In this document: piece after piece, positions 1-64,000 of the stretch | Numbering within the stretch: position 1 is the first letter of the stretch | How the letters are laid out: each line of letters opens with the position of its first letter | Assembly: GCF_037076465.1 (NCBI RefSeq) | Contig: NZ_AP028908.1 | Location: forward strand, 1,054,001-1,118,000 | Length of the DNA stretch: 64,000 nucleotides | Source: Pectobacterium araliae | Lineage (GTDB): Bacteria > Pseudomonadota > Gammaproteobacteria > Enterobacterales > Enterobacteriaceae | Direction: 5' to 3' | Notes under the pieces: model-generated | Database searches by the model: none | The model's input: the letters and a program-made list of their open reading frames with translations, nothing else | Told to the model about the DNA's origin: nothing | Translations under genes and position numbers: made by a program

Positions 1-1
1 G

Positions 2-505
2 GCGGTGATTCTTGACCCGACCCGACCGATTGTCGGGCTGGCGGATTCCAAACAGCTGAGTGAAAAACGTCGACTGGCGCTCTATGATGAAATCAAAGAG
101 AAAGCGTTGGCGTGGAGCCTCGGTCGTGCGGAACCGGAAGAGATTGATCAACTGAATATCCTGCATGCTACCATGCTGGCAATGCAGCGTGCGGTGGCTG
201 GGTTGTCTATCGTGCCTGACTTTGTTCTCATTGACGGTAACCGCTGCCCTGCATTGCCGATGTCCGCTCAGGCGGTGGTTAAAGGGGACAGCCGCGTGGC
301 AGAAATCAGCGCGGCTTCGATCATGGCGAAGGTCACCCGCGATCATGAGATGGTTGAATTGGATCAACGTTTCCCTGCTTATGGCTTTGCTCAACACAAA
401 GGCTATCCAACGGCTTTTCATCTGGAGAAACTGGCTGCACTGGGTGCCACAGAGTTTCACCGTCGGAGCTTCGCGCCAGTCAAACGTGCATTAGGGCTGG
501 CGTAA
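2..505 (+). CDS. rnhB: Ribonuclease HII, 5' end outside window
   Basis: This is the C-terminal part (about 167 residues) of ribonuclease HII, which cleaves the RNA strand of RNA-DNA hybrids and removes ribonucleotides misincorporated in DNA. The frame is open to the window edge: the codon before the GTG at position 5 is GCG (Ala), so GTG is an internal Val and the real start lies upstream. Visible family motifs are [13 protein letters not shown] near the start, a [24 protein letters not shown] block that carries a catalytic acidic residue, and the terminal [10 protein letters not shown] segment. The gene stands 76 bp upstream of dnaE in the same direction, which is the conserved enterobacterial lpxB-rnhB-dnaE order. 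Identification is firm; only the amino-terminal catalytic residues cannot be seen. Confidence 0.95.
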
Positions 506-581
506 AACATCATCATTCACTCTCTGTGTTGTGATATGACTATTGCAATGCTGACTAATCGATAAATTCTGGGATCTGGGT

Positions 582-3500
582 ATGGCCGAACCACGTTTTG
601 TTCACCTGCGTGTTCACAGTGACTATTCCATGATCGATGGGCTAGCCAAAGTCGGTCCGCTGGTAAAAAAAGCGGCGGCACTTGGCATGCCAGCGCTGGC
701 GATTACCGATTTTACCAACCTGTGTGGGCTGGTAAAATTCTATGGCGGCGCGCATGGCGCGGGAATCAAGCCCATTATCGGCGCAGATTTCTATGTCCAA
801 AGCGACGAATTGGGTGATGAGTTGGCGCATCTCACTGTGCTAGCCATGAACAATCAAGGCTATCAGAATCTCACGCTGTTGATTTCCCACGCTTATCAAC
901 GTGGTTATGGTGCTGCCGGACCGACAATTGACCGGGATTGGCTGGTTGAGCACCAGGAAGGGCTGATTTTACTGTCTGGCGGCCGCCGGGGTGATGTCGG
1001 TCAATTTTTGCTGCGCGGTAACCAGACGCAGGCCGAACAGTGTCTGGCCTTCTATCAGGAACACTTCCCCCAGCGTTACTATCTGGAATTGATCCGCACG
1101 TCCCGCCCCGATGAAGAAAGCTATTTGCATGCCGCCGTCGAGCTGGCGACGAAGCACGGGATACCCGTGGTGGCGACTAATGAAGTGTGCTTTATCAGCA
1201 CCGATGATTTTGATGCCCACGAAATCCGCGTAGCGATTCACGATGGCTACACGCTTGATGATCCCAAACGTCCACGTAATTATAGCCCGCAGCAATACAT
1301 GCGTTCCGAAGAGGAAATGTGCGAGCTGTTTGCTGACATCCCCGAAGCGTTGGCGAACAGTGTTGAAATCGCCAAGCGCTGTAATGTAACGATCCGTTTG
1401 GGCGAATATTTTCTTCCGCAGTTCCCGACGGGTGAGATGAGCACCGCAGATTTTCTGGTTCAGTGTTCGAAAAAAGGGTTGGAGGATCGTCTTGAATTCC
1501 TGTTCCCTGACCCGGAAGTACGCGCTGAGCGTCGACCGGAATATGATGAACGTCTGGACATCGAACTGGGCGTCATCAACCAAATGGGGTTCCCGGGCTA
1601 CTTCCTGATCGTCATGGAATTTATCCAGTGGTCGAAGGATAACGATGTGCCTGTTGGCCCAGGACGTGGCTCCGGTGCGGGTTCATTGGTCGCCTACGCG
1701 CTGAAAATCACCGATCTAGACCCGCTAGAGTTCGACCTGCTGTTTGAACGCTTCCTCAACCCTGAACGCGTCTCGATGCCTGACTTTGACGTCGATTTCT
1801 GCATGGAAAAACGCGACAAGGTTATCGATCACGTTGCGGAAATGTACGGGCGTGATGCAGTTTCTCAGATTATCACCTTTGGTACGATGGCGGCGAAAGC
1901 GGTTATTCGTGACGTAGGACGTGTACTCGGACACCCCTATGGGTTTGTCGATCGCATTTCAAAACTGGTGCCGCCCGATCCCGGTATGACGTTGGAGAAG
2001 GCGTTTGCCGCCGAACCGCAATTGCCGGAAATTTATGAAGCCGATGAGGAAGTTAAGGCTCTCATCGATATGGCACGAAAGCTCGAAGGGGTGACGCGTA
2101 ACGCTGGTAAGCATGCGGGTGGGGTGGTGATATCCCCGACCAAAATAACCGATTTTGCGCCGCTGTATTGCGATTCGGAAGGGAATCACCCGGTTACCCA
2201 GTTTGATAAGAACGATGTGGAATATGCTGGTCTGGTGAAGTTCGACTTCCTTGGCTTACGTACATTGACCATCATCGACTGGGCGCTGGAGATGATCAAC
2301 GCCCGCCGTGCGAAGCAAGGTCAGGAACCGATTGATATCGCCGCGATCCCACTCGACGATAAGAAAAGTTTCGACATGCTGCAACGCTCGGAAACCACCG
2401 CGGTATTCCAGCTTGAATCGCGTGGCATGAAAGATCTGATTAAGCGTCTGAAGCCCGACTGTTTTGAAGATATGATCGCACTGGTGGCCTTGTTCCGTCC
2501 CGGCCCGCTGCAATCCGGCATGGTGGATAACTTCATCGACCGTAAGCATGGGCGTGAAGCGATTTCGTACCCTGATATCGAGTGGCAGCACGAGTCGCTC
2601 AAGCCCGTGTTGGAGCCGACCTACGGTATTATCCTGTATCAGGAACAGGTGATGCAGATCGCACAGGTTCTGGCGGGCTATACGCTGGGCGGTGCGGATA
2701 TGTTGCGTCGTGCGATGGGGAAAAAGAACCCAGTCGAGATGGCGAAGCAGCGCGGCGGTTTTGAAGATGGCGCTAAATCGCGCGGCGTGAACGGTGAGTT
2801 GGCGGTTAAGATTTTCGACCTGGTGGAAAAATTCGCCGGTTACGGCTTTAATAAATCTCACTCTGCGGCTTATGCGTTGGTGTCTTACCAAACGCTGTGG
2901 CTGAAAGCGCACTATCCGGCTGAATTCATGGCGGCGGTAATGACGGCCGATATGGATAACACGGATAAAGTCGTAGGGCTGGTTGATGAATGCTGGCGGA
3001 TGGGGTTAAAAATCCTGCCACCGGACATCAACAGCGGTCTGTACCACTTTCACGTTAACGATGATGGCGAGATTGTTTATGGTATCGGCGCCATTAAAGG
3101 CGTAGGTGAAGGCCCGATTGAGGCGATTATCGAAGCGCGTAATCAGGGCGGCTATTTTAGGGAGCTGTTTGACCTCTGCGCCCGTACCGATATTAAAAAG
3201 CTGAACCGTCGCGTGCTGGAAAAGCTGATCATGTCCGGGGCGTTCGATCGTCTGGGGCCGCATCGCGCTGCGCTGATGAATTCATTGGCTGACGCGCTGA
3301 AGGCTGCCGATCAGCATGCGAAAGCCGAAGCCATCGGTCAGGTGGATATGTTTGGCGTGCTGGCCGATGCGCCTGAACAGGTTGAGCAATCTTACAGCAC
3401 CGTACCACCGTGGCCGGAGCAGGTGGTGTTGGATGGTGAGCGGGAAACGCTGGGACTGTACCTGACCGGCCACCCGATCACGCAATATATTAAGGAAATT

Positions 3501-4064
3501 GAACGCTATGCCGGTGGCGTGCGTTTGAAAGATATGCACCCGACGGATCGGGGCAAAATGACCACTGCCGTTGGGCTGGTGTTAGCGGCTCGCGTCATGG
3601 TTACCAAACGGGGAAACCGTATTGGTGTCTGTACGCTGGACGATCGGTCCGGTCGGCTTGAGATCATGTTGTTTACCGATGCATTGGAAAAATATCAGCA
3701 TTTACTTGAGAAAGACCGTATCCTTATCGCCAGTGGACAGGTCAGCTTTGATGACTTCAGTGGCGGGCTTAAAATGACCGTCCGAGAGTTAATGGATATC
3801 AGTGAAGCGCGGGAAAAATACGCGCGCGGGCTTGCTATCTCGCTGACTGACAGGCAAATTGATGACCAGCTATTAAACCGTCTCCGCCAATCGTTGGAAC
3901 CTCATCGATCGGGGACGATCCCAGTGCATCTCTATTACCAGCGTGAAGATGCGCGTGCCCGACTACGTTTCGGCGCAGCATGGCGTGTAACGCCTGCCGA
4001 TGCGCTACTGAACGAGCTGCGCACATTAGTGGGTAATGAGCAGGTGGAACTGGAATTTGACTAA
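582..4064 (+). CDS. dnaE: DNA polymerase III alpha subunit
   Basis: Catalytic subunit of the replicative DNA polymerase. The 1160 residues equal the E. coli length, and the start [20 protein letters not shown] aligns with the family N-terminus, which supports the ATG at 582. An N-terminal PHP domain (about residues 1-280) precedes the polymerase core; the PDFDVDF motif near residue 400 carries two of the three catalytic aspartates and the FDFLGLRTL block carries the third. Helix-hairpin-helix, OB-fold ([22 protein letters not shown], shown in part) and tau-binding C-terminal regions follow in the normal order. No interruption is seen. It lies between rnhB and accA, with only 12 bp before accA, so the two are probably co-transcribed. 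This intact 3.5 kb frame also argues against a high general sequencing-error rate in the window. Confidence 0.98.
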
Positions 4065-4076
4065 TATAGGAATACT

Positions 4077-5036
4077 ATGAGTCTGAATTTTCTTGATTTT
4101 GAGCAGCCGATTGCAGAGTTGGAAGCGAAAATTGACTCGCTGACTGCAGTCAGCCGTCAAGACGAAAAATTAGATATTAATCTGGACGAAGAAGTCCAGC
4201 GCCTGCGTGAAAAGAGCGTTGAACTGACGCGCAAAATTTTCGCCGATTTGGGTGCCTGGCAGGTTGCGCAATTAGCGCGCCATCCGCAACGTCCTTATAC
4301 GCTTGATTATATTAAGCATATCTTTACCGACTTTGATGAATTGGCGGGCGATCGTGCCTATGCTGATGATAAAGCCATTGTCGGCGGGATTGCCCGTTTG
4401 GATGGACGTCCGGTGATGATCATTGGTCATCAGAAAGGACGTGAAACTAAAGAAAAGATTCGCCGTAATTTCGGCATGCCTGCACCAGAAGGGTATCGCA
4501 AAGCGCTGCGCCTGATGGAAATGGCCGATCGCTTCAAGATGCCGATTATCACCTTTATCGACACGCCGGGCGCTTATCCAGGCGTTGGCGCAGAAGAGCG
4601 CGGTCAGTCTGAGGCTATCGCGCGCAACCTGCGTGAAATGTCGACGCTGCGTGTGCCAATCATCTGTACCGTTATCGGCGAGGGGGGCTCCGGTGGTGCG
4701 TTGGCTATTGGCGTGGGCGACAAGGTCAATATGTTGCAGTACAGCACCTACTCGGTCATTTCACCGGAAGGCTGTGCCTCTATCCTGTGGAAGAGCGCGG
4801 ATAAAGCGCCGCTGGCAGCAGAAGCCATGGGCATCATTGCGCCGCGTCTGAAAGAGCTGAAACTGATCGATACCGTGATCCCTGAGCCGTTGGGGTCGGC
4901 ACACCGTAACGTTCCAGCGATGGCAGAGTCTCTGAAAGCACAGTTGCTGGCCGACCTGCTCGACCTCGATGGCCTGACAGAAGAAGAACTGTTGAACCGC
5001 CGTTATCAGCGTTTGATGAATTACGGCTACTGTTGA
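4077..5036 (+). CDS. accA: Acetyl-CoA carboxylase carboxyltransferase subunit alpha
   Basis: Alpha subunit of the carboxyltransferase component of acetyl-CoA carboxylase, which works with AccD to move the carboxyl group from biotin-carboxyl carrier protein to acetyl-CoA in the first step of fatty acid synthesis. The 319 residues match the usual enterobacterial length. Characteristic segments include the N-terminal [20 protein letters not shown], the [18 protein letters not shown] region, the crotonase-like core with [14 protein letters not shown], and the oxyanion-type stretch [19 protein letters not shown]. The start at 4077 follows the dnaE stop by 12 bp. A Rho-independent terminator is found about 55 bp after the stop, before yaeR, so accA is likely the last gene of the upstream operon. 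Confidence 0.98.
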
Positions 5037-5091
5037 TAAGGTGATTGTCTGATTGATGTATTATCAATCAGTCGATTCTGGCGTTACTCTG

Positions 5092-5124
5092 AAAATCCGT
5101 TGTCAGAAATGACAGCGGATTTTT
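5092..5124 (+). terminator. Intrinsic terminator after accA
   Basis: An imperfect stem pairs AAAATCCG plus TGTCA (5092-5105) with TGACA plus CGGATTTTT (5110-5124) around a GAAA tetraloop, and ends in a T run. It lies between the accA stop and the yaeR start, so it probably ends the dnaE-accA transcript. A second hairpin without a T run (CTGATTGA/TCAATCAG, 5049-5071) lies just upstream. Confidence 0.75.
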
Positions 5125-5142
5125 GCTATGAGGGTTTGAAGC

Positions 5143-5532
5143 ATGCTGAAACTGCTCGATGTCCATCACATTGCGGTTATTGCCTCTGACTATGAACGCA
5201 GCAAGGCGTTTTATTGTGATGTGCTGGGATTTACGTTGAACAACGAGGTCTACCGTGAAGCGCGGCAGTCGTGGAAAGGGGATCTCTCGCTGAATGGACG
5301 CTATACCATTGAGCTCTTTTCTTTCCCCCATCCACCTGCGCGCGTCAGTCGGCCAGAGGCCTGTGGGCTACGCCACTTGGCTTTTGCCGTAGCTAACGTA
5401 GAACAGGCCGTCGCTTCGCTGGAACAGGCTGGCGTCATCTGTGAATCTGTCCGGATCGATCCTGAAACGCAGCAGCGCTTCACCTTTTTCTCCGATCCTG
5501 ACGGCTTGCCTTTAGAACTGTATGAGATCTGA
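5143..5532 (+). CDS. yaeR: VOC/glyoxalase-family metalloprotein YaeR
   Basis: A 129-residue single-module member of the vicinal oxygen chelate superfamily, closely matching enterobacterial YaeR (GloA2). The N-terminal LDVHHIAVIASDYERSKAFY and C-terminal FFSDPDGLPLELYEI are the two beta-alpha-beta-beta-beta signatures; the His near residue 8 and the Glu near residue 127 are in the places of metal ligands. The substrate is not settled for the family, so a glyoxalase activity is only an inference. The end of the gene overlaps the tilS start by 11 bp, which suggests translational coupling. The ATG at 5143 sits just downstream of the accA terminator, consistent with a new transcription unit yaeR-tilS. 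Confidence 0.9.
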   Translation: MLKLLDVHHIAVIASDYERSKAFYCDVLGFTLNNEVYREARQSWKGDLSLNGRYTIELFSFPHPPARVSRPEACGLRHLAFAVANVEQAVASLEQAGVICESVRIDPETQQRFTFFSDPDGLPLELYEI

Positions 5533-6922
5533 TACCGTGGATTGCACCGAACCTGATGATGGATTACTCCAGACGATCGTGACGCAAACGGCCGGATGCG
5601 AGTCGATCTTGTTGGCCTACAGCGGGGGGCTGGACTCTAGCGTGCTATTGCATCTGCTGGTGGCTCTGCGTCAGCGTACAGGGATGACTATTCGCGCAGC
5701 TTATATTCATCACGGCTTAAATCCACTGGCAGATAGCTGGGCTGAACATTGTCGTCAGCAGTGTGAAGGCTGGCAGGTGCCGTTTGCCTCGCTGCCGGTG
5801 AAGGTGGTGGCGCAGAACGGCGGCATTGAAGCCGCAGCCAGGGCGGCGCGTTATCAGGCGCTGCAAGCACATCTGCAAACCGGGGAAACTCTGCTGACGG
5901 CGCAGCATCTTGATGACCAGAGCGAAACTTTTTTACTGGCGCTGAAACGCGGCAGTGGGCCTGCGGGATTGTCTGCGATGGCGGCTGACAGTATGTTGGG
6001 TCATCATCGCCTCATTCGTCCGTTGTTAGGGCTCTCTCGTCTCCAGTTGGAAGCGTATGCACAGCGGCATCAGCTTGGCTGGATTGAAGACGACAGCAAT
6101 CAGGATGAACGTTTCGACCGCAATTTTCTACGCCGTCAGATCTTACCGCGATTGACGCAGCGCTGGCCGCATTTTCCCTCCGCCGTGGCACGTAGCGCCC
6201 AGCTCTGTGCCGAACAGGAACAACTGCTCGATGAGCTGCTAGAGGAATCATTGCAGGTGCTATGTCAGCCGGACGGCGCGCTGAGCATTGACGGTCTGGT
6301 GCCGCTGAGTCCAGTGCGGCGTTTTGCACTCCTGCGTCGCTGGCTGGCGCAGCAAGGGGCAACCATGCCCGCACGTGAACAATTGCAACGGCTTTGGGAT
6401 GAAGTTGCGACAAGCCGGCAGGATGCGGAACCGGTATTGCAGTTAAATCAGATGCAAATCCGCCGTTTTCGCCAACATCTCTATCTGCTACCGCTGATGT
6501 CGTCGCTCAAAGACCGTATTCTGCCGTGGCAACCAACGTCATGCTCGTTATCTCTTCCTGACAACCTGGGCACGTTGTCACTGGCCGATAGCGGTGTGGC
6601 GATTCGCGCTCCGGAAAACGGTGAGGTGGTGAGTATTCGCTTTTCGACCAGTGGAGCCGTGCATATTGTTGGCAGGGCCCACGGACGGCAAATCAAAAAG
6701 CTCTGGCAGGAGCTGGACGTTCCGCCCTGGTGGCGCGATCGGACGCCATTGGTGTTCTACAACGAGCAACTGATTGCGGCGGTGGGGCGATTTGTCTCGC
6801 GAGAAGGGCAGGCGAAAGCAGATCAGCCAGTGTGGCACATTACCTGGGAAAAGAAAGCTTGGGAAAAAGAGCTTGGGAAAAGAAAGCCTGAGAAAAAGCT
6901 GAAGTTGGCAGGCCCGAAATAA
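5522..6922 (+). CDS. tilS: tRNA(Ile)-lysidine synthase
   Basis: TilS converts the wobble cytidine of the AUA-reading tRNA-Ile to lysidine, using lysine and ATP. The PP-loop ATP-binding motif AYSGGLDSSVLL is at about residues 32-43, followed by the TAQHLDDQSETFLLALKRGSG block that contacts the tRNA, then the substrate-binding and C-terminal TilS domains (RFSTSGAVHIVGRAHGR, LKKLWQELDVPPW-like). At 466 residues it is longer than the E. coli protein (about 432); part of the excess is a lysine-rich tail after residue 440 with a short repetition (KKAWEKELGKRKPEKKLK). The start ATG at 5522 lies within the end of yaeR. It is essential in relatives, so it should be functional. Confidence 0.95.
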   Translation: MRSDTVDCTEPDDGLLQTIVTQTAGCESILLAYSGGLDSSVLLHLLVALRQRTGMTIRAAYIHHGLNPLADSWAEHCRQQCEGWQVPFASLPVKVVAQNGGIEAAARAARYQALQAHLQTGETLLTAQHLDDQSETFLLALKRGSGPAGLSAMAADSMLGHHRLIRPLLGLSRLQLEAYAQRHQLGWIEDDSNQDERFDRNFLRRQILPRLTQRWPHFPSAVARSAQLCAEQEQLLDELLEESLQVLCQPDGALSIDGLVPLSPVRRFALLRRWLAQQGATMPAREQLQRLWDEVATSRQDAEPVLQLNQMQIRRFRQHLYLLPLMSSLKDRILPWQPTSCSLSLPDNLGTLSLADSGVAIRAPENGEVVSIRFSTSGAVHIVGRAHGRQIKKLWQELDVPPWWRDRTPLVFYNEQLIAAVGRFVSREGQAKADQPVWHITWEKKAWEKELGKRKPEKKLKLAGPK

Positions 6923-6949
6923 AAACGGACAACCTGTGTTGTCCGTTTT
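6922..6949. terminator. Bidirectional terminator between tilS and rof
   Basis: A perfect 12-bp stem AAAACGGACAAC / GTTGTCCGTTTT with a CTGT loop is flanked by A and T runs, so it can end both the tilS transcript (plus strand) and the converging rof transcript (minus strand). Confidence 0.85.
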
Positions 6950-6995
6950 GGAAGCATTGATTCAGCGTTTGCCGCTAAATGGAAGGAGAAGTCTG

Positions 6996-7256
6996 TCAGG
7001 ATTCGCTGACGACGACCTTCCCGATTTCAGGGTGACTGAAACTGACGATGTGATCGAGACGCAGTTCGCGTGTTGTTCCGGAGGCTTCAATAACCAGATA
7101 CTCAACCTGCTTACGTGAGATCATATCACTGGCTTTACCGGTCACAACTTCACCACCACGTAGTTCCAGCGTCAGCGTCAAACTCTGCTGACAAGTGGCT
7201 TCCAGGCTGTCATAATCATCACAGTTGATGGGTTGATATTCATTACTCATTGACAT
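6996..7256 (-). CDS. rof: Rho-binding antiterminator Rof (YaeO)
   Basis: Small protein (86 residues from this start) that binds the Rho termination factor and inhibits Rho-dependent termination. The sequence, with [19 protein letters not shown] at the N-terminus and [24 protein letters not shown] at the C-terminus, is a clear counterpart of E. coli Rof. I chose the ATG at 7256 (MSMSNEY) because E. coli Rof starts MSMNDTY; an in-frame GTG two codons upstream is the alternative. A GGTGAG sequence lies just before it. The start overlaps the end of yaeP by 14 bp, so rof is probably translated in coupling with yaeP. Confidence 0.93.
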
Positions 7257-7443
7257 AATCACTCACCAATAAGTTAGCGGCGGCAAAAGCAGCCTGTTCC
7301 CTGACGGAGGATGGCAACGCCTCATTCGCGGCAATGCTATCCAGGGTTTTCAAAACACAACCCAGCGAATCGGGTATATAGCCCAGATCGCCACTGGCGA
7401 TCTCTGCGTATAAGCGACGTACTAATTCACAGTATTCTTGCAC
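7243..7443 (-). CDS. yaeP: YaeP family protein
   Basis: Conserved enterobacterial protein of unknown function, 66 residues, which is exactly the E. coli YaeP length. The GTG start at 7443 was chosen over the longer frame beginning at 7482 because the protein then begins [10 protein letters not shown], aligning with MEKYCELIRK of E. coli, and because a strong AAGGGAGG ribosome-binding site lies about 6 nt upstream. The core [18 protein letters not shown] and end [13 protein letters not shown] are highly conserved. It is immediately upstream of and overlaps rof, an arrangement kept in many enterobacteria; no function can be inferred beyond that pairing. Confidence 0.9.
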
Positions 7444-7683
7444 TATATCCTCCCTTAAAAGCTTAGCTCGGTAGATATTCATGCATCATCACTAGCTGCG
7501 GTGCGCGATGTTGTAAGCCTACGAAGATAAACTCTATTTATCAAACCGACTATAGCATAGGCACTAACAGGATATCAGTAGTCCTTAGAGGCCTAATCTA
7601 TAGGTTACATGGCAGATACCACCTTTACTGTGAGGATGGCGCTAACTCAAGTAAACTAGGAGGGAATGAAGACGAGGTCACTG

Positions 7684-8238
7684 ATGGCATTAAAAGCAAC
7701 GGTTTACAAAGCAGCAATCAATATCGCCGATATGGATCGGAATTTTTTCCACGATGCGAACCTGACGATAGCGCAACACCCCTCTGAAACTGAGCAACGT
7801 ATGATGCTACGGCTTTTAGCGTGGATCTGCCACGCTGATGAAAATCTGCGCTTTACCAAAGGGCTTAGCGCAGAGGATGAACCAGAAATCTGGCGACGTA
7901 GTGATACGATGGAGCTGGAATTGTGGATTGAGTTAGGTCTGCCAGATGAAAAGCGTCTGAAGAAAGCCTGCAACCAGTCCCGTGCCGTGGTGCTGTATGC
8001 CTACAGTGAGCGTGCAGCACAAGTTTGGTGGAATGCGATATCGAGTAAGGTCTCTGGGTACAAAAATCTGGCGATCCGCTTTTTGGATGACAACCAACTG
8101 GCTCAGCTTGCTGGACTAATCCAGCGTACGATGTCATTGCAGGCAACGATCCAAGACGGCACGATCTGGTTGTCTGACGATAAGAATAGTCTTGAAATAG
8201 CATTTTCTGAGTGGAAAGCTCCTCAGACTCAGGGATGA
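7684..8238 (+). CDS. yaeQ: YaeQ family protein
   Basis: Conserved protein of 184 residues; the YaeQ family has a fold related to PD-(D/E)XK nucleases, but no accepted activity. The sequence [37 protein letters not shown] and [19 protein letters not shown] aligns along its length with E. coli YaeQ. I place the start at 7684 because it matches the family N-terminus and has GAGG six bases upstream; another ATG six codons upstream (7666) is preceded by AGGAGG but with a very short spacer. In E. coli arfB (yaeJ) follows yaeQ; here the next gene is nlpE, so arfB is absent from this position. Confidence 0.92.
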
Positions 8239-8306
8239 TAACGAATTGGGTTTGTTATAGCGTATCGAATAAGAACGGAAGAACAGGACAGAGGGACAGA
8301 AAAATA

Positions 8307-8996
8307 ATGATGAAAAAACTGGCTATCGGTGTGCTGTTGATGGCAGGGATTTCTGGGTTGATCGGGTGCCATACCCGTTCACAAGTTCAGGAAGAACCCC
8401 TTACGCCCATGGCACAAAGTTATCGCGGTGTTTTACCCTGTGCGGACTGTGAAGGGATTGATACGTCACTATTTTTGGAAAAAGACGGGACGTTTATTCT
8501 GCACAAGCAATATAAGACGACCTTACCGGGAGAGACCGTTTTCGCTTCCTATGGTCAGTGGCGTCGTACGGCAGATAAGCTGGTGTTGACGGAACGCTCA
8601 GGAGAAAAACACTACTTCCGCCCCGTTAATAAAGGGCTGGAGCTGTTGGATGAACAGGGGCTGCCCATCAATTCGCCGCTTCCTCGTCAATTAACGGTGT
8701 CCGAACAACCGCTGCCCAAAACGCCGATGATGATGAAGGGGATGTACCGCTATATGGCGGATGTCGCGACGTTTTCCGATTGTGCGACGGGAAAAACCTT
8801 CGTGATGGAAGATAGCGCCGAGCTGGAAAGACAATATTTTCGCATAAGAAATACAGCCGGTCAGGCGGTACTGCTTCTTCTTCCTGCTCATTTTGCCGTC
8901 ATTCCGTCGATGGAAGAGGGCAAAATGATTAAGGCCGTAGTACCTGATGGTAGCAATAAAGCCTTGATGAACGCGGAGCTAAACTGCGATTCATAG
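8307..8996 (+). CDS. nlpE: Envelope stress lipoprotein NlpE (CutF)
   Basis: Outer-membrane lipoprotein that activates the Cpx envelope-stress response on surface contact and is linked to copper tolerance. The predicted product has 229 residues. A lipoprotein signal ends in the lipobox LIGC, with Cys21 as the lipidated residue when translation starts at the ATG at 8307 (a second ATG follows directly). After a linker comes the N-terminal NlpE barrel with SYRGVLPCADCEGIDTSL, containing the CxxC motif typical of the family. The longer open frame reaching back to 8211 was rejected because it overlaps yaeQ and has no signal-like start. A GAGG sequence lies upstream of 8307. It ends at the terminator shared with mutS. 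Confidence 0.92.
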   Translation: MMKKLAIGVLLMAGISGLIGCHTRSQVQEEPLTPMAQSYRGVLPCADCEGIDTSLFLEKDGTFILHKQYKTTLPGETVFASYGQWRRTADKLVLTERSGEKHYFRPVNKGLELLDEQGLPINSPLPRQLTVSEQPLPKTPMMMKGMYRYMADVATFSDCATGKTFVMEDSAELERQYFRIRNTAGQAVLLLLPAHFAVIPSMEEGKMIKAVVPDGSNKALMNAELNCDS

Positions 8997-9016
8997 ACTA
9001 ACGTGATATTGAAAAG

Positions 9017-9042
9017 AAAAGGCACTGATTTCAGTGCCTTTT
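9017..9042. terminator. Bidirectional terminator between nlpE and mutS
   Basis: A 12-bp perfect stem AAAAGGCACTGA / TCAGTGCCTTTT with a TT loop; A and T runs on both sides allow it to stop nlpE from the left and mutS from the right. Confidence 0.85.
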
Positions 9043-9072
9043 TGCTATCGATTTGTCTTGTTCTAACTCGCG

Positions 9073-11637
9073 TTAGAGCATTTTCTTTAGCTGATACAAC
9101 CAATCCAGCGCTTGACGTGGCGTGAGTGCATCGGGATCGATAGCCTCCAGCGCTTCAATCGCCGGTGATGGCTCATCATTACTCAGTAATGCCAGCTGCG
9201 CGCCATCGATATGGCTGGATGACGCATTATTCGATAACGTTTCCAGCTCTTTCAGCTTCTGACGAGCACGTTTAATCACTTCTTTTGGTACACCCGCCAG
9301 TGCGGCGACGGCTAAACCGTAACTTTTGCTGGCTGCACCGTCCTGTACGCTGTGCATGAAGGCGATGGTATCGCCGTGCTCGCGGGCATCTAAATGGACA
9401 TTCACCACGCCTTCCATTTTTTCCGGCAGAGTGGTGAGTTCAAAGTAGTGCGTGGCAAACAGCGTCATTGCTTTGATGCGATTCGCCAGATTCTCGGCAC
9501 AGGCCCATGCCAACGACAGGCCGTCATAGGTTGAGGTGCCGCGTCCGATTTCGTCCATCAGTACCAGACTGTTTTCCGTGGCGTTGTGCAGGATATTCGC
9601 CGTTTCCGTCATTTCCACCATGAAGGTGGAACGGCCAGAGGCCAGATCGTCTGCGGCACCTACGCGAGTGAAAATGCGATCGACAGGGCCAATGACCGCT
9701 TGATCCGCTGGCACAAAGCAGCCGATATGCGCCATCAGCACGATGAGTGCGGCCTGACGCATATAGGTACTTTTGCCCCCCATGTTGGGGCCGGTAATGA
9801 TCAGCATACGACGCTGTGGCGATAGCGACAGAGGGTTTGAAATAAACGGTTCACGAAGCACCTGTTCGACGACGGGGTGACGGCCGCCTGCGATTTTGAT
9901 GCCGGGCTTATCACTCAACGTCGGGCAGACGTAATTCAGCGTATCGGCACGTTCAGCCAGATTAGTGAGGGCGTCCAGTTCGGCCAACGCGGCTGCACTT
10001 TGCTGAAGCTCGGCTAAATGAGGCAGCAGCAGATCGAAAAGCTCATCGTAAAGTGCTTTTTCCAGCGCCAGCGCTTTGCCCTTCGAGGTCAGAACTTTGT
10101 CTTCGTACTCTTTCAGCTCGGGAATGATATAGCGTTCGGCATTTTTCAGCGTCTGTCGGCGGACATAGTGGATCGGCACCAGATGGCTTTGACCACGGCT
10201 GACCTGAATGTAATAACCGTGCACACCATTGAAGCCGACTTTCAGCGTATCGAGTCCCAGCTTTTCACGTTCACGAATTTCCAGTCGGTCCAGATAATCG
10301 CTGGCACCGTCAGCCAGCGCGCGCCACTCATCCAGTTCTGCATGGTAGCCCGGTGCGATGACCCCACCGTCACGTACCAACACGGGTGGCGCTTCGACAA
10401 CGGCGCGTTCCAATAAATCACGTAGCTCATCAAATTGCCCGATCAGGCTGACCAGACGACGAACGGAGTCGGTTTCCAGTGGCGCAAGCTGTTCGCGAAT
10501 ATCGGGAAATTGTTGGAAAGCATGGCGCATACGTGCCAGATCGCGTGGACGTGCTGTGCGCAACGCGAGTCTTGCCAGAATACGTTCCAGATCGCCGACC
10601 TGTCGCAGATAGGGTTGCAGGTCTGGTGTGATATCCTGCAACGCGCTGATAGCCTGCTGACGCTGTTTGAGCGCCTCAATATCGCGGCTGGGCATATGAA
10701 TCCAGCGCTTCAGCATTCGGCTGCCCATTGCCGTTACGGTGCAGTCCAGCACGGCAGCCAGCGTATTTTCTACACTACCGGACAGGTTCTGCGTCAGTTC
10801 AAGGTTACGGCGCGTGGCCGCATCCATAATGATGCCATCCTGTTGGCGCTCCATCGTAATACCACGAATATGCGGCAGTGATGTGCGCTGAGTATCTTTC
10901 GCGTATTGCAGTAGGCATCCAGCGGATCGTAGCGCGAGTTTTGCCTGCTCTACGCCAAAACCGGTCAGATCACGAGTGCCAAATTGCAGGTTTAGCTGCT
11001 GACGCGCGGTATCGGGTTCAAATTCCCACAGCGGACGACGGCGAAGCCCATGACGATTTTCGATCAAATCCATGGACTCAAAGGATTCAGGGTAGAGTAA
11101 TTCCGCTGGGTTAGTGCGCTGCAATTCGGCCGCCATGGTTTCGCGATCGGCGGGTTCACTGACGCGAAAGCGTCCTGAGCTGATATCCAGAGTGGCATAA
11201 CCGAACCCCCGACTATCCTGCCAGATCGCTGCCAACAGGTTATCCTGCTTTTCCTGCAACAACGCTTCATCGCTGATGGTTCCCGGCGTAACAATGCGTA
11301 CGACTTTGCGTTCTACCGGACCTTTGCTGGTGGCGGGATCGCCGATCTGTTCGCAGATAGCGACGGATTCACCCATTTGTACCAGTCTGGCAAGGTAGTT
11401 CTCGACGGCATGATGCGGAACGCCGGCCATCGGAATCGGTTCCCCTGCCGAAGCGCCGCGTTTCGTCAGCGAAATATCCAGCAGTTGAGAGGCTCGTTTG
11501 GCATCGTCATAGAACAGCTCGTAAAAATCGCCCATGCGATAAAACAGCAGGATTTCTGGATGTTCAGCCTTTAGCCTAAAGTACTGTTGCATCATCGGCG
11601 TATGGGCAGTGAAGTCCTTCTCTGTGGCTTCATTCAT
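9073..11637 (-). CDS. mutS: DNA mismatch repair protein MutS
   Basis: ATPase that recognises mismatches and small loops and starts methyl-directed repair with MutL and MutH. From the ATG at 11637 the product is 854 residues, matching the family; the 21 extra upstream residues in the open frame are not conserved. Domains in order: mismatch-binding domain with [18 protein letters not shown] (the Phe-x-Glu mismatch wedge), connector, lever and clamp, then the ATPase with Walker [10 protein letters not shown], Walker [17 protein letters not shown] and the C-terminal helix-turn-helix. The gene is intact, but its first 18-19 codons and upstream region are duplicated about 2.8 kb away (14414-14742), bounding an inserted accessory segment. 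Confidence 0.97.
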
Positions 11638-11910
11638 ATTGATTTTACTCAGTCTTAACGCTTTTGTTCGCTCAGGTGTAGCGCAGAGGTGGATGGTCAA
11701 CCTTACTGATGGTTCGTTACCTGAGCATTGAAATGGGATGCCAGAAGTATACTGGCTGGCAGATGAAAAACATCACCTGCGCGTGCGCTATCTTACCATT
11801 GATAGCTGTTATTTGACGTCAAAGCGACGTTACCAGACTGAGACAAGGATGCGCATCCGATTTTTCCACTATTGCTCAAGTACGCGAGGCGGTTCGCAAG
11901 TTTGCCTGAA
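11582..11910. repeat. 329 bp direct repeat, copy 1 (mutS 5' end plus upstream)
   Basis: This segment reappears at 14414-14742 at a constant offset of 2,832 bp, with only four substitutions noticed by eye (near 11587, and near the CTTACTGATGG, ACTGGCTGG and GCAAGTTT stretches) and no gap. It contains the first codons of mutS, the mutS start region and about 270 bp of upstream DNA. Weaker similarity seems to continue about 80 bp further. The two copies enclose the hcp/small-gene block. Confidence 0.93.
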
Positions 11911-12063
11911 GAGGTATAAGGTCAATAAAACGAAGATGAATACAATCTGGAAGCAATCAATGTTATTGAGCTTATAATGGGTGACATTTTTGCCTAATGC
12001 CGCAGTCAATCATAGGGTAAGATTGCAGTAGTAAAAGAACAACCAATCAAGGGAATGGATTGA

Positions 12064-12439
12064 ATGGATAAAAGAGCACTACTCTTAAAATCAGGGAACT
12101 ACTTCGCCTGAAAAATAATTATGTCTATGTCAAATGCGATGGTTTTAAATTTAATACCCCAGCGAAGAAAGCTGAATCCTTTACAGACTATGTTTTTATC
12201 GTTACTCGTTTATGCTGGAAAGCAATGTATCTTCCTGTCTTCATGAGTCTATTTTTTTTTCTATTTATGATTTTTATAAAAATGGGAATGTGGTTGCAAG
12301 TATAACAGTATTTTTTATTCTTTTTTCTATAATTTCTTTTTTCGTATTAAAGGTTGAGAGTAATTATTATAATGTACGCATGATCACGATTGTAAGGATA
12401 ATTAAATTTAGATTGATGTTGTTTGTATTTTCATTATAG
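12064..12439 (+). pseudogene. Degraded gene for a small membrane protein
   Basis: No single frame covers this stretch, but three overlapping frames look like parts of one protein. An ATG at 12064 with AAGGGA upstream begins MDKRALLLK; a one-base shift at the A4 run near 12090 continues as IRELLRLKNNYVYVKCDGFK followed by a hydrophobic stretch; a second shift at the T9 run at 12252-12260 leads to FSIYDFYKNGNVVASITVFF and another hydrophobic segment, ending at 12439. The alternative is a stand-alone 75-residue protein starting at the ATG at 12212, but that start has no visible ribosome-binding site. The final segment vaguely recalls a PqiA-type membrane domain; this is a weak impression only. 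Base composition is strongly AT-rich, unlike the flanking core genes. Confidence 0.4.
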
Positions 12440-12453
12440 ATAATGAATGGTTT

Positions 12454-12681
12454 TTATGTAATTTTCTTGACTATTAATTTAGTTGTTAACCATGAGAAAA
12501 ACAGTGCTATCAATACAAGAAAGATAATTAATGAATCTAAAGATGAGTCTATTATGTGAAATGGGTTGGTTAATTTTGCAACAAATAAGTAAGTTTTTTC
12601 AGGTAAGTAATTAAATACCATTTCGAATAAAAAAATTATGTATAGAATGCTAATTATTATAAATAAAATTATTTTTTTCAC
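12454..12681 (-). CDS. Small two-helix membrane protein, unknown
   Basis: A 75-residue protein starting at a GTG (12681) preceded by AGAAGGGG four bases upstream. Residues 2-24 (KKIILFIIISILYIIFLF, in part) and about 50-68 (LIIFLVLIALFFSWL) are hydrophobic enough to span the inner membrane, leaving a loop that contains KTYLFVAKLTNPFHIIDS. I do not recognise the family. It runs convergent to the degraded gene on its left and divergent from the small-gene cluster on its right, and has the same orientation as the broken hcp gene at 13661-14138. A small membrane protein in an hcp-linked island could be an immunity protein against a membrane- or envelope-acting effector, but nothing in the sequence proves this. 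Confidence 0.55.
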   Translation of the reverse strand: MKKIILFIIISILYIIFLFEMVFNYLPEKTYLFVAKLTNPFHIIDSSLDSLIIFLVLIALFFSWLTTKLIVKKIT

Positions 12682-12764
12682 GTTACCCCTTCTTCTTATT
12701 TCTATCCATGTGATGTATCATTTTAAGCAAAAGGATTTTAAAGTCAAATTTTATGAGGTGTAGG

Positions 12765-13275
12765 ATGAACATTGCTTATCTGAAACAAAAAATGCAGGCA
12801 GACCGAATTATTGCTCTAAAAATCGAGAATGCGCTTGTGGAAATTAATCAGGATCTCAGGGAAACTGCGGACACTTTATATTCTGGCGTAGAAAGAGCAA
12901 GCTGGTATGGCTCTTGTCTTTTCGATGATTATAAAGATGTTTGTAAGCAGTTAATGACAGAAGATTACAGGATGCTTATTGCTGTTAAGCAAGTGTATCT
13001 AAGAGATGATGTTGTTCTTGATATGGTTGAGCTTTTTTTTAAAAAAAACTAAGAAGAATAAGTGAGGAAAAACAAAATAGTATTTTACAGGAAGTCGAAA
13101 AAAAATCTGCCGAATACGCCTCGGTTAAATTCAGTAAATTGTCCCTTGCCTATGTTCTGGCAAAAATAGTAAGAATGTCGAAAGATTTTAATGATTCCCA
13201 TACCAAAATTATTAATAAAAGTAGTCTGGCTGTTGTGCAGGTGGGAAGTTTTATGGAAAAATACAAAAAGCAGTA
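12765..13275 (+). CDS. Unknown protein in two frames joined at a slippery A AAA AAC site
   Basis: The first part starts at the ATG at 12765 (GTAGG and GAGGTG upstream) and gives 95 residues, MNIAYLKQKMQADRI to MVELFFKKN, ending at the TAA at 13050-13052. Directly after, in the -1 frame, about 74 further residues run without a start codon near their beginning: RRISEEKQNSILQEVEKKSA to GSFMEKYKKQ, ending at 13275. The junction is T8A8C, where zero-frame codons AAA AAC TAA fit the heptamer A AAA AAC. A -1 slip would give a continuous helical protein of about 170 residues with charged, coiled-coil-like character. Either programmed frameshifting or a one-base indel in a homopolymer explains this. 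The second part's TAA overlaps the next start (TAATG). I recognise no family. Confidence 0.55.
13043..13049 (+). promoter_or_regulatory. Candidate -1 ribosomal slippery heptamer A AAA AAC
   Basis: The heptamer lies in the correct phase (zero-frame codons AAA at 13044 and AAC at 13047) immediately before a TAA stop. After a -1 slip the reading continues into an open frame to 13275. It is followed by an A/G-rich stretch; I see no clear downstream stem-loop or upstream Shine-Dalgarno stimulator. Confidence 0.35.
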
Positions 13276-13458
13276 ATGGCAGCAAGGCGATTAAAAAACA
13301 TAGAGCCAGAATATTATTGGGAATTATATAATGAAAAAATAGAGTTATTATATTTTTTAATTGATCCTGAAATGTCAAAGATAATATATATGACCAATTC
13401 AGGTTCTTATAATGAAGAAGATGTTGTTTATTTATTAAATCAGGTTTTAAGAAAATGA
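13276..13458 (+). CDS. Small unknown protein
   Basis: A 60-residue protein, MAARRLKNIEPEYYWELYNE to VVYLLNQVLRK, acidic overall with many aromatic residues and no membrane segment. Its ATG overlaps the TAA of the preceding frame (TAATG), and its TGA overlaps the ATG of the next gene (ATGA), so the three frames form a tightly coupled unit. No close family comes to mind. The linked arrangement with a membrane protein downstream and an hcp gene nearby is the kind seen for effector, chaperone or immunity sets, but no residue pattern shows a specific activity. Confidence 0.6.
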   Translation: MAARRLKNIEPEYYWELYNEKIELLYFLIDPEMSKIIYMTNSGSYNEEDVVYLLNQVLRK

Positions 13459-13631
13459 AATGGATTATTGAATGGCTTGGCCAGTCTTTTTTTTATCTTG
13501 TACCTATTGCTGCCATCGTTCTGGGTGGCATTTTTTTTGTTAGTTTTTTCCCAAACTATGGTTTCTACCTTACCGTTGTATGGGTATTCATTGTGATTTT
13601 TTTATATGTGAAATATTCTAAATGGTATTGA
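13455..13631 (+). CDS. Small two-helix membrane protein (58 aa), unknown
   Basis: The ATG at 13455 overlaps the stop of the previous gene by four bases (ATGA). The 58-residue product starts MKWIIEWLGQSFFYLVPIAA and has two hydrophobic segments, about residues 12-32 and 38-52, separated by a short PNYG turn, ending YVKYSKWY at the TGA at 13629-13631. Such hairpin membrane proteins commonly act as small subunits, toxins or immunity factors; the sequence gives no further clue. It is the last gene of the small cluster, about 30 bp from the end of the converging hcp pseudogene. Confidence 0.6.
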   Translation: MKWIIEWLGQSFFYLVPIAAIVLGGIFFVSFFPNYGFYLTVVWVFIVIFLYVKYSKWY

Positions 13632-13660
13632 TAGTATTTAGAATATTTCACGGTTAACTG

Positions 13661-14138
13661 TTAATATTTTACTGCTTCCCATAAAATGTATGAACTGGTT
13701 CTTGCTACCACATGTTCCCACTCTATAGATGCGAATTTGAAAGAGACACTTTCGTGAGGTTGAACCTCATTATGTGTTAATGAATTTGGATAATGAAATT
13801 GTATACCTGTGATAACCGCATCTCTCAGCACCATTTTAAAATAGAGTTCGTTACTACCGGATTGTGACGTTCTGTAAAAAGGAATTCACAGGTTAATTTT
13901 TCGTTATCGCTTAATGCCTGTCAATAAGTGGAGTAGATTTATCTATTGGCTTTCTTATTTCAACTGGATACAATGAAACATTATCTTGTCTTGTTATCTG
14001 GTTCATTAATTCATAAACAAAAATTTCGTCTTCATGGGAAACCTGATATTTATTACCAATCGAGTCTGCACTTGAACAACCTGCAGAGATCAGACCTTGT
14101 TTGATGCCGGTGAGTTTCAGATAGATTAAATTTGCCAT
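13661..14138 (-). pseudogene. hcp: Type VI secretion Hcp protein, two frameshifts
   Basis: Hcp forms the hexameric inner tube of the type VI secretion system and can carry effectors. The first 70 residues (MANLIYLKLTGIKQGLISAG, then IGNKYQVSHEDEIFVYELMN and PVEIRKPIDKSTPL) are a clear Hcp family N-terminus, with AAGGAG seven bases before the ATG at 14138. The frame then breaks near 13917; a shifted frame gives LSDNEKLTCEFLF, a second break at the T5 run near 13879 follows, and a third frame reads YRTSQSGSNELYFKM, ITGIQFHYPNSLTHNEVQPH and ASIEWEHVVARTSSYILWEA before a TAA at 13661. Restoring one base at each break gives about 159 residues, the normal Hcp length. So the gene is almost complete but carries two single-base deletions. 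No other type VI core gene is in the window. Confidence 0.85.
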
Positions 14139-14413
14139 TATTTACTCCTTAATGTTGTCCATAATCGCACCATAAATCCTTTTTCCTTATGGGAGAGGTA
14201 ATTTCTGCATTTTTTAGTCAATGAGTCAATAGCGGTTATCGTGCAATGTGTATGATTTCAAATGGTTATTCGGATTATAATTATCGTAAAAATTATTGAT
14301 ATTTTATTTATTTTAGTGGTAGGGAAAGTCGAAAATGTATTCCATTGGTATACTAAAAACCAGTCATTAAAAATTTATCCTATATTTATCAATGAGTAAT
14401 ATATAAAAATCAA
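14139..14413. other. AT-rich non-coding stretch upstream of hcp
   Basis: About 275 bp between the hcp start and the second mutS-derived repeat. It is very AT-rich, holds no convincing frame, and presumably contains the hcp promoter; I do not see a clear consensus element in it. Confidence 0.5.
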
Positions 14414-14742
14414 TACTGCTGCATCATCGGCGTATGGGCAGTGAAGTCCTTCTCTGTGGCTTCATTCATATTGATTTTACTCAGTCTTAACGCTTTTGTT
14501 CGCTCAGGTGTAGCGCAGAGGTGGATGGTCAACCTTATTGATGGTTCGTTACCTGAGCATTGAAATGGGATGCCAGAAGTATACTGACTGGCAGATGAAA
14601 AACATCACCTGCGCGTGCGCTATCTTACCATTGATAGCTGTTATTTGACGTCAAAGCGACGTTACCAGACTGAGACAAGGATGCGCATCCGATTTTTCCA
14701 CTATTGCTCAAGTACGCGAGGCGGTTCGCAAATTTGCCTGAA
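14414..14742. repeat. 329 bp direct repeat, copy 2 (truncated mutS 5' end)
   Basis: This copy carries the first 18-19 codons of mutS, reading leftwards, the start region and the mutS upstream DNA, but the gene is cut off at 14414 next to AT-rich island DNA. It is about 99% identical to 11582-11910 by eye. The open frame at 14615-14836 inside it is an accident of the repeat, since its counterpart in copy 1 begins the same way and diverges. Confidence 0.93.
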
Positions 14743-14844
14743 GGGTTATGTCAATAAAGCGAAGGTTGGATGTAATCGGGGATCAATCGATGCTGTTGAG
14801 CTGATCGATAGCATATATTCTTTTTTGATGGGTTGAAATAAAAT

Positions 14845-14877
14845 GAAAAACTATCCCCCTTAGGTGTGAAGAGGGAT
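14845..14877 (-). terminator. Terminator of the dioxygenase operon
   Basis: Read on the minus strand, ATCCCTCTT (14869-14877) pairs with AAGGGGGAT (14853-14861, one G-T pair) and is followed by AGTTTTT. It lies 17 bp after the stop of the LysE-type gene. Confidence 0.65.
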
Positions 14878-14893
14878 GTATTTCCTATTTCGA

Positions 14894-15481
14894 TTAAATC
14901 CATAAAAATACAATTGCAATTAATAGTAAAATACCAAATATTTTATCTTGGTTTTTATTTAAAAAGCTCCCACTGTTTTTTATGATAATTTCACTTGAGT
15001 AACTCCATAGAAGATGAGATAACATATTACACAACGTTATGATTATAGCTAACATTATACCATAACGATAATCTTCCGCTTGCTTGGAAAAAAGTGAGTA
15101 TATCGTTATGATTATAGCAATGTTTTTAGGATTGATTGCTTGTGCAAAAACACCATGAACGAAACCACTTTTGATATTTTCTTTCTTTTTTACTGAGCTA
15201 TCTGCTCTGATCATGCTTATTGCTAAGTAGAGCATATAAATACTACCAAGAATTTTTGCGAGCAAAGATAAACTCTCAAATTTACTTAACATTTCCTCTG
15301 CGCCGATTGCAATGATAAGCGAGTAAACGAAGGGTAATACCTGAAGCCCAGCAATGAACTTTAGCGTTTTCTTAAAACCTTGAACAGAGGCAATACTCAG
15401 GCAAAGGATATTTGTTGGGCCTGGAGATAAAGCTAAAGGCAAATTAACGAGTAAAGCACTGATTATGAATTTTATATCCAT
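14894..15481 (-). CDS. LysE/RhtB-family amino-acid exporter
   Basis: A 195-residue inner-membrane protein with about six hydrophobic segments. The N-terminal stretch NLPLALSPGPTNILCLSIAS contains the PGPT motif typical of the LysE/RhtB translocator family, whose members export amino acids and related compounds by proton exchange. It is the last gene of a three-gene minus-strand operon; its ATG overlaps the stop of the dehydrogenase gene by one base (TAATG). The context suggests that it exports a hydroxylated or oxidised amino acid made by the two upstream enzymes. The substrate is an inference. The gene is AT-rich compared with mutS and fec on either side, which suggests acquisition by transfer. 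Confidence 0.85.
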   Translation of the reverse strand: MDIKFIISALLVNLPLALSPGPTNILCLSIASVQGFKKTLKFIAGLQVLPFVYSLIIAIGAEEMLSKFESLSLLAKILGSIYMLYLAISMIRADSSVKKKENIKSGFVHGVFAQAINPKNIAIIITIYSLFSKQAEDYRYGIMLAIIITLCNMLSHLLWSYSSEIIIKNSGSFLNKNQDKIFGILLLIAIVFLWI

Positions 15482-16185
15482 TATATGTCCTTAAATGCGG
15501 TCCATCCACCATCAACGAAAAGTGTACTTCCAGTTATAAATGATGCTTTGTTTGATAATAAAAACTTAATGGCTTCAGAAACCTCGCCAACTTCCCCTGT
15601 TCTTTTCATTATATGATTGTTGTTCACTTTCTCCATTAATTTATGATCTTGGTAATAATCATTGGTCAATGGTGTTTTAATAACACCAGGAGCGACTGAG
15701 TTAACCCTTATTTCTGAAGGTGAAAGCTCAATAGCTAAACATTTAGTTAAACCAATTAAGGCATGTTTGCTTGCTACATAAGCACTTCTGTTTGGCTCAC
15801 CTAATACACCAGATACCGATGAGATATTTACAATGCTACTTTTTTTATTCAAGTTATACCGACATGTTTTTGCTGCTAAAAAAAAGGAATCCACATTGAT
15901 ACTGAACACTTTTTTCCATTCAGTATAGGATAATTCATCCAGAGAGCATATTTCCCTGACCCCTGCACAATAGACTAATCCATCAAAGATATGGTCGCTT
16001 ATCTTTCTCTTAATCAGGGAGGGTATTGCTTCTGGATTACCTAGGTCAAGTTCGAAAAAATCAACTTTATCATTAGATGGTTTAATCCTATCAAAAACTA
16101 AAACAGAGAATCCTTCTATTAGTAGATCTTCGGCGACTTTTTCACCAATTCCGCTACTGCCGCCAAACACAATGAATTTCTTCAT
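15481..16185 (-). CDS. Short-chain dehydrogenase/reductase
   Basis: A 234-residue classical SDR enzyme. The dinucleotide-binding motif GGSSGIGEKVA is at residues 9-19, an NAG-type motif is represented by YCAGVRE, the catalytic Ser is in NISSVSGV, and the YxxxK pair is in SAYVASKHALIG; the C-terminal ITGSTLFVDGGW is the usual SDR end. It starts inside the end of the dioxygenase gene (ATGA overlap of four bases) and runs directly into the exporter, so the three are surely co-translated. By analogy with the Bacillus isoleucine dioxygenase operon, where an SDR oxidises 4-hydroxyisoleucine to the keto amino acid, this one may oxidise the hydroxyl made by the upstream enzyme. That role is inferred from context. 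Confidence 0.87.
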   Translation of the reverse strand: MKKFIVFGGSSGIGEKVAEDLLIEGFSVLVFDRIKPSNDKVDFFELDLGNPEAIPSLIKRKISDHIFDGLVYCAGVREICSLDELSYTEWKKVFSINVDSFFLAAKTCRYNLNKKSSIVNISSVSGVLGEPNRSAYVASKHALIGLTKCLAIELSPSEIRVNSVAPGVIKTPLTNDYYQDHKLMEKVNNNHIMKRTGEVGEVSEAIKFLLSNKASFITGSTLFVDGGWTAFKDI

Positions 16186-16850
16186 TTTTTTTGCACCTTA
16201 CTTTCTAAGGTAACCAATAAAATATCTCGGTAAGACGTGCTGTTTTGTTGAGTACATCCTAATGGTGTGACAGCATGGAAAAATTCTTTTGTCAGTACAA
16301 TAGTGTCCATAAATGTAGATAAACTCTTTACTATATTAATAGATTTTCCATCCTTTGATATAATGGAGTCTCCACCAACAGCGTTATCTGATTTAGATAG
16401 AAAGTGTAAAAAAACTAAATCTTCATCATCTTTATGTAACCATAACGGTGAGCTGTATGATGGGTGTTTTTCAGTTGCGACATATCTGATGGGATGCACA
16501 CCTATATCAAACTGGTTCAATTTTGTTTTGTTTATAATGTAGTCTACATCAGTTAATAATGTTTTTTTAAATAGCTCATTATTAGTTATTTCATCGGGGA
16601 TATCGATGAAGTCTCTGTTTTTTCCCCCATCCACATTATTAGAGTCATAAGTTTGAAAATATGTTGAGTTATTACTTTTGACTAACCCTTTTTTTGCTGT
16701 GAATGTATATCTTCTATATGCTCTTTTTCTTATTTTTTCATTTGCGTAGGGGTCAAATTCCAATTTGTCATACATTTCTCTAAATGTTTGTTCTTGAAGT
16801 GTTTTAGATGAGAATTGTGCGCCTTCAATGAAAATATTATCCAGTAACAT
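16182..16850 (-). CDS. 2-oxoglutarate/Fe(II) dioxygenase, isoleucine-dioxygenase-like
   Basis: A 222-residue protein of the 2OG-Fe dioxygenase family that contains free amino-acid hydroxylases such as L-isoleucine dioxygenase. The metal triad is visible: His139 and Asp141 in LWLHKDDEDLVFLHFL and His192 in EFFHAVTPLG, with Arg208 in STSYRDILLVTLE placed to bind 2-oxoglutarate. The NAVGGDSIIS segment after the HxD pair is a hallmark of this family. It heads the operon with an SDR enzyme and a LysE exporter, the same functional set as known hydroxyisoleucine operons. The ATG at 16850 is preceded by AGGGA. The amino-acid substrate cannot be read from the sequence: isoleucine, leucine or another aliphatic residue are the likely candidates. 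Confidence 0.8.
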   Translation of the reverse strand: MLLDNIFIEGAQFSSKTLQEQTFREMYDKLEFDPYANEKIRKRAYRRYTFTAKKGLVKSNNSTYFQTYDSNNVDGGKNRDFIDIPDEITNNELFKKTLLTDVDYIINKTKLNQFDIGVHPIRYVATEKHPSYSSPLWLHKDDEDLVFLHFLSKSDNAVGGDSIISKDGKSINIVKSLSTFMDTIVLTKEFFHAVTPLGCTQQNSTSYRDILLVTLESKVQKK

Positions 16851-17448
16851 AGAATGTCCCTATTATTTTTACCTGTTTAGTATTTTATATCCGTTATACT
16901 TAACGTTGCCTGTGCGTTGGCGGCGTTAGTAACTCGATTCATCCCATCCATAAGCCTCGCCCCGTTGGGGCGGCTGCAAGCAGCGTTCAAATCTGCTCCC
17001 AGCAGATTTTTCACCCAAATAACTTATATGAGTAAACGCACTGGGACTCTTTCTTTTGCCATCTTCCTGAAACTCGAATTATTTAGAGTATAAATTATTT
17101 AATGTAAGAGGTAATTGACTGAGAAACAAAGTTAAATGTTTTCTTGTTATATGTAAAGTATTTGTTGTTTTTTTTATTGTAATTATTCTGATGAACATCA
17201 TAAATACATTGCTAATCCATTTATTGCGTGAAGCTGTAACGATATGGTGTTATTTACTAGCAAGTGAAATATTACCATGGTTATTATTTATGGAAGGGGA
17301 TTAATATTCTGGTGACATTTTTTGCACTGCCTTTGGGGCCAATTTTCCGTATTCCTTCATCACTTTAGGTAACACCTTACCAAAGGCTGTTGTAAGTATC
17401 CTTGTGAGACGAAACGTTTACTTTTAGAGACTTCCAGCGGAGAACGCT
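16851..17448. other. Non-coding gap upstream of the dioxygenase operon
   Basis: About 600 bp without a gene I can support. The left part should hold the promoter of the minus-strand operon. It contains two nearby palindromes (listed separately) and AT-rich DNA; the last 120 bp before 17449 may be decayed transposase or flanking sequence, which I cannot resolve by eye. Confidence 0.5.
16954..17011. repeat. Double-hairpin element
   Basis: Two adjacent inverted repeats: GCCCC-GTT-GGGGC (16959-16971) and the perfect 9-bp stem AAATCTGCT-CCC-AGCAGATTT (16989-17009), the latter followed by extra T. It looks like part of a dispersed enterobacterial repeat, or a plus-strand terminator with no gene to serve. 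No second copy was seen in this window. Confidence 0.5.
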
Positions 17449-17664
17449 ATGCTAAAACTGAATTTTCGCCACAAGGGAAAGCAACGTTTGCCAGTGCGTA
17501 ATTCAGCCCCGTTGGTGATACCGGAACAACTGAGTCAGAGTGAGTCAGTAGATTTTATGCATGATGTGACACTGGAATTGATTAAACCGAGCAAGCCAAT
17601 GCGGAATACGTTTATCGAATGTTGTAACCGGACGTACCGAACAGAAATGCTGGCTGATGGCTGA
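17449..17664 (+). pseudogene. IS3-family transposase OrfB, internally deleted fragment
   Basis: The 71-residue frame joins two separate parts of an IS3-family integrase-type transposase. LKLNFRHKGKQRLPVRNSAP, followed by PEQLSQSESVDFMHDV, matches the region before and at the first catalytic Asp; then ELIKPSKPMRNTFIECCNRTY, in which the usual FIERFNRTYRTE is altered, matches the region around the third acidic residue. The roughly 100 residues between them, including the second catalytic Asp, are missing and the C-terminus is cut off. It cannot transpose. It marks past insertion and deletion between the dioxygenase operon and the fec genes. Confidence 0.8.
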
Positions 17665-17666
17665 AC

Positions 17667-17693
17667 ACGCGAGGCGGTTCGCAAGTTTGCCTG
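17667..17693. repeat. 27 bp motif, third copy
   Basis: ACGCGAGGCGGTTCGCAAGT plus TTGCCTG is identical to 11882-11908 and one base different from 14714-14740, where it forms the distal end of the two mutS-linked repeats. Here it directly follows the transposase fragment, with unrelated flanks. A short GCGA/TCGC stem lies in it. It may be a remnant of the same duplicated block or a recombination or insertion target. Confidence 0.7.
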
Positions 17694-17722
17694 TTAAATG
17701 AGTGATGCTCCGCGTTTATTCT

Positions 17723-17868
17723 TTATTCTGTGTGTGATTCAATATCCTGAACTTTCTGCCAACTGGGCAGATTTTTCAGTCGCTGCGAATAGCGTTGAGT
17801 ATTGGGGAAGCGCTCAGCAGGAACGAGCCGTTCCACGACGGTATTGATAACGAAACCCAGCATATCTG
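17723..17868 (-). pseudogene. C-terminal fragment resembling a glutathione S-transferase
   Basis: About 48 residues, DMLGFVINTVVERLVPAERF then PNTQRYSQRLKNLPSWQKVQ and DIESHTE, look like the C-terminal helices of a glutathione S-transferase-like protein. The upstream part of the gene is missing and the frame merely runs on into the fecE end in a different frame. It is probably a leftover of the ancestral gene at the edge of the fec insertion. The family call rests on general resemblance and is tentative. Confidence 0.4.
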
Positions 17869-17891
17869 GTGGATAAGCACATAACCCGCGA

Positions 17892-18659
17892 TCACCGCAC
17901 CACACACATCGGCTGACCTGATACCGGCTCGGGGTGAATCTCCGCATCAATGCTGAATACCTGTTGCAGCAGCTCTGGTTTCATCACCTCGTGCGGTGGC
18001 CCTTGTGCTATCACGCGTCCACCTGCCAGCATGACCAAATGATCGCAGTAGCGGCTGGCCTGATTCAAATCGTGCAAGACGGTTACCACTGTTTTGTCGG
18101 CCTGATTCAGTTCGCGCAGCAGTTTCATTAATTCGACCTGATGATTGATGTCGAGATAGGTGGTGGGTTCATCGAGCAGTACGACGGGGGTATCCTGCGC
18201 CACCAGCATTGCCAGAAACGCGCGCTGGCGCTGTCCGCCGGACAAGTCGGTTAACCGTCTTTCTGCCAGATCGACAATGTGTGTTTTCTCCATCGCGAGC
18301 TGCACGCGCTGACGATCGTCCTGTGATAACCGTCCCCATAGCGATAGCCAAGGGCTGCGCCCGTAGGCCACCATGTCACGTACGGTGATCCCCTCTGGCG
18401 TGAGGTGATGCTGTGGTAACAAGGCCAGATGGAGCGAGAGTTGGCGGGCGGAGAATGTAGAGAGCCGTTTGCCATCGAGCAGAATAGTGCCGGACTCTGG
18501 AGTAAGCAGCTTGGCGAAACACTTGAGCAGCGTTGACTTACCGCACCCGTTAGGGCCGATCAGGGCGGTGATTTTTCCGCTAGGCAGTGATAACGACAGG
18601 CTATCAAGAATACGCTTGTCGCCATAGCCTGCCGTCAGATTTTGTGTTGTCAGTTCCAT
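17892..18659 (-). CDS. fecE: Ferric citrate ABC transporter ATP-binding protein
   Basis: ATPase that drives inner-membrane import of ferric citrate. The 255 residues align throughout with E. coli FecE: Walker A GPNGCGKST, the Q-loop region LLPQHHLTPEGITV, signature LSGGQRQRAFLAM, Walker B VVLLDEPTTYLD and the C-terminal IHPEPVSGQPMC. The ATG directly abuts the fecD stop. It is the last gene of fecABCDE; directly downstream are a gene fragment and a transposase remnant that probably mark the right edge of the acquired segment in transcription order. No clear terminator follows. Confidence 0.95.
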   Translation of the reverse strand: MELTTQNLTAGYGDKRILDSLSLSLPSGKITALIGPNGCGKSTLLKCFAKLLTPESGTILLDGKRLSTFSARQLSLHLALLPQHHLTPEGITVRDMVAYGRSPWLSLWGRLSQDDRQRVQLAMEKTHIVDLAERRLTDLSGGQRQRAFLAMLVAQDTPVVLLDEPTTYLDINHQVELMKLLRELNQADKTVVTVLHDLNQASRYCDHLVMLAGGRVIAQGPPHEVMKPELLQQVFSIDAEIHPEPVSGQPMCVVR

Positions 18660-19616
18660 TTAGCGCATTCTCATAAGAAACCAGAAAAACCAAGGTGCAC
18701 CGATAATCGCGGTGAGCACCCCAGCGGGTAATTCCATCGGCGGGTTCAGCGTGCGTGCCAGCAGATCGGCAAGGAGTAGCACCAGCGCACCGGCAACGGC
18801 AGAAGTAGGAAGAAGCCAGCGGTGCTGTCCTCCCACCAGATAGCGGATCAGATGCGGTACAACGAGGCTGATAAAGCCAATGGGTCCGCAGACGGCTACG
18901 CTGGTCGCGGCGAGTGCCACGGCGAGCGCCAATCCCCAGAATTGAATACGCCTGATATTGACGCCCAGCGTGCTGGCGCGGTCGTCGCCCAATGCTAATA
19001 AATCCAGATCGCGGCAAAAGCGCAAGCTGAGCGGAATCAGTATACAGAGAACAGGCAGTGCGACCATGACGAATGACCAGTCGCGTCCCCATAGGCTACC
19101 CGTCAGCCACAGCAGCGCATTGTTGATATCCTGCGGCCGGGAGAGGATCAGATAGTCAGTGATGCTTGCCCAGGTGGCGGACAGCGCCACGCCGATGAGC
19201 GCGAGCCGCATCGGGGATGATGCTCCCGCGATAAGCCGAAGCAGCAGTCCGGCGAGGCCGCCGATGAACGCGAGAAGCGGTAACCAGAGCACAGGCAGCG
19301 CTGGCACCAGCATCAGCGCACCGACGGTCGTCAGACTTGCCGCATGGTTCACGCCGAGAATATCCGGTGAGGCCAGCGGGTTACGCACAATCCCTTGTAC
19401 CAGTACGCCGGAAATTGCGAGTGCTGCACCGACGAACAGCGCCAGCAGCACGCGAGGTAAGCGATACTGTGTCAGCACATAATGATGTTCATTGGCGTTG
19501 TGCCAGCCGTTTATCAATGCTGACCACGGTAGCGGAATCGCGCCCATACGTAGTGACAGAATGCTGGTGGTGAGTAACATCAGCGTGATCGAAATAAATA
19601 CCGTGATGGGGCGCAT
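18660..19616 (-). CDS. fecD: Ferric citrate ABC transporter permease FecD
   Basis: Inner-membrane permease of 318 residues of the FecCD family, partner of FecC. It has the many hydrophobic helices of the family and the conserved segments NPLASPDILGVNHAASL and GPIGFISLVVPHLIRYLVG, the latter being the cytoplasmic loop that contacts the ATPase. Its start overlaps the fecC stop by one base (TAATG) and its stop abuts fecE, so the three transport genes are translationally coupled. The match to E. coli FecD order and size makes the assignment secure. Confidence 0.94.
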   Translation of the reverse strand: MRPITVFISITLMLLTTSILSLRMGAIPLPWSALINGWHNANEHHYVLTQYRLPRVLLALFVGAALAISGVLVQGIVRNPLASPDILGVNHAASLTTVGALMLVPALPVLWLPLLAFIGGLAGLLLRLIAGASSPMRLALIGVALSATWASITDYLILSRPQDINNALLWLTGSLWGRDWSFVMVALPVLCILIPLSLRFCRDLDLLALGDDRASTLGVNIRRIQFWGLALAVALAATSVAVCGPIGFISLVVPHLIRYLVGGQHRWLLPTSAVAGALVLLLADLLARTLNPPMELPAGVLTAIIGAPWFFWFLMRMR

Positions 19617-20611
19617 TATCCTCGTTTCCTTGCCAGCCAGACAAAACAGGGCGCACCGATGAGCGCCAGCACGGCACCAGCAGGGAGTTCACCCGGCCAG
19701 GCAAGCGCACGGGCAAGCAGATCGGCCAATAGCATAAATGCCGCCCCCATCAACATACTCATCGGGAGCATCTTTCTTTGGTCGTAACCGATCCAGAAAC
19801 GCGCCAGATGCGGTATTAACAGGCCGATAAACGCCACCGGACCCGCTACGCTCACGCAGGCTCCCACCAGTATCAGTACCGCCAGATTGAGGATCAGACG
19901 CAGACGGCCTAAGTTGACGCCCAGCGTATGGGCACTCGCGTCACCGATGTTCAGCAGGTTAAGCTGGTTCGCCATCATCAGCACAACGGGGCAGACGATG
20001 ATGACAAACGGGAAGAGTTGCCAGAATTCCACCCAGCGCGCGTGGGAGACACCACCCGCCAGCCAGTAAAAAATGCCATAGGCGTGATCTTCCGCCAGCA
20101 GGAGCGTAATCCGCGTTAAGGCCATGCACAAGGCAGATAGCGCGACGCCAGCCAGAATCAGTCGATTGCGGTCAAGCGTTTGTCGCCAGCCACCGCCCGC
20201 TGCCATCACCATTAGCCAGCAGAGTCCGCCGCCGATAGCGGCAACAAACGCAATGGGGTAGCCGGAGAGTGAAGACGTGAAGGCGCTGGTCAGCGCCATC
20301 GCCAGCGCTGCACCGCTGTTGATGCCGAGCAGGGAAGGAGAAGCTAGCGGATTATGGGTCAGGGTCTGAAGCAGAGCGCCGGACAGCGCCAAACTAGCGC
20401 CGATCAATACGGCAACCAGACTGCGTGGCAGGCGCAGATTGAGCACTAATGCCTCTGGGAGTGAAGACGGCGATCCTGTAATCAGCGCCTTGATGGCACT
20501 GAGTGCGGGAATGGGAATGGCGGAATAACAGAACAGGCTGAGCCAGAATACGCCCAGCAGTGCCGCTATCGGCAATCCCCAATGCCAGAGCGGGTAGAAA
20601 TTTCCCCTCAT
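19616..20611 (-). CDS. fecC: Ferric citrate ABC transporter permease FecC
   Basis: First of the two permeases (331 residues). The family motif NPLASPSLLGINSGAALAMA and the ATPase-contact loop GPVAFIGLLIPHLARFWIG are present among about ten hydrophobic segments. Its ATG overlaps the end of fecB by four bases. FecC and FecD form the heterodimeric channel for ferric citrate delivered by FecB. Nothing unusual was seen. Confidence 0.94.
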   Translation of the reverse strand: MRGNFYPLWHWGLPIAALLGVFWLSLFCYSAIPIPALSAIKALITGSPSSLPEALVLNLRLPRSLVAVLIGASLALSGALLQTLTHNPLASPSLLGINSGAALAMALTSAFTSSLSGYPIAFVAAIGGGLCWLMVMAAGGGWRQTLDRNRLILAGVALSALCMALTRITLLLAEDHAYGIFYWLAGGVSHARWVEFWQLFPFVIIVCPVVLMMANQLNLLNIGDASAHTLGVNLGRLRLILNLAVLILVGACVSVAGPVAFIGLLIPHLARFWIGYDQRKMLPMSMLMGAAFMLLADLLARALAWPGELPAGAVLALIGAPCFVWLARKRG

Positions 20612-21522
20612 TGCTCGCTGTTGATGCTAACGGGCTGATGTTTAAAAATTTTCACCGTATCGCTGCCAATGCGCTCCGCTGCAAAGATACCGCGCATCCG
20701 CGCCCAGGCGTTACTGTCGACGGCGGCAATCTGCTGTTTTTGCTGTGCTTCCAGCATGTTCCAGAGCGCATCCTGCTGCCAGCGTTTCACAATACTTTCT
20801 TCGCGATAGTGCGTCACAATCAGCCACTGTGGGCTAATCGCCAGCAGTTGTTCCAGATTGATGGAGGCCATGGGGGCATTGTTGATGGGTTTCGGCACGC
20901 TCAGGCCGAGGGCAGCCAGCACGCTGCCGGTGTAAGCCTCGTTGGAATACAGGTTAAACTGCTGTTCGCGCGAGGTACCAAAAGCGACGCTTGTGCCTTT
21001 GGGAAGCTGATCGGCGTAGGCTTTCATTGTCTCGCGATGCTGGGCGAGGCGGGTCTGCATCGCACTGTCTTTCCCCAGCACCTTGCCGATGATCTCCGCC
21101 GAATGCAGGTTCTCTTCATAGGTTTCGTTACGTGATTTCAGCAGCAGTACTGGCGCGATCGCCTTCAGCGCCGTGTAAATACCGCTATGGCGGCTGCTGT
21201 CGGCGATAATCAAATCAGGCTTCAGTGCGCTGAGGGCTTCTAGACTCGGCTGCGCGCGTGTTCCCACGGAGTGCCAGGGTTTTAGGTGTTCACGGACTTC
21301 CGCCAAAATCCGCTCAGGATCGTTGTCATCGGCGATACCGACTGGGCTGACGTCTATCGCGGCCAGCGCATCGGCAAAAGAAAGTTCCAGCACGACAATG
21401 CGCTGAGGCGGCGTGTCGAGTGTAAAGGAACCCTGTTCATCCTGCACCGTTACGGCATGGGCGCGACCCAGTCCGAACAGACAAAGTGTGGTAATCAGTA
21501 CAACGCGAAGTAGAGCAAACAT
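20608..21522 (-). CDS. fecB: Periplasmic ferric citrate-binding protein
   Basis: Substrate-binding protein, 304 residues, with a Sec signal peptide ending near GRAHA (residue 23). The mature part has the family segments RIVVLELSFADALAAIDV, KPDLIIADSSRHSGIY, VAFGTSREQQFNL and YREESIVKRWQQD, all shared with E. coli FecB. It follows fecA after a 75-bp gap containing a strong stem-loop, which may lower expression of fecBCDE relative to the abundant receptor. It overlaps fecC by four bases. Confidence 0.95.
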   Translation of the reverse strand: MFALLRVVLITTLCLFGLGRAHAVTVQDEQGSFTLDTPPQRIVVLELSFADALAAIDVSPVGIADDNDPERILAEVREHLKPWHSVGTRAQPSLEALSALKPDLIIADSSRHSGIYTALKAIAPVLLLKSRNETYEENLHSAEIIGKVLGKDSAMQTRLAQHRETMKAYADQLPKGTSVAFGTSREQQFNLYSNEAYTGSVLAALGLSVPKPINNAPMASINLEQLLAISPQWLIVTHYREESIVKRWQQDALWNMLEAQQKQQIAAVDSNAWARMRGIFAAERIGSDTVKIFKHQPVSINSEQ

Positions 21523-21562
21523 AGTGTAACTCCGTTAGTGGTCGTGAATATTCAATAGCCAG

Positions 21563-21580
21563 GCCGGGCATCTGCCCGGC
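21563..21580 (-). promoter_or_regulatory. Stem-loop between fecA and fecB
   Basis: GCCGGGCA and TGCCCGGC pair perfectly around a two-base loop, with no T run on the minus strand. It fits an mRNA-processing or partial-attenuation hairpin that sets higher fecA than fecBCDE levels. Confidence 0.6.
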
Positions 21581-21597
21581 GAGAGATAACGTGACAG

Positions 21598-23946
21598 TCA
21601 GAATTTCAGCGAGCCCTGCATGTAGAGGGTGCGCGGCTGGCCAGCATAAATACCCTTGTTGTTGTCATCGCTGTTCGAGCGCGTGTAGTAATCATGGTCG
21701 AACAGGTTTTTCACACCAAAGGCCAGATTGAGATCGGAGAACTGTGGGCCAAAATCATAGGCTGCGCGAGCGCCCCACAGCATAAAGCCGGGGATACGTC
21801 CGGCGCTGCCATCGGCGCTTTCGGCAATGGTGTTAGCGTTATTGGCGAACTGGCTGGACTGGAACTCACTGTTCAGGTTGAACGTCCAGTTGCCCGATTG
21901 GTAATCGACGCCAAATCCGCCCCGATGTTTTGAAGAGAAGGGCACCTGATTACCGTAGGTATCACCCGCTTCGCGAATTTCCGCATTCACGTAGGTATAG
22001 CGTGCATAAACCGACACCGCCTCTAAGCGGGGCGACAGCTCGGCGAGGTTATAGCGAGCCTGTGTTTCCAGCCCAGAATGGCGGGTTTTTCCCCGTGTGG
22101 TGACGGTGTTGTTGGTCTGATTGGAGTCATACTGGTTATTAAAGTTAACCAGGAAGACGCCCATTTCTGCGGTCAGCGCGCCATCGTCGTAGCGGGTGCC
22201 CACTTCCCAGGTACGTGCTTTTTCTGGCTCCACTTTGCCGCTTTGAGCCGCCTTGCCAATTCGGCTGTACTGTACGGTGCCGAATGATCCTTCCGTGTTC
22301 GCATAAAGATTCCAGCTTTCGTTAACGTGGTAGAGCACGTTCAGGGCAGGCAGCGGCGCGTTGTAGCTGACCGCTTCGCCTGTGCCTTTCAGCGTGTTGT
22401 CCTGATAGGATTTGATGTGCTCAACGCGCATTCCCGGCGTAATTGTCCAGTTGCCGATATCAACGCGATCGTCGATGTACCAGGCGTGTGCTTCTGTACC
22501 CGCACGGGTTTCGCGGTCGATGGGGCTGTTGGCACTGGGTAGCGTCTTGCTGGCGGTATTGGTGAAGTAACGCACCTCATGGGTAGATTCGCTGACATAG
22601 CGGTAGCCGACGCCGACTTCATGTGCGGAGGAGCCGAGGGTAAAGCTTTGGCTATAGCGAGGTTCGATGCCGCGCACCCAATATTCGCGTGGCGACAGCG
22701 TGAGAATCGCGTTCTGTTCCAGATAGCCGCTGCGCAGTGTGCGCGTGTAGAAGCCCTGAATATTGAATTTGTGCTGCTGATCCGGCTGATATTGGTAGCC
22801 TAAACTAGCCAACTGACGACGCCCCCAGAAGCGATCGTACGGACGTGTTGACTGCCAGCGGTCGGCATTATAATCGGCGCGTGACAGGCCTCCTGGCATA
22901 TCGGCGCTGCCATCATAATATTGCAGCAGGCTGTTAAAGGAGTGTACGTCGTTTGGCGCGTAGCGGCTTTTCAGCATGACATCATCAATACGTGTCGCGC
23001 TGTGTTCGCGCCAGTCGCTGCCACGCGTGCCGGAATAGATCAGTGCCGAACCGAAACCGTTATCTGCTGTGCCGCCAACCAACAGGTTGTGGGTTTCTTT
23101 CGGGTTGTGCTGTGAAGACGTTGGGCTGTGTTGGCCTTCTACGCCAGCGCTGATGCCAAACTCTTTGGGGATTGCCCGGGTGACGAAGTTTACGACGCCG
23201 CCGACGCTCTGTGGTCCGTAGCGTACTGCACCGCCACCGCGCACGACGTCAACGGCATCCATATTGCCCAGAGAGATGGGGGCGAGGGAAAGCTGCGGCT
23301 GGCCGTAAGGCGCAAAGGGGACTGGAATGCCGTCCATCAGTACGGTGGAGCGGCTGGCCAGACGCGGGCTGAGACCGCGAATACCGAAATTCATCGCTAG
23401 ATCGTGACTACCCGTACCGTTATTTTCCGGTGCATACACGCCCGGCATGCGATTTAAGACATCGCGCATCGTGGTGGCACCGGTCTTAGCGAAGTCCTCA
23501 CGGCGGATCACATCGCGTGCGCCTGCGTGCTCAAAGACGTCATTTTCACGCGCTTCACCCAGCCAGTCGCCGACGACCGTCAGCGTTTCTTCCGCTGCTG
23601 TCGGGATCGGCTCCAGCGTCCACGCGTTATCGCCCAGCGCTTTTAGTTGCAGGCCGCTACCTGCAAGCAGGGCTTTCAAACCGCCGTCAACGGTGTAGTC
23701 GCCGTGCAGGCCGTTGCTGCGTTTTCCCTGCGTCAGGCTGGCATCTACCGACAGCGTAATCCCGCTGCGGGCGGCGTAGTGGTTGAGTGCTTTATCTAAC
23801 TCGCCAGCCGCAATATCGTAGCGTGCGGTGGCGGGCGTGGCAGCAGCATAGGCCATCCCTGTCGTGATAGCGGCTGTCGATAGCAGGCTGAGCTGTATCG
23901 CCATCGCTAAAGGGGTTGCTTTACGAAAGGCGCGTAAGAGCGTCAT
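21598..23946 (-). CDS. fecA: TonB-dependent ferric citrate receptor with signalling domain
   Basis: Outer-membrane receptor of 782 residues. A signal peptide ends near AYA (residue 33); an STN signalling domain (about 40-110) that contacts FecR follows, then a TonB box within EETLTVVG (119-126), a plug domain with [20 protein letters not shown] and [13 protein letters not shown], and a 22-strand barrel ending LYMQGSLKF with the terminal Phe needed for outer-membrane insertion. The product both imports ferric citrate and signals its presence through FecR to FecI. Upstream are a Fur box and a FecI-type promoter. It closely resembles E. coli FecA (774 residues). Confidence 0.95.
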
Positions 23947-24000
23947 AACGTCTCCATCATCATTTTTGTTGTATACCTAAGTCGAACGAGAAGGAGAAAA

Positions 24001-24028
24001 AGGACAATCAAGAATGATAATTTTTTTC
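24001..24028 (-). promoter_or_regulatory. Candidate FecI-dependent fecA promoter
   Basis: On the minus strand GAAAAA (24023-24028) and TGTCCT (24001-24006, followed by TTTT) are separated by 16 bp, resembling the -35 GGAAAT/GAAAAT and -10 GTCCTT elements used by FecI. The spacing puts transcription start roughly 45 bp before the fecA ATG. Confidence 0.55.
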
Positions 24029-24034
24029 ATTATC
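24016..24034 (-). promoter_or_regulatory. Fur box upstream of fecA
   Basis: GATAATGAAAAAAATTATC matches the 19-bp Fur consensus at 16 positions. It overlaps the -35 side of the predicted fecA promoter, so Fur with iron should block transcription. Confidence 0.75.
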
Positions 24035-24036
24035 GT

Positions 24037-24993
24037 TTAGTTTGCGGGAAGAATATTGACCCAGTAACGCGTAATGTACTGAATTTTAACCGGAAGGGTT
24101 TTCTCGATGACCTGTAGCACCATGTCAGTATTTTTCAGCGGGAAGGTGCCGCTTAAGCGTAACGTCGCGACCTCCGGGCTACAGCGCAGCGCGCCGTGAC
24201 GATAGCGCGAGAGGGTCGCTATCACGTCGCCGAGCGGCTTATTGCTGAAACTGAGGATACCCTGCGTCCAGTTGTTATCTTCTTCATCTGCGGATTGGAT
24301 TTCACCCAGTTCCTGTGCGCTGAAGCGCAGGCTTTCGCCCTGACGCACGATGCGTGCTTGAACCGGATTATCTGCCAGCACCACTTTCACCGCATGGTGT
24401 TGCACGCTCAGTACTGTACTGCCTTCTTCCTGACGTACCGTAAATTCGGTGCCCAGTGCGGTCAATTGCCCCTGTCGTGTTTGCACGTAGAAAGGGCGGT
24501 TGCTGGCATCCTGTCCGGTGGCGATCGCGATTTCGCCATACCAGAGCTGAATACGCCGCTGCTGTGAATCGAAGCGAACATTGACGGCACTGTCGGTGTT
24601 AAGCGAGAGCAGCGTGCCGTCTTCCAGACGCTGCTGGCGGATTGCGCCTTTAGCGGTGGTGTAGTCTGCCCGCAAGCTGGTTCCTGTGTCGGAACGCCAA
24701 AGCTGCCAGCCGCCGCCCACGCCTAACAGCAGCAATAGACCTTTCATCACGCGGCGACGGGTGTGCTGGGTATCCTGAAGGGCGCGGTGGGCGACGTTGC
24801 CGGGTACGGTGTTCATCTGGCTGCGCAGGCTTTCGACCTGCAACCAGGCCCATTGGTGGTCCTGATTTTGTTCATACCACAGTTGCCATTTCTCGGTTTG
24901 CTGCGGGCTCACGCGTTCGTCGCTCAGCACTGCATACCAATGCGAGGCAGAGCGCAGCGCCTGACGTTGAGAATCGGTCAGCGGAAGACTCAC
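24037..24993 (-). CDS. fecR: FecR, transmembrane regulator of FecI
   Basis: Inner-membrane protein that passes the FecA signal to the sigma factor FecI. From the GTG at 24993 the product has 318 residues (E. coli 317) and begins [20 protein letters not shown], aligning with the E. coli start; the frame can be read from an ATG ten codons upstream, but that part lies inside fecI and is not conserved. The GTGA overlap with the fecI stop and a GGAG eight bases upstream support the choice. One membrane segment ([17 protein letters not shown], about 83-99) separates the cytoplasmic FecI-binding part from the periplasmic FecA-binding part, with the FecR domain around [15 protein letters not shown]. 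Confidence 0.92.
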
Positions 24994-25514
24994 AGCCCGT
25001 GCTCCAGACGAAACAGCAGGCAATGCTCCGTGGCTTTGGCAACGTACTTTTTGACTGAACTGACGGAAACATTCAATTGCGCGGCAATCTCACCGTAGGC
25101 CATACCGTCAAGCTGGGACAGCAGAAATGCCTGCCGCGCCTTATGGTTAAGGCCATCGAGCATAAGATCTACCTGCTGGAGCGTCTCAAGCTGCTGTTGC
25201 TGGATGTCTGGCGAGGGTACCAGCGCCTCCGGCAACTGTGCCAGCCTATCCAGATAGGCTTTTTCCAGCGCATTGCGACGAAACAGATCGACCATCACGC
25301 GCTTGGCAACGGTACACAGGAAGGATTTTGGATCGCGGATTGCGCTCAGCGACTCGCCGTTCATCACACGCAGGAAGGTGTCCTGGGCAATATCGTCGGC
25401 CTCAAAAGAGGATTGGAGCTTGCCCGTCAGCCAGCGCTTCAGCCAGCCGTGATGCGAACCATAGAGCGATTCGAGCGTCAGTTCAGCAGAGGGGGGAGCG
25501 TGGTCAGACATCAT
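24990..25514 (-). CDS. fecI: ECF sigma factor FecI
   Basis: Sigma factor of the extracytoplasmic-function group that directs RNA polymerase to the fecA promoter. The 174 residues include region 2 ([20 protein letters not shown]), the [20 protein letters not shown] stretch and region 4 with a helix-turn-helix ([20 protein letters not shown]). The first two codons are both ATG; the second (25511) matches the E. coli MSD start. It is the first gene of the fec cluster in transcription order, with a Fur box about 55 bp upstream, and its end overlaps fecR by four bases. Confidence 0.94.
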
Positions 25515-25567
25515 GGTCAGAAGTAGAAACGCGTATCGACGGTAAATAATAGCCGCTATATTAATAT

Positions 25568-25586
25568 GATAATAGTTCTCATTACA
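25568..25586 (-). promoter_or_regulatory. Fur box upstream of fecI
   Basis: Read on the plus strand, GATAATAGTTCTCATTACA matches the Fur consensus at 13 of 19 positions and lies about 55 bp before the fecI start, the expected place for iron repression of fecIR. Confidence 0.6.
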
Positions 25587-25815
25587 ATTAAATCGCGATG
25601 AGATATCGACACGATAAGCGAAGTAGAAAGCAACTGGCTGTTTTTTAAAGTAAATAGAAAAGCAAATAAGTTTGTCGCTCTCACGCCGTGGAGACGCGCC
25701 GAGTTAGACGGTTATCAAGACCCTGAAATCCTAATTATTTAGGCTATCCATACATTGTGGGGAAGGGTTGTGTGCTATGTTGGATTTCTCGTGATGATGA
25801 TACGTCTCCCTCCCT
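25587..25815. other. Non-coding gap between fecI and the CSS/EAL gene
   Basis: Together with the Fur box region this makes a 300-bp divergent intergenic stretch. I see no frame or RNA gene in it; it should contain the promoters of fecI (minus) and the broken phosphodiesterase gene (plus). Confidence 0.5.
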
Positions 25816-26749
25816 ATGAGAAAAAACCTGTTAGCTTATTTTCAAACGCTCTATTTTAAGAAAGGTTTTTTCTTATTATCTGCCAGCCTATTTTTTATTC
25901 TGGCTTCGCTTTTTGCGTTGGTACTTGAGATCCATTCGACTTTCACCCTTAAACAGTTTGAAGAGGATGTGGATACGTTTTCTATCCTCACGCTTGAACA
26001 TGCTGGCGAAATAATGGTGCAGGCGACCTCCGCGCTGGATAAGTTAGAAGAATATCCTTTGCCTTATTGCGATACTCCTCACCTGAATGCGCTCCGCAAG
26101 GTGGCTTACGATAATGACTATATCCAGGATATCGTTTATATCGACGGGAATCGGCCCCGCTGTTCTTCGATGCTGAACGACATTAATACGATGTTTCTCT
26201 CTGCTCCCGATTTTGTTTATAAAAACGCCTATAGGGGGTGGTATAACGTTGAAAGCCCACTGAGCCGCAATAAGCGAATGATTTATGTTGGCGCAGCACA
26301 TCATCTTGTGGTGTTAAATCCGCGTTCATTTCTGGATGTTCCCTCCTACAGCCATAATATCCAGTGTGCATTGCTGGAGAGAAAAAAACAGGATGGGCAG
26401 GTTATCCTGTCGGATTCGAGCAGTGACGGTGTTTTTTCTCGCCTGATCACGGGAGAAAATCGAACTTGAACGGGTCAACGCTAATACGCTCAAAATCGAT
26501 AAGTCTTTTGTCTGGAATATTAATAACCATTCCCCCACCGACATTGTGTTGTCCCATATTGTCAGCATGGCACATTGTCTTAACCAACACATTGTTGCCG
26601 AAGGCGTCGAAACTCTGGTTCAGGAAGCCTACCTGAAAAGTCTTGGTGTTGCCTATGTGCAGGGCTGGCTGTATTCCAAAGCGCTCACGCAAGAGGCGTT
26701 AATCGCGTTTCTGGCGACAAGGCGAAAAACTACGTCAGATGGGCAGTAA
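25816..26749 (+). pseudogene. CSS-motif / EAL c-di-GMP phosphodiesterase, internal deletion and frameshift
   Basis: The first 218 codons encode an N-terminal membrane helix (FFLLSASLFFILASLFALVL) and a periplasmic CSS-type sensor domain with LPYCDTPHLNALRKVAYDND and RPRCSSMLNDIN, whose cysteines give the motif its name. The frame stops at 26469. From about 26455, in another frame, IELERVNANTLKIDKSFVWN, IVAEGVETLVQEAYLKSLGV and VQGWLYSKALTQEALIAF are the last third of an EAL domain. The whole family member would have about 520 residues; some 200-250 codons, including the second membrane helix and the EAL signature itself, are missing at the junction. The protein cannot be an active phosphodiesterase. 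Confidence 0.85.
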
Positions 26750-26869
26750 AGTCACAATAAACGCGGCTTCACTATCAAAAATGTGCATGAAAAGGTAAAA
26801 TATCGAAAATAGGGTAGTTAACTAATGATATTTATTGCTTTTTTATTGTGAATTTTTCAGGAGTTTATC

Positions 26870-27211
26870 ATGCAACAGTTACCTCATTGTCCAAAATGCA
26901 GTTCTGAATACACCTGGCAAGAAGGCGAAAGGCTTAACTGCCCTGAATGTGGAAATGAGTGGTCGGCGGTGGGTGATGCGGAGGCGCAGGATGACGTCTT
27001 AGTGGTAAAAGATGCCAACGGCAACCTGCTGGCGGATGGTGATACGGTGACGGTCATTAAAGACCTGAAAGTTAAAGGCAGTTCGACGCCATTGAAGATG
27101 GGCACCCGCGTGAAAGGGATTCGCTTGGTGGAAGGCGATCACAATATTGATTGTAAAATCGACGGTTTTGGCCCGATGAAGCTGAAATCTGAGTTTGTGA
27201 AGAAAAACTGA
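26870..27211 (+). CDS. yjdM: YjdM (PhnA) zinc-ribbon family protein
   Basis: A 113-residue protein matching E. coli YjdM, formerly called PhnA. An N-terminal zinc ribbon has CPKC (residues 8-11) and CPEC (25-28) knuckles; the C-terminal SH3-like part contains [20 protein letters not shown] and [20 protein letters not shown], nearly invariant in the family. Despite its old name it is not needed for phosphonate use, and its role is not established. It has AGGAG eight bases before the ATG and stands alone between the broken EAL gene and mltB. Confidence 0.93.
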
Positions 27212-27349
27212 TCCTGACGTGATGACGCGCGCGGCAGTCTCTTCTCTGGCTGGCGCGCCGCACTTTTTCACCTCCGGCTGGTTTTTTCACATCAGACAAT
27301 CCTTTACCATAGCTGATATTGATTTCTTACCTGGCTATACGGATATCTG

Positions 27350-28435
27350 ATGCGTCATCTGGCTCGTTTTCTCCCTCTGCTCGTTTTGCTCTCGGCCTGT
27401 AGCAGTCAGCCGGCTCCCCCTCCGACAGAAGCGCCTTCGGGTAATCCTTTTAAAGGCGGCTTCCTGCTTGAACCTACGCACAATGTGCATCCGCTCGGTG
27501 GCGATTTTGCGACCAATCCGGCTACTGCGCGGTTTGTTGATAAAATGGTGCTGGAGCACGGTTTTAATCGCCAGCAATTGCATGATGTGCTGGTTCAGGC
27601 GAAAAGTCTGGATTGGGTAATCCGTCTGATGGATAAGCAAGCGCCGACATCGCGTCCCCCTTCAGGGCCGAACGGTGCCTGGAACCGTTACCGTAATCAG
27701 TTTATTACGCCAGACAACGTGCAGAACGGTGTTGCGTTCTGGAATCAATATCAGGATGCACTACAGCGCGCCCAGAATATTTACGGCGTTCCGCCTGAGA
27801 TCATCGTCGGCATTATTGGCGTTGAAACTCGCTGGGGCCGGGTAATGGGCAAAACGCGCATCATTGATGCCTTGGCGACGTTGGCGTTTGATTACCCGCG
27901 ACGTGCCGATTACTTTGCGGGCGAACTGGAAACCTTCCTGCTGATGGCGCGTAAAGAAGGCAACGATCCACTCAGCCTGCGCGGTTCTTATGCTGGCGCA
28001 ATGGGCTACGGGCAGTTTATGCCTTCATCCTTCAAGAATTATGCCGTGGATTTTGATGGCAATGGACATACCAATTTGTGGGACCCGGTGGACGCAATTG
28101 GCAGCGTAGCCAATTACTTCAAAGCACACGGTTGGGTGAAAGGCGCACCTGTCGCGGTGCAGGCAAATGGTCAGGCACCGCTGCTTACGAACGGCTTTAA
28201 TACCCGCTACTCGCTCACGGAACTTCAGGCTGCGGGGTTAACGCCACAACATTCGCTGGCGGGATACAGTGAAGCCAGCCTGCTGCGGCTGGATATCGGG
28301 ACGGGTTATCAATACTGGTACGGATTACCAAACTTCTACGCCATCACGCGCTACAACCACAGCACGCACTACGCGATGGCTGTATGGCAGCTAGGCGAAG
28401 CTGTAGGTCGCGCACGGCAGAACCAGAATTACTAA
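27350..28435 (+). CDS. mltB: Membrane-bound lytic murein transglycosylase B
   Basis: Lipoprotein that cleaves the glycan strands of peptidoglycan with formation of 1,6-anhydromuramic ends. The 361 residues start with a lipoprotein signal whose lipobox is LSAC, with Cys17 lipidated. The catalytic Glu159 is in VGIIGVETRWGRVMG, and the GAMGYGQFMPSSFKNYAVDF and DFDGNGHTNLWDPVDAIGSV segments complete the lysozyme-like core and an EF-hand-type calcium loop known in the family. The gene is solitary, in an unremarkable setting, followed by a MITE-like repeat. Confidence 0.95.
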   Translation: MRHLARFLPLLVLLSACSSQPAPPPTEAPSGNPFKGGFLLEPTHNVHPLGGDFATNPATARFVDKMVLEHGFNRQQLHDVLVQAKSLDWVIRLMDKQAPTSRPPSGPNGAWNRYRNQFITPDNVQNGVAFWNQYQDALQRAQNIYGVPPEIIVGIIGVETRWGRVMGKTRIIDALATLAFDYPRRADYFAGELETFLLMARKEGNDPLSLRGSYAGAMGYGQFMPSSFKNYAVDFDGNGHTNLWDPVDAIGSVANYFKAHGWVKGAPVAVQANGQAPLLTNGFNTRYSLTELQAAGLTPQHSLAGYSEASLLRLDIGTGYQYWYGLPNFYAITRYNHSTHYAMAVWQLGEAVGRARQNQNY

Positions 28436-28480
28436 GATATCTGCTGCTTGGTGTTGGCAGCCCTATTCACAAAATGCGAA

Positions 28481-28585
28481 CGGTGATAGTGGGATAGAAG
28501 AGTAAAGCGTTTGCGCCATGGATGGCGCAACTCGAGCGTACAGGGACGTATTCACAGCGTCTTTACGATCTACCCACTATCACCG
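28481..28585. mobile_element. MITE-like palindromic element
   Basis: A 105-bp element has 13-bp perfect terminal inverted repeats, CGGTGATAGTGGG (28481-28493) and CCCACTATCACCG (28573-28585). Its inside holds a perfect palindrome, TTGCGCCAT-GG-ATGGCGCAA (28511-28530). It has no coding capacity, and the 79-codon frame running across it is not a gene. No target duplication could be defined with confidence. Confidence 0.7.
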
Positions 28586-28784
28586 CTCTGTAGGCCTCAC
28601 TGTTATGTGAGGGTATATTTTCCCACACTATCTCTCCTGGCGATCTTCCACCCATCGCATCATTTTCCCTACTTCCAATTTTCCTTGAATCACCCTCAAT
28701 ACAATCCGCATCGACACAAACAGCCACCTCATTGGAATATTCCTGCATAGGGTTCTTCCTATGTGCAGCAAACCGAGGCGATGA
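28586..28784. other. Non-coding remainder between mltB and the TauE/SafE gene
   Basis: Within the 349-bp mltB-to-permease gap, the part after the MITE-like element shows no supported gene; it should contain the promoter of the permease gene. Confidence 0.45.
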
Positions 28785-29510
28785 ATGACGACGATGATAG
28801 TGGTGTTCCTGCTGGCTGGTGTGGTGAAAGGTGTGATTGGTCTGGGATTGCCGACAATCGCCATGGGCTTGTTAACGCTGGTGATGCCAGCAGCCAGCGC
28901 GGCGGGGCTATTGATTGTTCCGTCGCTGGTGACCAACGTCTGGCAACTCGCCTGTGGCCCCGCCTTTCTTAGCTTGATTAGGCGGTTTTGGACGCTATTT
29001 GTCGGCATTATTATTGGTACGTTATGGAACGGGCTACCTGCACTGACGTCATCATCGTCATGGACGAACGCGGCGCTCGGCGGCATTTTGGTGGTTTACG
29101 GCCTATGGGGAATGGGGGCGACGACCTTACCGCAGCCCGGTCGCCATGAAATCTGGCTATCGCCGCTGGTGGGCTACATCACCGGGGCTATCACGGCGGC
29201 AACAGGCGTCTTTGTGATTCCCGCCGTGCCTTACCTGCAATGCCTACGGCTCAATAAAAACGATTTGGTCCAGGCGTTGGGACTGGCGTTTACCGTCTCG
29301 ACGCTGGGGCTGGCGCTACAACTTATGCAGGGGAGCGGGCTACAGGGCATTAATCTCTGGCAGTCGGTGCTGGCATTGATTCCCGCACTGCTGGGCATGA
29401 TGATTGGGCAACGCCTGCGCCACGCGATTAGCGAATCGGTTTTCCGACGCTGCTTCTTTATCGGGCTGATTGCGCTGGGTGGATACATGGCGGCGCGTGG
29501 GCTGCTCTAA
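28785..29510 (+). CDS. TauE/SafE (DUF81) family permease
   Basis: Inner-membrane protein of 241 residues with about seven to eight hydrophobic segments. The N-terminal FLLAGVVKGVIGLGLPTIAM and the second-half VGYITGAITAATGVFVIPAV are the paired repeats of the TauE/SafE family, whose members move sulfite, sulfonates or organic acids. The substrate cannot be read from sequence. The gene overlaps the end of a convergent LysR gene by four bases, which often means that the regulator controls the transporter. An upstream frame at 28763 in another phase was rejected. Confidence 0.85.
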   Translation: MTTMIVVFLLAGVVKGVIGLGLPTIAMGLLTLVMPAASAAGLLIVPSLVTNVWQLACGPAFLSLIRRFWTLFVGIIIGTLWNGLPALTSSSSWTNAALGGILVVYGLWGMGATTLPQPGRHEIWLSPLVGYITGAITAATGVFVIPAVPYLQCLRLNKNDLVQALGLAFTVSTLGLALQLMQGSGLQGINLWQSVLALIPALLGMMIGQRLRHAISESVFRRCFFIGLIALGGYMAARGLL

Positions 29511-30400
29511 TCCGCAGGTGCTTCGGTAATGAACGCCACAAAATCCTGAACATAGCCGGGCAGCGCAGAAAACTGGCGAGCGCAGATGACCAGATTGCGC
29601 GTCGTCCAGTCGTCTGCGAGCGGAATGGTATGAATCGCCAGCCGCACCTGCATGCGCTGTGCGGCATGTCGCGGAACAATACCAATGCCAATCCCGCTGT
29701 GAATGACCTGCGTGACGGCATCGAAACTGGCAAGACGCACGCGATAATTCAGGCGTTTCCCTAGTTTTCTGGCATGTTCATCAATGTGTTCCTGCAACGC
29801 TGCACCTTCGCTAAGTCCGATAAATTCGGCGTCAGCGATGTCAGAAAGGCTTAGCGGTTTCTCCCCAACCCAGTCGCTATTTTTCGGAACGACCACCACC
29901 AGTTCATCTCTGCGGAACGCTCGGGTTTCTAGCCCGTCGAGTACAACGGAATCGGCGACAATGCCGAGGTCGGCGGTGTGGTTGCGGATGGCATCGACGA
30001 TATCACGGCTGAGTTTTTCATTCACCGCGACGGATATGTGCGGGCAGGCCACCAGATATTGCCCCAGCAAAGCTGGCAAGTACTCGTTCAGTGCCGCAGA
30101 GTTGCACAACAAGGGGATATGACCGCGTAGCCCTTTGCCGTATTGATGTAACTCGCTGCGCATATGTTCGACCTGATGCAGGATGATGTGGGCATGGTGC
30201 GCCAACGAAAATCCCGCGTCGGTGAGCGAAACGCCAGCCTTTGAACGCAGCAATAGCGGTACGCCAAGTTCCTCTTCCATCCCCCGGATTCGCTCGCTGG
30301 CGGCTTGCACAGTCAGGTTGGACGCCGCAGCGCCACCGGTAATGCTGCCTGCTTTCTGAATATTGAGAAACAGTCGGAGATCGGTTAAGTCGAATCGCAT
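29507..30400 (-). CDS. LysR-family transcriptional regulator
   Basis: A 297-residue LysR-type regulator. The N-terminal winged helix reads FDLTDLRLFLNIQKAGSITG, with the recognition part AAASNLTVQAASERIRGMEE, and the C-terminal two-lobed effector domain includes NSAALNEYLPALLGQYLVAC and ASFDAVTQVIHSGIGIGIVP. It is tail-to-tail with the TauE/SafE permease, overlapping by four bases. It may control that permease, although LysR targets are more often divergent; the effector is unknown. Confidence 0.88.
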   Translation of the reverse strand: MRFDLTDLRLFLNIQKAGSITGGAAASNLTVQAASERIRGMEEELGVPLLLRSKAGVSLTDAGFSLAHHAHIILHQVEHMRSELHQYGKGLRGHIPLLCNSAALNEYLPALLGQYLVACPHISVAVNEKLSRDIVDAIRNHTADLGIVADSVVLDGLETRAFRRDELVVVVPKNSDWVGEKPLSLSDIADAEFIGLSEGAALQEHIDEHARKLGKRLNYRVRLASFDAVTQVIHSGIGIGIVPRHAAQRMQVRLAIHTIPLADDWTTRNLVICARQFSALPGYVQDFVAFITEAPAD

Positions 30401-30522
30401 AGGGAACCTGTCTCGGGTGAGCTGATACCCACTATTATGATCGTGAGCCAGAGCGACGGCAATCGCTCAGCCTGCGACTTACTGAGATTCCACTCTGTTT
30501 CTTCCTTCTGTTCTCGGCAAGG

Positions 30523-31716
30523 TTATTGCGTGTGCAGGACGTTGGCCATGATCTGATTTTGCCAGTCGAAATACGGGTTAAAGGTCAGGCGTACATGGGT
30601 TTTGCCGTTTTCCACGTATCCCCAGTCGGAATACCACAGCGTACTGCGATCCGCGCAGGCTGTCAGGTCGTTATTGGTTTGTCCGTTGGCGCAAATAATG
30701 ATTGAGCCTGTTTTGCCGTATTCCGTATTTTCTGGTGAAAAGAGGAGCGACATATGTGAGAGTTGGCTGATACGCCATTCGGGCAGTGAGCCAGTACGCA
30801 CTAACACGCGTGAGGAATGGATACCCGCAGGGCGATCGCCATACCAGATGAGACGACTGCGCGGGTTGGTAAACTGGGTATCGAACAGGTTGGCAATATA
30901 AGTCGTATCGACGACGGAATCATGCTCCGCCAGCACGATTAACACTGGCTTGTCATACGGTTTTTTGGCGAGCTGTGAACGAACACCGCGGCTGGAATAG
31001 TAATATTGGGCGAGTCCGTTAGTCGGCACGCGCATATAGCGAGTTGCCAACTGCTGTGGGTAACCAGGACGCGGTGGCATCAGCCAGTCGGTAAACACGG
31101 ACAGCAGCGGCGTCATGAAATCGTATTTTTCGTTGGATTTAATCGCGGGTGAAAACAGCACCAGCCCTTTGATTTCAGGGTGTTGTGACGCGTATTCCAG
31201 CACCAAATTGCCGCCAGTGGAAAAACCACCCAGATAGACTTCATCGACCTCTTTACTGAGAATAGCCGCTTGCTCGGCAACGACGTTGCGCCAGTCATCA
31301 ACGGTGACGTGCAGTAGATCGGAGGGGCGGGTGCCGTGTCCCGGCAGCAAAACGGTTCTGACCAGAAATCCCAATTCGACCAATTTCGGCGTGATGTCAA
31401 TGAACGAACCGGGAGAGTCCCCCAGCCCGTGTACCAGTAAAATCGCTTTATGCGGTTGACCCGTAGGGCGCACTTCACTCGGCGTGTTCCAGCGTAATTC
31501 CCGTTTTTTATCTGTGGTTTGGAAGGCGCGATGTTGCTCTACCCAGCGCGTGGTGTCTTGCTGATAGCGCTCGAATGACGGTTGTCCTAATGGTGTAATC
31601 TCACGTGGATTGCTGTTGCATCCCACCATGAAAAGCACGCCCGTGAGAGCGAATAAGCTGACCATTACCCGTTTCCAGATTGGCCACGAAACGAACCGGA
31701 ATGCGTTTATTGTCAT
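30523..31716 (-). CDS. Putative alpha/beta-hydrolase lipoprotein
   Basis: A 397-residue alpha/beta-hydrolase with an N-terminal hydrophobic segment ending FMVGC, a plausible lipobox with Cys33, so it is probably anchored in the envelope. The fold begins KAILLVHGLGDSPGSFIDIT (oxyanion HG), the nucleophile elbow is GGFSTGGN (Ser166), and the acid is likely in IVLAEHDSVVD. Homologues are annotated as lipase, esterase or Serine aminopeptidase S33-like; the substrate is unknown. The gene is monocistronic, separated from the pectate lyase gene by the latter's terminator. A role in cell-wall or lipid ester breakdown is only inferred from neighbourhood. Confidence 0.8.
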   Translation of the reverse strand: MTINAFRFVSWPIWKRVMVSLFALTGVLFMVGCNSNPREITPLGQPSFERYQQDTTRWVEQHRAFQTTDKKRELRWNTPSEVRPTGQPHKAILLVHGLGDSPGSFIDITPKLVELGFLVRTVLLPGHGTRPSDLLHVTVDDWRNVVAEQAAILSKEVDEVYLGGFSTGGNLVLEYASQHPEIKGLVLFSPAIKSNEKYDFMTPLLSVFTDWLMPPRPGYPQQLATRYMRVPTNGLAQYYYSSRGVRSQLAKKPYDKPVLIVLAEHDSVVDTTYIANLFDTQFTNPRSRLIWYGDRPAGIHSSRVLVRTGSLPEWRISQLSHMSLLFSPENTEYGKTGSIIICANGQTNNDLTACADRSTLWYSDWGYVENGKTHVRLTFNPYFDWQNQIMANVLHTQ

Positions 31717-31860
31717 TTATGCTCCTTGCTTACTGGCAACATCAACCCGATCGTTAACGGGATATGGCGATTCGGCAACACTATATCTGAAATTATTTGG
31801 CAACCATGGCGCTCAACGTGCGGCGCTGTTTACCGAATTACAGCAAGGCTGATACAATGA

Positions 31861-31889
31861 AACAGACCGTGCATCGAGCACGGTCTGTT
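31861..31889 (-). terminator. Terminator after the pectate lyase gene
   Basis: A 12-bp perfect stem AACAGACCGTGC / GCACGGTCTGTT with a five-base loop, 64 bp after the stop codon in transcription order, followed on the minus strand by TTTCATTGT, a weak T tract. Confidence 0.7.
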
Positions 31890-31952
31890 GAAGAGAGATG
31901 CGTCAGAACCCCAGAGGGAATATTACGTTAGGTGTGAATTCTGCTGGCAGAA

Positions 31953-32996
31953 TTATAGGGCTTTAACGTTTGAACGGCTGACTTTGCAGTTCTTGGTATC
32001 CCATTGTTCACCGTGTTTAGGGGATTCACCCTGACCTTTTTGTACGCCAGTAAACTCTTCGCAAATCGAGGGTTTACCCGCTTTGTAACCTTTAATACGC
32101 AGATCGCGAATTTCAGCGACATCGCCAAAGTTACGGTTTACACCCGCGATGCTGTCGATGGTGCCGTTAACGGTAGCGCTGATGATGGTGAGGTTACGCG
32201 GGCCGCCATTGTTGGTGCAGTTCCCACATGAACGCCACAGTTTGCCGTGTTGCCCCGTCAGGGTGAAGTTGCCCTGTACGATAGTGTGGCTGTTTTTGGA
32301 ATTCTGTTGCAGTACTTTGTCCGGCTTGCCGCCAGGGCCATTGGTGGTGTTATGTGCCACACCGCCGACGATGGTCATGGTTTTGCCGTTGTTGGTCGCT
32401 GCATCTTCACAGATGTCTTCCCAGATCACGTTTTCAATACGGCAGTCTCCGCTGGCACAGTGAATGCCGTCAGAACCGCCTTTTGCTGAGATGCGCAGGT
32501 TCTTAACGGTGGCATTTTCCAGTGTGATAACGGGAGGTTGCTTATCACTGTCGCCGCTACAGCTCAGACCCAAAGTGATACCGCCGCAGTCGACGGATTT
32601 ATTTTTGATCACCGCCCCTGCTTTACATTCTGAACTGGCTGCCTTTAGCGGAGCAGCGCGCAGTGGTGCAGGAGCTGTCTGTGCTGCGTTAGATTTCAGG
32701 ACGCTATTATTGCCACTCACGGTATCCACCCAATACCAATAATCTGACGTCGGATTAGCCGTTAAGTCGGTAAAGGTTCTGTCGGTGGAATTGAGTTCTG
32801 CGATTTTTTCGCTGCCAGCCTGATTATTATTGGTGCTGCGATACACATCCTGGCGAACAACATTGCCTGCATCGGTAGACCAGCTTAAATAGGTGGCATT
32901 GTCTTTTTTCAGCAGCATCAACATGGTGTCATTCGCCTGAGCCTGAAAAGAAAAAGCAGCCGTACATAAAAATATCGGTGTTAAATACTTAAACAT
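31953..32996 (-). CDS. pelI: Pectate lyase family 3 (PelI type) with fibronectin III module
   Basis: Secreted pectate lyase of 347 residues that cleaves polygalacturonate by beta-elimination with calcium. A Sec signal ends near QAQA (residue 21). Residues about 22-112 form a fibronectin type III module (SWSTDAGNVVRQDVYRSTNN, DYWYWVDTVSG). The polysaccharide lyase family 3 domain follows, with CKAGAVIKNKSVDCGGI, GSDGIHCASGDCRIENVIWE, DICEDAATNNGKTMTI and GKLWRSCGNC, a cysteine-rich parallel beta-helix. This two-module layout is that of PelI of Pectobacterium, reported to be processed and to elicit plant defences. Export across the outer membrane is expected by the type II Out system, which is not in this window. 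Regulation by KdgR is known for the family, but no convincing box was seen. Confidence 0.92.
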   Translation of the reverse strand: MFKYLTPIFLCTAAFSFQAQANDTMLMLLKKDNATYLSWSTDAGNVVRQDVYRSTNNNQAGSEKIAELNSTDRTFTDLTANPTSDYWYWVDTVSGNNSVLKSNAAQTAPAPLRAAPLKAASSECKAGAVIKNKSVDCGGITLGLSCSGDSDKQPPVITLENATVKNLRISAKGGSDGIHCASGDCRIENVIWEDICEDAATNNGKTMTIVGGVAHNTTNGPGGKPDKVLQQNSKNSHTIVQGNFTLTGQHGKLWRSCGNCTNNGGPRNLTIISATVNGTIDSIAGVNRNFGDVAEIRDLRIKGYKAGKPSICEEFTGVQKGQGESPKHGEQWDTKNCKVSRSNVKAL

Positions 32997-33535
32997 GTGT
33001 TTTTCCTTGTAAATTAAACGGATATTTTTTCCCTTTATTTGTTCTAAATAAAGAGGGAGTCCTAGCGCATCGAGGGGATTATATAGCAGAGAATATGAAA
33101 TGAATAATAATTCGTAGAAATTGTTTGGATTAATTAGATTGTTTAATTTGTTTTGTTATTATTTTGTATTTAATTATTTATTTTGTATTTAATAAATACT
33201 CGGAGGGTTCTATTTGGCAATAAGGAAACGGAATGTTGTGAAGCGATGGAAACCTTACCACCCGTCTACTACTGTGCGTGACGGGATTCGATTTTTTTCC
33301 ACGTTTCGTTGATACGCTATTTACGTTTCTGGTGATAATTTAATCGTTAGTAGAATCGAATGCTTTGATTAATAAGCATTGAAGATTTCTTATGTAAATG
33401 AAATTTTATTAATCTACATATTCATGTGCGACAATTTTTAGTTTCTATAAAGGTGTTTTATTTTTCTTATTAATAAAAAAGAAAATGAAATTCTTTGTTA
33501 TTTATTAAATGACAGCGTGCATTGAGTGTGCTGGC
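32997..33535. other. AT-rich promoter region between pelI and the adhesin export genes
   Basis: About 540 bp, very AT-rich, with no gene. The left part should hold the pelI promoter (minus strand). TGAAA-containing segments at 33097, 33396 and 33486 resemble half-sites of the pectinolysis repressor KdgR, but none is a good full match. Confidence 0.5.
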
Positions 33536-34705
33536 TTAGCGTTCACGTAGTGCTTCATTGACCTTGTTCAGCGGTTTAATCAGATAATCCAGCACGCTTT
33601 TCTGACCCGTTCTTATCTCCACGCTGGCGACCATACCGGGCACGATAGGGAATTTTTCCCCGGTTTTGTTGGTCAACTCCGCCTGCGTGGTACGCACATA
33701 GACCCGATAATAAAACTGGTCGCGCCTGACTTCGTCCTGAAGGGTATCCGGCGATACGCTTTCGACTTCTCCCGTTAAGTTGCCGTAGATGGACGAATCA
33801 TAGGCGGTAATTTTTACCGTGGCGGGTAAACCCGGCCGGATATAGGCGATATCGCGCGGGTTGATGCGTGTTTCGATTAGCAACTGATCTTCCAGCGGTA
33901 CGATCTCCATCAGCTTGCCGCCCGGTTGCAGCACGCCACCAACGGTCGTGACCTGAATGTCTTTCACAATCCCTCGCACCGGTGACGTGATGGTGGCGCG
34001 CTTGAGCTGATCGGCTTTTCCGCTGACCACTTCCGTCTGCGCTTCCAGATCGGCGTTGTTTTTGACTTGTTCTTCCCGCGCCCGCACCGCGTATTGGTTG
34101 TTGGCTTCGTCGATTTTGCCACGGATCTCGCTAATCTGGCGGCGTAACCGGATCACCTCGACGGCACTGGCGGCACCGCGCTGCACCAGCGGCTCCGTCA
34201 TGCGCAGCTCCTGCTCGACCAGCCGCATAGACTGTCGCAGGTTGGCGATGGTTTCATCACGATTACGCAGACGTGATTCATAGAGCTGACGTTCACGCGC
34301 CGCCAGCGCAGGCTCCTTCATGGTTTCCGCGCTGAACTTGAGCGGTGCGCCGCTCAGCTCGGCGTGCAGACGTTCGGCAGAGGCACGCAGCGTCTGTACG
34401 CGGGAGAAGGCTTCGCCGTAAACGGACTGAAAACGGTTGATATCCAGTTGCGCCAGCACCTGCCCCTTTTCGACAACGTTGCCCTGTTGTACATACAGTT
34501 GACCGATGATCCCGCCATCCAGACTTTCAATCACCTGAGCGCGGGTCGAGGGCGTTACCTTACCGGTCCCGACTGACACTTCATCCAGCACGGCGAAGGT
34601 GGCCCAGACAAAAAAGACGACCAGCCCCAGCAGGCTGAGCCAGATAATGACGGAGACGTGTCGACCCTGGCGTTTCAGGTCATCATGGAGGGTGATGCTG
34701 CTCAT
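33536..34705 (-). CDS. Type I secretion membrane-fusion protein (HlyD/LapC type)
   Basis: Periplasmic adaptor of 389 residues joining the ABC exporter to the outer-membrane channel. A single N-terminal membrane helix (IIWLSLLGLVVFFVWATFAV) is followed by a lipoyl-like half (IGQLYVQQGNVVEKGQVLAQ), a long coiled-coil hairpin (about residues 115-225, rich in Glu, Arg and Gln) and the barrel domain (RATITSPVRGIVKDIQVTTV). It ends the four-gene adhesin operon and starts 11 bp after the exporter gene. Size and order match LapC-type proteins of giant-adhesin systems. Confidence 0.92.
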   Translation of the reverse strand: MSSITLHDDLKRQGRHVSVIIWLSLLGLVVFFVWATFAVLDEVSVGTGKVTPSTRAQVIESLDGGIIGQLYVQQGNVVEKGQVLAQLDINRFQSVYGEAFSRVQTLRASAERLHAELSGAPLKFSAETMKEPALAARERQLYESRLRNRDETIANLRQSMRLVEQELRMTEPLVQRGAASAVEVIRLRRQISEIRGKIDEANNQYAVRAREEQVKNNADLEAQTEVVSGKADQLKRATITSPVRGIVKDIQVTTVGGVLQPGGKLMEIVPLEDQLLIETRINPRDIAYIRPGLPATVKITAYDSSIYGNLTGEVESVSPDTLQDEVRRDQFYYRVYVRTTQAELTNKTGEKFPIVPGMVASVEIRTGQKSVLDYLIKPLNKVNEALRER

Positions 34706-34716
34706 TGTGTTTCTCC

Positions 34717-36855
34717 TTACGCCACGCTTTGTGCGGTTTCTGCCGGTTTACTGATGGCTTTCAAAATCTGGTCACGCGGGCCATCTGCCACGATGCGTCC
34801 GCCATCCATAACGATCACGCGGTCAACCAGCCTGAGCAGCGCTGGGCGGTGCGTCACCAGCACCAGCGTGCGACCCGTCAGCCAACTGCTTAATTGGTGA
34901 ATAACGTGACCTTCCAACTGCTCGTCCATGGATGCGGTAGGTTCATCAAGCAGCACAATCTGAGGATTGCGTAGCAGCATCCGGCTGAGCAGGATCATCT
35001 GTCGTTGACCACCGGATAAACCGCGCCCGCCTTCATGAATGATGCGGTCCAGACTGGCGGCGTCCTGTTGGATCAGGCTGAGCGCGCCGCTAATGCGCAG
35101 CGCCTGCAACAGCTCCTGTTCGGTAGCATGGGGGTTGCCGAGCATCAGGTTTTGCCGCAGGCTGCCGAAGAACAGACGTGAGTCCTGTGACAGAAAACCC
35201 AACTGGCGGCGAACGTCTGCCGGATCGATCTGGCTGATGTCGACGCCATCAATGATGACCTTGCCGCGTGTCGCGGTCGCCTGACTGGCAAGCAGCTTGA
35301 GCAGGGTGGATTTACCCGCACCGACCTTACCCAGCAGCGCCACTTTTTCACCCGGCTTGATCTCCAGCTTCCCGATCTGCAAGGCGGTATCGCCCTGTTC
35401 AGGATCGTAGCTGTACTGCATGTTGTGGAGTTGGAAATGCCCTTGAAGGATTGGGCAGTGCGCCATTTTTCCGTCTTCTGGCCGATCCAACGGTTTTTGC
35501 AGGATGTCATTCAGCCCGGTCATGGCGGTTTTGGCGTGCTGCCAGCGGGAAAAAACCATCGTAAGCTGCATGAGCGGGGCGATGGTACGAGAAGACAGCA
35601 GGCTACAGGCTACCAGCGTACCTGTAGTGATATCGCCTGCCAGCACCAGATAGCTTCCGAATACCAGCATCCCGGCATAGGTTAACTGCTGGACGGTTGA
35701 CGCCCAGCCGCTGAGCCGTGCACCCCAGACGCGTTGCTTCATCCCGATAGCCGCGCTGACGTCGTGTGTCTGCTCCCACTGGCGCTGGAAGTAGGGCTCA
35801 GCCTGTAACGCTTTGATATCCTCAATGCCTTCAATGGACTCGACCAGCACCGCGTTACGCAAGGCGCTTTCGCGCATACCTTCTTTGGCGAGCTTCGCCA
35901 TTGGCCATTGCAACATCAGGCCGGGGATCACGATCAGCGGGATCGCCAGCATGGGAATAAATACCAGCGGGCCGCCGATCATCGCCATGATGCCGAGAAA
36001 CAGAAAGACAAACGGCATGTCGGCGGCAGCCCCGACGGTCGTTGAGGTCAGCAATTCACGCACCTGATCGATTTCCCGCAACTGCGAAATAAATGAGCCA
36101 GTGGATTTCGGTCTGGCCTCATTTTTGATCGCCAGCGCGCGGGCAAACAGCATCCCCGATACGTGCAGATCGATACTCTTGCCCATTAAATCGGAGACGA
36201 CGGTGCGTGACAAACGGATCGCATATTCTAATGCGGCAGCCAGCAACACACCGAAAAACAGCACCCACAGCGTGGGGATCGACTGTGCCGGAATGACGCG
36301 GTCGTACACCTGCATGGAGAACAAAATTCCCGCCAGTGCCAGAACATTACCCACGATAGACGCGAGAGAAATTTCTCCGATCTGTCGTTTTGCGTCACGA
36401 AAATGTTGCCAGAACCAGTGTTTGCGGTATGGTTTGACGAAATCATCAATGCGGGTATCGCGGCCACGCTCGGCGATGCCGACCAGCACGATAATGCCCT
36501 GGCTGTGTTTGATGAGTTCAGCCAGTTCGGCTTCACGCTGAAGGTCACCGGCGTCATTCAGCCAATAGGTCGCGACGCCTTCATCAGTCAATGATTCGAT
36601 GACGATCACGCCGCCATCGTCAGTTTCCGCCAGTACCGGTAATATCTTGTTGCGCCAGCGAATCTTCTCCGTGTGTCTCAGACTGATGCTCAACCCCATC
36701 AGGTGGCTGATTTGTTCTAGCTGGCGCGCGATGGGCTGCTGTTCGTACCAGCCCATTTGCTGGCGTACCGATTGGATATCGACCACCTGTCCATAGTGGG
36801 CGGCGGCGCGTGCCATGGCGGCAATCCAGACTTCAGTTTGGGTAACTTGTGTCAT
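34717..36855 (-). CDS. Type I secretion ABC exporter with C39-like domain (LapB type)
   Basis: Inner-membrane exporter of 712 residues. Residues 1-130 form a C39-peptidase-like domain that lacks the catalytic Cys at its start (AAAHYGQVVDIQSVRQQMGW), as in exporters that only bind, rather than cleave, their substrate. Six membrane helices follow (about 155-430), then an ATPase with Walker A GKVGAGKST, signature GRGLSGGQRQMILLSRM and Walker B IVLLDEPTASMD. It belongs to the RTX/LapB transporter group. The gene is between the TolC-like and HlyD-like genes and should export the giant adhesin encoded upstream. Confidence 0.93.
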   Translation of the reverse strand: MTQVTQTEVWIAAMARAAAHYGQVVDIQSVRQQMGWYEQQPIARQLEQISHLMGLSISLRHTEKIRWRNKILPVLAETDDGGVIVIESLTDEGVATYWLNDAGDLQREAELAELIKHSQGIIVLVGIAERGRDTRIDDFVKPYRKHWFWQHFRDAKRQIGEISLASIVGNVLALAGILFSMQVYDRVIPAQSIPTLWVLFFGVLLAAALEYAIRLSRTVVSDLMGKSIDLHVSGMLFARALAIKNEARPKSTGSFISQLREIDQVRELLTSTTVGAAADMPFVFLFLGIMAMIGGPLVFIPMLAIPLIVIPGLMLQWPMAKLAKEGMRESALRNAVLVESIEGIEDIKALQAEPYFQRQWEQTHDVSAAIGMKQRVWGARLSGWASTVQQLTYAGMLVFGSYLVLAGDITTGTLVACSLLSSRTIAPLMQLTMVFSRWQHAKTAMTGLNDILQKPLDRPEDGKMAHCPILQGHFQLHNMQYSYDPEQGDTALQIGKLEIKPGEKVALLGKVGAGKSTLLKLLASQATATRGKVIIDGVDISQIDPADVRRQLGFLSQDSRLFFGSLRQNLMLGNPHATEQELLQALRISGALSLIQQDAASLDRIIHEGGRGLSGGQRQMILLSRMLLRNPQIVLLDEPTASMDEQLEGHVIHQLSSWLTGRTLVLVTHRPALLRLVDRVIVMDGGRIVADGPRDQILKAISKPAETAQSVA

Positions 36856-36894
36856 TGATATTCCTGCATATTCTTATCCGACAGGCGAACCGGC

Positions 36895-38325
36895 TTACAG
36901 CGACGGTAGCGTCTCGCCACTGGCTTGATAACGTTCAATACCCAGCATATCCAGCAGATTATCGACGGCCGCGGCGTAGTTAACCGCCGCCTCCCAGCCG
37001 TCGTATAACGCGCCGATGCGTGAGGTTTCGGCCTGCAACACATCTTGTTCAACGCTGAGCAGGTCGTTCAGGCTACGTTTGCTGAGCTTGTATTCATCCT
37101 GATAAACGTTGCGGGTGTAGGTCGCGCTGGTAATTTGCTGCTGGCTGGCTTTTTCACGCCGCTGCGCACCGATGAGATCGGCGTAAGCCGTTGCCGCTTT
37201 CTGATTCATATCCAGTTTTGCCGCTTCGACTTCGGCCTGTGCGGCTTCTCGCGTGCCTGACGCGGCATCAACGCGTGCGCTAACGGCACCGCCCTGATAA
37301 AGCGGAGCTTCAACAACCAGCTGTAGCTGGTCATCCCAGTAATTACGTCGGTCAGTTTCATAGCGGGTACGACCTGCCTGCACGGCGATAGTGGGAAAGT
37401 GTTGCGCTTCAGCCTGACGAATACGGTGGCGCGAGGCTTCCTGTTTGGACTGAGCGCTCAGCACCGTATTACTCTGCTGATAGGGGAGCGCTTTGAGGGT
37501 AATCTTTTGTTGCAGCAACGCCCGTGGTAGATCGGGCAAGGTGGCGGGGATCACGCCGGTCAACACGCTAAGCTGTGCCAGCGAGGAACGCTCCAGCGCA
37601 CGATATTGTTCCAGCGTCGCCCTCATGCCCGCGATACGGGTTTCCGCTTGCAGAATGTCGGATTGCGTACTGAGACCCGCTTCAGAACGGAGCGTCGCAA
37701 TATCTTTTACCTGACTGAGTGACGTGATATTGCGCTCTGCCGCCTGATTCAGTTCCTGATAGCGTTTGATTTTCAGGTAGGTAAGCAGGGTTTGCTGGCC
37801 GACCGTGGTCATGACACCGTAGAGCTGGTAGCGATAGGCATCGGACAGGCTGTGCTGCTCATCAATACTGCCGCCCGTTTTGCCGAAATCATACAGAAGC
37901 TGCTTCAGCGTGATGCCCGCCGTGGAGTTGTTACTCATCGTGCCGCCGCTATCACTTTGATCTGAGCGGCCGACATTGCCGCTCAGGCCGATTTGCGGGA
38001 ACCAGGCGCTTTGCGCCACGCGCAGATCGGCGTCGCCGACGCGAATCTGTGCCGAGGCCTGCGCAATTTGCGGGTTGCGGGCAAAGGCACGGAGAATGGC
38101 CTGTTTGAGATCCAGACTGTTGACCTGTTGTTCTGTCGGTGCGGCGGACCAGTCAAACGCGACGACTTGAGCAAGCGTCGGTAGGGAGTAGACGGTTGCG
38201 AGGCTACCGCAGACCAGCCCGAGCGCCAGCATATAGCGCGGTGTTTGATCGCGTAATGTGTGAGTCAGAAAAGTACGGTGGCGCAGAAAAAGCCTATCCC
38301 TGATAAACAATGGTTTGTGCATCAA
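36895..38325 (-). CDS. TolC-family outer-membrane channel (LapE type)
   Basis: Outer-membrane efflux protein of 476 residues. After an N-terminal signal region ending near PTLAQ (about residue 53, so the extension before it is rather long) come the two OEP repeats, with LDLKQAILRAFARNPQIAQA and VAQSAWFPQIGLSGNVGRSD in the first and TVLSAQSKQEASRHRIRQAE and HFPTIAVQAGRTRYETDRRN in the second, forming the alpha-helical tunnel. It follows the adhesin gene after 131 bp and precedes the ABC exporter by 39 bp. A dedicated TolC copy in the operon means the system does not rely on the housekeeping TolC. Confidence 0.92.
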   Translation of the reverse strand: MMHKPLFIRDRLFLRHRTFLTHTLRDQTPRYMLALGLVCGSLATVYSLPTLAQVVAFDWSAAPTEQQVNSLDLKQAILRAFARNPQIAQASAQIRVGDADLRVAQSAWFPQIGLSGNVGRSDQSDSGGTMSNNSTAGITLKQLLYDFGKTGGSIDEQHSLSDAYRYQLYGVMTTVGQQTLLTYLKIKRYQELNQAAERNITSLSQVKDIATLRSEAGLSTQSDILQAETRIAGMRATLEQYRALERSSLAQLSVLTGVIPATLPDLPRALLQQKITLKALPYQQSNTVLSAQSKQEASRHRIRQAEAQHFPTIAVQAGRTRYETDRRNYWDDQLQLVVEAPLYQGGAVSARVDAASGTREAAQAEVEAAKLDMNQKAATAYADLIGAQRREKASQQQITSATYTRNVYQDEYKLSKRSLNDLLSVEQDVLQAETSRIGALYDGWEAAVNYAAAVDNLLDMLGIERYQASGETLPSL

Positions 38326-38423
38326 TGACCCCTGTTTTCGTTACTCTTTGTTTTCGTTCCTTTCAAAGGGCGGTCAGCCTGTTGGTAACAGTAGTTTTCC
38401 CTAACTGACCTCCTTTCAACATC

Positions 38424-38442
38424 TCCCCCCTTAGCAGGGGGA
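38424..38442 (-). promoter_or_regulatory. GC hairpin between adhesin and TolC-like genes
   Basis: TCCCCC and GGGGGA arms around TTAGCA in the 131-bp gap can form a short stem without a T run. It could reduce read-through from the adhesin gene into the export genes; the effect is a guess. Confidence 0.35.
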
Positions 38443-38456
38443 AGGTGTTAACACCG

Positions 38457-41400
38457 TTACACCATATTGACGAGCAGGCCTTGCTGCACCAGTACATCTC
38501 CCAGGCTGTTGGCGCTATCCAGCGATGAATGGTGGTAGACATCGAAGTGTTGACCATCAATGTCGCGCTGTCCTACCGTGCTCCAGGCACCGTCGCCTGG
38601 GATCAGGTTCACCTTGCTGCCTTCTCCCCCGACGATCAGCAGGTCATCTTCTGGTCGGTCAGTGACGTTCAGAGCACGGTCAAGATCGAATGTGATGCTG
38701 TTGGTGCCGTTTGGGCCTAAATCGAAGATCTCCACGTTGTCGATTTTCAGCCCCAGCGCGGTGAGATCCAGGTTGAGTGAGGTGCCATCGAGATGCAGGG
38801 TATCGATGCCGTCACCGCCGTCGATGTGTGTGAAATCGAGGCTTGAGAGGGTGATAAGGTCATCGCCCTCGCTGCCTGTGATCGCTGTCCCCGTCTGCAC
38901 GCTACCGTCGGCCAGATTGATGACAACGCCGCCGATGGCATACACGCTGTTCTCAACTTCAGTGCTGGCGTGATTGTCGATGGTCCGTGTCTCGCTGAGT
39001 GCAGCTGGCGCGAATGTCGAACTGACAGTAAGCGGTTGCACATTGGCACTTTCCCCAGTGTCGAGTGGTTCACGGGACAGCGAAGCGAGCTGTGCGATGC
39101 TGCTATCGTCAACGTCCAGTGCCATCGCACTCATGAACGGTAATCCAATGACGACGCCAGATGTTAATCCCGCGGAAACCCCAGTGAAGTTACCTGCCTG
39201 ATCGGTGACAGAGGCTTCAACCGCCGTTCCCAACAGCGCGGTCAAAATTGTGCCTACGTTTAAAGCGTTGATACCCAGTAGCGAACTGCTGAAATGCGCG
39301 TTCCACTTGCCATCGGCACCGACAGTACCCTGTAGCGTTTGGCCGAGCAGGGTGACGGTCACCTTGGCACCTTGTTGCACATAGCGCGATGTCCCGCTGA
39401 TGGTCACGCCGTTCGACAGCAGCCCAATAGTGTTGCCAATTAGCGATCCCACCGCATCAATGCCCAATTGCGGTAGCTGGTGGGTTTTCACGATCACATT
39501 GCTGCTGGCGTTATTCGTGTTGCCATAACGGTCTGTGACGGTGATACCGACGGACAAGTTGCCATCAGCGATGTTGAGCAGGTTAGCGCTTGGTACACTG
39601 ATGCTCCAGGTGCCGTTGCTGGCGATAGTGGCGCTGAGCGTGAGTCCACCCACGGTTAGCGTGACGTTACCGCCTGCCGCATTGGTCGTGGTCCCGCTGA
39701 TGAGCTGGTTTATGCCCGCTTCGGCCAGATTCAGGTAACCGTCGCCGCCAAACAGGGAACCGAGGCTGACTGTCGGCAGCGCGTGAACGCCTACACCGAT
39801 CGAAGCCCCCGCGCTGGTCGTTTTGCCTGCTGAGTTGGTTAGAGAGGCACTGAGAGATAGCGTGCCGTCAGTCAGATTGTTGAGATCGAGTGACGGCAGG
39901 TTGACCGACCAGGTTCCGTTGTTTTGCACCACAGCAGAGTAAGTCTTCGTACCCAGAGAAACCTGAATAGTGGAGCCTATCGCGTTGGTACTGGTGCCGC
40001 TGATAACCTGACCCGCTGCGGCTTCGACCGCATTCAGCAGACCGTCACCGCCAAACAGTGGGTTAATCGCAATGGTTGGCAACGCGTTGATAATGACATT
40101 CAAGGCGCTGCTGGCTTCTCCTACGTTACCCGCCGCATCAACCAGACGAACGCCGACGTGAGTGACGCCATCCACAAGGGCTTTCAGGTCGAGGTTTGGT
40201 ACTGGCAGGCTCCAACTGCCGTTTGCACCAACCGTTGCGGTGTAGGTTTTGCTGCCCAGCGTGATGTTGATCGCCGTGCCTGCCGCCACATTGGTCGTGG
40301 TTCCGCTGATGGTTTGTGCACTCAACAGGCTGGAGAGATCCAGCACACCGCCGTTGAACAATGGGTTAAGGGTGATGGTCGGTGGCAGGATGGAAACGTT
40401 GAGACCCGCGCTGATGCTATTACTGTTGCCTGCCGGATCGGTCACCGTCGCGCTGACGGTGAGATTGCCATTAGCCAGACCGGACAGTTGCAGCGGCGTG
40501 ACGCTGGCGCTCCACGAGCCATCATTACCGACGGTGGCGTTTAACGTCAGCGTACCGATGCGTATGACGATGGCCGATCCCGCGGCGGCATTGGTGGTGG
40601 TGCCGCTAATCGTTTGTGTCAGCGCCGCTTCTGCGGCATTGAGGAAGCCATCGCCGCCAAACAGTGAACCAAGGCCAATTGTCGGCAGGGTTTTGGCAAT
40701 GATGTTGATCGCGTTACTCACCGTGCTCGTGTTGCCGGAAGCATTAGTGATGGAAACACCGAGCGTCGCACTGCCATCGACCAACGCACTGAGGTCGGAC
40801 GGTTGCAGCGTCAGGCTGAACGCGCCATTGGCTCCAACGGTTGACTGGAACGTTTTACTGCCGAGAGTCACGGTGACCGGCGATCCTACTGCGGTATTCG
40901 TGACGACACCGCTAATGGTCTGCGCGACCAACGCTTCTGCCGCGTTGAGGAAACCATCGCCACCAAATATCGGATTCAATGTAATCACTGGCTGGGCGAA
41001 ATCGAACTTGATGCCAGCACTGCCAGTGGTGCTATTGCCTACCGTATCTGTCGCAGTAGCGCTCACGGTGAAATCACCGCTGCCCAGCCCTTGCAGAATA
41101 CCTAATACACTTGGGGTGACGGCCGCACTCCATTTGCCATCTACGCCGACGGTGGCCGTGGCGATTTGTGAACCAGAAATGCTGAGCGTAATGGTTCTGC
41201 CTGCCAGACCGGTGGCGGTGCCGCTGAGCGTTTGATTGACCAGCAGGTCGCCCAGATTCAGCAGGCTATCACCAAAGGCTGGGTTGAGCGTAATGCTTGG
41301 CAGATTCTTGATGATGGTTGGAACATTGACGATCTGGCTGGCGGTGTTGCCTGCGTGATCGGTCACTGCAACGCCCAGCGCCAGCGTGCCATCCTGCAAG

Positions 41401-44400
41401 GCTTGCAAATCAAGGGCAGGAACGGACAGACTCCAGGCTCCGCCTGCACCGACGCTAATTCCGGTGTAAATCTTGTTACCCAACGTTACGGCGACCGTTG
41501 CACCAGCAGCGATATTCACATTGCTGACAACGCCGCTGATAACCTGGCTGGTCGCGACATCCGCCGCATTCAGCGCGCCATCTGTAAACGCTACCACGGA
41601 ATCAATGACTGGCAGGGATTTCAGTACGTCAATATTGACCAGTTGATTCTTCACGTTGCCGTGTGAATCGACGATGTCGACATTAACCGCCAGCAGGCCA
41701 TTGGTGAGGCTGGTGAACAGATTTGGGGCAAGCGCGACGCTCCAGGCGCCGTTGGCTCCCACGGTGGCTTCCACCGTACTTCCCAACACGGTGACCTGTA
41801 CTTTTGCACCCAGATAGTCCCCCGTCGCGTGACCGCTGATGACCTGCGTGACCAGTGATTCGGCCAGATTGAGGATGCCATCATTACCGAAGATATCGGT
41901 AATACCCGCGCCGAGCGTCTTGTTCAGTGCTACATCCAGCGTGACATCAAGGTGTGTGCTATTGCCGGAAATATCGGTCAGCGTCACGCCAATGACCTGC
42001 GGTCCGTCGAACAGGTTTTGCAAATTGGCGGACAACACCGGAATCGTCCAGGTTCCGTCAGAGCCGACGGTGGTTGTGCCGACTAACGGCCCTGCGGTTA
42101 GCGTAACGGTGGCACCTATCTCGCCTGTCCCTTTAATCACTCCGCCAGCCAGCGCCTCAGCCAGCGTCAGAATATTGTCATCGAACAACGTCACGCTGAG
42201 CAGTGGAATACCCGTATCAACGGTAACGACCTGCGTATCCGTGGTGGTATTTCCCGCTTTGTCCGCGAGTGTTGCCGTAATGGTGTGGCTGCCATCGCCC
42301 AACTGTGCCAGATCGGCAACGGATACGCTTACACTCCAGGTGCCGTCGGACTGAACTTGAGCGCTGTAGGTTTTGCCATTCAGCACCACGCTGACGAGCT
42401 GTCCGGCCTCCGTGGTGGATGCCGTCCCTGTAATCGTCTGTGCAGTACTGGCTTCCGTACCGTTCAGTACGTTGTTACCTGCAAAAGCCTCGATATCCAG
42501 CGTGGGCGCGATGGTATCGACCAGCACGGTTTTGGTGTCAGTTATTAGCGGTATGGGGAATACGGTGGTTGCCGAGACATTAACACTACCATCGGTCGTG
42601 AAATAGTCGCGGGCGGAAATGGTGATTTCCCAGATGCCATTGTTGTCGGTCGTGATCGCGCCAATAACGGGGGCGCCCCCGATTGATACGGCTATTGCGC
42701 TCATCGGCAGAATGCCAGTCACTCGCCCAGAGATAGTGATATTACCGTTTATCTCGGCGGCGTTGATGATGTCGTCGGTTGCTATTGCGTCGATCACCAT
42801 GGTTGCAGGCGTTTGTGTCAGGTTGACGTCGAACCCCACGTTGGCTTGTGTCGGATTACCCGCTTTATCCGTCGCATCGGCGGTGATGGTGTACGCCGTA
42901 TTCGCCAGAGCTTGCAGCGCAGCAGGAGGGATGCTTACGCTCCAGGTGCCGTCGGCGAGAATTTTTGCCGTGTACTCGACGCTATTCAACTTGACGGTCA
43001 CGTTTTGCCCCACCTCTAACCCGGTGGAGGTGCCACTGACGGTCTGCGTGGTACGGCTTTCCGCATAGTCGAGAGTTTTATCCGCTCCGCCAACGTCGTT
43101 AATCGCCAGAGTCGGTGCGGTTTGCGCGATAGTCGCCTGAGAATTCAGCGTGGTGGTGTTACCTGCGGCATCCGTGGCTGTGATAACGATATTGTGCGTT
43201 CCGTCAGCAAGCAGGCTGAGTTGTGTTGGCGTCAGCGTAGCTGTCCAGACGCCTCCGCTAAGCTGTGTAACGAGTGATTCTCCACCAAACGTCACGGTCA
43301 CGCTCACGGCATCCCCCGCGTTACCACTAAGCGTTCTGCCCAGCAGGGTGCCCGCTTCCGCGATACTCAGGTAGCCGTCGTCAAACGGCGTATTTAAGGT
43401 GATCGCTGGTGGTGTGAAGTCACTGGTAAACGGTATCGGTGTAGCGCCGATATTGCCCGCAGCGTCGGTCGCGGTGACGGTGACGGTATGTTGACCATCG
43501 CTCAGCGAGTTCAACGCATTTTGTGGGAGCGTCACCGACCAGTTACCCGCATTATCCACCGTGCCAGTGTAGCGAATCCCGTTGAGGTCGATCTCCAGTT
43601 TCACGTTTTGCCCATTACCGCTAATCTGGGTGCGACCAGAGAAGGTGAGGGGGGAGGCGGCTTCGGCGCTGCTCAGGATATTGTCGACCCCAAATGGGCT
43701 TACATCGACAAGCGGGGCAGGCAGCGTTTGCGCCGAACTGACATCGACTGAGGTACTGGTATTGCTGTTGCCCACCCAGTCGGTGACGGTGACGCTAATG
43801 CTGTAATTGCCTTCGGTGAAGAGTGCCAAATCGGCAGGACTCAGCGCTCTGGACCAGCCGCCTAACCCGTCTGCGGTGGCGGTAAAGGTGGTATCTACCT
43901 GCGTGGTTTTGTTGGTCACGGTAATGGTGACGTCCTGACCTGCGCTGCTAATACCGGTTTTACCCGTTAAGGTCTGGATGGCCTGAATTTCAGTAGTGTT
44001 AAGGATGCCGTCGCCAAATGGCAGATCCAGCGTTGCCACCGGCAGGGTGGTGGTCAGCACATTTGCCGTAGCCGCAGTCGTGCTGGTGTTGCCCGCCGTG
44101 TCGGTCACAGTGACAGTGAAATTCACCGTGCCATCCGGTAAGTCGATCAGCGTCTGGCGATCCAACGATAATGACCAACTGCCGTCGGCGTTCACCGTGG
44201 CAGGGAGGCTTGTGCCGTTAATGCTGACCGCCACGGTTTGCCCTGCATTGCTGGTGAGCCCGGTTTGCCCGGATAGCGTGGCGCCCGGCTGCGCATCGGC
44301 CAGACTCAGTTTGCCATCGCCGAACGGGGTATCCAGCGTAGCGACAGGCACGCCCACAATCACGCTGATGAACGTGTCGCTGCCTGTTCCTGTATTGCCT

Positions 44401-47400
44401 GCGTGATCAGTCACGGTCACGTTGATCGTGTGTGTGCCATCGCCGAATGCAGACAAGTCGGCGGCGGGCAGTATGACACTCCACTGGCCGTTTGCCGTTA
44501 CCGTTGCGTTGTAGGTGGTGGTTATCGTGCCGTTGGTGATCGAGACAGACACGCTCTGACCAGGATCGAGTAGACCCGTAGTCCCTGTCAGCAGTTGATC
44601 CGTTGTGCTTTCTGTCTGGTTTAGCACCCCGTCAACAAACGGTGGGGTGATACTGATGGAGAAATTGGTGTGGATGACGACATCCAACGTTCCGCCCGCG
44701 CTGCCAGTATTGCCTGCGCTATCGGTTACCGTCGCACTGACCTGCACGTTGCCATCCGCCAGAATAGTAAGCGCATTGGCTGGAATGGTGGCACTCCACA
44801 AGCCGCCTGCAAGCGTGATACCCGTTACGGTGTAAGCCCCTATCGTGACCTGAATCGCTGTCCCGACGGGCAGATGGGTATAACTACCGCCGATCGTCGT
44901 TTCTGTCGCCAGTTCTGCGCTAGTGAGAACATTGTTGTCATAGAGTGCATTCAGCGTCAGCGTTGGAAGCGCCTGTGTTTTTAGCGTGATATCGATACTG
45001 ATGGCGCTGGCATTGCCTGCACCATCGGTTACTCTGGCTGCCAGCGTTTTCACACCGTCACCCAGTGCCAGCAGGTCGTTCGCCGCAATGGCGATTTGCC
45101 AGATACCGTTGCTGTCGGCTACTGCACTATAAACGGCCGTACCGACTTTAATGGTGACTTGAAGACCGGCTTCGGCTTTGCCGCTTAGCGGTAGCCCAGC
45201 CAGCGCATCGGCTAAACCGATATCGCTGGAATCAACCAGCATATCGATGGACAGCAGCGGTGGAAGGGTATCGACCGTAAACGGATGCGTCGCTGTGGCC
45301 GGATTTTGTGCGAGGTCACTGACGGTTGCCGTCACATTCTGACTGCCTTGCGGCAGATTTTGCACATCACTGGCGGGAACCGTCGTGCTCCAGCTACCGT
45401 CAGCGCCAACGGTCGCCAGATACGTTTTGCTATTCAGCGTCACCGTGAGGTGCTGTCCTGCTGAAACATTCGTCGTTGAACCGGAGATGAGCAGATCGGA
45501 TTGGCTATCCTGCGCGTTGATGACATCATCGTCAGATAGCGTCGCAATGGTGATACCAGGCAGGTTGGCGACATCGGTGATGACGGTAATCGAGTGGGTG
45601 GTTGAACCCAGGTTGCCGCTCACGTCGGTTACGCTGGCGCTCACGGTTTGCTTGCCGCCAGGTACATTGCCGACATCCGTGGCGGGAACCGTTGTGCTCC
45701 AACTGCCATCTGCTCCCACGGTGGCGAGGTAGGTTTGGTCGTTGAAGGTGATAGTGACCTGCTGGCCCTGCTCGACATTCTGGCTGCTACCGCTGATGGT
45801 TAACGGTTGGCTCGATTCGGCCAGGTTGAGGTAGTCATCGGTTGAGAGCGTGGCTATCGTCAGGGTTGGTGCTTGGGCTGGATCGGTATCCAGCGTAATC
45901 GAATGGCTGACGGTGCCGGTATTGCCTGCGGCATCGGTCAAGGTGGCGGTGATGGCCGTGATGCCGTTCGGCATGTTTTGCAGGTCGCCTGCCGGGACGG
46001 TAACACTCCAGGTGCCATCGGCCTGTGCCAGTCCCTGATAGATTTGCCCATTGATGGTGACGTTGACAATCACGGGGTGACCGCTGTCGTTGACGGGGGA
46101 TGTCCCTGTGATTTGCAGCGGTAGCAGGCTTTCCGCGATGTTGATGATATCGTCGACGCCAACCGGATTGATGGTCAACACCGGCGGGGTTAAATCCACG
46201 AATGCGCTGCCCTGAACGGTGGAAGTATTGCCTGCTGCATCAGTAACAGTAACGGAAATGTTGAGTATGCCGTCTGGTTGCGTCGTCAGCATGGCGGATG
46301 GCAGTTGAAGACTCCAGTTGCCGTTACCGTCAACCGTACCAGAATAAACTGTGCTGCCAATGGTGATGCTGACAGTTTGACCCGAACCACGCAGACCGGT
46401 GGTACCAGAAAGTGTCTGTCCTGCCTGTGCGTCACTCAGATTCAGGTAGCCGTCGCTGAATGGCATATGCAGCGATGCCACCGGTGGGTTATTGATACTG
46501 ACACCTAACTGCTGAGTACCCGACAGCGCATTACCTGCCTGATCGACGGCGGTGACATGCACCGTAATGACACCATCGCCCAGCGCTTTCAGGTCGATGG
46601 AGGGAATACCCGCACTCCAGGTCCCGTCTGGTTGCACCTGTGCCGTATAGGTTTTTCCGTTCAATATGACGTTGACATCGGTACCCGGTGCTACGTTGAC
46701 GGCACCGCCGCTAATCGTAATGCCGTTGCCCGCTTCCTGCACATTCAGCTGGTTATCCCCGGTGATTGGCGCAATAGACAGCCCGCTCGCATTCGTATTA
46801 ATCGTGACGGTACTGCTGGACGTCGCGGTATTGCCGGAGACATCATTCACGTTAACGGTAATGGTCTGGCTGCCGTTAACCAGCAACGCCATATCGGTAT
46901 CCGAGATCGTGGTGCTCCAGTTCCCATTCGACAGAACCTGTGCGGTATACGCTTTGCCATTGAAGCTAATCGTCACCGTCTGGCCTTGCTCTACGTTTTT
47001 ACTGGTGCCACTGAGTATTTGGCTGACTCGCGCTTCTGCACCGTCAATAATGTTGTTGCCCGCAAAAGTACCAATGACGATGACCGGTGCGTTGAGCGGG
47101 CTGGCATCGACGCCAATAGTTTGCGTGGTCGTGGTGGTATTGCCCGCGATATCGGTCAGACGTGTCACGATGCTGTAACTGCCATCGGACAAGTTACTCA
47201 AATCGGCAGAGGGAATACTGATGCTCCAGGTGCCGTCATTGCCGACGATACCGCTGTAAGTTTTGCCGTTCAGCGTGGCGGTCACGGTTTGCCCCGCGCT
47301 GGACGGTGAGGCCGTACCGGTTAACGGCTGATTGCTCAGTACTTCGGTACTATTCAGAATGTTGTCGGTAGCAAAACTGGCCGTCGTTAAGGTAGGCGGT

Positions 47401-50400
47401 GTGCGTGCCACGGTAACATTGCTGGTTAAGGTACTGCTGTTTCCGGCTGCGTCGCTGACGCTAACCTGCAAAGCAGCGGCGCCGTTCGGCAGGTTTTGCA
47501 GGCCGTTCACAGGCAGAGAAATCGTCCAGTTACCCGCCGTATCAACGATCCCAGTGTATGTCACACCGCCGAGTGTGGCGGTGACGGTTTGCCCTGGTGA
47601 GGCGATACCCGTGGTGCCGCTGAGCGTTTGAATAACGCTCGCTTCTGCGGCATTGAGTATGCCGTCGCTGAACGGGGTGTTCAGCGTCAGCGTCGGGTTA
47701 CTGTGGGTGAACACATCAATGGTACGGCTACCGCTTAACACATTCCCGGTATTGTCTACCGTCGTTACGGTCAGGGTTGAGGTGCCATCGGCCAGTGCGC
47801 TGACATCCGCTGAAGACACGCTGATGCTCCACGTACCGTTTGACTGTATCACGCCATCGTAGCTTTTCCCGTTTAGCATGATCGTGACGGTGGTGCCCGC
47901 TGCGACGTTCTGGCTACTGCCGTTGACGGTGAGGGCTTGCGCGGCTTCGACCTGATTCAGTTTGTCATCGCCCGCGATGGTATCGATGGCAATGCCGCTC
48001 AACGCGGTATTCACCGTAATCGTCTGGCTGAGTGTTGCCGGGTTACCGCTGACGTCGTTGACGCCAATCGTGACGATATGCGTGCCTTGTGCCAGATGAA
48101 GGAGATCGACAGACGGCACGCTGACGCGCCATTGGCCGTCGCTGCCAACCGTTGTGATGTAGGTATTGTCACCGAGTGTCACGGTAACGCGCTGTCCCGC
48201 CTCGACATTCAGGCTGCTACCGCTGATGACTTGCGCGACGTTGATTTCACCGCCATCGATGATGTTGTTGAGTGCGATGGCGTTGATGGTGAGCAGCGGC
48301 AGGTTGGCAGGGTTAGCATCCAGCGTTAATGATCCGGTGCTGGTCGTGCTGTTGCCTGATGCACTTGTCAATGTTGCCGTCACGGTGTAATTACCGTCAG
48401 CCAAAGCCTGGAGATCGGCGGTGGGAATCGTCGTACTCCAACTGCCGTCAACCTGAATTTGCGCCTGATAATTTTTATTGTTGATCGTGACAATGACGGT
48501 GCGTCCGGCATCCGCCTGTAGTGCATTACCGGAGATCACCTGATCGTTCAGGCTCTCGGCGGCGTTGATGATGCCGTCGCTGGTCAGCGGTTTCAGCGTC
48601 AAAAGGGGACTAACCCTATCGACGGTAATATCACGAGTGCTTTCTATGCTGTTGCCTGCGGTATCCGTCGCCTCTACGCGGATGGTTTGTACACCGGTTA
48701 GCAGAGATTGCAGGTCGGTGGCAGGGAGTGTCGTACTCCAGTTACCCTGGCTATCCACGGTAGCCGTATAGGTTTTGCCGTTCAGCGTGACGATGACGCT
48801 TTGACCTCCTCCGCTGATTCCGGTTTTCCCTGTCAGGTTCTGCCCGCTGGTCGATTCAATGATGTTGAGTATTCCATCACCAAAAGGCGGGTCAATGGTG
48901 GGCTGTGGCAGGTTATTAATATGGATATCAATATTGCGGCTGACGGTCACCGGCACATCGCCGGGGTTGGCGACGCTAGCGGTAATGGTTGCGGTGCCAT
49001 CCGGTAAGGCGAGCAGGTCACTGCTGTCGATCGCGACGGTCCAACTGCCGTTCGCGGCAATCGTACCACTATAGGTCTTGCCATTAAGCGTAACGGTAAC
49101 GCTTTCTCCCGGTGTGACGTTGGCCGTAGAACCCGAGATGGTTAGCGGCTGTGAGGCTTCGAGGCGATTGAGCTGATTATCAAGTGCGACAATACTGATG
49201 GAGATACTGTCATTGCTAATATCCACATCGGACCAGATTTCATGGTTTCCTTCATTACCGGCTATATCGGTGACTTGTGCAGAGATGGAGACCGTCCCCT
49301 CGCTGAGTTCAGCCATATGCTCAGCCGGAATTTCCACACTCCACTTTCCGTCGTTCTGGATGGTGGCGAAGTAGAATTTACTGTTGAGAACAATGGTGGC
49401 GACCTGACCCGTTTCCACATTGTCACTGGTTCCCGTCAGCCACTGGCTGACTTTGAGATCTGCCGCACTAATGGCGTTATTCTCATCAACAAACGCGTTA
49501 ACGAAGATTGTCGGCTGGAACGCCGGATCGGCGCTGAGCGTAATGGACTTCTCGACGCTAGTGGTATTCCCGACGGAATCGGTTAGCGAAGCAGATAGCG
49601 TGTAGCTGCCATCGGCCATGCCGCGCAACGCGGCCGTCGGTAAATTGATGCTCCAGTTGCCATTGTTGCCAACAACGCCAGTGTAGAACTGCCCATCAAA
49701 AGCGATCACGACGGTGCGACCCACTTCGCTGAGTGAGGCGGTGCCGTTAACAGATTGATTACTTTGTGATTCCACTAGATTAATGGTGTCATCACCTGCA
49801 ATCGTACCGATAGTCAGGGTCGGGGCGGTTAAATCGGTATGGCTGACAAACGTATGGCCTGCCTGATTGCCTGCGGCATCCTGTGCGGTGACCCGCAGCG
49901 TGTTGTCACCTTCTGGTAGCTGCTGGAGGTCGGCCGCAGGCACGGTGACTTTCCAGTTACCTGCGGTATCTACAGTTCCCGTGTAAGATTTCCCGCCGAG
50001 GGACACGACGACACTCTGTCCTGCGCCGCTGATGCCCGTATGGCCAGTAATCGTCTGGCTGACCAATGCCTCTGTGCCGTTTAGGGAACCGTTGCCGAAC
50101 GGGGTATCAATCGTCGGTTGAGGCAGGGTATGAATATGCACGCCGAGCGTATGAGCGTCTGTTACAGGAGCGCTTCCCGCCACATTCACGCTGGCGGTGA
50201 CCGTCGCATTACCATCTGACAGGAGTTGGAGATCGGCGCTAGGGATTTGCAGCGTCCAACTGCCGTCAACGGCCACGGTGGTGGTATAATTTTTCCCGTT
50301 CAGCGTCACCGTCACCGTCTGTCCCGCAGGAACATTGGCGGTGTTGCCGCTGATCGCCAGCGGCTGGAGCGATTCTGCCTGGTTTAACAGGTTATCGCTG

Positions 50401-53066
50401 GCGATGATGTTGATGGCGATGCTGTCGCCAGATTTATCAACGCTGATAGTGTGACTTTCGCTCGCGGCATTGCCCGCTTTGTTATTCACGTTGACGCTAA
50501 TGCTGTGCGCGCCGTCCGCCAGCAGGGCGATATCTGCGGTTGAAACGTTGACGCTCCAGACGCCGCCAGACTGGACGGTAGCAAGATACGTCTTTCCATT
50601 CAGGCTAATGGTAACCACTTGCCCAGTCTCAACGTTGGTGGTGGTCCCACTCAACTGCTGGCTGACTTTGGCTTCCGCGCCGTCAATGATGTTATCGCCC
50701 GCGACGTTATTGATGGTAATGGTCGGGGCGGTGGTCGCGCCGCTGTCAATGATCAGCGGGCGGGTAACCGTAGTGGTGTTACCTGCGGCGTCGGTGAGTG
50801 CTATGGTCAGATTCTGGCTACCGTCCGTAATAGCAACCAGATCGGCCGTTGGCAGCGTAATGCTCCAGTTGCCGTCGTTGCCGACCGTCGTGGTGTAGGT
50901 CTTGCCGCCGAGCGTCGCGGTGACCGAGCGACCCGCTTCGCTCAGCGATGCCGTTCCACTGATGACCTGATCGACCGCCAGTTCCGCACCGTTGAGGATA
51001 TTGTCCTGCGCGACCGCAGAGACAGTGAGCGTCGGTGGCGTGGTATCAACGCTGATGTTTCTTGTTACCGTCGTTTCGTTACCTGCAATATCGCGGACGA
51101 CAATCTCCAGCACGCTGACGCTATCCGATGGCAGGTTTTGCAGGATGTTTTTGGGGATCGTGACCGTCCAATGCCCGTTGGTATCCACCGTTCCCGTCAC
51201 GGTATTCCCACCAATCGTCAGGCTGACGGTTTGACCCCTGCCGCTAATCCCCGTTTCTCCGCTGATGACTTGATCCTGCGCGGCTTCGGCTGCGTTTAAT
51301 ACGCCATCGGTGAACGGCGGGGTGGGGAGTGTGATCGTCGGAAGCGTATTGATGTGGACATCCAGCGTATGGTTGACGGTGACGGTTTCTCCGCTGATCC
51401 CTTGCACGCTGGCAGTGATGGTATTACTGCCGTCAGTCAGGCCAAGCAGGTCAGCGCTGGGGATACTCACAGACCATTTGCCGTCAGCGTCCGTCGTGGT
51501 GGTGTAGGACTTTCCGTTCAATGTGACAGTCACGGTTTGTCCTGCGGCAACATTGGCGGTCGTCCCGCTGACCGCCAATGGCTGTCCTGCTTCTGTGGCA
51601 TTCAGGCGGTCATCGGTTGAGACGATACTGATGTTGACCGCTTCGGCGCTGGTGTCCACCGTGATGGTTTGCGGCGGTAGTGTAGTGGTGTTGCCTGCTT
51701 TATCCGTTAGTGACGCCACCAGAGTGTAGGTGCCGTTAGTTAGCGGCTGGATATCGCCGGCAGGAATGAGAACACTCCACGAACCATCACTTCCTACCGT
51801 TGTCGTGTAAGTGATGCCGTTAAACGTCACCGTTACGGTCTGTCCCACATCCGACAGAGAAGCCGTACCGGAGACAAGCTGTGAGGATTGGAGTTCGTCG
51901 ATGGTGAGTTTATTATCCCCGGTAAACGGCAACAGAGACAGTTCTGGCGGCGTGGTGTCGACAATGATGGTGTGGTTGACCACGGTGATATTTCCGGCAT
52001 TGTCACTAATCGTGAACGACAGGGCATGTTCGCCTTCGTTCAGCGCACGCAGGTCTGCGGCAGGAACGGTCAGAGTCCAGTTCCCGGCTGCATTGATGGT
52101 CGTGGTATAGGTTTTGCCATTGAGTGTGATGGTGACGTTTTGACCGGCCTCACCTGTGCCGTTGAGAACCTGGCCGTTTGCCAGTTCTCCTACGGTGAGG
52201 TAATTATCACCCGTAAATTTATCCACGGTTAAATGCGGAGGCAGGGTATCAATGGTGAGATCGAGGGTTTTCTCGTGGACGATGCCGTTCGCGTCTGGCA
52301 CGCTCACTTTTAATGTGTAGATGCCATCTTCCAGTCCGGTAAAGGCATCCGCTGGTAGCGTCAATTGCCAGGTGCCGTCTGTGGCCACCGTCGTGGTGTA
52401 AACTACGCCGTTCAAGGTGATAGTGACGGTTTGCCCCGTGCTGACACCCGTCGTTTTCCCGCTGAGAATATGGGGTTCCCCGATCTCTGTGCGGTTCAGG
52501 ATATTGTCTTCAGCGAAGGGGGTGATTGTTAAGGACTCAGGAGGGGGAGGCGTGGTGGAATGGTTGTCGTCACTTGACGAGCTGGCAGCGATGGCTGCTC
52601 CACCGATGGCTATGGCACCAAGAATACCCCCCAGTGTGGCAGCAGACACTGTGCTAGTGGCGGTACTGCCAATCAGTAATGACGTTATATCGCCCAGTGC
52701 GGCGTATTCTGGCGTGAGGGCAATGGCTTCTCCCGCGAGTGCTGCCCCTTCTGCGGCTGCCGCGCCGGAGAATTGTGCGTGGACCAGTCGGGTGCCATCA
52801 TCAAAAACCAGCTCACTGTGATAGCCTGCGGCATCCAGGGTGAAGAAACTTTCGTAACGGACGGTGGTACCGTCTTTCATGTGCAAGATAAGATCGTCGC
52901 CGAGGCGCTCATAGCGAGACACCATGTCGGGTGTGCCATAGATTCTGACTGTACTGCTTTCCAGTAGTTCGATATTTTGGGTTCCGCCCGGCACGGCTCT
53001 GATGAATTGACCATCATGGCGCGACAGGATATTTGTATTTCCCGCAATAACATTCATATCTGACAT
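38457..53066 (-). CDS. Giant type I-secreted BapA/LapA-type adhesin (4,869 aa)
   Basis: An unbroken 14.6 kb frame. Residues 1-165 are a BapA-type N-terminal domain (SRHDGQFIRAVPGGTQNIEL at the start) ending in an Ala/Gly-rich hydrophobic patch (142-161), with a Ser/Asp and proline linker after it. From about 178 to 4640 I count 44 Ig-like repeats averaging about 101 residues, each starting with a hydrophobic strand plus DNxLNxxEA-type and ending DAAGNxTT-type. The last 229 residues hold a single RTX-like patch (GSEGDDLITL, GGDGIDTLHL) and an uncleaved C-terminal type I export signal ending GLLVNMV. I noticed no cysteine. It heads the operon with its own TolC, ABC and HlyD proteins. In P. atrosepticum a comparable multirepeat adhesin with a linked type I system is reported to be controlled through cyclic di-GMP. 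Likely roles are biofilm formation and attachment to plant surfaces. Confidence 0.95.
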   Translation of the reverse strand: MSDMNVIAGNTNILSRHDGQFIRAVPGGTQNIELLESSTVRIYGTPDMVSRYERLGDDLILHMKDGTTVRYESFFTLDAAGYHSELVFDDGTRLVHAQFSGAAAAEGAALAGEAIALTPEYAALGDITSLLIGSTATSTVSAATLGGILGAIAIGGAAIAASSSSDDNHSTTPPPPESLTITPFAEDNILNRTEIGEPHILSGKTTGVSTGQTVTITLNGVVYTTTVATDGTWQLTLPADAFTGLEDGIYTLKVSVPDANGIVHEKTLDLTIDTLPPHLTVDKFTGDNYLTVGELANGQVLNGTGEAGQNVTITLNGKTYTTTINAAGNWTLTVPAADLRALNEGEHALSFTISDNAGNITVVNHTIIVDTTPPELSLLPFTGDNKLTIDELQSSQLVSGTASLSDVGQTVTVTFNGITYTTTVGSDGSWSVLIPAGDIQPLTNGTYTLVASLTDKAGNTTTLPPQTITVDTSAEAVNISIVSTDDRLNATEAGQPLAVSGTTANVAAGQTVTVTLNGKSYTTTTDADGKWSVSIPSADLLGLTDGSNTITASVQGISGETVTVNHTLDVHINTLPTITLPTPPFTDGVLNAAEAAQDQVISGETGISGRGQTVSLTIGGNTVTGTVDTNGHWTVTIPKNILQNLPSDSVSVLEIVVRDIAGNETTVTRNISVDTTPPTLTVSAVAQDNILNGAELAVDQVISGTASLSEAGRSVTATLGGKTYTTTVGNDGNWSITLPTADLVAITDGSQNLTIALTDAAGNTTTVTRPLIIDSGATTAPTITINNVAGDNIIDGAEAKVSQQLSGTTTNVETGQVVTISLNGKTYLATVQSGGVWSVNVSTADIALLADGAHSISVNVNNKAGNAASESHTISVDKSGDSIAINIIASDNLLNQAESLQPLAISGNTANVPAGQTVTVTLNGKNYTTTVAVDGSWTLQIPSADLQLLSDGNATVTASVNVAGSAPVTDAHTLGVHIHTLPQPTIDTPFGNGSLNGTEALVSQTITGHTGISGAGQSVVVSLGGKSYTGTVDTAGNWKVTVPAADLQQLPEGDNTLRVTAQDAAGNQAGHTFVSHTDLTAPTLTIGTIAGDDTINLVESQSNQSVNGTASLSEVGRTVVIAFDGQFYTGVVGNNGNWSINLPTAALRGMADGSYTLSASLTDSVGNTTSVEKSITLSADPAFQPTIFVNAFVDENNAISAADLKVSQWLTGTSDNVETGQVATIVLNSKFYFATIQNDGKWSVEIPAEHMAELSEGTVSISAQVTDIAGNEGNHEIWSDVDISNDSISISIVALDNQLNRLEASQPLTISGSTANVTPGESVTVTLNGKTYSGTIAANGSWTVAIDSSDLLALPDGTATITASVANPGDVPVTVSRNIDIHINNLPQPTIDPPFGDGILNIIESTSGQNLTGKTGISGGGQSVIVTLNGKTYTATVDSQGNWSTTLPATDLQSLLTGVQTIRVEATDTAGNSIESTRDITVDRVSPLLTLKPLTSDGIINAAESLNDQVISGNALQADAGRTVIVTINNKNYQAQIQVDGSWSTTIPTADLQALADGNYTVTATLTSASGNSTTSTGSLTLDANPANLPLLTINAIALNNIIDGGEINVAQVISGSSLNVEAGQRVTVTLGDNTYITTVGSDGQWRVSVPSVDLLHLAQGTHIVTIGVNDVSGNPATLSQTITVNTALSGIAIDTIAGDDKLNQVEAAQALTVNGSSQNVAAGTTVTIMLNGKSYDGVIQSNGTWSISVSSADVSALADGTSTLTVTTVDNTGNVLSGSRTIDVFTHSNPTLTLNTPFSDGILNAAEASVIQTLSGTTGIASPGQTVTATLGGVTYTGIVDTAGNWTISLPVNGLQNLPNGAAALQVSVSDAAGNSSTLTSNVTVARTPPTLTTASFATDNILNSTEVLSNQPLTGTASPSSAGQTVTATLNGKTYSGIVGNDGTWSISIPSADLSNLSDGSYSIVTRLTDIAGNTTTTTQTIGVDASPLNAPVIVIGTFAGNNIIDGAEARVSQILSGTSKNVEQGQTVTISFNGKAYTAQVLSNGNWSTTISDTDMALLVNGSQTITVNVNDVSGNTATSSSTVTINTNASGLSIAPITGDNQLNVQEAGNGITISGGAVNVAPGTDVNVILNGKTYTAQVQPDGTWSAGIPSIDLKALGDGVITVHVTAVDQAGNALSGTQQLGVSINNPPVASLHMPFSDGYLNLSDAQAGQTLSGTTGLRGSGQTVSITIGSTVYSGTVDGNGNWSLQLPSAMLTTQPDGILNISVTVTDAAGNTSTVQGSAFVDLTPPVLTINPVGVDDIINIAESLLPLQITGTSPVNDSGHPVIVNVTINGQIYQGLAQADGTWSVTVPAGDLQNMPNGITAITATLTDAAGNTGTVSHSITLDTDPAQAPTLTIATLSTDDYLNLAESSQPLTISGSSQNVEQGQQVTITFNDQTYLATVGADGSWSTTVPATDVGNVPGGKQTVSASVTDVSGNLGSTTHSITVITDVANLPGITIATLSDDDVINAQDSQSDLLISGSTTNVSAGQHLTVTLNSKTYLATVGADGSWSTTVPASDVQNLPQGSQNVTATVSDLAQNPATATHPFTVDTLPPLLSIDMLVDSSDIGLADALAGLPLSGKAEAGLQVTIKVGTAVYSAVADSNGIWQIAIAANDLLALGDGVKTLAARVTDGAGNASAISIDITLKTQALPTLTLNALYDNNVLTSAELATETTIGGSYTHLPVGTAIQVTIGAYTVTGITLAGGLWSATIPANALTILADGNVQVSATVTDSAGNTGSAGGTLDVVIHTNFSISITPPFVDGVLNQTESTTDQLLTGTTGLLDPGQSVSVSITNGTITTTYNATVTANGQWSVILPAADLSAFGDGTHTINVTVTDHAGNTGTGSDTFISVIVGVPVATLDTPFGDGKLSLADAQPGATLSGQTGLTSNAGQTVAVSINGTSLPATVNADGSWSLSLDRQTLIDLPDGTVNFTVTVTDTAGNTSTTAATANVLTTTLPVATLDLPFGDGILNTTEIQAIQTLTGKTGISSAGQDVTITVTNKTTQVDTTFTATADGLGGWSRALSPADLALFTEGNYSISVTVTDWVGNSNTSTSVDVSSAQTLPAPLVDVSPFGVDNILSSAEAASPLTFSGRTQISGNGQNVKLEIDLNGIRYTGTVDNAGNWSVTLPQNALNSLSDGQHTVTVTATDAAGNIGATPIPFTSDFTPPAITLNTPFDDGYLSIAEAGTLLGRTLSGNAGDAVSVTVTFGGESLVTQLSGGVWTATLTPTQLSLLADGTHNIVITATDAAGNTTTLNSQATIAQTAPTLAINDVGGADKTLDYAESRTTQTVSGTSTGLEVGQNVTVKLNSVEYTAKILADGTWSVSIPPAALQALANTAYTITADATDKAGNPTQANVGFDVNLTQTPATMVIDAIATDDIINAAEINGNITISGRVTGILPMSAIAVSIGGAPVIGAITTDNNGIWEITISARDYFTTDGSVNVSATTVFPIPLITDTKTVLVDTIAPTLDIEAFAGNNVLNGTEASTAQTITGTASTTEAGQLVSVVLNGKTYSAQVQSDGTWSVSVSVADLAQLGDGSHTITATLADKAGNTTTDTQVVTVDTGIPLLSVTLFDDNILTLAEALAGGVIKGTGEIGATVTLTAGPLVGTTTVGSDGTWTIPVLSANLQNLFDGPQVIGVTLTDISGNSTHLDVTLDVALNKTLGAGITDIFGNDGILNLAESLVTQVISGHATGDYLGAKVQVTVLGSTVEATVGANGAWSVALAPNLFTSLTNGLLAVNVDIVDSHGNVKNQLVNIDVLKSLPVIDSVVAFTDGALNAADVATSQVISGVVSNVNIAAGATVAVTLGNKIYTGISVGAGGAWSLSVPALDLQALQDGTLALGVAVTDHAGNTASQIVNVPTIIKNLPSITLNPAFGDSLLNLGDLLVNQTLSGTATGLAGRTITLSISGSQIATATVGVDGKWSAAVTPSVLGILQGLGSGDFTVSATATDTVGNSTTGSAGIKFDFAQPVITLNPIFGGDGFLNAAEALVAQTISGVVTNTAVGSPVTVTLGSKTFQSTVGANGAFSLTLQPSDLSALVDGSATLGVSITNASGNTSTVSNAINIIAKTLPTIGLGSLFGGDGFLNAAEAALTQTISGTTTNAAAGSAIVIRIGTLTLNATVGNDGSWSASVTPLQLSGLANGNLTVSATVTDPAGNSNSISAGLNVSILPPTITLNPLFNGGVLDLSSLLSAQTISGTTTNVAAGTAINITLGSKTYTATVGANGSWSLPVPNLDLKALVDGVTHVGVRLVDAAGNVGEASSALNVIINALPTIAINPLFGGDGLLNAVEAAAGQVISGTSTNAIGSTIQVSLGTKTYSAVVQNNGTWSVNLPSLDLNNLTDGTLSLSASLTNSAGKTTSAGASIGVGVHALPTVSLGSLFGGDGYLNLAEAGINQLISGTTTNAAGGNVTLTVGGLTLSATIASNGTWSISVPSANLLNIADGNLSVGITVTDRYGNTNNASSNVIVKTHQLPQLGIDAVGSLIGNTIGLLSNGVTISGTSRYVQQGAKVTVTLLGQTLQGTVGADGKWNAHFSSSLLGINALNVGTILTALLGTAVEASVTDQAGNFTGVSAGLTSGVVIGLPFMSAMALDVDDSSIAQLASLSREPLDTGESANVQPLTVSSTFAPAALSETRTIDNHASTEVENSVYAIGGVVINLADGSVQTGTAITGSEGDDLITLSSLDFTHIDGGDGIDTLHLDGTSLNLDLTALGLKIDNVEIFDLGPNGTNSITFDLDRALNVTDRPEDDLLIVGGEGSKVNLIPGDGAWSTVGQRDIDGQHFDVYHHSSLDSANSLGDVLVQQGLLVNMV
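39706..40980 (-). repeat. Second repeat family near the adhesin C-terminus
   Basis: Ig domains 39, 40, 42 and 43 share FGGDGxLNxxEA at their start, unlike those upstream. The corresponding DNA (GCCATCGCCGCCAAACAG-like) recurs four times in this stretch, so these domains form a separately amplified group. Confidence 0.7.
46480..51345 (-). repeat. Four-domain higher-order repeat in the adhesin (Ig repeats 5-20)
   Basis: Within the Ig array the domain types recur in the order A-B-C-D four times: A starts with PTITLPTPPFTDG-like, B with TPPTLTVSAVAQDNILN-like, C with APTITINNVAGDNIIDGAEA-like and D with SIAINIIASDNLLNQAES-like text. Each set is about 405 residues (1.2 kb). Partial cycles continue on both sides (domain 4 is type D, 21-23 are A, B and C-like). 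This indicates amplification in blocks of four. Confidence 0.8.
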
Positions 53067-53773
53067 GAAATAGCCTCTTACTTATCTGCAACCATCGTCT
53101 GCACACTTCTCCTGGCAGAACGAATGCCGTTTGGGAGAGGTATGGGTATATGCGCAACCAAGAGGAGCGCTAAAATAGACCTGGTTTAGAAATGGAAAAC
53201 AGTAAAGCGTGGCTAGATATATCGCTGTTTATCTCTCTTCCATGAGGACTAGGTTATCGGGATGATGTTTACCCGATCCTTGATATTTATAGGTGTGGCT
53301 TAACTAAAAATCCAATTTTTTTGAAATGTTTTGAAAACAAAAAAATATAACAGCATTCTTATTGATTAGATGAGATATCGATTATTTTTTTTAAAATCAT
53401 TACCGCGCTAATCACAATCATTAATTATCGTCAATTAGTGATTGGAAATCGTAATTTCATGGTTTTTTGTGCTGAAATGATCGGGATAAAATGGGATGTT
53501 CGTCTCGGTGCATGTTTCTATATCTTTATTTATTGTATCAATTTGTGTTTTTTATTTTTAACGGTAAAACGTAAATGTTAATGCGATACGTTGTTGGGGG
53601 AATGATAACCAGGCGTGATTATTTATCATTTTTTCTAATGCATTTTACTGACGATGTTGGATATGGAGTTTGAGTGGCGTCTGATGTAACGCCGGATATG
53701 AGAATTATTCTTGATATCACGGTTATCCCTATTACACTGCGGGCAATGTTTTCATTATAGAGATTAGGTTGTT
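53067..53773. other. Divergent AT-rich promoter region of the adhesin and yojI
   Basis: About 700 bp of AT-rich DNA with no supported gene, between the adhesin start (minus) and the yojI start (plus). Its length and base composition suit a heavily regulated promoter (for example silencing by H-NS), but I see no defined operator. Confidence 0.5.
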
Positions 53774-55420
53774 ATGGAGTTGCTCCGCATTGTTTACCAA
53801 CAATACCGCTGGCCATTTCTTGCCGTTATCATTTTAAGTTTGCTGAGTGCCGCATTGGGTATTGGGTTGATTGCTTTTATCAATTTGCAATTGATTGAAA
53901 CGGTCAATCACTCACTCCGTGTATTGCCGCAATTCCTGGGATTACTGCTGCTTTTGATGGGCGTGACGCTGGCGTCTCAACTGGCGTTGACCACGCTCGG
54001 GCACCATTTCGTTTATCGTCTGCGTGGGCAGTTTATCAAGCGCATTCTGGATACTAACATTGCGCGCATTGAGCAGATTGGCAGTGCGCAGTTGCTCGCC
54101 AGCCTGTCCAGTGATATCCGTAATATCACCATCGCATTTGTACGCCTGCCGGAGTTGATTCAGGGTATTGTGCTTACTATCGGCTCAGTGGCTTATCTTG
54201 CGTGGCTTTCTCCCAAAATGCTGGTGGTGACATCCGTCTGGATTGCGGTAACCCTCTGGGGCGGATTTATGCTGGTGTCCCGCGTCTACAGTCATCTTAC
54301 TCAGGTTCGGGAAGCGGAAAACCGCCTCCAGAAAGATTATGAAACCGTGATTAACGGGCGTAAGGAGCTGACGCTCAATCGGGAACGGGCACAAAAACTG
54401 TATGAAGACGTTTATCAGGCCAATGCGCAGGATTATCGACAGAATGTGATTCGTGCCGACACCTTCCATCTCAGCGCGGTGAACTGGTCAAATATCATGA
54501 TGCTGGGCGTGATTGGCGCTGTTTTTTTCATGGCAAACAATCTCGACTGGGCAGATACCAATGTTGCCGCGACGTATTCACTCATGCTGCTTTTTTTACG
54601 CACGCCGATGTTGCAAGCCGTTGGCGCACTGCCGACGTTGCTGAGCGCACAAGTCGCGTTTAATAAGTTGAAACTTTTAGATTTGGCGGATTATCAGGAA
54701 GCGTTTTCCGCAGCGGCTGCCCCTGCTGACTGGCACACGCTGGAACTGCGTGATGTGGTATTTCGCTATGACGATTCCAGATTTGAAATTGGGCCAATCA
54801 ATCTGGTGATAAAGCGTGGTGAACTGGTGTTTCTGATTGGCGGCAATGGGAGTGGGAAATCTACGCTGGCGATGCTGCTGACCGGGATTTATACCCCGAT
54901 TTCCGGCTCGCTACTGCTGGATAACCGCCCCGTTACGGCGGAAACGCGAGAAGATTACCAAAAGCTATTTTCTGCCATCTTTACCGATTTCCACCTGTTC
55001 GGGCAGATGATGGGGCCGCAGGGAACGGAGCCGGATACGGCGCTGGTGGATGGGTGGTTGGATCGCTTAAATATGCGGCATAAGTTGACGCTGGAGCATC
55101 ATCAGGTGATGAACTTACAGCTTTCTCAAGGGCAGCGTAAGCGCGTGGCGCTTTTGTTGGCTGTCGCTGAGCAGCGGGACATTCTGCTGCTGGATGAATG
55201 GGCGGCCGATCAGGACCCGCAATTCCGTCGCGTGTTCTATCTTGAGCTGCTACCGCAGTTGCGTGCATTGGGGAAAACGATTGTGGCGATTAGCCATGAC
55301 GATCACTACTTTGAACATGCCGATCGCCTGCTTGAAATGCATCAGGGAACGCTGTCAGAACTGACGGGCGACGCGCGCGAACAGGCCTCGCAGGATGCCG
55401 TGGCACAGATTAGTCGGTAA
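53774..55420 (+). CDS. yojI: YojI-type ABC exporter (cyclic peptide/siderophore family)
   Basis: A 548-residue fused permease-ATPase that aligns from end to end with E. coli YojI, which exports the peptide antibiotic microcin J25 together with TolC. The N-terminal half has six hydrophobic segments, with [20 protein letters not shown] conserved; the ATPase has Walker [26 protein letters not shown] as the signature region and [17 protein letters not shown] as Walker B, where the usual DEP is DEW, as in YojI and PvdE relatives. The physiological substrate is unknown. It is monocistronic, divergent from the adhesin gene. Confidence 0.93.
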
Positions 55421-55567
55421 CGTAAATCGGCGCGGCGGAACACCGCGCTGTGAGGTATCACACACCGCTAGCGTGAAGTCTGACAGGTATATATTAATTC
55501 GTTGAATTCTGGGGCATGATAAGCGCCAATGTTGGTGGTTTGCCAACAGAGTGAGGATTTTTACTTA

Positions 55568-55596
55568 CAGATCAGGCACCTGACGTATCTGATCTG
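55568..55596 (+). promoter_or_regulatory. Inverted repeat in the ansB leader
   Basis: CAGATCAG (55568-55575) and CTGATCTG (55589-55596) are perfect 8-bp arms with a 13-base loop, about 30 bp before the ansB ATG. It could be an operator or a leader hairpin; its phase does not match a CRP or FNR consensus. Confidence 0.45.
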
Positions 55597-55625
55597 CCAC
55601 CTAACTCAATAAATTGGTATAGGTT

Positions 55626-56675
55626 ATGAAAAGGATGTTTAACGCATTATTTGTTGTTGTTTTTGTTTGTTTTTCGTCTCTGGCGAATGCGGCAGAAAAT
55701 TTACCTAACATTGTCATTCTGGCAACGGGCGGTACGATTGCGGGTTCCGCAGCGGCCAACACGCAAACCACGGGATATAAAGCCGGTGCGCTGGGCGTAG
55801 AAACGCTGATTCAAGCGGTGCCAGAGCTGAAAACGCTTGCCAATATCTCAGGTGAGCAGGTTGCCAGCATCGGCAGTGAAAATATGACCAGCGATGTATT
55901 GCTGAAGCTGAGCAAGCGCGTGAACGAGCTGCTGGCACGCAGCGATGTCGATGGCGTGGTGATTACGCACGGTACGGATACGCTTGACGAATCGCCTTAC
56001 TTCCTAAACCTGACGGTGAAGAGTGACAAGCCGGTGGTCTTTGCTGCTGCAATGCGCCCGGCAACGGCCATCAGCGCCGACGGTCCGATGAACCTGTACG
56101 GTGCGGTTAAAGTGGCTGCGGATAAAAACTCTCGCGGTCGCGGCGTTCTCGTTGTGCTGAACGACCGTATTGGTTCTGCCCGTTTCATCAGCAAAACCAA
56201 CGCCTCTACGCTGGATACCTTTAAAGCGCCGGAAGAAGGTTACCTGGGCGTGATTATCGGTGACAAAATTTACTACCAGACGCGTCTGGATAAAGTTCAC
56301 ACCACGCGTTCTGTGTTTGACGTGACCAACGTTGATAAACTGCCCGCTGTCGACATTATCTATGGCTATCAGGACGATCCAGAATATATGTATGACGCCT
56401 CTATCAAACACGGTGTGAAAGGCATCGTGTATGCAGGGATGGGCGCAGGTAGCGTATCCAAGCGCGGCGACGCCGGTATCCGTAAAGCGGAAAGCAAAGG
56501 TATCGTTGTTGTGCGTTCCAGCCGTACCGGTAGCGGAATCGTACCACCAGATGCAGGCCAACCTGGTCTGGTTGCCGATTCTCTGAGCCCGGCTAAATCA
56601 CGCATTCTGCTGATGCTGGCACTGACGAAAACGACCAGTCCGGCTGTTATTCAGGATTACTTCCACGCCTATTAA
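55626..56675 (+). CDS. ansB: Periplasmic L-asparaginase II
   Basis: Type II asparaginase, 349 residues, hydrolysing asparagine (and glutamine to a lesser degree) in the periplasm. A signal peptide ends near LANA (residue 22). The mature N-terminus [20 protein letters not shown] has the nucleophilic Thr37; the second active-site block [14 protein letters not shown] has the Thr-Asp pair and [20 protein letters not shown] the Lys/Ser region. Homologues from Erwinia and Pectobacterium are well-known enzymes. It follows yojI by 205 bp, and its ATG has only a moderate ribosome-binding sequence (TAGG). Nothing unusual in the protein. Confidence 0.95.
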
Positions 56676-56701
56676 TCGCCCGAGCGGTTTTTTAGTGTGA
56701 T

Positions 56702-56850
56702 AGCCCCGCCTTTAAGCGCGTAATGCGATCGTTTAAGGATCGAGATACACGGGGCGACCACAGGGGTGAGGCCTCCCTGCGGGAACCTCCCCCTGTGTTT
56801 CCCCTAACAACGGGCTTAAGTGACGAGTATTAGCCTTTAAGCGCGGGGCT
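56702..56850. repeat. Nested palindromic repeat downstream of ansB
   Basis: An outer 8-bp inverted repeat AGCCCCGC (56702-56709) / GCGGGGCT (56843-56850) followed by TTTTT encloses an inner one, ACAGGGG (56760-56766) / CCCCTGT (56790-56796). Each outer arm adjoins CTTTAAGCGC-like text, so the ends are related but partly rearranged. The right arm can act as an ansB terminator. It appears to be a dispersed repeat. Confidence 0.6.
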
Positions 56851-57061
56851 TTTTACTGTTGCTCATTTCAGCTTTTCATTCCCACTGAGAAGTCACTTCC
56901 CTCTCTGTCGATTTTATCGGTATGATTCAGTCCACGACAAAGCAGGTAATCACCCCATTTATCTTTGAGACCCGGAATAATTCGAGCGGCGGGACTGCCT
57001 ACGCGCGTCCAGCTTGAAGTATGACGGAGTGGGTGAATAAAGAAGAAGGATACGTCATTAC
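56851..57061. other. Non-coding remainder between ansB and aroL
   Basis: The gap of 386 bp (56676-57061) holds the palindromic repeat above and then this stretch. A minus-strand frame (66 codons) crosses it but overlaps the aroL start and has no supported ribosome-binding site; I treat it as non-coding. The aroL promoter should lie here. Confidence 0.45.
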
Positions 57062-57583
57062 ATGACACACCCCATTTTTATGGTTGGTGCCAGAGGCTGT
57101 GGGAAGACTACGGTAGGGCATCAATTGGCACAGGCGCTAGGATATGACTTTGTCGATACCGACCTGTTTATGCAGCAAACGACCAATATGACAGTGGCTG
57201 ATGTCGTTGCACAGGAAGGATGGCATGGCTTCCGCCAGCGTGAAAGTCTGGCGCTTCAGCAGGTGACGTCTAACCGCTGCATCGTCGCGACAGGTGGCGG
57301 TATGGTGTTGGCGGAAGCCAATCGGCGCTTTATGCATGAGAAAGGCACGGTTATTTACCTCCATGCGGATGCGGAGCTACTAGCTCAGCGGTTGGAAGAA
57401 AACCCGCAGGATAACCAGCGGCCTACGCTGACAGGTCGCCCTATTGCAGAAGAAATGGCCGATGTACTGGCCGCGCGTGACGCGCTTTATCGCGGTGTAG
57501 CGCATCACGTTATCGATGCATCGCAGGCACCCGAAGCGATCGTAGCAAGCGTGTTGAAGGCGCTGCGTTCATCGGCAGCGTAA
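57062..57583 (+). CDS. aroL: Shikimate kinase II
   Basis: Shikimate kinase of 173 residues; it phosphorylates shikimate at the 3-hydroxyl in aromatic amino-acid synthesis. The P-loop GARGCGKTT is at residues 9-17, the shikimate-binding DTDLFMQQ and FRQRES segments follow, then ATGGGMVL and the lid with RPTLTGRP. The Cys in the P-loop and overall match point to AroL rather than AroK. In E. coli aroL is followed by yaiA and aroM, and yaiE (ppnP) is close; here ppnP comes next, so yaiA and aroM are absent from this place. Confidence 0.92.
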
Positions 57584-57723
57584 AGGCGTCGGTAAGGGCA
57601 CTGGTAAAATAATCATCAGTCAGTGTTACTGAACACTAACTTTCAATGAATAGATCGTGACAGTGGCTCGACTCTCCTTTTAAGATGAATTTCCTGAATT
57701 TTTTCGACGATAGGTGCCGCGCT

Positions 57724-58008
57724 ATGCTGAATGTAAATGAGTATTTTGCAGGGAAGGTCAAGTCAATCGGTTTTGAAGGCGACAGTATTGGCCGCGCCAG
57801 TGTCGGTGTTATGGATGCGGGTGAGTACACGTTTGGAACCGGGCAACCGGAAGAAATGACGGTCATCACCGGAGCATTGAAAGTGTTGTTGCCTGGCTCA
57901 CCGGATTGGCAGGTTTTCACTCCGGGAGAAACGTTTTTCGTTCCGGGAAAAAGCGAGTTCAATTTACAGGTCGCCGAGCCGACTTCTTATTTGTGTAAGT
58001 ACCTGTAA
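57724..58008 (+). CDS. ppnP: Pyrimidine/purine nucleoside phosphorylase PpnP (YaiE)
   Basis: Cupin-fold nucleoside phosphorylase of 94 residues, the E. coli length. The ATG at 57724 ([20 protein letters not shown]) was chosen over the longer frame from 57685 because it aligns with [17 protein letters not shown] and has AGGTG upstream. [32 protein letters not shown] and [20 protein letters not shown] are the conserved barrel strands. A short inverted repeat AGTGTT-ACTG-AACACT lies upstream (57622-57637). It ends at a strong terminator. Confidence 0.93.
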
Positions 58009-58041
58009 TATCTATTCTATTGCTGTAATTTAGATCATTCT

Positions 58042-58077
58042 CGCCGCATTATGTGCTACATAATGCGGCGTTTTTTT
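58042..58077 (+). terminator. Strong intrinsic terminator after ppnP
   Basis: A perfect 13-bp stem CGCCGCATTATGT / ACATAATGCGGCG with a GCT loop, followed by seven T. Confidence 0.93.
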
Positions 58078-58201
58078 ATGCTGATTCTGCCTCATTCCCA
58101 CTTTTCATCCCGCTCTGCGCGTACGCCTTTCTGCCATTCTTCCCCTGATGTGGGTAAATAATGCTGCAAAAATGTTAAGTGGTTCAAATAATGAACGCAA
58201 A

Positions 58202-58245
58202 GGTATTTAAAAGGTATTGTTAATTGGTATTTTAAAGGTGTACCT
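58202..58245 (+). promoter_or_regulatory. Repeated GGTATT half-sites before yegT
   Basis: GGTATT occurs at 58202, 58213 and 58226, and GGTGTACC at 58238-58245, at intervals of 11-13 bp, so on about one DNA face. The same TGGTATT forms the arms of a palindrome upstream of yegW (62280-62298). This is a plausible operator for YegW at the yegTUV promoter. Confidence 0.5.
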
Positions 58246-58269
58246 GACTCTGTCATGAAGGATGTAAAT

Positions 58270-59550
58270 ATGAAAACTACAGCAAAGCTGTCGTTCATGA
58301 TGTTCGTTGAATGGTTTATCTGGGGAGCCTGGTTTGTTCCACTCTGGCTATTTTTGAGTAAAAGTGGGTTCACGGCAGGTGAAATCGGCTGGTCGTATGC
58401 CTGTACTGCGATTGCCGCTATTTTGTCGCCGATTCTGGTGGGATCGCTCACTGACCGTTTCTTTGCTGCGCAAAAGGTGCTGGCGGTGCTGATGTTCGCC
58501 GGAGCGATACTGATGTACTTCGCGGCGCAGCAAACGGAATTTATGTCTTTCTTCCCGCTGCTGTTGGCCTATTCGTTAACCTACATGCCGACGATTGCAT
58601 TGACTAACAGTATCGCCTTCTCGCATGTGGCCGATGTGGAACGGGATTTTCCACGCATCCGGGTATTGGGAACGATTGGCTGGATAGCCTCTGGGATCGT
58701 CTGCGGCTTTCTGCCGACATGGCTTGGATTTAGCGATATTTCTCCCACCAATATTCCGCTGCTGATTACCGCTGCCAGCTCCGCGTTGCTCGGCTTCTTT
58801 GCGTTTTTCCTCCCCAATACGCCACCGAAAAGCACCGGCAAGATGGATGTTAAAGTCATGCTGGGGCTGGACGCGCTTGTGTTGCTGAAAGACAAAAACT
58901 TTCTGGTGTTTTTTGTCTGCTCCTTCTTATTCGCGATGCCGCTGGCGTTTTATTACATTTTTGCCACGGGCTTTCTCACCGAAGTCGGCATGAAGAATGC
59001 GACAGGTTGGATGACGCTGGGGCAGTTCTCAGAAATCTTCTTTATGCTGGCGCTGCCGTTTTTCACCAAGCGTTTTGGTATTAAAAAGGTATTATTACTG
59101 GGATTGGTGACGGCGGCTATCCGCTATGTCTTCTTCGTCTACGGCGATGCTTACCACTACTTCACGTACGCACTGCTGTTCCTCGGCATCCTGCTGCACG
59201 GCGTGAGTTACGATTTTTATTATGTCACGGCCTATATCTACGTTGATAAAAAAGCGCCGGTACATATGCGCACAGCAGCACAAGGGCTGATTACGCTCTG
59301 CTGTCAGGGCTTCGGCAGCCTGCTGGGATACCGTTTGGGTGGCGTAATGATGGAGAAACTTTTCGCCCACGGCGAGCCGGTGAATGGCCTGACCTTCAAC
59401 TGGACCGGCATGTGGCTGTTTGGTGCGGTGATGATCGCGATTATTGCGCTGATCTTTATCCTGTTTTTCCGTGAATCGGATAAGACGATCTCGACCATTG
59501 ATGTAGACGGTGCAAAAAACAAGTATTTCAGTACAGAGGAAAACAAATGA
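58270..59550 (+). CDS. yegT: Nucleoside:H+ symporter family transporter YegT
   Basis: Inner-membrane transporter of the major facilitator superfamily (NupG/XapB group), 426 residues from the ATG at 58270, with 12 hydrophobic segments. The protein aligns along its full length with E. coli YegT (MKTTAKLSFMMFVEWFIWGA at the start; FGIKKVLLLGLVTAAIRYVF inside). The upstream in-frame ATG at 58255 was rejected because AGGA lies the right distance before 58270. It heads a three-gene operon; its stop overlaps the yegU start (ATGA). The natural substrate is not established, though nucleosides or ribosides fit the kinase and ADP-ribosylglycohydrolase partners. Confidence 0.94.
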   Translation: MKTTAKLSFMMFVEWFIWGAWFVPLWLFLSKSGFTAGEIGWSYACTAIAAILSPILVGSLTDRFFAAQKVLAVLMFAGAILMYFAAQQTEFMSFFPLLLAYSLTYMPTIALTNSIAFSHVADVERDFPRIRVLGTIGWIASGIVCGFLPTWLGFSDISPTNIPLLITAASSALLGFFAFFLPNTPPKSTGKMDVKVMLGLDALVLLKDKNFLVFFVCSFLFAMPLAFYYIFATGFLTEVGMKNATGWMTLGQFSEIFFMLALPFFTKRFGIKKVLLLGLVTAAIRYVFFVYGDAYHYFTYALLFLGILLHGVSYDFYYVTAYIYVDKKAPVHMRTAAQGLITLCCQGFGSLLGYRLGGVMMEKLFAHGEPVNGLTFNWTGMWLFGAVMIAIIALIFILFFRESDKTISTIDVDGAKNKYFSTEENK

Positions 59551-60548
59551 AACAAGAACGTATTCTCGGTGCCTTATACGGCCAGGCTTTAGGGGATGCG
59601 ATGGGTATGCCATCGGAACTGTGGCCCCGGACGCGAGTGAAAGCGCATTTCGGCTGGATTGATCGCTTTTTACCGGGGCCAGCGGAAAACAATGCAGCGT
59701 GCTATTTTGGTCGCGGCGAATTTACGGACGATACGTCGATGGCGCTGAGTCTGGCCGACGCTATCATTGAGTGTGATGGGAAAATCAATGCCGATGCGAT
59801 TGGTCGCCACATCCTGAAATGGGCGGAATCGTTCGATGCGTTTAATAAAAATGTGCTTGGCCCAACGTCTAAAATTGCGTTGAAGGCGATTCGACAGGGC
59901 ACGCCGGTCAGTGAGCTAGAAAACAATGGCGTCACGAACGGCGCGGCGATGCGGGCGTCTCCGTTAGGCTGTCTGCTGCCTGCTCACGATCTCGATGAAT
60001 TTATCGATCAGGTGGCGCTGGCCTCCAGCCCGACGCATAAATCCGATGTGGCGATTGCGGGAGCGGTCGTGATTGCCTGGGCTATTTCCCGGGCGATCGA
60101 CGGTGCCAGCTGGCAGGAGATTGTCGACGCACTGCCGTCTGTGGCACGCCATGCGCAGGAAAAACGTATCACCACGTTTAGCGCTTCCCTCGGCGCACGT
60201 CTGGAGCTGGCGCTGAATATTGTGCGTTGTGCAAATGGTACGGAAAGCGCCAGCGAGCAGCTTTATCAACTGATTGGCGCAGGAACGAGCACCATTGAGT
60301 CCGTTGCGACGGCCATCGCGATGGTGGAACTGGCGCAAACCGATCCCAATCGCTGTGCGATCCTGTGTGCCAACCTCGGTGGCGACACCGATACTATCGG
60401 GGCGATGGCGACCGCAATATGCGGTGCATTGCATGGGGTAACGGCGATTGATGCCGGGTTGAAACAGGAGCTGGATGACATTAACCCGCTGGATTTTCAG
60501 CGCTATGCCAGTCTTCTCCTGCAATATCGCTCCGCACGGGAGGTGTGA
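59547..60548 (+). CDS. yegU: ADP-ribosylglycohydrolase family protein YegU
   Basis: A 333-residue protein of the ADP-ribosylglycohydrolase (DraG/ARH) fold. Metal-binding motifs are visible: GDAMGMPSE near the N-terminus, EFTDDTSMAL around residue 57, and ANLGGDTDTIGAMATAICGA near 270, which supply the dinuclear metal ligands. It starts inside the end of yegT (four-base overlap) and its stop overlaps yegV. Together the operon probably takes up and breaks down an N-ribosylated compound whose ribose or base is then phosphorylated by YegV; the exact substrate is unknown. Confidence 0.92.
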   Translation: MKQERILGALYGQALGDAMGMPSELWPRTRVKAHFGWIDRFLPGPAENNAACYFGRGEFTDDTSMALSLADAIIECDGKINADAIGRHILKWAESFDAFNKNVLGPTSKIALKAIRQGTPVSELENNGVTNGAAMRASPLGCLLPAHDLDEFIDQVALASSPTHKSDVAIAGAVVIAWAISRAIDGASWQEIVDALPSVARHAQEKRITTFSASLGARLELALNIVRCANGTESASEQLYQLIGAGTSTIESVATAIAMVELAQTDPNRCAILCANLGGDTDTIGAMATAICGALHGVTAIDAGLKQELDDINPLDFQRYASLLLQYRSAREV

Positions 60549-61525
60549 TGAAGGCCAGCGAACTTGCCGCAAAACTGGATGGACTAACCACATGTCAGCC
60601 GCTGACCATCATCGGGGCTGCGGTAATTGACGTGATTGCCGATGCTTATGCGCTGCCGTATCGCGGATGTGATATCGAACTGAAGCAGCAAAGCGTGAAT
60701 ATTGGTGGCTGTGCCTTGAATATTGCCATTGCGCTTAAACGCCTTGGAATGGAAGCACAGAACGCTTTGCCTGTCGGGCAGGGCGTGTGGGCGGATATCA
60801 TTCGTCATAGTCTGGAAAAACAGAGCCTTACCACGGTGGTTCAGACCGATTCGGGCGACAACGGCTGGTGTCTGGCGCTGGTTGAACCGGACGGTGAACG
60901 GACGTTTATGTCTTTCAGTGGTGTTGAGAACCAGTGGAATGACGGTTGGCTGGCATCGTTATCCGTCGTAGCGGGAAGTTTGGTCTATCTTTCGGGCTAT
61001 CAACTGGCGGCACCGTGCGGTGAGCGTCTGGTGGGCTGGCTGGAAACGTTGCCCAACGTCACGCCATTCATTGATTTTGGCCCACGTATCGCCGATATTC
61101 CGTCCGGTCTTATGGCTCGCATTATGGCGCTTCACCCGGTGGTTTCCCTTAATCGTCAGGAAGCGGAAGTCGCAGCGGAAATGCTCGGCGTGGCGGTTGA
61201 TGTACAAACGCTGGGGCGTGCCTGGCGAGAGACGTACCGCGCACCGGTGATTATTCGGCAAGACAAAGCGGGAGCGTGGTATTTCGATACCGCTTCTGAA
61301 GGTATCATCGCGCCGTTTCCGGCAACGATGGTGGATACCATCGGCGCGGGAGACAGCCACGCAGGCGGGACGCTGGCGGGTCTGGCAGCGGGCTGGTCGT
61401 TGGCGGAGGCTGTCACGCTGGGGAATGCCGTTGCGGCATATGTCGTGAGCCATCGTGGCGGAGATTGTGCCCCCACAAAGGCTGAACTACATACCCAGTT
61501 ACTCCTCGCAGACGAACACGTATAG
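60545..61525 (+). CDS. yegV: PfkB-family sugar/nucleoside kinase YegV
   Basis: A ribokinase-like kinase, 326 residues. It has the N-terminal VNIGGCALNIAIALKRLGME signature that binds the sugar and the C-terminal PfkB motif DTIGAGDSHAGGTLAGLAAG with the catalytic Asp and anion hole. It overlaps yegU by four bases at the start, and its end overlaps the convergent yegW by 27 bp. The likely reaction is ATP-dependent phosphorylation of a sugar or nucleoside released in the same pathway. Confidence 0.93.
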   Translation: MMKASELAAKLDGLTTCQPLTIIGAAVIDVIADAYALPYRGCDIELKQQSVNIGGCALNIAIALKRLGMEAQNALPVGQGVWADIIRHSLEKQSLTTVVQTDSGDNGWCLALVEPDGERTFMSFSGVENQWNDGWLASLSVVAGSLVYLSGYQLAAPCGERLVGWLETLPNVTPFIDFGPRIADIPSGLMARIMALHPVVSLNRQEAEVAAEMLGVAVDVQTLGRAWRETYRAPVIIRQDKAGAWYFDTASEGIIAPFPATMVDTIGAGDSHAGGTLAGLAAGWSLAEAVTLGNAVAAYVVSHRGGDCAPTKAELHTQLLLADEHV

Positions 61526-62245
61526 ATCGCTACGGCAATAGCTGATGCTGTACTCGATGGGGCGGTTCTGCGGGTCGAGCGCAATCTGCTTGATGACCAG
61601 AACCGGCACTTTATTATCGAGCTGAATGTGGGACTGAAACTCGGCGTCAGGCATTCGTGCGCTAACGCGGCTGCGTGTACGCTGCGGATTGATGTTCTGG
61701 CTGCGGAAATAGTCGTAAAGCGAGACGCCAATATCGTCAGCGTCAGCGATCAGATCAACCGGGACATACGACTCTTCAATTGAAACCGCGTCCTCATCCA
61801 CATAGCGAATACGTTTCAACAGAAAAACGGGGGTTTCTGGCGCAATCGCCAATTGTTCGGCTACTTCCTTGCTGCTTTTGACGACCTGTTTGTTTACCCA
61901 CAGCGTATTGGGTTTTTTGCCCCGCAGTACGACCTGCTGTGAAAACCCACGCGCTTCTTTCAACGAATACTCGAAAATATTATTGATTTGCGTACCGTAG
62001 CCGCGTACGCGGGTCACTACACCTTCTTCTTCCAGCGTCTGCATGGCTTTACGCACGGTAATACGTGATACGCCGGCCAACTGGCTCAGATCGCGTTCAC
62101 CCGGCAAAATATTGCCATGCTCCAGCATGCCGTTGCGCACGGCATTTTTTACCGTTTCGGCAAATTTTAGGTAGAGCGGGGTATTGTCTGCTGCCGCAAA
62201 GCGCTGAGTAAGTTGTTCTATTAGTTGAGTATGCGCGTGTTCCAT
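61499..62245 (-). CDS. yegW: GntR/HutC-family regulator YegW
   Basis: A 248-residue repressor of the GntR family, HutC subgroup. A winged helix-turn-helix (ILPGERDLSQLAGVSRITVR, then KAMQTLEEEGVVTRVRGYGT) is followed by a UTRA effector domain (about 95-245). Its 3' end overlaps that of yegV by 27 bp, tail to tail, an arrangement conserved with E. coli. A palindrome lies about 35 bp before its start, and related half-sites lie before yegT, so it probably represses both itself and yegTUV until an inducer binds. Confidence 0.92.
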   Translation of the reverse strand: MEHAHTQLIEQLTQRFAAADNTPLYLKFAETVKNAVRNGMLEHGNILPGERDLSQLAGVSRITVRKAMQTLEEEGVVTRVRGYGTQINNIFEYSLKEARGFSQQVVLRGKKPNTLWVNKQVVKSSKEVAEQLAIAPETPVFLLKRIRYVDEDAVSIEESYVPVDLIADADDIGVSLYDYFRSQNINPQRTRSRVSARMPDAEFQSHIQLDNKVPVLVIKQIALDPQNRPIEYSISYCRSDLYVFVCEE

Positions 62246-62279
62246 TCTTCTCTGATCCTAGCCAGCCTGCGTAGGTTCT

Positions 62280-62298
62280 ATAATACCACTGGTATTAT
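62280..62298. promoter_or_regulatory. Palindromic operator upstream of yegW
   Basis: ATAATACCACTGGTATTAT is a perfect 9-bp inverted repeat around a single C. Position and TGGTATT arms fit a GntR/HutC-type operator for autoregulation by YegW. Confidence 0.65.
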
Positions 62299-62720
62299 TA
62301 CCGCTATATCGAAAATGGCAACCGTAGTGCCTCCATATAAAATAAAAGAGAATTAATTATTTTTAGCATTTTTATCTGTTACGGAATATTCACTATTTCT
62401 TGTAGCACGAATCATTAATTCCATATATGAGTTATTTTATTTAATTGTACTTATTAATTAATAATAAGACAGAATGGTGTGTTTATTAAGAATTATCCCT
62501 GAATTGTTAAAATAAAATGAATAATGAGTATCATCAATAATTTTTTATTATGGTAAATAATAAGTGATTTATTCTTATTTGTTGGAGAATTATGGGTTTT
62601 TATTTCGGTTTTTGAGGTGGTTATTCATTACGCCACTTTTTTTTTGTAATGGATTGGTCGAACGTATTAATTTTAAAAGCAGCTTTTAAGATAAATGGTG
62701 GCTGTAGAGTGTGATCGCAT
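62299..62720. other. AT-rich non-coding gap between yegW and the chemoreceptor gene
   Basis: About 420 bp of very AT-rich DNA without any frame, RNA gene or repeat that I can support. Confidence 0.5.
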
Positions 62721-62747
62721 TCAAGTTTTATTTCTCTGTGCCGTTAT
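62721..62747 (+). promoter_or_regulatory. Sigma-28 (FliA) promoter of the chemoreceptor gene
   Basis: TCAAGTTT (62721-62728), an 11-bp spacer and GCCGTTAT (62740-62747) agree with the flagellar sigma-28 consensus TAAAGTTT-N11-GCCGATAA at 14 of 16 positions. The start codon follows 35 bp later. Confidence 0.75.
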
Positions 62748-62781
62748 GGGTAGTATAACTATTCTACGCAAAGAGTATTTT

Positions 62782-64000
62782 ATGCTGAAAACGACGCGAT
62801 CCCGCATTCTTGCGGCTTGTTCGACCATTGTTGTGCTTTCACTTGTTATCAACACCTTTCTAAATTACACCATTGCCAATAACGCCAATAAAGAATCGAA
62901 CCAGAATACGCTGGATGCGGTTGCGACTAGCCATAGTATAGCCATTAGCGACTGGGTTGCTTCTAAAACCCTGATGATTTCCGCGCTACATGACCGCGCG
63001 ATAAAGGATGAAGACCCGATCCCGCTATTTAAGCAGATTGTGGCATCTGGCGGTTTTTTGAATGTGTATATGGGCTACGCCAATGGTACGGCTAAGTTTG
63101 CCGATCCCGGCGGTATTCCTGCTGATTACAACCCGACCATCAGGCCGTGGTATCAACAGGCACTGAAAGAAGGTAAGCCGTTAGCGACTGCGCCGTATGT
63201 CGATATGGTGACCAATACGCTGGTGGTTTCTTTTGTTGCTCCCGTGCGGGAAGGAAGTACGGTGAGGGGCGTAGTTGGCAGCGATGTCACGATGCAAAGC
63301 GTGATCGAAAACGTAAAAGCTATCAATCCTAGCCCAGCGAGTTTCGGTGTATTGATTGATCGTAACGGTACGATCATTGCGCACCCAGATGAAAAACTGA
63401 CGCTGAAAAATATCACCGATATTGCCCCTGCGATTAATCTGAATGACATTCTTTCCGCAGATAGCGCCCGCGATGTGGATTTTTCTGGATCGACAAAGCT
63501 GGTGTTGGCAAAACCGATCACTGGTACGAACTGGTACATGCTGGTGGCGCTGGATAAAGCCGAAGCGACTGCTGGCATGCGTTCACTGCTCTCCACATCG
63601 GTCATCACGCTGGTTGTTATCGCGCTGTTGGGGACGCTGATTATCGGCTTCATCATCACGTCAACGCTCAAGCGCCTGCTGCAAATCCGTGATGCAATGG
63701 ATGATATCAGTAACGGCAACAATGATTTGACGCAGCGCCTGCCGGATGAAGGGCATGATGAAGTGTTACAAATTGCCCGCTCGTTTAATATCTTTGTCGA
63801 TAAGATTAGCCAGGTAATGATGCAGATTCGCGATATTAGCGCATCGCTTCAGGTCGCGGCGGATGAAATCTCGGCGGGGAACAACGATCTCTCTGCGCGT
63901 ACTGAATCTGCGGCGTCGAGCATTCAGCAAACCGCTGCCTCGCTGGAAGAAATCTCTGCGGCGGTGACCCAATCGGCAGGATCGGCGCAGCAGGTTAACG
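62782..64000 (+). CDS. Methyl-accepting chemotaxis protein, 3' end outside window
   Basis: The first 406 residues of a chemoreceptor. An N-terminal membrane helix (ILAACSTIVVLSLVINTFL) is followed by a periplasmic dCache-type sensor domain (about 35-280) with RPWYQQALKEGKPLATAPYV and FGVLIDRNGTIIAHPDEKL, the usual ligand-binding signatures. A second helix (VITLVVIALLGTLIIGFII) leads into a HAMP domain (KRLLQIRDAMDDISNGNNDL) and the start of the signalling domain (SSIQQTAASLEEISAAVTQS, containing methylation-helix text). The frame is open to the window end. Ligand unknown; dCache receptors in this group commonly sense amino acids. The upstream sigma-28 promoter ties it to flagellar regulation. 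Confidence 0.93.
   Translation, partial: MLKTTRSRILAACSTIVVLSLVINTFLNYTIANNANKESNQNTLDAVATSHSIAISDWVASKTLMISALHDRAIKDEDPIPLFKQIVASGGFLNVYMGYANGTAKFADPGGIPADYNPTIRPWYQQALKEGKPLATAPYVDMVTNTLVVSFVAPVREGSTVRGVVGSDVTMQSVIENVKAINPSPASFGVLIDRNGTIIAHPDEKLTLKNITDIAPAINLNDILSADSARDVDFSGSTKLVLAKPITGTNWYMLVALDKAEATAGMRSLLSTSVITLVVIALLGTLIIGFIITSTLKRLLQIRDAMDDISNGNNDLTQRLPDEGHDEVLQIARSFNIFVDKISQVMMQIRDISASLQVAADEISAGNNDLSARTESAASSIQQTAASLEEISAAVTQSAGSAQQVN

Follow-up and report, generated by a model that had tools for sequence, protein, structure and literature searches.

An IDO-type dioxygenase, an SDR dehydrogenase and a LysE-family exporter form a predicted isoleucine-modifying operon in Pectobacterium araliae

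Results

Three overlapping genes in AT-rich DNA

The operon lies on the minus strand of a 64-kb stretch of Pectobacterium araliae DNA (the window), in the order dioxygenase, SDR dehydrogenase, LysE-family membrane protein. It is flanked by mutS (ORF 9073–11700) and by a transporter set of binding-protein, FecCD and ABC genes (17892–21522). Its features are:

16182..16850, minus strand, PF10014 2OG/Fe(II) dioxygenase, 222 aa (Pfam, residue alignment, trees)
15481..16185, minus strand, SDR dehydrogenase, 234 aa (Pfam, PDB sequence match, residue alignment)
14894..15481, minus strand, LysE-superfamily membrane protein, predicted exporter, 195 aa (Pfam)
14853..14877, minus strand, terminator-like hairpin with a T-rich tail, some 17 nt downstream of the exporter stop codon (consensus scan only)
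16851..16935, minus strand, 5' block kept in the copy of Pectobacterium sp. A5351 and presumably promoter-bearing (alignment with A5351)

The initial annotation had proposed three genes with four- and one-base overlaps, and both the open reading frames and the overlaps were confirmed: the dioxygenase and SDR genes share 4 nt (ATGA), the SDR and LysE genes 1 nt (TAATG). It had also placed the set in an AT-rich accessory region; the GC content is 33.2% for the operon versus 51.8% for the window.

The consensus scan for terminators found six sites of this kind in the region, where shuffled sequence gave 1.7. A consensus scan on the operon strand found no sigma-70 promoter upstream of the dioxygenase gene, and sigma-70-like sites between 14600 and 17500 were not in excess (12 versus 12.6 in shuffles); neither a promoter nor a regulator was identified for the operon. 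When the upstream regions of four operon copies were aligned, little was common beyond the two Pectobacterium ones.

The operon unit lies between direct repeats at an apparent insertion hotspot

Sequence comparison and a repeat search delimited the unit that holds the operon:

14741..17666, no strand assigned, 2.9-kb operon-holding unit between 27-nt direct repeats (sequence comparison)
11882..11908, plus strand, 27-nt direct repeat copy 1, upstream of mutS (repeat search)
14714..14740, plus strand, 27-nt direct repeat copy 2, one mismatch, left edge of the operon unit (repeat search)
17667..17693, plus strand, 27-nt direct repeat copy 3, right edge of the operon unit (repeat search)

The unit encodes no other ORF of at least 100 aa besides the three genes, and so no HilD-like ligase or regulator. 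Three copies of the repeat occur in the window genome. A single copy, with at most three mismatches, is found in 12 of 24 other Pectobacterium genomes. In nine of these it lies no more than 0.4 kb from the mutS match; in two the distance is about 2 kb, and in one (G010) it is 16 kb, close to the transporter. More diverged copies are present in G017 (two, with 4 and 5 mismatches) and in P. punjabense (one, with 4 mismatches), where the left flank joins the right flank directly and an extra 0.6-kb stretch lies further right. We rejected the repeats as recombinase att sites, the operon unit having no integrase-sized ORF.

The interval between mutS and the transporter varies widely among the 14 Pectobacterium genomes in which both queries matched on one contig. 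The shortest, 1.2 kb, is that of P. punjabense and the longest, 33 kb, that of G002; G010 has 17 kb and the window genome, by subtraction of match positions, 6.3 kb. The interval looks like an insertion hotspot in Pectobacterium.

Adjoining the operon unit is a 2.8-kb unit of 32% GC (11909–14713). It contains a truncated Hcp (13911–14138; TIGR03344 above cut-off) and small ORFs, and the small ORFs that were scanned matched no family above cut-off. A 268-nt stretch from upstream of mutS recurs at the far end of this unit (11650–11917 and 14482–14749, 98%). Within the operon unit, ORF 17449–17664 directly adjoins the third 27-nt repeat and is similar to the C terminus of an IS3-type transposase, its PF13683 score falling just under cut-off.

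The dioxygenase retains the amino-acid anchors of IDO

The dioxygenase matches PF10014 with 137.9 bits (gathering cut-off 23.1; E 4.4e-40), and the HKD...H triad proposed earlier is complete as the iron ligands H139-x-D141...H192. Its closest characterised relative is the Bacillus thuringiensis L-isoleucine dioxygenase (IDO), to which it is 32–35% identical in structure alignments; a B. cereus copy (P0079) is 41% identical by BLASTP. All four IDO residues that anchor the amino acid are kept, Y143, S153, P155 and R227 of IDO corresponding to Y123, S133, P135 and R208. These anchors are present in 27 of 27 aligned members of the IDO/HilB free-amino-acid subgroup, and neither the tyrosine nor the serine occurs in any of 44 other PF10014 sequences (1 and 2, respectively, could not be scored). 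We discarded a protein- or lipid-modifying oxygenase, as such matches were far weaker than IDO among the matches listed, and comparison with characterised amino-acid dioxygenases bore out the proposed Bacillus parallel. The Streptomyces enzymes HrmJ and BelL, which share the PF10014 fold, are only about 20% identical, and HrmJ (9dqp) has isoleucine and proline where IDO has Y143 and S153. The catalytic class predicted for the dioxygenase from these residues is well supported.

The SDR retains the substrate site of 4-hydroxyisoleucine dehydrogenase

The SDR assignment was upheld by PF13561 (E 6.8e-52), with PF00106 also above cut-off. Its top two PDB matches, among the best 60 of 631, are both 4-hydroxyisoleucine dehydrogenase (HILDH; 5gwr and 5gwt). 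In the published account of HILDH, R88, R147 and Y191 recognise the substrate carboxylate, and alanine mutants at these positions have 4, 32 and 6% activity (PMC5651801). All three are kept in the SDR (R77, R133 and Y177), as are the catalytic residues S137, Y150 and K154 of HILDH (S123, Y136 and K140). Substrate and catalytic residues alike are present in 13 of 13 aligned cassette, HilC and HILDH sequences. Among 20 further PF13561 SDRs encoded in this genome, equivalents of R88, R147 and Y191 were found in 0, 2 and 0, which makes a generic FabG-like SDR unlikely. Although the cassette SDRs form a branch of their own in the tree and do not group with HILDH, by these residues the protein is predicted to be a dehydrogenase of the 4-hydroxyisoleucine (HILDH/HilC) type.

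The exporter belongs to a discrete LysE subfamily

The third protein matches PF01810 LysE with 65.1 bits (gathering cut-off 25.6; E 7.9e-18), as expected from its initial description as LysE-type. It shares this family with RhtB, RhtC, LeuE and the cysteine/O-acetylserine transporter; unlike them, it falls under every NCBIfam cut-off among the models listed, the best being the RhtB family TIGR00949 (60.9 versus 183.95 bits). It belongs to a discrete subfamily of 13 relatives of at least 64% identity (three partial), the next relative being at 32%.

Of 25 Pectobacterium genomes, only the two with the cassette dioxygenase have a close copy of the exporter. In the wider family, a 2.7-Mb genome (G135) encodes an intact orphan exporter of 72% identity (L101, 7172–7759) with no adjoining dioxygenase or SDR, and this genome is neither among the 54 of 392 genomes positive for PF10014 nor among the five of 392 positive for the dioxygenase. 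The orphan copy weakens the idea that the exporter is private to the operon set, showing that its link to the enzymes is not strict. This copy may be a remnant or else an orphan immunity gene; it fits a protective pump, and we regard it as a candidate immunity gene.

The operon is conserved, rare and apparently mobile

Two intact loci and one frameshifted locus outside the window give the operon context. Pectobacterium sp. A5351 (L065; L013) has the same gene order and overlaps, with 85, 88 and 93% amino-acid identity for dioxygenase, SDR and exporter; Erwinia phyllosphaerae (L001) likewise keeps order and overlaps, at 59, 61 and 71% identity. On an Erwinia MAG contig (L002) the same order is seen in frameshifted pieces, and five metagenomic relatives (P0003, P0005–P0008) are known as proteins only. 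Between the two Pectobacterium copies dN/dS is 0.106 for the dioxygenase, 0.079 for the SDR and 0.058 for the exporter (Nei–Gojobori, own script), and these copies are under purifying selection; against the E. phyllosphaerae copy synonymous sites were saturated and gave no ratio. Chance adjacency of the three genes is excluded by order and overlaps in three genomes (the window included), by order in a fourth and by dN/dS.

The dioxygenase has few close relatives: among 5.8 billion proteins, a word-limited search with this single sequence found 13. Scanning about 85,000 species genomes for a pattern returned 11 loci, with the three-gene set in two, both Erwinia; eight of the remaining nine are hilA-hilB-hilC and one, at a contig edge (L008), is hilB-hilC. 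A plasmid search gave only distant PF10014 relatives, all 10 records being under 60% identity. PF10014 occurs in three of the 25 Pectobacterium genomes, two with the LysE set and P. punjabense (G018; L012/L066) with a Hil-type hilA-hilB-hilC, so Pectobacterium holds two different sets of this chemistry. E. phyllosphaerae CMYE1 bears the LysE set together with a Hil-like one (L011), and their presence in one genome argues for different roles.

The four operon copies each lie in different surroundings. The window copy adjoins mutS; the A5351 copy has neighbours that by eye we take to be methionine salvage genes, the E. phyllosphaerae copy adjoins what we take to be a PmbA-like gene, and the neighbours of the MAG copy are presumably Fhu-like genes. 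Homology between the window and A5351 spans 14868–16935, that is the genes and about 85 nt upstream, plus 57 nt at 17131–17187. The operon is apparently moving horizontally between hosts.

Discussion

We propose that the locus is an IDO-type operon that would convert isoleucine to a 4-hydroxy and then a keto amino acid for export, a reading drawn from residues and gene order to which we assign a probability of about 0.62. The dioxygenase would hydroxylate free L-isoleucine at C-4, giving 4-hydroxyisoleucine. The SDR, running in the oxidising direction, would then likely convert the 4-hydroxy group to yield 2-amino-3-methyl-4-ketopentanoate (AMKP) or close kin, and the LysE-family protein would likely export this keto amino acid. 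As an antimetabolite, the exported product may slow competitors that depend on their own synthesis of methionine and branched-chain amino acids. AMKP is described as inhibitory only in minimal medium, and Met, Val, Leu and Ile presumably relieve the inhibition (PMC3684760).

The substrate is likely isoleucine, with leucine, a norvaline-like amino acid or already hydroxylated isoleucine as other candidates, since the tested pocket residues contact the amino and carboxyl groups and alone cannot separate isoleucine from other aliphatic amino acids. The same chemistry might act on leucine, norvaline, threonine or methionine, the product again being oxidised and exported. IDO itself is permissive, taking leucine, norvaline and norleucine as well (PMC10180240), and PF10014 enzymes that act on leucine and threonine have been described (PMC3684760, PMC8948231). 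We nevertheless consider a different aliphatic substrate unlikely. The closest characterised enzyme is of isoleucine type, as is the SDR, and a PF10014 protein of Agrobacterium vitis, a species with a threonine-active member (perhaps another protein), does not have the Tyr/Ser pair. Moreover, two IDO-side dioxygenases from other families of the order are encoded consecutively with an EamA exporter and a second copy of biosynthetic IlvA, the regulatory domains of which score more weakly; these IlvA-bearing operons lend extra support to isoleucine as substrate and possibly make a dedicated isoleucine-derived product. The same two operons (L093, 2110–6664; L094, 5708–10171) also encode a protein weakly similar to the arginine hydroxylase GntB.

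An improbable alternative is a signalling molecule, or one directed at insects or plants: the exported hydroxy amino acid would lactonise to furanones or an acyl-lactone-like signal, the SDR only tuning its level. A signal role for C-4 hydroxylated isoleucine was proposed by Smirnov et al. (PMC3684760), and the cassette hosts known by name belong to Pectobacterium and Erwinia. Set against this are the operon unit, which carries neither a HilD-like ligase nor a regulator among ORFs of at least 100 aa, and the full HILDH substrate site of the SDR, which points to a keto product. Least probable is a HilB-like second step on isoleucine already hydroxylated by another enzyme: HilB, which naturally acts on 4'-hydroxyisoleucine (PMC3684760), shares these anchors and is the best NCBIfam model for the dioxygenase (equivalog NF042428), but the score of 141 bits is far under the cut-off of 350, so that assignment to the HilB equivalog was rejected, the trees place the dioxygenase on the IDO side, opposite HilB, and no HilA homologue was found at E 0.001 in the window genome (G000) or A5351 (G021) with P. 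punjabense HilA as query.

The proposed operon shares the hydroxylase–dehydrogenase–exporter logic of the B. thuringiensis IDO operon, described as hydroxylase, reductase (4-HIL dehydrogenase/AMKP reductase) and RhtA exporter (PMC3684760), and keeps the IDO and HILDH active-site residues. As first suggested, its exporter is of another family: the third protein is a PF01810 LysE member and did not qualify as RhtA. It further differs in its Gram-negative host, in its overlapping genes, in its AT-rich unit at varying sites and in an IDO identity of 32–41%, depending on the method. With the Hil operon, whose core is hilR-hilP-hilA-hilB-hilC in Pantoea, Rahnella and Pseudomonas and of which hilA-hilB-hilC also occurs in P. 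punjabense, it has in common that a PF10014 dioxygenase precedes an SDR of HilC type in which the substrate residues are the same. In contrast to that operon, it has a LysE exporter of its own, hilR and hilP are absent from the operon unit, and the dioxygenase scores below the HilB cut-off and sits on the other side of the tree. Membership of the Hil operon, which has hilA next to hilB, was rejected on the genome-wide search for hilA. What differs from the known operons is the exchanged exporter family, the absence of detectable hilA and the signs of horizontal movement.

More tentatively, the set may add a third, separate lineage of isoleucine-antimetabolite operon to those of IDO and Hil. 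It would be a self-contained cassette of 2 kb, combining weapon and pump, that moves among plant-associated Enterobacterales and lets soft-rot bacteria starve prototrophic neighbours with keto-isoleucine; a lone pump in a non-producer such as G135 would then confer immunity. A literature search of limited depth found no report of the operon in Pectobacterium, consistent with the earlier view that it was undescribed in the genus, and none linking a secreted amino-acid antimetabolite class to Pectobacterium. If the proposed pathway is correct, a genus that causes soft rot of crops would make a small secreted amino-acid antimetabolite, isoleucine 4-hydroxylation would have combined with unrelated exporters on more than one occasion, and this chemistry would travel as a compact gene set.
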